Below, piece by piece: positions 1-8,226 of a stretch of 8,226 nucleotides of DNA. Below the pieces are notes generated by a model. The model had not been told where the DNA came from, did not search any database, and saw only the letters and a program-made list of their open reading frames with translations. The first letter of the stretch is position 1; every line of letters begins with the position of its first letter. Origin of the DNA: Anaerolineae bacterium (GTDB taxonomy: Bacteria > Chloroflexota > Anaerolineae > Aggregatilineales > Phototrophicaceae). The stretch covers positions 1 through 8,226 of the forward strand of contig JADLHH010000228.1 of assembly GCA_020848855.1 (NCBI GenBank). Direction: 5' to 3'. A program made the position numbers and the translations under genes.

Positions 1-935
1 CTCGCCGGTTCGGGCATGGGCATGTCGAACAGCGCCATCTGCTCGTTGGGCGCGCGCACGGCGATGCGGCTCAACTGGTTGAACAGGCTGTTGAATTCCA
101 TCTCGCGGAAGAGTTCTTCGACCTGCGTCTTGTTGAAGTCGTGGGCGACGCAGCGGTTCAGCGTCAGCGTGAAGGGCACGTCGCACAGGATGGTCGCCAG
201 CCGCTTGCTCAGAAATGCCGACTCGCGCCCCTCGATCAGTTTTTTCTGAGTCGCGCCCTTGATCTCGTCGAGATGATCGTAAATGCCCTCGACCGTGCCG
301 AACTGCGTCAGCAGCGCCGTTGCCGTCTTTTCGCCGATGCCGCGCACGCCGGGGATGTTGTCGGACGTGTCGCCTTCGAGCGCCTTCAGGTCGATTAGCT
401 GCAGCGGCTCCAGCCCGTAATCTGCGCGGAAGCGCGCCACATCGTAGATTTCGGCGGGCACGCCCGGCTTGGGGATGATCAGGCGGACGGTGACGTGGTC
501 GGTGAGCAGCTGCAGCAGGTCGCGGTCGCCGGTGACGACGCGCACGTCGACGCCCTGTTCCTGCGCCTGCCCGGCGACCGTGCCCATCAGGTCGTCGGCT
601 TCGTAGCCCGGCAGCGACAGGATCGGAATATTGAAGGTTTCGACCATCTGCTTGATGCGCCAAATCTGCGCGGCAAGCTCGTCGGGCATTTTCTCGCGCG
701 TGCCCTTGTACTCGCCGTAGAGTTGGTCGCGCCCGCTCAAGCCCTCGTCAAACGCCACCGCCAGATAAAACGGGCGGTCTTTTTCGAGGATGTCCATCAG
801 CGTGCGCGTGAAGCCGAACACCGCGCTGGTGACTTCCCCGCTGCTGGTCATGAACGGGCGGTTGATGGTGGCGAAGTAGTGACGGTACGCCAGTCCGTGA
901 CCGTCGAGGATGTAGAACACGGGGCGCTGGGACAT
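1..935 (-). CDS. polA: DNA polymerase I, N-terminal 5'-3' exonuclease part (partial)
   Basis: The visible 311 residues form the 5'-nuclease (FEN-like) domain of Pol I, which removes RNA primers and displaced flaps during Okazaki fragment maturation and excision repair. The metal-binding acids known from this family can be placed: D11 in the LDGHGLAYR motif, D63, E112/D114/D115 in YEADD, D137 and D139 in TGDRD, and D189 and D192 in GDTSDNIPG. The last is followed by the helix-3-turn-helix segment GVRGIGEKTA that grips the DNA duplex. None is missing. The start at 935 is supported by GGAGAG five bases upstream and by the usual distance to the first Asp. The frame stays open through the left edge (residue 311 reads EPA), so the 3'-5' exonuclease and polymerase domains should lie outside the window. 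A stand-alone 5'-nuclease is the alternative, but the reading frame already runs past the usual end of one. Confidence 0.88.
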   Translation of the reverse strand, partial: MSQRPVFYILDGHGLAYRHYFATINRPFMTSSGEVTSAVFGFTRTLMDILEKDRPFYLAVAFDEGLSGRDQLYGEYKGTREKMPDELAAQIWRIKQMVETFNIPILSLPGYEADDLMGTVAGQAQEQGVDVRVVTGDRDLLQLLTDHVTVRLIIPKPGVPAEIYDVARFRADYGLEPLQLIDLKALEGDTSDNIPGVRGIGEKTATALLTQFGTVEGIYDHLDEIKGATQKKLIEGRESAFLSKRLATILCDVPFTLTLNRCVAHDFNKTQVEELFREMEFNSLFNQLSRIAVRAPNEQMALFDMPMPEPA

Positions 936-940
936 GAGTT

Positions 941-978
941 CTCTCCGTCAGTGGCGAACATCTGAGCGGATTATTGTA
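941..978 (-). promoter_or_regulatory. Candidate -10 box and ribosome binding site of polA
   Basis: Reading the minus strand, TACAAT (973-978) is a five-of-six match to the sigma-70-type -10 box and would give a 5' leader of about 30 bases. GGAGAG (941-946) sits five bases before the ATG and fixes the start codon. The -35 position holds only a weak match (TACTCA at 17 bp). The box lies about 12 bp from the left end of the repeat element at 991-1206, so that element now occupies this promoter's upstream region. The ribosome binding site is solid; the promoter is tentative. Confidence 0.4.
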
Positions 979-1005
979 ACACAAGAATCCAGTGCTGAGT
1001 ACCGA

Positions 1006-1027
1006 GTGCCGGGCTTGCTTCGCAAGC
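1006..1027. repeat. REP-like palindromic unit, copy A
   Basis: GCTTGC (1013-1018) and GCAAGC (1022-1027) form a perfect 6-bp stem around a TTC loop. From 1007 the sequence aligns with copy B (1072-1092) at 17 of 21 positions, following TGCCG-GCTT-CTT-GCAA-C, so the two are diverged copies of one unit. In copy A the outer TGCCGAG/CTCGGCA pairing of copy B is partly lost and the inner stem is better. Members of a family that keep folding potential while varying which stem pairs are typical of REP-like elements. Confidence 0.5.
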
Positions 1028-1067
1028 GAGTGCTGAGTAAAAGCCAAATTGCACGCAACAGGATCAC

Positions 1068-1098
1068 AAAATGCCGAGCTTACTTAGCAAACTCGGCA
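1068..1098 (-). terminator. Palindromic unit copy B, possible terminator of the 1214-4444 gene
   Basis: TGCCGAG (1072-1078) pairs perfectly with CTCGGCA (1092-1098) around a 13-base loop. Read on the minus strand the stem is followed at once by TTTTGTG (the four Ts are 1068-1071), giving the shape of a weak intrinsic terminator about 115 bases past the stop codon at 1214. It is also the second copy of the palindromic unit described at 1006-1027, so any termination role may be secondary to its being a repeat. The stem is short and the loop long, hence modest confidence in termination. Confidence 0.35.
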
Positions 1099-1138
1099 CT
1101 CATCGATGACCGATATAGACACTGCCTGATCGGTGGTC

Positions 1139-1158
1139 GGGCGCAGCACGCTGCTCCC
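1139..1158. repeat. GC-rich palindrome
   Basis: GGG (1139-1141) and GCAGC (1143-1147) mirror GCTGC (1150-1154) and CCC (1156-1158), with one C/T mismatch, giving a near-perfect 20-bp palindrome. No T-run follows on either strand, so it does not look like an intrinsic terminator. It lies inside the repeat element 991-1206 and is probably one of its structural parts. Confidence 0.4.
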
Positions 1159-1213
1159 TACAAAAACGGCAATCTCCATTTGGGTCATCTATCAGTACTG
1201 GGCACTATCTCTG

Positions 1214-4200
1214 CTACTCCATGCGCTCGAAGTTGATGAACTGCTGGATTTCCTCGACATCGAGGTCGCGCCCCGGCGTGACGACAAGGTAGCCGTCCGC
1301 CCACAAGCCGTTGTCGGTGTACGTCGGGTTCTGGGCGTGCGCCAGCGCTGCCGAGCGCCGCTTGAGTTCGCGCATGATCTGGTAGGCGGGTTCTTCGCCG
1401 GGCACGTCCGCCAGCACGTAGACGTAATCCTCGTGCACCTGAAGCGAGCGGATCGTCCAGCCCTGCTCGCGCATCTGGACGTTCAGCCCGGCGCTGACCG
1501 CCTGCGATGCCGCCGGGTCGAGGTGTGCTGCGGGGTCGCGCAGCAGCCAGACGCAGGCATAGGGCGTGCGGGTGGCATCGTCCACTGCAGGGACTACCGG
1601 CGCGGGCGCTTCGGGGATGGCGGCGGGCGCTTCCGGCACGCTCGCCAGCGCCTCGACCAGCCGCTGCCCCTGACGGCGAATATCGCGCAGCGGTGTCGTC
1701 CCGGCGAAAATCAGCGAGAGCGTGAAATCCGCCTCGGTGCGCCGCGAGTAGAGCATGTAGTCCTTGCCGCTGCCCGGCGCGGTGATGAAGCGAATACGCG
1801 CTTCGCCGGGCGCGGCGTCCCAGTCGTCGGCGATGGTATCGCGCAGTTCCTCGATCTCGGCTTCCGGTATCCGTCCGGTGTAGGCGATGATCTGCCTGTC
1901 GCGGGCGAGCAGCGACGCTTCGGCGGTCAGTTCCAGCGAGGCATCGGTCAGGCTGAGCGCCATCTGGGCGATATAGTCGTCTTCCGAAAGCACCGGCTCA
2001 GGGACGGGTTCCGGTTCCGGCGGCTGCGCGGCAGGCTCGACCGAGGTCTCGGTGTACAGCGCGCCGGAAGCATAGCCGGTTTCGCCATGCACTTCGAACG
2101 CCGCCATCATTTCGAACTGAGTGTTGAAATCCTGCTCCGGCAGATCGTACCACAGCGCATCCGACTCGTCGGAGACGCCTTCTTCGACGAATTCGCCCGC
2201 GTAGCCCTGATCGTCCACCGGGCGCGCGCCGGAAGCCGGCGTTTCTTCAGGGAAGGCTTCGTCCCACGTATAGAGCTGCGGGACGGGCGATTCGTCGGCA
2301 AGGGCTTCGTCGGCGAACGTCTCTTCCGCTTCCCCTACGCCATGAACGACGGTCGCGTCGAGCGACTGATGCACCACCGTCGCGTCCGCCGGGAATTCCT
2401 CCGGCAGCGAATCCGGGAACTGGTAGGTTTCTTCGGCAGCGCGCGGCACCTGTTCAAGCCACTCGGTTTCGAGCGTCTCCGGGTGCTGCTCAATCGCCTG
2501 CCCGCGCGAAGCGATGGTCGTCTGGTCGGCGAACAGGTCTTCGGACGGCTCGACCGGCGTCGATTCGTCCGGCAGGTCTTCGGGCATTTCTTCGGGCAGG
2601 AATTCCGGCTCCCGGACAAGGAAGGCATCATCCTGCACGGCAGCCTGCCTGCTCGTCCACGACGGCAGCGGCTGTACCAAAGGACGGTGCAGCGGCAGTT
2701 GGGCGTCGATATTCGCCAGCAGTTCTTCGAGCGAGAAAGTTCCGCCCGACATTGTCTTCTGGAGCGTGCGCTCAAGGATGATGCGCGCGGGGGTCGGCTG
2801 ATCTTCGTCGTCGAACTGGAAATCGTCGGATTTGCGCGGCTTACCGGACGCGCGACGCGGTCCCACATCGAAATCGTCGGGGAGCGCCGACACGATATCG
2901 TCCGGCGGCGCACCCTCGCCGCCCTCGTCGCCGCCCAGGATGGACAGAACGTTGCGGAAGCTGCGATCCTGCACGCCTTCGACCAGATCGCTGACTGTAC
3001 CGTTTTCCTCGAAGTCCGGCGGCGCGGGTTCTTCCTTCGAAAGCCGGTCGAAGGCGGTCAGCAGCGGCGACCGAGGCGGCTCCGGCGCGGCGCGCGGGGG
3101 TTCTGGTTCCGGCGGATATTCCGGCGGCGGCTCGAACTGCGACAGCGGCGCGGTCTCCGGTCGATCCGGTCTATCAAAGAACGATGGCTCGTCAGAGAAC
3201 GACGGCTCATCAAAGAACTGTGGCTCATCCGGTTCGACCGCGTCGGCTTCCGGCGCGAACCAGTCGGATTCGGGGGTATCTGCCGGCGGTTCCGGCGCGA
3301 ACACGTCGGCTTCCGGCGCATCGTTCGCCGCGCCCCAGCCCGGCGCGGCTTCCAGCGCCTCGGCTTCGGAGACGATGCCCTCCAGCGAAGCGGTCGAGGC
3401 GTACCAGTCTGGCTTGGCTTCCTCCTGCGGCTCAGACGGCAGCTTATCTGGGAGTCCGGTCGAGCCGTACCAATCCGGCATCGACTCCGGTTCCACTGTG
3501 CGCGGCTTCGAGGTGAACAAGTCCGGGTCGTCGTTCGAGGTGAGCCATTCGGAAAGCTCGGACGGCATCTGCCAGTCCGGCGGCGGCTCTTCGGCTTTGG
3601 GCGGCTCCGGCTCCGGTTCGGGCTTGCGCAGCGGCGTGATCTGCGGCTTGGGCGGCGCTGGCGGCTCGTTGTCGAGCGCCTCGGTTCCGCCGCTGAGGAT
3701 GAACTCGACCAACTGCTGCTGGCGCGAGGGCAGCGGGCGGTGCGTCTCTTCGGTGCGCATCGAGTTGACCAGATCGTTGAAGGGGCTGGTTCCCTTCCTA
3801 GGCGCATCCTGCCGGGGTGTGTCCGGCGGAAGCTGGTTCAGCACCTCATCGAACGACGACTCGCGCTTGGAAGACTCGTCAACCCAGTCCAGCTCTTCCG
3901 GCGGACCGGCGGGCGTATCGTCCTCGGCAACCGGCGGCTGGGCGAAAATGTTGGTCGCGCCCGCGTTCAGCACCTCGTCCAGGCTGCCGTATTCCGGCGA
4001 GATGTCGGATGTCGAAGGCGACGCGGGTGTCTCCTTGCTCAGCCGCGAAAGCAGCGCCGTCGTCCCCGGCGATTCGAGGCTGGGGCGCTGGTTGCGCGCG
4101 AAATAGTCGTTGATGGCTTTGATCAGGTCCTGAGCCGTGAAATCGGCAGCGAGCGAGCCGGCGAGTCCCAGCGTACGGGTCTTGCCGGCTTCCAGCTTCG

Positions 4201-4444
4201 GCGCAGCGATAATGGGGATATTCGGCTGCACCGCGCGCAACTGCTGGATGATCTGCTCGCCGCTGTACTCCACAATCGTGAAATCGACGACGGCGATATC
4301 CTGCACGTGATCGGTCAGGTATTCGACCGCCGCTTCGACCGACGTAAACGGATGCACCTCAAACGAAGCGCTGCGTTCCAGCGTCTGTTTGAGCTTGATG
4401 GCGAAGGGGAGCTGCCCGTGTACGATCAGAACCTGCGTTGTCAT
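1214..4444 (-). CDS. Receiver-like / disordered / C-terminal Y1-transposase-like multidomain protein
   Basis: 1076 residues, function unknown. Residues 1-118 have the alternating strand-helix pattern of a response-regulator receiver domain with an Asp at the phospho-acceptor position (D54, VVDFTI). The acidic pair near the N-terminus is replaced by H9-G10 and the conserved Lys is absent. Residues about 119-818 are Pro/Glu/Asp/Ser-rich and probably disordered, with repeated short motifs (SLDEVLN, SFDEVLN, PFNDLVN; PDWY). Residues about 821-936 could be a roadblock/LC7-like alpha-beta domain (tentative). Residues about 958-1076 follow the Y1 (IS200/REP) transposase layout, but the HUH histidines are Y1007 and Y1009 (DYVYVL) and the catalytic Tyr position appears to be F1069 (IQQFI). 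LWADGYLVVTPG (1047-1058) fits the family's LW-GY-T-G signature. No signal peptide or membrane segment is seen, so it is likely cytoplasmic. The start at 4444 is set by the receiver fold and a promoter that abuts the ATG. Confidence 0.85.
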   Translation of the reverse strand: MTTQVLIVHGQLPFAIKLKQTLERSASFEVHPFTSVEAAVEYLTDHVQDIAVVDFTIVEYSGEQIIQQLRAVQPNIPIIAAPKLEAGKTRTLGLAGSLAADFTAQDLIKAINDYFARNQRPSLESPGTTALLSRLSKETPASPSTSDISPEYGSLDEVLNAGATNIFAQPPVAEDDTPAGPPEELDWVDESSKRESSFDEVLNQLPPDTPRQDAPRKGTSPFNDLVNSMRTEETHRPLPSRQQQLVEFILSGGTEALDNEPPAPPKPQITPLRKPEPEPEPPKAEEPPPDWQMPSELSEWLTSNDDPDLFTSKPRTVEPESMPDWYGSTGLPDKLPSEPQEEAKPDWYASTASLEGIVSEAEALEAAPGWGAANDAPEADVFAPEPPADTPESDWFAPEADAVEPDEPQFFDEPSFSDEPSFFDRPDRPETAPLSQFEPPPEYPPEPEPPRAAPEPPRSPLLTAFDRLSKEEPAPPDFEENGTVSDLVEGVQDRSFRNVLSILGGDEGGEGAPPDDIVSALPDDFDVGPRRASGKPRKSDDFQFDDEDQPTPARIILERTLQKTMSGGTFSLEELLANIDAQLPLHRPLVQPLPSWTSRQAAVQDDAFLVREPEFLPEEMPEDLPDESTPVEPSEDLFADQTTIASRGQAIEQHPETLETEWLEQVPRAAEETYQFPDSLPEEFPADATVVHQSLDATVVHGVGEAEETFADEALADESPVPQLYTWDEAFPEETPASGARPVDDQGYAGEFVEEGVSDESDALWYDLPEQDFNTQFEMMAAFEVHGETGYASGALYTETSVEPAAQPPEPEPVPEPVLSEDDYIAQMALSLTDASLELTAEASLLARDRQIIAYTGRIPEAEIEELRDTIADDWDAAPGEARIRFITAPGSGKDYMLYSRRTEADFTLSLIFAGTTPLRDIRRQGQRLVEALASVPEAPAAIPEAPAPVVPAVDDATRTPYACVWLLRDPAAHLDPAASQAVSAGLNVQMREQGWTIRSLQVHEDYVYVLADVPGEEPAYQIMRELKRRSAALAHAQNPTYTDNGLWADGYLVVTPGRDLDVEEIQQFINFERME
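3174..3227 (-). repeat. Three tandem 18-bp units inside the disordered region
   Basis: Three consecutive 18-bp units (TCAAAGAAC-ATGGCTC-type on the plus strand; 3174-3191, 3192-3209, 3210-3227) differ at a few positions. On the coding strand they encode three six-residue repeats of the form E-P-(S/Q)-F-(F/S)-D, around residues 407-424. The unit is a multiple of three, so gain or loss of copies keeps the frame. The divergence between units argues that it is not a very recent slippage product. Confidence 0.7.
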
Positions 4445-4450
4445 AATTCG

Positions 4451-4479
4451 ATTCTACAGCGCATCTGTTACAGGGTCAA
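4451..4479 (-). promoter_or_regulatory. Strong promoter abutting the start codon (leaderless)
   Basis: On the minus strand TTGACC (4474-4479) and TAGAAT (4451-4456) are each five-of-six matches to the sigma-70-type -35 and -10 boxes, separated by exactly 17 bp. Only six bases (CGAATT) separate the -10 box from the ATG at 4444. The expected transcription start therefore falls on the A of the start codon, and no Shine-Dalgarno sequence is present. The sequence thus predicts a leaderless mRNA for the 1076-residue protein. An 11-base inverted repeat GCTT-CGT-AAGC (4484-4494) lies just upstream of the -35 box and could be an operator, but it is short. Confidence 0.65.
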
Positions 4480-4557
4480 TTTTGCTTCGTAAGCGCTGCC
4501 GCCGCACAGCACCGCCATAACCCGCCGTCCATGCCAGCGTCCACCCATCATTCTGAG

Positions 4558-4597
4558 GGGAAACCGTCGCGGGGCGCGGTATTACGCGCCCCAACGG
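4558..4597 (-). terminator. GC-rich hairpin, probable terminator of the lipoprotein gene
   Basis: GGGGCGCG (4571-4578) and CGCGCCCC (4585-4592) form a perfect 8-bp stem with a six-base loop. CCGT (4564-4567) and ACGG (4594-4597) can extend it across a small internal loop. On the minus strand the hairpin is followed by TTTCCCC, so the U-tract is short. It lies about 65 bases past the stop codon of the lipoprotein gene and upstream of the promoter of the next gene, where a terminator is expected. Confidence 0.5.
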
Positions 4598-4662
4598 CTG
4601 CGTTAAGGTTCGTTTAGATTTTCATACACCCGCCGCGTTCGAGCAAGCCCCCCTGCCCGCCG

Positions 4663-5823
4663 CTACGGGTTGGCGGCGACCGTGACGGTCGTGATCGCCG
4701 TGTTGTTGACCTCGCTCGCCTCGGTCACCTGCGAGGCGGAGTCGGCTCTGACCTGAATGGTGTGCGAGCCGCTCTCGGTGAATGTCAGGCTGATGTTCAG
4801 CACGATGCTCTCGCCCGGCGCGAGGCTGGAGACGACGCCCAGCGACGTTTCGGTGCTGGTGGACGACGGCGCGGTGACTGTAATCGTGTTGTCGAACTGA
4901 CCGGTGACGCTCAAGCCGGTGTTGGTAATCGTCACCGAGAATGTGCCGCTAGTCGGGGTGTCACCCGGCTCCAGTTGGAGCGACGGCTCGACCAGACTGA
5001 GGTTGGTCACGATCAGATCGGGCAGCCCCGCCGTCGGCGTGGCGGTCGGCGGCTGGGCGGTGAGCGTCAGGGTATTGGTCGGCATGAAGGTCGCGGTGAT
5101 CCTGGGCGTCGGCGTCGGCGGGATCGGCGGGATGCCGATACTCTGGCAGTTGCCGTACAGCGTGACATAGCCGCCGCTCACCCAGCCGGTGGTGATGCCG
5201 ACGCGAATCTGATACCACGAGTTGTCGCCGGTGCGCCCGGTGATCGGCGCGACCGTGCCCGACGCCAGCACGCTGATGCGGTCGTAGACCACGCCGGGAC
5301 CAGTGCGGAAGTTGAGTGGCGCGTTGACGAGCACGCGGCAGGTCGGGTCGTTGGGGTTGATCGGCGGGACGATGATCGGCGGCGGCGCCTGGGTCGCCGT
5401 GACCTGCGCCTGATTCTGGCGCACCGTCAGCGCGATTTCGGCGGGGGCGCTGGCAATCGCGCCGCGATAGGCGATCACCTGCAGCGTGAGCGCGCCGGTG
5501 GTGGTCGGGGTGTAGTCGAGCAGCACGTTCAGGTTGGGGTCGCCGCCGGGGGTCTCGGACGAGACGGTCTTGGCGATCTGCCCATTGGCGAACAACTGGA
5601 CGCGGGTGATTCCGACCGGATCGTTGGCGTTGGCGCTGACCAGAATCTGCTGGTTGACCAGCACCTCAGCCCCATTCTGCGGCGAGAGGATGGTCACGAC
5701 TGGCGTTCCGCTGGAACTGCCGGTGGGAGTCGGCGCGGCGGCGGGCACACCGGAACTGGACAGATTACAGGCGCTGAGCGCCAGAATAACCAAGAGGGTG
5801 AATACCGCGAACCGGTATCGCAT
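4663..5823 (-). CDS. Secreted lipoprotein with Ig-like, SH3b and CARDB-like domains
   Basis: 386 residues. Residues 1-19 are a lipoprotein signal peptide: RYR, a hydrophobic core, then the lipobox L16-S17-A18-C19, so the mature protein should be lipid-anchored outside the membrane. A Ser/Pro/Thr linker leads to an Ig-like beta domain (about 41-135, PVVTILSPQNGAEV opening). Next is an SH3b domain (about 162-226) with the typical LNFRTGPG, W203 and GWVSGGYV elements; C162 and C226 flank it and could form a disulfide. A PT-rich linker (about 227-266) precedes a CARDB-like adhesion domain (about 268-383, PDLIVTNLSL to ASEVNNTAITTVTV). SH3b domains commonly bind cell-wall peptides, so an envelope-binding role is inferred; no catalytic domain is seen. 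The start at 5823 is preferred over an upstream ATG at 5919 because AAGGGA lies five bases before it and the signal peptide begins there. Confidence 0.85.
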   Translation of the reverse strand: MRYRFAVFTLLVILALSACNLSSSGVPAAAPTPTGSSSGTPVVTILSPQNGAEVLVNQQILVSANANDPVGITRVQLFANGQIAKTVSSETPGGDPNLNVLLDYTPTTTGALTLQVIAYRGAIASAPAEIALTVRQNQAQVTATQAPPPIIVPPINPNDPTCRVLVNAPLNFRTGPGVVYDRISVLASGTVAPITGRTGDNSWYQIRVGITTGWVSGGYVTLYGNCQSIGIPPIPPTPTPRITATFMPTNTLTLTAQPPTATPTAGLPDLIVTNLSLVEPSLQLEPGDTPTSGTFSVTITNTGLSVTGQFDNTITVTAPSSTSTETSLGVVSSLAPGESIVLNISLTFTESGSHTIQVRADSASQVTEASEVNNTAITTVTVAANP

Positions 5824-5828
5824 ACCGT

Positions 5829-5834
5829 TCCCTT
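5829..5834 (-). promoter_or_regulatory. Ribosome binding site that decides the lipoprotein start
   Basis: AAGGGA on the minus strand ends five bases before the ATG at 5823. It singles out that ATG over the in-frame one at 5919, which would place 32 extra residues in front of the signal peptide and would also start upstream of the promoter at 5862-5870. Confidence 0.7.
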
Positions 5835-5861
5835 TCGCCGGAATTGGTGAAATACACGCCC

Positions 5862-5870
5862 ATTCTAGCA
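5862..5870 (-). promoter_or_regulatory. Extended -10 promoter of the lipoprotein gene
   Basis: The minus strand reads TGCTAGAAT, that is TAGAAT (5862-5867) preceded by the TGn extension (5868-5870). No good -35 box stands 16-18 bp upstream, as is usual for extended -10 promoters. Transcription would start near 5855, leaving a leader of about 30 bases with a good ribosome binding site. Two inverted sequences, GCGC-centred at 5878-5888 and TTCGC-N6-GCGAA at 5892-5907, lie where a regulator would contact the promoter. Confidence 0.5.
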
Positions 5871-5891
5871 CGGGCAGGCGCAACGCGCATT

Positions 5892-5907
5892 TTCGCAAGA
5901 AAGCGAA
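5892..5907. promoter_or_regulatory. Small inverted repeat upstream of the lipoprotein promoter
   Basis: TTCGC (5892-5896) and GCGAA (5903-5907) are separated by six bases, giving a 16-bp dyad just upstream of the -35 position of the promoter at 5862-5870. Its size and placement suit a dimeric regulator, but a dyad with five-base arms can occur by chance in GC-rich DNA. Confidence 0.2.
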
Positions 5908-5977
5908 CACTGCGCCCATCTTTAGTCGCGCATTCGGGGCAAAGTATGCCGTATTCGCGGGGCGCGAAAAGCGCCGG

Positions 5978-6006
5978 AAATAAAAGCGACCTCGCAGGAG
6001 GTCGCT
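5978..6006 (-). terminator. Intrinsic terminator of the V4R gene
   Basis: A perfect 9-bp stem (5985-5993 with 5998-6006, AGCGACCTC/GAGGTCGCT) closes a four-base loop. On the minus strand it is followed by TTTATTTCC, or TTTTATTT if the last stem base is counted. It begins 28 bases past the stop codon at 6034. Stem, loop and U-tract are all canonical, so V4R transcription should end here and the lipoprotein gene needs its own promoter. Confidence 0.85.
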
Positions 6007-6033
6007 GAATAATCGGTATGCTTCAGGGTACAG

Positions 6034-6666
6034 TTATGACAGCGGCTCTTTGTAAATGACGAGGCGGCTCATGTCGTCGCCCTTGGCGATGCAGGTGGTC
6101 ATGTCCACCTTGAATTCGCGCCCGCCGGAAACCCAGCGCAGCCCTTCCTGAAGCAGCCCCTGCGCCATGAAGCACACCGGGCGATCCGTCTTACGCCCCC
6201 AGCACAGCGAACAGCGCTCCATCGTGTAGATGATGCGGTCGCCACCTTCCTCGTAGACGTTGGATATCTGGTCGGAGAACTGCGAAAAGATGTTCGCCAT
6301 CGCCGGGACGCCGACCTTGAGCTTGGCGTTGAGCGGCAGCACCTTGAACGCCAGGTCGCCAACGCCCGCCAGCGCGCCGAACGAGCGCAAGCCGCCGGCG
6401 AAAATGGCGCGACCGGCGCGCAGCGCCAGCGCTCGCCCTCCGCGCGGACCGTACATATCTTCCAGCGCCACGTTCAGCGCGGTGAAGTCGGTAAAGTCGA
6501 TGGCTTTTTCCAGGTTATCGGGCGGCAGGTTGTCGACAAACTGCTGAAGCTGAGCAAGGTTCAAAATGGCGTTCAAGCCATTTCGCCCCATAATGTCTTC
6601 CATCGCTTCCATGGTCAGGCGAGCAAACTTGTTGGGATAGTAATATCCGCTCTTCTCAGGTGGCAT
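6034..6666 (-). CDS. V4R-domain protein (predicted small-molecule-binding)
   Basis: 210 residues, no signal peptide or membrane helix. The N-terminus GYYYPNKFARLTMEAMEDIMG (residues 6-26) and the mostly helical middle lead to a C-terminal V4R domain (4-vinyl reductase type). That domain carries the cysteine set C152-x2-C155 in RCSLCWGRK, C165 in PVCFMAQG and C182 in TCIAKGDD. In V4R relatives the last motif usually ends in another Cys; here that position is M189 (GDDMSRLVI). The family is related in fold to TRAPP Bet3 and heme-NO-binding domains and is thought to bind small hydrophobic ligands, possibly with a metal; no reaction is assigned here. The start at 6666 is chosen over an ATG 42 bases upstream because GGAGG (6677-6681) precedes it and the family N-terminus begins here. 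The SD-to-ATG spacing of 10 is slightly long. There is no bacteriochlorophyll gene nearby to suggest BchJ. Confidence 0.75.
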   Translation of the reverse strand: MPPEKSGYYYPNKFARLTMEAMEDIMGRNGLNAILNLAQLQQFVDNLPPDNLEKAIDFTDFTALNVALEDMYGPRGGRALALRAGRAIFAGGLRSFGALAGVGDLAFKVLPLNAKLKVGVPAMANIFSQFSDQISNVYEEGGDRIIYTMERCSLCWGRKTDRPVCFMAQGLLQEGLRWVSGGREFKVDMTTCIAKGDDMSRLVIYKEPLS

Positions 6667-6687
6667 TGTGCCTGATCCTCCAGTTGC

Positions 6688-6759
6688 GCGTACACCAAAG
6701 CATCGCACGCAGAATTACGCTTGCGGTGACGTTTCGCTCTTGCTCACCAAAGTGTACGC
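6688..6759. repeat. Paired CACCAAAG / GCGTACAC sites upstream of the V4R gene
   Basis: GCGTACAC (6688-6695) and its exact reverse complement GTGTACGC (6752-6759) bracket a 56-bp spacer. CACCAAAG also occurs as a direct repeat at 6693-6700 and 6745-6752, overlapping both arms. The right-hand arm overlaps the candidate -10 box (6751-6756). The arrangement suits two protein-binding sites flanking a promoter; because one arm covers the -10, it is unlikely to be a stem in the resulting mRNA. The function is inferred from position only. Confidence 0.35.
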
Positions 6760-6780
6760 CAGATATTCCAAATGCCGCAA
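6751..6780 (-). promoter_or_regulatory. Candidate promoter of the V4R gene
   Basis: On the minus strand TTGCGG (6775-6780) and TACACT (6751-6756) are spaced by 18 bp. The -10 box is a fair match and the -35 box keeps only TTG plus little else. The leader would be about 78 bases, long enough to hold regulation but with no riboswitch I recognise. Since no clear terminator follows miaB, the gene might also be reached by read-through. Confidence 0.35.
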
Positions 6781-6822
6781 AAAGAATTGCGAACATTTAT
6801 GAGGATTTTGGGAGAAGCGAAG

Positions 6823-6834
6823 CGCCGGTTAGGG

Positions 6835-6844
<10 letters not shown>
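6823..6844 (-). other. Small hairpin spanning the miaB stop codon
   Basis: CGCCGG (6823-6828) and CCGGCG (6839-6844) pair perfectly around a ten-base loop that contains the TAA stop of miaB (6835-6837). No T-run follows on the minus strand, so it is not a convincing intrinsic terminator; it could influence mRNA 3'-end stability or be chance. Confidence 0.25.
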
Positions 6845-8223
<1,379 letters not shown>

Positions 8224-8226
8224 CAG

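Follow-up and report, generated by a model that had tools for sequence, protein, structure and literature searches.

A degenerate Y1 transposase domain fused to receiver and Roadblock domains in a Chloroflexota protein encoded next to polA

Results

A Y1 transposase domain at the end of a receiver–Roadblock protein

The C-terminal domain of a 1076-residue protein from an Anaerolineae bacterium is a true IS200/IS605-type Y1 (TnpA) domain. Computation establishes this fold, the loss of its catalytic residues, its conservation, the grouping of the related domains on one side of a tree and the usual place of the gene upstream of polA. From these observations we infer a protein-binding rather than a nucleic-acid-binding role, a partnership with a GTPase and, if there is one, a functional tie to DNA polymerase I (Pol I). 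The reading that we favour, with somewhat more confidence than doubt, is that the domesticated, non-cutting Y1 domain is a dimerisation or protein-docking module in a receiver–Roadblock adaptor, similar to RomR plus an MglB-like protein working with a Ras-like GTPase.

The window, i.e. the whole stretch of 8,226 nucleotides that was analysed, holds five genes, all read from the minus strand: those for a MiaB-type enzyme, a V4R-like protein, an SH3/CARDB protein and the 1076-aa protein, followed by the start of polA. Its features are as follows (the 35 lineage-A loci are defined below).

6835..8223, minus strand: MiaB-type methylthiotransferase, outer gene; 12 of 35 lineage-A loci have a MiaB/RimO-type gene
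6034..6708, minus strand: V4R-like protein (Pfam V4R, 23.2 bits, below the cut-off of 31); in 13 of 35 lineage-A loci
4663..5919, minus strand: Big_7–SH3_3–CARDB protein, upstream neighbour; in 26 of 35 lineage-A loci
1214..4444, minus strand: receiver–Roadblock–dead-Y1 gene, 1076 aa (degenerate receiver, acidic Pro/Glu-rich linker, Roadblock, dead Y1)
4112..4432, minus strand: receiver-like domain, residues 5–111 (Pfam Response_reg, E 1e-6, 29.3 bits against a cut-off of 30.2)
2003..4087, minus strand: low-complexity linker, residues 120–814 (by composition)
1643..1984, minus strand: Roadblock/LC7 (MglB-like) domain, residues about 821–934
1232..1561, minus strand: dead Y1 (IS200/IS605 TnpA-like) domain, residues 962–1071 (Pfam Y1_Tnp)
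1424..1426, minus strand: codon of Y1007, place of the first HUH His
1418..1420, minus strand: codon of Y1009, place of the second HUH His
1238..1240, minus strand: codon of F1069, place of the catalytic Tyr
3..935, minus strand: polA, N-terminal part (5'-3' exonuclease domains), running off the window; downstream neighbour

An earlier note, made from the DNA letters, had described this open reading frame as a signalling-type protein ending in a catalytically dead Y1 domain of the IS200/REP type. The frame, its coordinates and every motif quoted there are present in the sequence (YACVWLLR at residues 962–969, DYVYVLADVPGEEP at 1006–1019, LKRRSAALAH at 1027–1036, LWADGYLVVTPG at 1047–1058 and EEIQQFINFE at 1064–1073), and its numbering of Y1007, Y1009 and F1069 is correct. 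The fusion to receiver-like and possibly Roadblock-like domains was also rightly proposed: the receiver match falls just below the Pfam cut-off (see the list), a Roadblock fold was found, the Pfam scan itself giving no Roadblock match, and the architecture is conserved in relatives.

The domain is recognised as Y1 by several models. Pfam Y1_Tnp matches residues 962–1071 with an E-value of 1.7e-8 (35.1 bits, cut-off 23), and the query protein of a related lineage, B, with an E-value of 7.3e-14; the NCBIfam IS200/IS605 model matches with an E-value of 2.4e-8, but at 34.2 bits, below its curated cut-off of 55. A model that we built from 21 canonical Chloroflexota Y1 proteins gives the domain 40.0 bits and detects all 283 of the 283 related proteins described below. 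Chance resemblance was rejected, since the best of 1000 shuffled sequences (787 reported with a score) reached 4.6 bits.

Relatives of the protein

Relatives fall into three lineages, for which the protein sets were as follows: lineage A, that of the window (n = 121, the query plus the best 120 of 199 matches); lineage B (the best 120, query included, of 2717 matches at E <= 0.001, the weaker of which may match via the receiver alone); and lineage X (all 42 of 42 matches, query included). A further alignment, A3, comprises 36 rows, the window plus 35 loci, and partly covers the same proteins as the lineage-A set. The architecture is common to the relatives, with 47–92% identity across the C-terminal 247 residues among the 120 lineage-A relatives listed; full or partial, relatives span 329–1284 aa among the matches listed. 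The region thus conserved carries invariant structural residues, and each of the five relatives' genomes searched whole holds one full-length copy.

The linker (695 aa) is rich in Pro (14.7%), Glu (13.4%) and Asp (8.9%), with a net charge of -114 from its composition. Short motifs around residues 468–500 (including 482–500), 594–596, 613–616 and 643 are kept in at least 90% of 44 relatives. Such conserved motifs amid a variable linker are likely to be partner-binding motifs.

We searched 400 genomes of the phylum and found a match in 43, of which 27 encode a protein that combines Roadblock and Y1 domains: 25 of a shorter kind, plus G001 and G245. Two others (G197 and G237) hold a receiver–Roadblock protein without Y1, and the rest have Y1-only or Roadblock-only matches. 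The shorter kind, mostly of about 530–590 aa, has the order receiver, Roadblock, linker, Y1.

The gene usually lies just before polA

In the window, 281 bp separate the 1076-aa gene from polA, as delimited, like all neighbourhood ORFs here, by a simple ORF caller rather than by annotation. The gene's usual place is before polA: polA lies downstream on the same strand in 28 of the 35 lineage-A loci, at no more than 200 bp without an intervening ORF in 23, at 435 bp in one and beyond an ORF in four. In the other seven no polA was found within the available stretch, three of them being on contigs under 7 kb. In two loci (L031 and L032) a gene of about 550 aa sits between the Y1-fusion gene and polA.

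For lineages B and X, we inspected the neighbourhoods of 14 of the 25 genome-search matches plus those in G245, G197 and G237 (G253, G260, G274, G337, G392 and G397 are left out of this set). In the 14 loci L076–L089, polA invariably follows on the same strand (14/14), directly at 6–379 bp in 13, and after two ORFs in L078, of lineage X; in L090, one ORF separates the gene from polA. In L091 (6183–6947) and L092 (7455–8414), the gene encodes a receiver–Roadblock protein with no detected Y1 domain and overlaps the start of polA by 1 and 80 bases, respectively; this kind is possibly an ancestral or Y1-less form. By coordinates, the gene also adjoins polA in G023, G085 and G125, and polA is on another contig in G069 and G101 (lineage B). 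The SH3/CARDB and V4R-like neighbours occur in none of L076–L089 (0/14).

Forty polA loci from genomes of the phylum that lie outside the family show no upstream Roadblock or Y1 gene (0/40; five of the stretches extend less than 2 kb upstream). Of these genomes, 38 had no match in the 400-genome search and two (G046 and G089) had short Y1-only matches; because the genomes were mostly chosen for having no match, this control is partly circular and shows only that no more-diverged copy was missed.

Promoter and terminator scans of the window gave matches at chance level in number. A strong stem was seen at 6006–5985, downstream of the V4R-like gene.

Receiver residues and charge of the Y1 domain

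Proteins of the window's lineage have degenerated in their receiver as well as in the transposase active site. The window's receiver keeps the phosphoacceptor D54; the acidic pair is replaced by H9 and G10, and A100 occupies the place of the conserved Lys. Among the 114 of 121 lineage-A receivers that aligned over the full range and were counted, D54 is found in 113 and Thr or Ser at position 81 in 100 (Ala in the window). The acidic pair is absent: position 9 is His in 67, Asn in 44, Thr in 2 and Tyr in 1, and position 10 is mostly Arg or Gly. At position 100, Ala is found in 51, Thr in 18, Met in 16, Val in 10, Ser in 9 and Lys in only 3. Lineage-B receivers (n = 120) have D54 in 119, Ser or Thr at position 82 in 110, and the conserved Lys, K101, in 113 (6 gaps); they too are without the acidic pair, with Thr at position 9 in 116 and Ser at position 10 in 85, followed by Asp at position 11 in 119. 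The first acidic residue is kept in single lineage-X examples and in L091 and L092, whose receiver is more intact.

The Y1 domain of lineage A is acidic, with a mean net charge of -6.8 (range -14 to 0), compared to +1.4 in lineage B and +5.8 in canonical enzymes (22 rows, without L110 and the standalone group described below). The window's lineage has also lost the basic stretch (e.g. PKRRRKVL) that canonical enzymes carry after their first strand. Proteome-wide acidity does not explain this gap, because the neighbours at lineage-A loci are only somewhat more acidic than those at lineage-B loci (per 100 aa, -2.9 versus -1.7 for polA and -3.0 versus -1.4 for a TPR protein). As a guide to binding, net charge is crude, and in lineage B it is close to neutral.

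These charges bear on the main alternative to the adaptor reading, namely that the Y1 domain keeps nucleic-acid binding without cutting, and reads hairpins in single-stranded DNA or RNA, to which it brings the signalling protein and perhaps Pol I. We regard this as rather unlikely. It would accord with the presence of polA downstream in most loci examined, with the Y1-less form that even overlaps the polA start, and with the near-neutral to basic domain of lineage B, which has conserved Arg or Lys near its end. In addition, one paper describes recognition of subterminal secondary structures by the IS200 TnpA and targeting of the lagging-strand template by IS608 and ISDra2 (PMC6006769). Against it, the acidity of the lineage-A domain and the loss of its basic stretch argue against hairpin binding, and no inverted repeat of at least 12 bases with arms within 60 bases was found at positions 900–4800 of the window. 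The earlier note had left DNA binding, RNA binding, protein binding and dimerisation side by side; the charge of lineage A would favour the last two.

Loss of the active site

In lineage A (n = 121), position 1007, where the family has the first His, is Tyr in 77 proteins, Phe in 30 and His in 14; position 1009, that of the second His, is Tyr in all 121; and position 1069, that of the catalytic Tyr, is Phe in 118 and Tyr in 3. The A3 alignment (36 rows) gives Tyr 22, Phe 10, His 2 and Cys 2 at 1007, Tyr 35 and Met 1 (L028) at 1009, and Phe 33, Tyr 2 and Leu 1 at 1069. In the 120 lineage-B proteins listed, the first His place is Tyr in 92, His in 27 and Phe in 1, the second Gln in 85, Leu in 33 and Met in 2, and the Tyr place Phe in 112 and Tyr in 8. 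In lineage X (n = 42), the corresponding residues are His 34, Tyr 7 and Ser 1, then Glu 39, Ala 2 and Gln 1, and finally Phe 36, Leu 4, Ile 1 and Tyr 1. The second HUH His is thus present in none of the 283 proteins of lineages A, B and X, and His-x-Gln together with the Tyr is retained by two of them (P0281 and one lineage-B protein).

The expectation that His, His and Tyr would be missing across Chloroflexota homologues is supported, with the refinement that some lineages retain part of the site: the first His is kept in 34 of 42 lineage-X proteins. The claim that all nicking chemistry is lost is firm for the window's lineage only, because lineage X keeps the first His and two proteins keep H-x-Q and Tyr. 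By its residues, the Y1 domain of the window's lineage is predicted to be unable to nick DNA by Y1 chemistry. An active Y1 enzyme in that lineage was considered and rejected, both the His pair and the Tyr being missing. Taken together, the lineages form a graded series from the Y1 transposase family to a dead, acidic, host-owned module, in which the active-site states H-x-Q with Tyr, H-x-E with Phe, Y-x-Q with Phe and Y-x-Y with Phe are still present.

Some viral Rep enzymes use HUQ, a precedent for the idea that the protein still cuts or joins single-stranded DNA through a non-standard site (H-x-Q or H-x-E with Tyr), as could the two proteins that keep His, Gln and Tyr. We consider this very improbable, given that the His pair and the Tyr are missing in the window and in most relatives and that H-x-Q with Tyr occurs in only 2 of 283 proteins.

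The fold itself remains recognisable. The AlphaFold2 model has block pLDDT values of about 88–98 across the Y1 domain, the PDB profile match to TnpA has an E-value of 3.2e-11, and the closest structures by Z to the Y1 part are Y1 enzymes; the RAYT structure 4er8 ranks 44th, below IS200 enzymes. With the lineage-B model, Foldseek lists TnpA and Rag/EGO chains, and the VIA-align list is filled almost wholly by receivers. The fold assignment of the earlier note is thus upheld by Pfam, the PDB profile and the closest structures. Ferredoxin-like folds are common, and identity to TnpA structures is only about 16–21%, as one would see if an unrelated ferredoxin-like fold had converged on Y1; this is nevertheless scarcely credible, since family-level sequence profiles (Pfam, the lineage-B match and the PDB profile) match TnpA and the nearest structures are Y1 enzymes. 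Least probable of all is a decaying insertion sequence or a functionless chance fusion: catalytic residues are lost here as in dead IS copies, but the shared architecture, the identity among the relatives listed, the invariant structural residues, the recurring locus and the single full-length copy in each of the five genomes searched speak against it, and a pseudogene or dead IS was rejected on the ground that the gene is conserved with a recurring locus in many species.

Origin and taxonomic spread

In a first tree of 63 Y1 domains, a branch with support 100/97 sets lineages A and B and the lineage-X protein L041 apart on one side; in a second tree, with 17 lineage-X and 21 canonical proteins among its members, A, B and X lie on one side of a branch with support 99/96, P0281 and P0273 branching beside lineage B. 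To count as a clade, such a grouping requires a root on the far side of the branch, and long-branch effects are possible, the stems being long (0.8–1.8) and the columns few (127–128). Both trees omit the duplicate rows L068 and L100; the second also omits the standalone degenerate group, three long-branch rows (L110, L106 and the lineage-A protein L038) and X_L041 (the same protein as P0242, which is included). Tree support for one origin is accordingly good, not final, and the shared architecture and locus agree with it.

This topology is consistent with one capture and stepwise loss. Most likely, a single acquisition in an ancestor of some Chloroflexota gave the receiver–Roadblock protein encoded next to polA its Y1 domain, and the catalytic residues were then, again most likely, lost stepwise. 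The alternative to a late gain is that Y1 was lost in the receiver–Roadblock-only relatives L091 and L092.

Named records are mostly Chloroflexota. The 35 lineage-A loci are titled Anaerolineae, Aggregatilineales, Anaerolineaceae, Anaerolinea or Chloroflexi, bar two: L023 is titled Bacteroidetes and L033 Pleurocapsa minor, a cyanobacterial name, and both have the lineage-A gene with polA downstream. These two exceptions probably reflect binning or labelling errors or contaminated bins. Among the matches listed, the few named lineage-B proteins are from Anaerolineales or Chloroflexota, and the window's nearest named relative is P0011, from Phototrophicaceae.

A second degenerate group consists of four standalone Y1-like proteins of about 135–180 aa (L107, G040:C248; L108, G014:C107; L109, G021:C66; L111, G008:C17), in which PDRVYV or a similar motif replaces PDHVHL. 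They are basic (mean +3.8, n = 4) and lie on one side of a branch with support 100/99, and no polA match was found in the 8–13 kb around each gene. This group is possibly an independent domestication.

Discussion

A candidate adaptor and its possible GTPase partners

In the adaptor that we favour, the N-terminal receiver-like domain would receive an input, either through phosphorylation or simply through binding (it retains the Asp, but its acidic pair is replaced); the proposal does not need receiver phosphorylation. The acidic linker would space the receiver and Roadblock domains, the Roadblock domain would be the docking place of a small Ras-like GTPase or of some other Roadblock partner, and a second self-association or partner site would come from the former transposase dimer.

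No GTPase gene adjoining the receiver–Roadblock–Y1 gene was seen in the loci examined. Matches to the Arf profile were found in 14 of 14 genomes; they are weak by themselves, because this profile also matches translation factors. Reading of the ORFs revealed Ras-like GTPases of 173–198 aa in relatives' genomes, and the five short GTPase ORFs scanned all pass the Pfam Ras cut-off, four of them matching ATP_bind_1 (PF03029) best. In L129 and in L132 the GTPase gene has a neighbour that opens with a similar MALxGNLRDF-type sequence, the one in L132 being a DUF4388 gene; DUF4388 presumably corresponds to the PATAN domain. According to one study, MglA groups 1 and 5 occur in Chloroflexi, sometimes near PATAN proteins, and MglB-type Roadblock proteins work together with small Ras-like GTPases (PMC4316618). 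No convincing Roadblock ORF was found beside six GTPase loci with a Roadblock model (best E-value 0.75). A V4R homologue 49% identical to that of the window is encoded in L132 (2–631; genome G402), near the DUF4388 and small Ras-like GTPase genes; among the four GTPase loci with ORFs inspected, it was seen in L132 alone.

A role in DNA would sit more easily with the linkage to polA than one in polarity. A bolder proposal, which we hold to be doubtful, is that Pol I comes under the control of two-component and Ras-like GTPase signalling in part of the Chloroflexota, through a dead Y1 dimer (or its lineage-B counterpart) that recognises either structured single strands or the polymerase. If so, a transposase fold tamed as a signalling domain would couple a receiver–Roadblock GTPase pathway to DNA polymerase I. 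The recurring place before polA is a testable lead on such a tie between signalling and Pol I.

Comparison with known systems

The C-terminal domain shares with IS200/IS605 TnpA (PF01797; 2f4f, 2ec2, 2fyx, IS608, ISDra2) the fold, the order of strands and helices, a conserved Trp and the LK..S region; it differs in having neither HUH pair nor Tyr, in being acidic, and in forming the fixed C-terminus of a longer host protein at a recurring locus. TldR and other dead TnpB-derived regulators are likewise catalytically dead host proteins made from an IS200/IS605 component; they derive from the RNA-guided TnpB, whereas the domain described here derives from the Y1 transposase TnpA.

Host-tamed Y1 proteins are already known: RAYT/TnpAREP (4er8) are domesticated Y1 proteins kept by the host outside an IS. 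Those in the main classification have the HUH motif and the Tyr, unlike the dead site of the window's protein, near whose gene (positions 900–4800) no inverted repeats of at least 12 bases were found. In the passages of the RAYT survey drawn on here, five RAYT subclasses are flanked by REP, and 722 of 924 sequences, those with complete HuH and Y motifs, were kept for classification, the others being called probably non-functional (PMC6006769). It is because only proteins with both motifs were kept that the RAYTs so classified have HUH and Tyr, at least as those passages describe the procedure (PMC6006769), and a dead Y1 domain of the present kind would be filtered out of such surveys. Among the matches listed from the open-licence part of PubMed Central, no paper describes such a fusion or a dead Y1 family. 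Many relatives are named transposase or RayT by their sources (among the matches listed), so that a set of the 'transposases' in these genomes probably consists of misannotated signalling proteins.

On the signalling side, the MglB and MglC Roadblock proteins belong to the MglA system, whereas the Roadblock domain of the window's protein lies inside a larger protein with no adjoining GTPase gene. RomR of Myxococcus xanthus is described in passages of one paper as having an N-terminal receiver, a proline-rich linker and a glutamate-rich end, and as being linked to MglB and MglC (PMC12719032). By that description, the likeness covers the receiver, the Pro-rich linker, the Glu-rich region and the Roadblock link; the same passages make no mention of a Roadblock or Y1 domain in RomR itself (PMC12719032). 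The window's protein may thus be said to resemble RomR and its Roadblock partner joined in one chain with a dead transposase dimer at its end, as a functional analogy rather than as membership of the same family.
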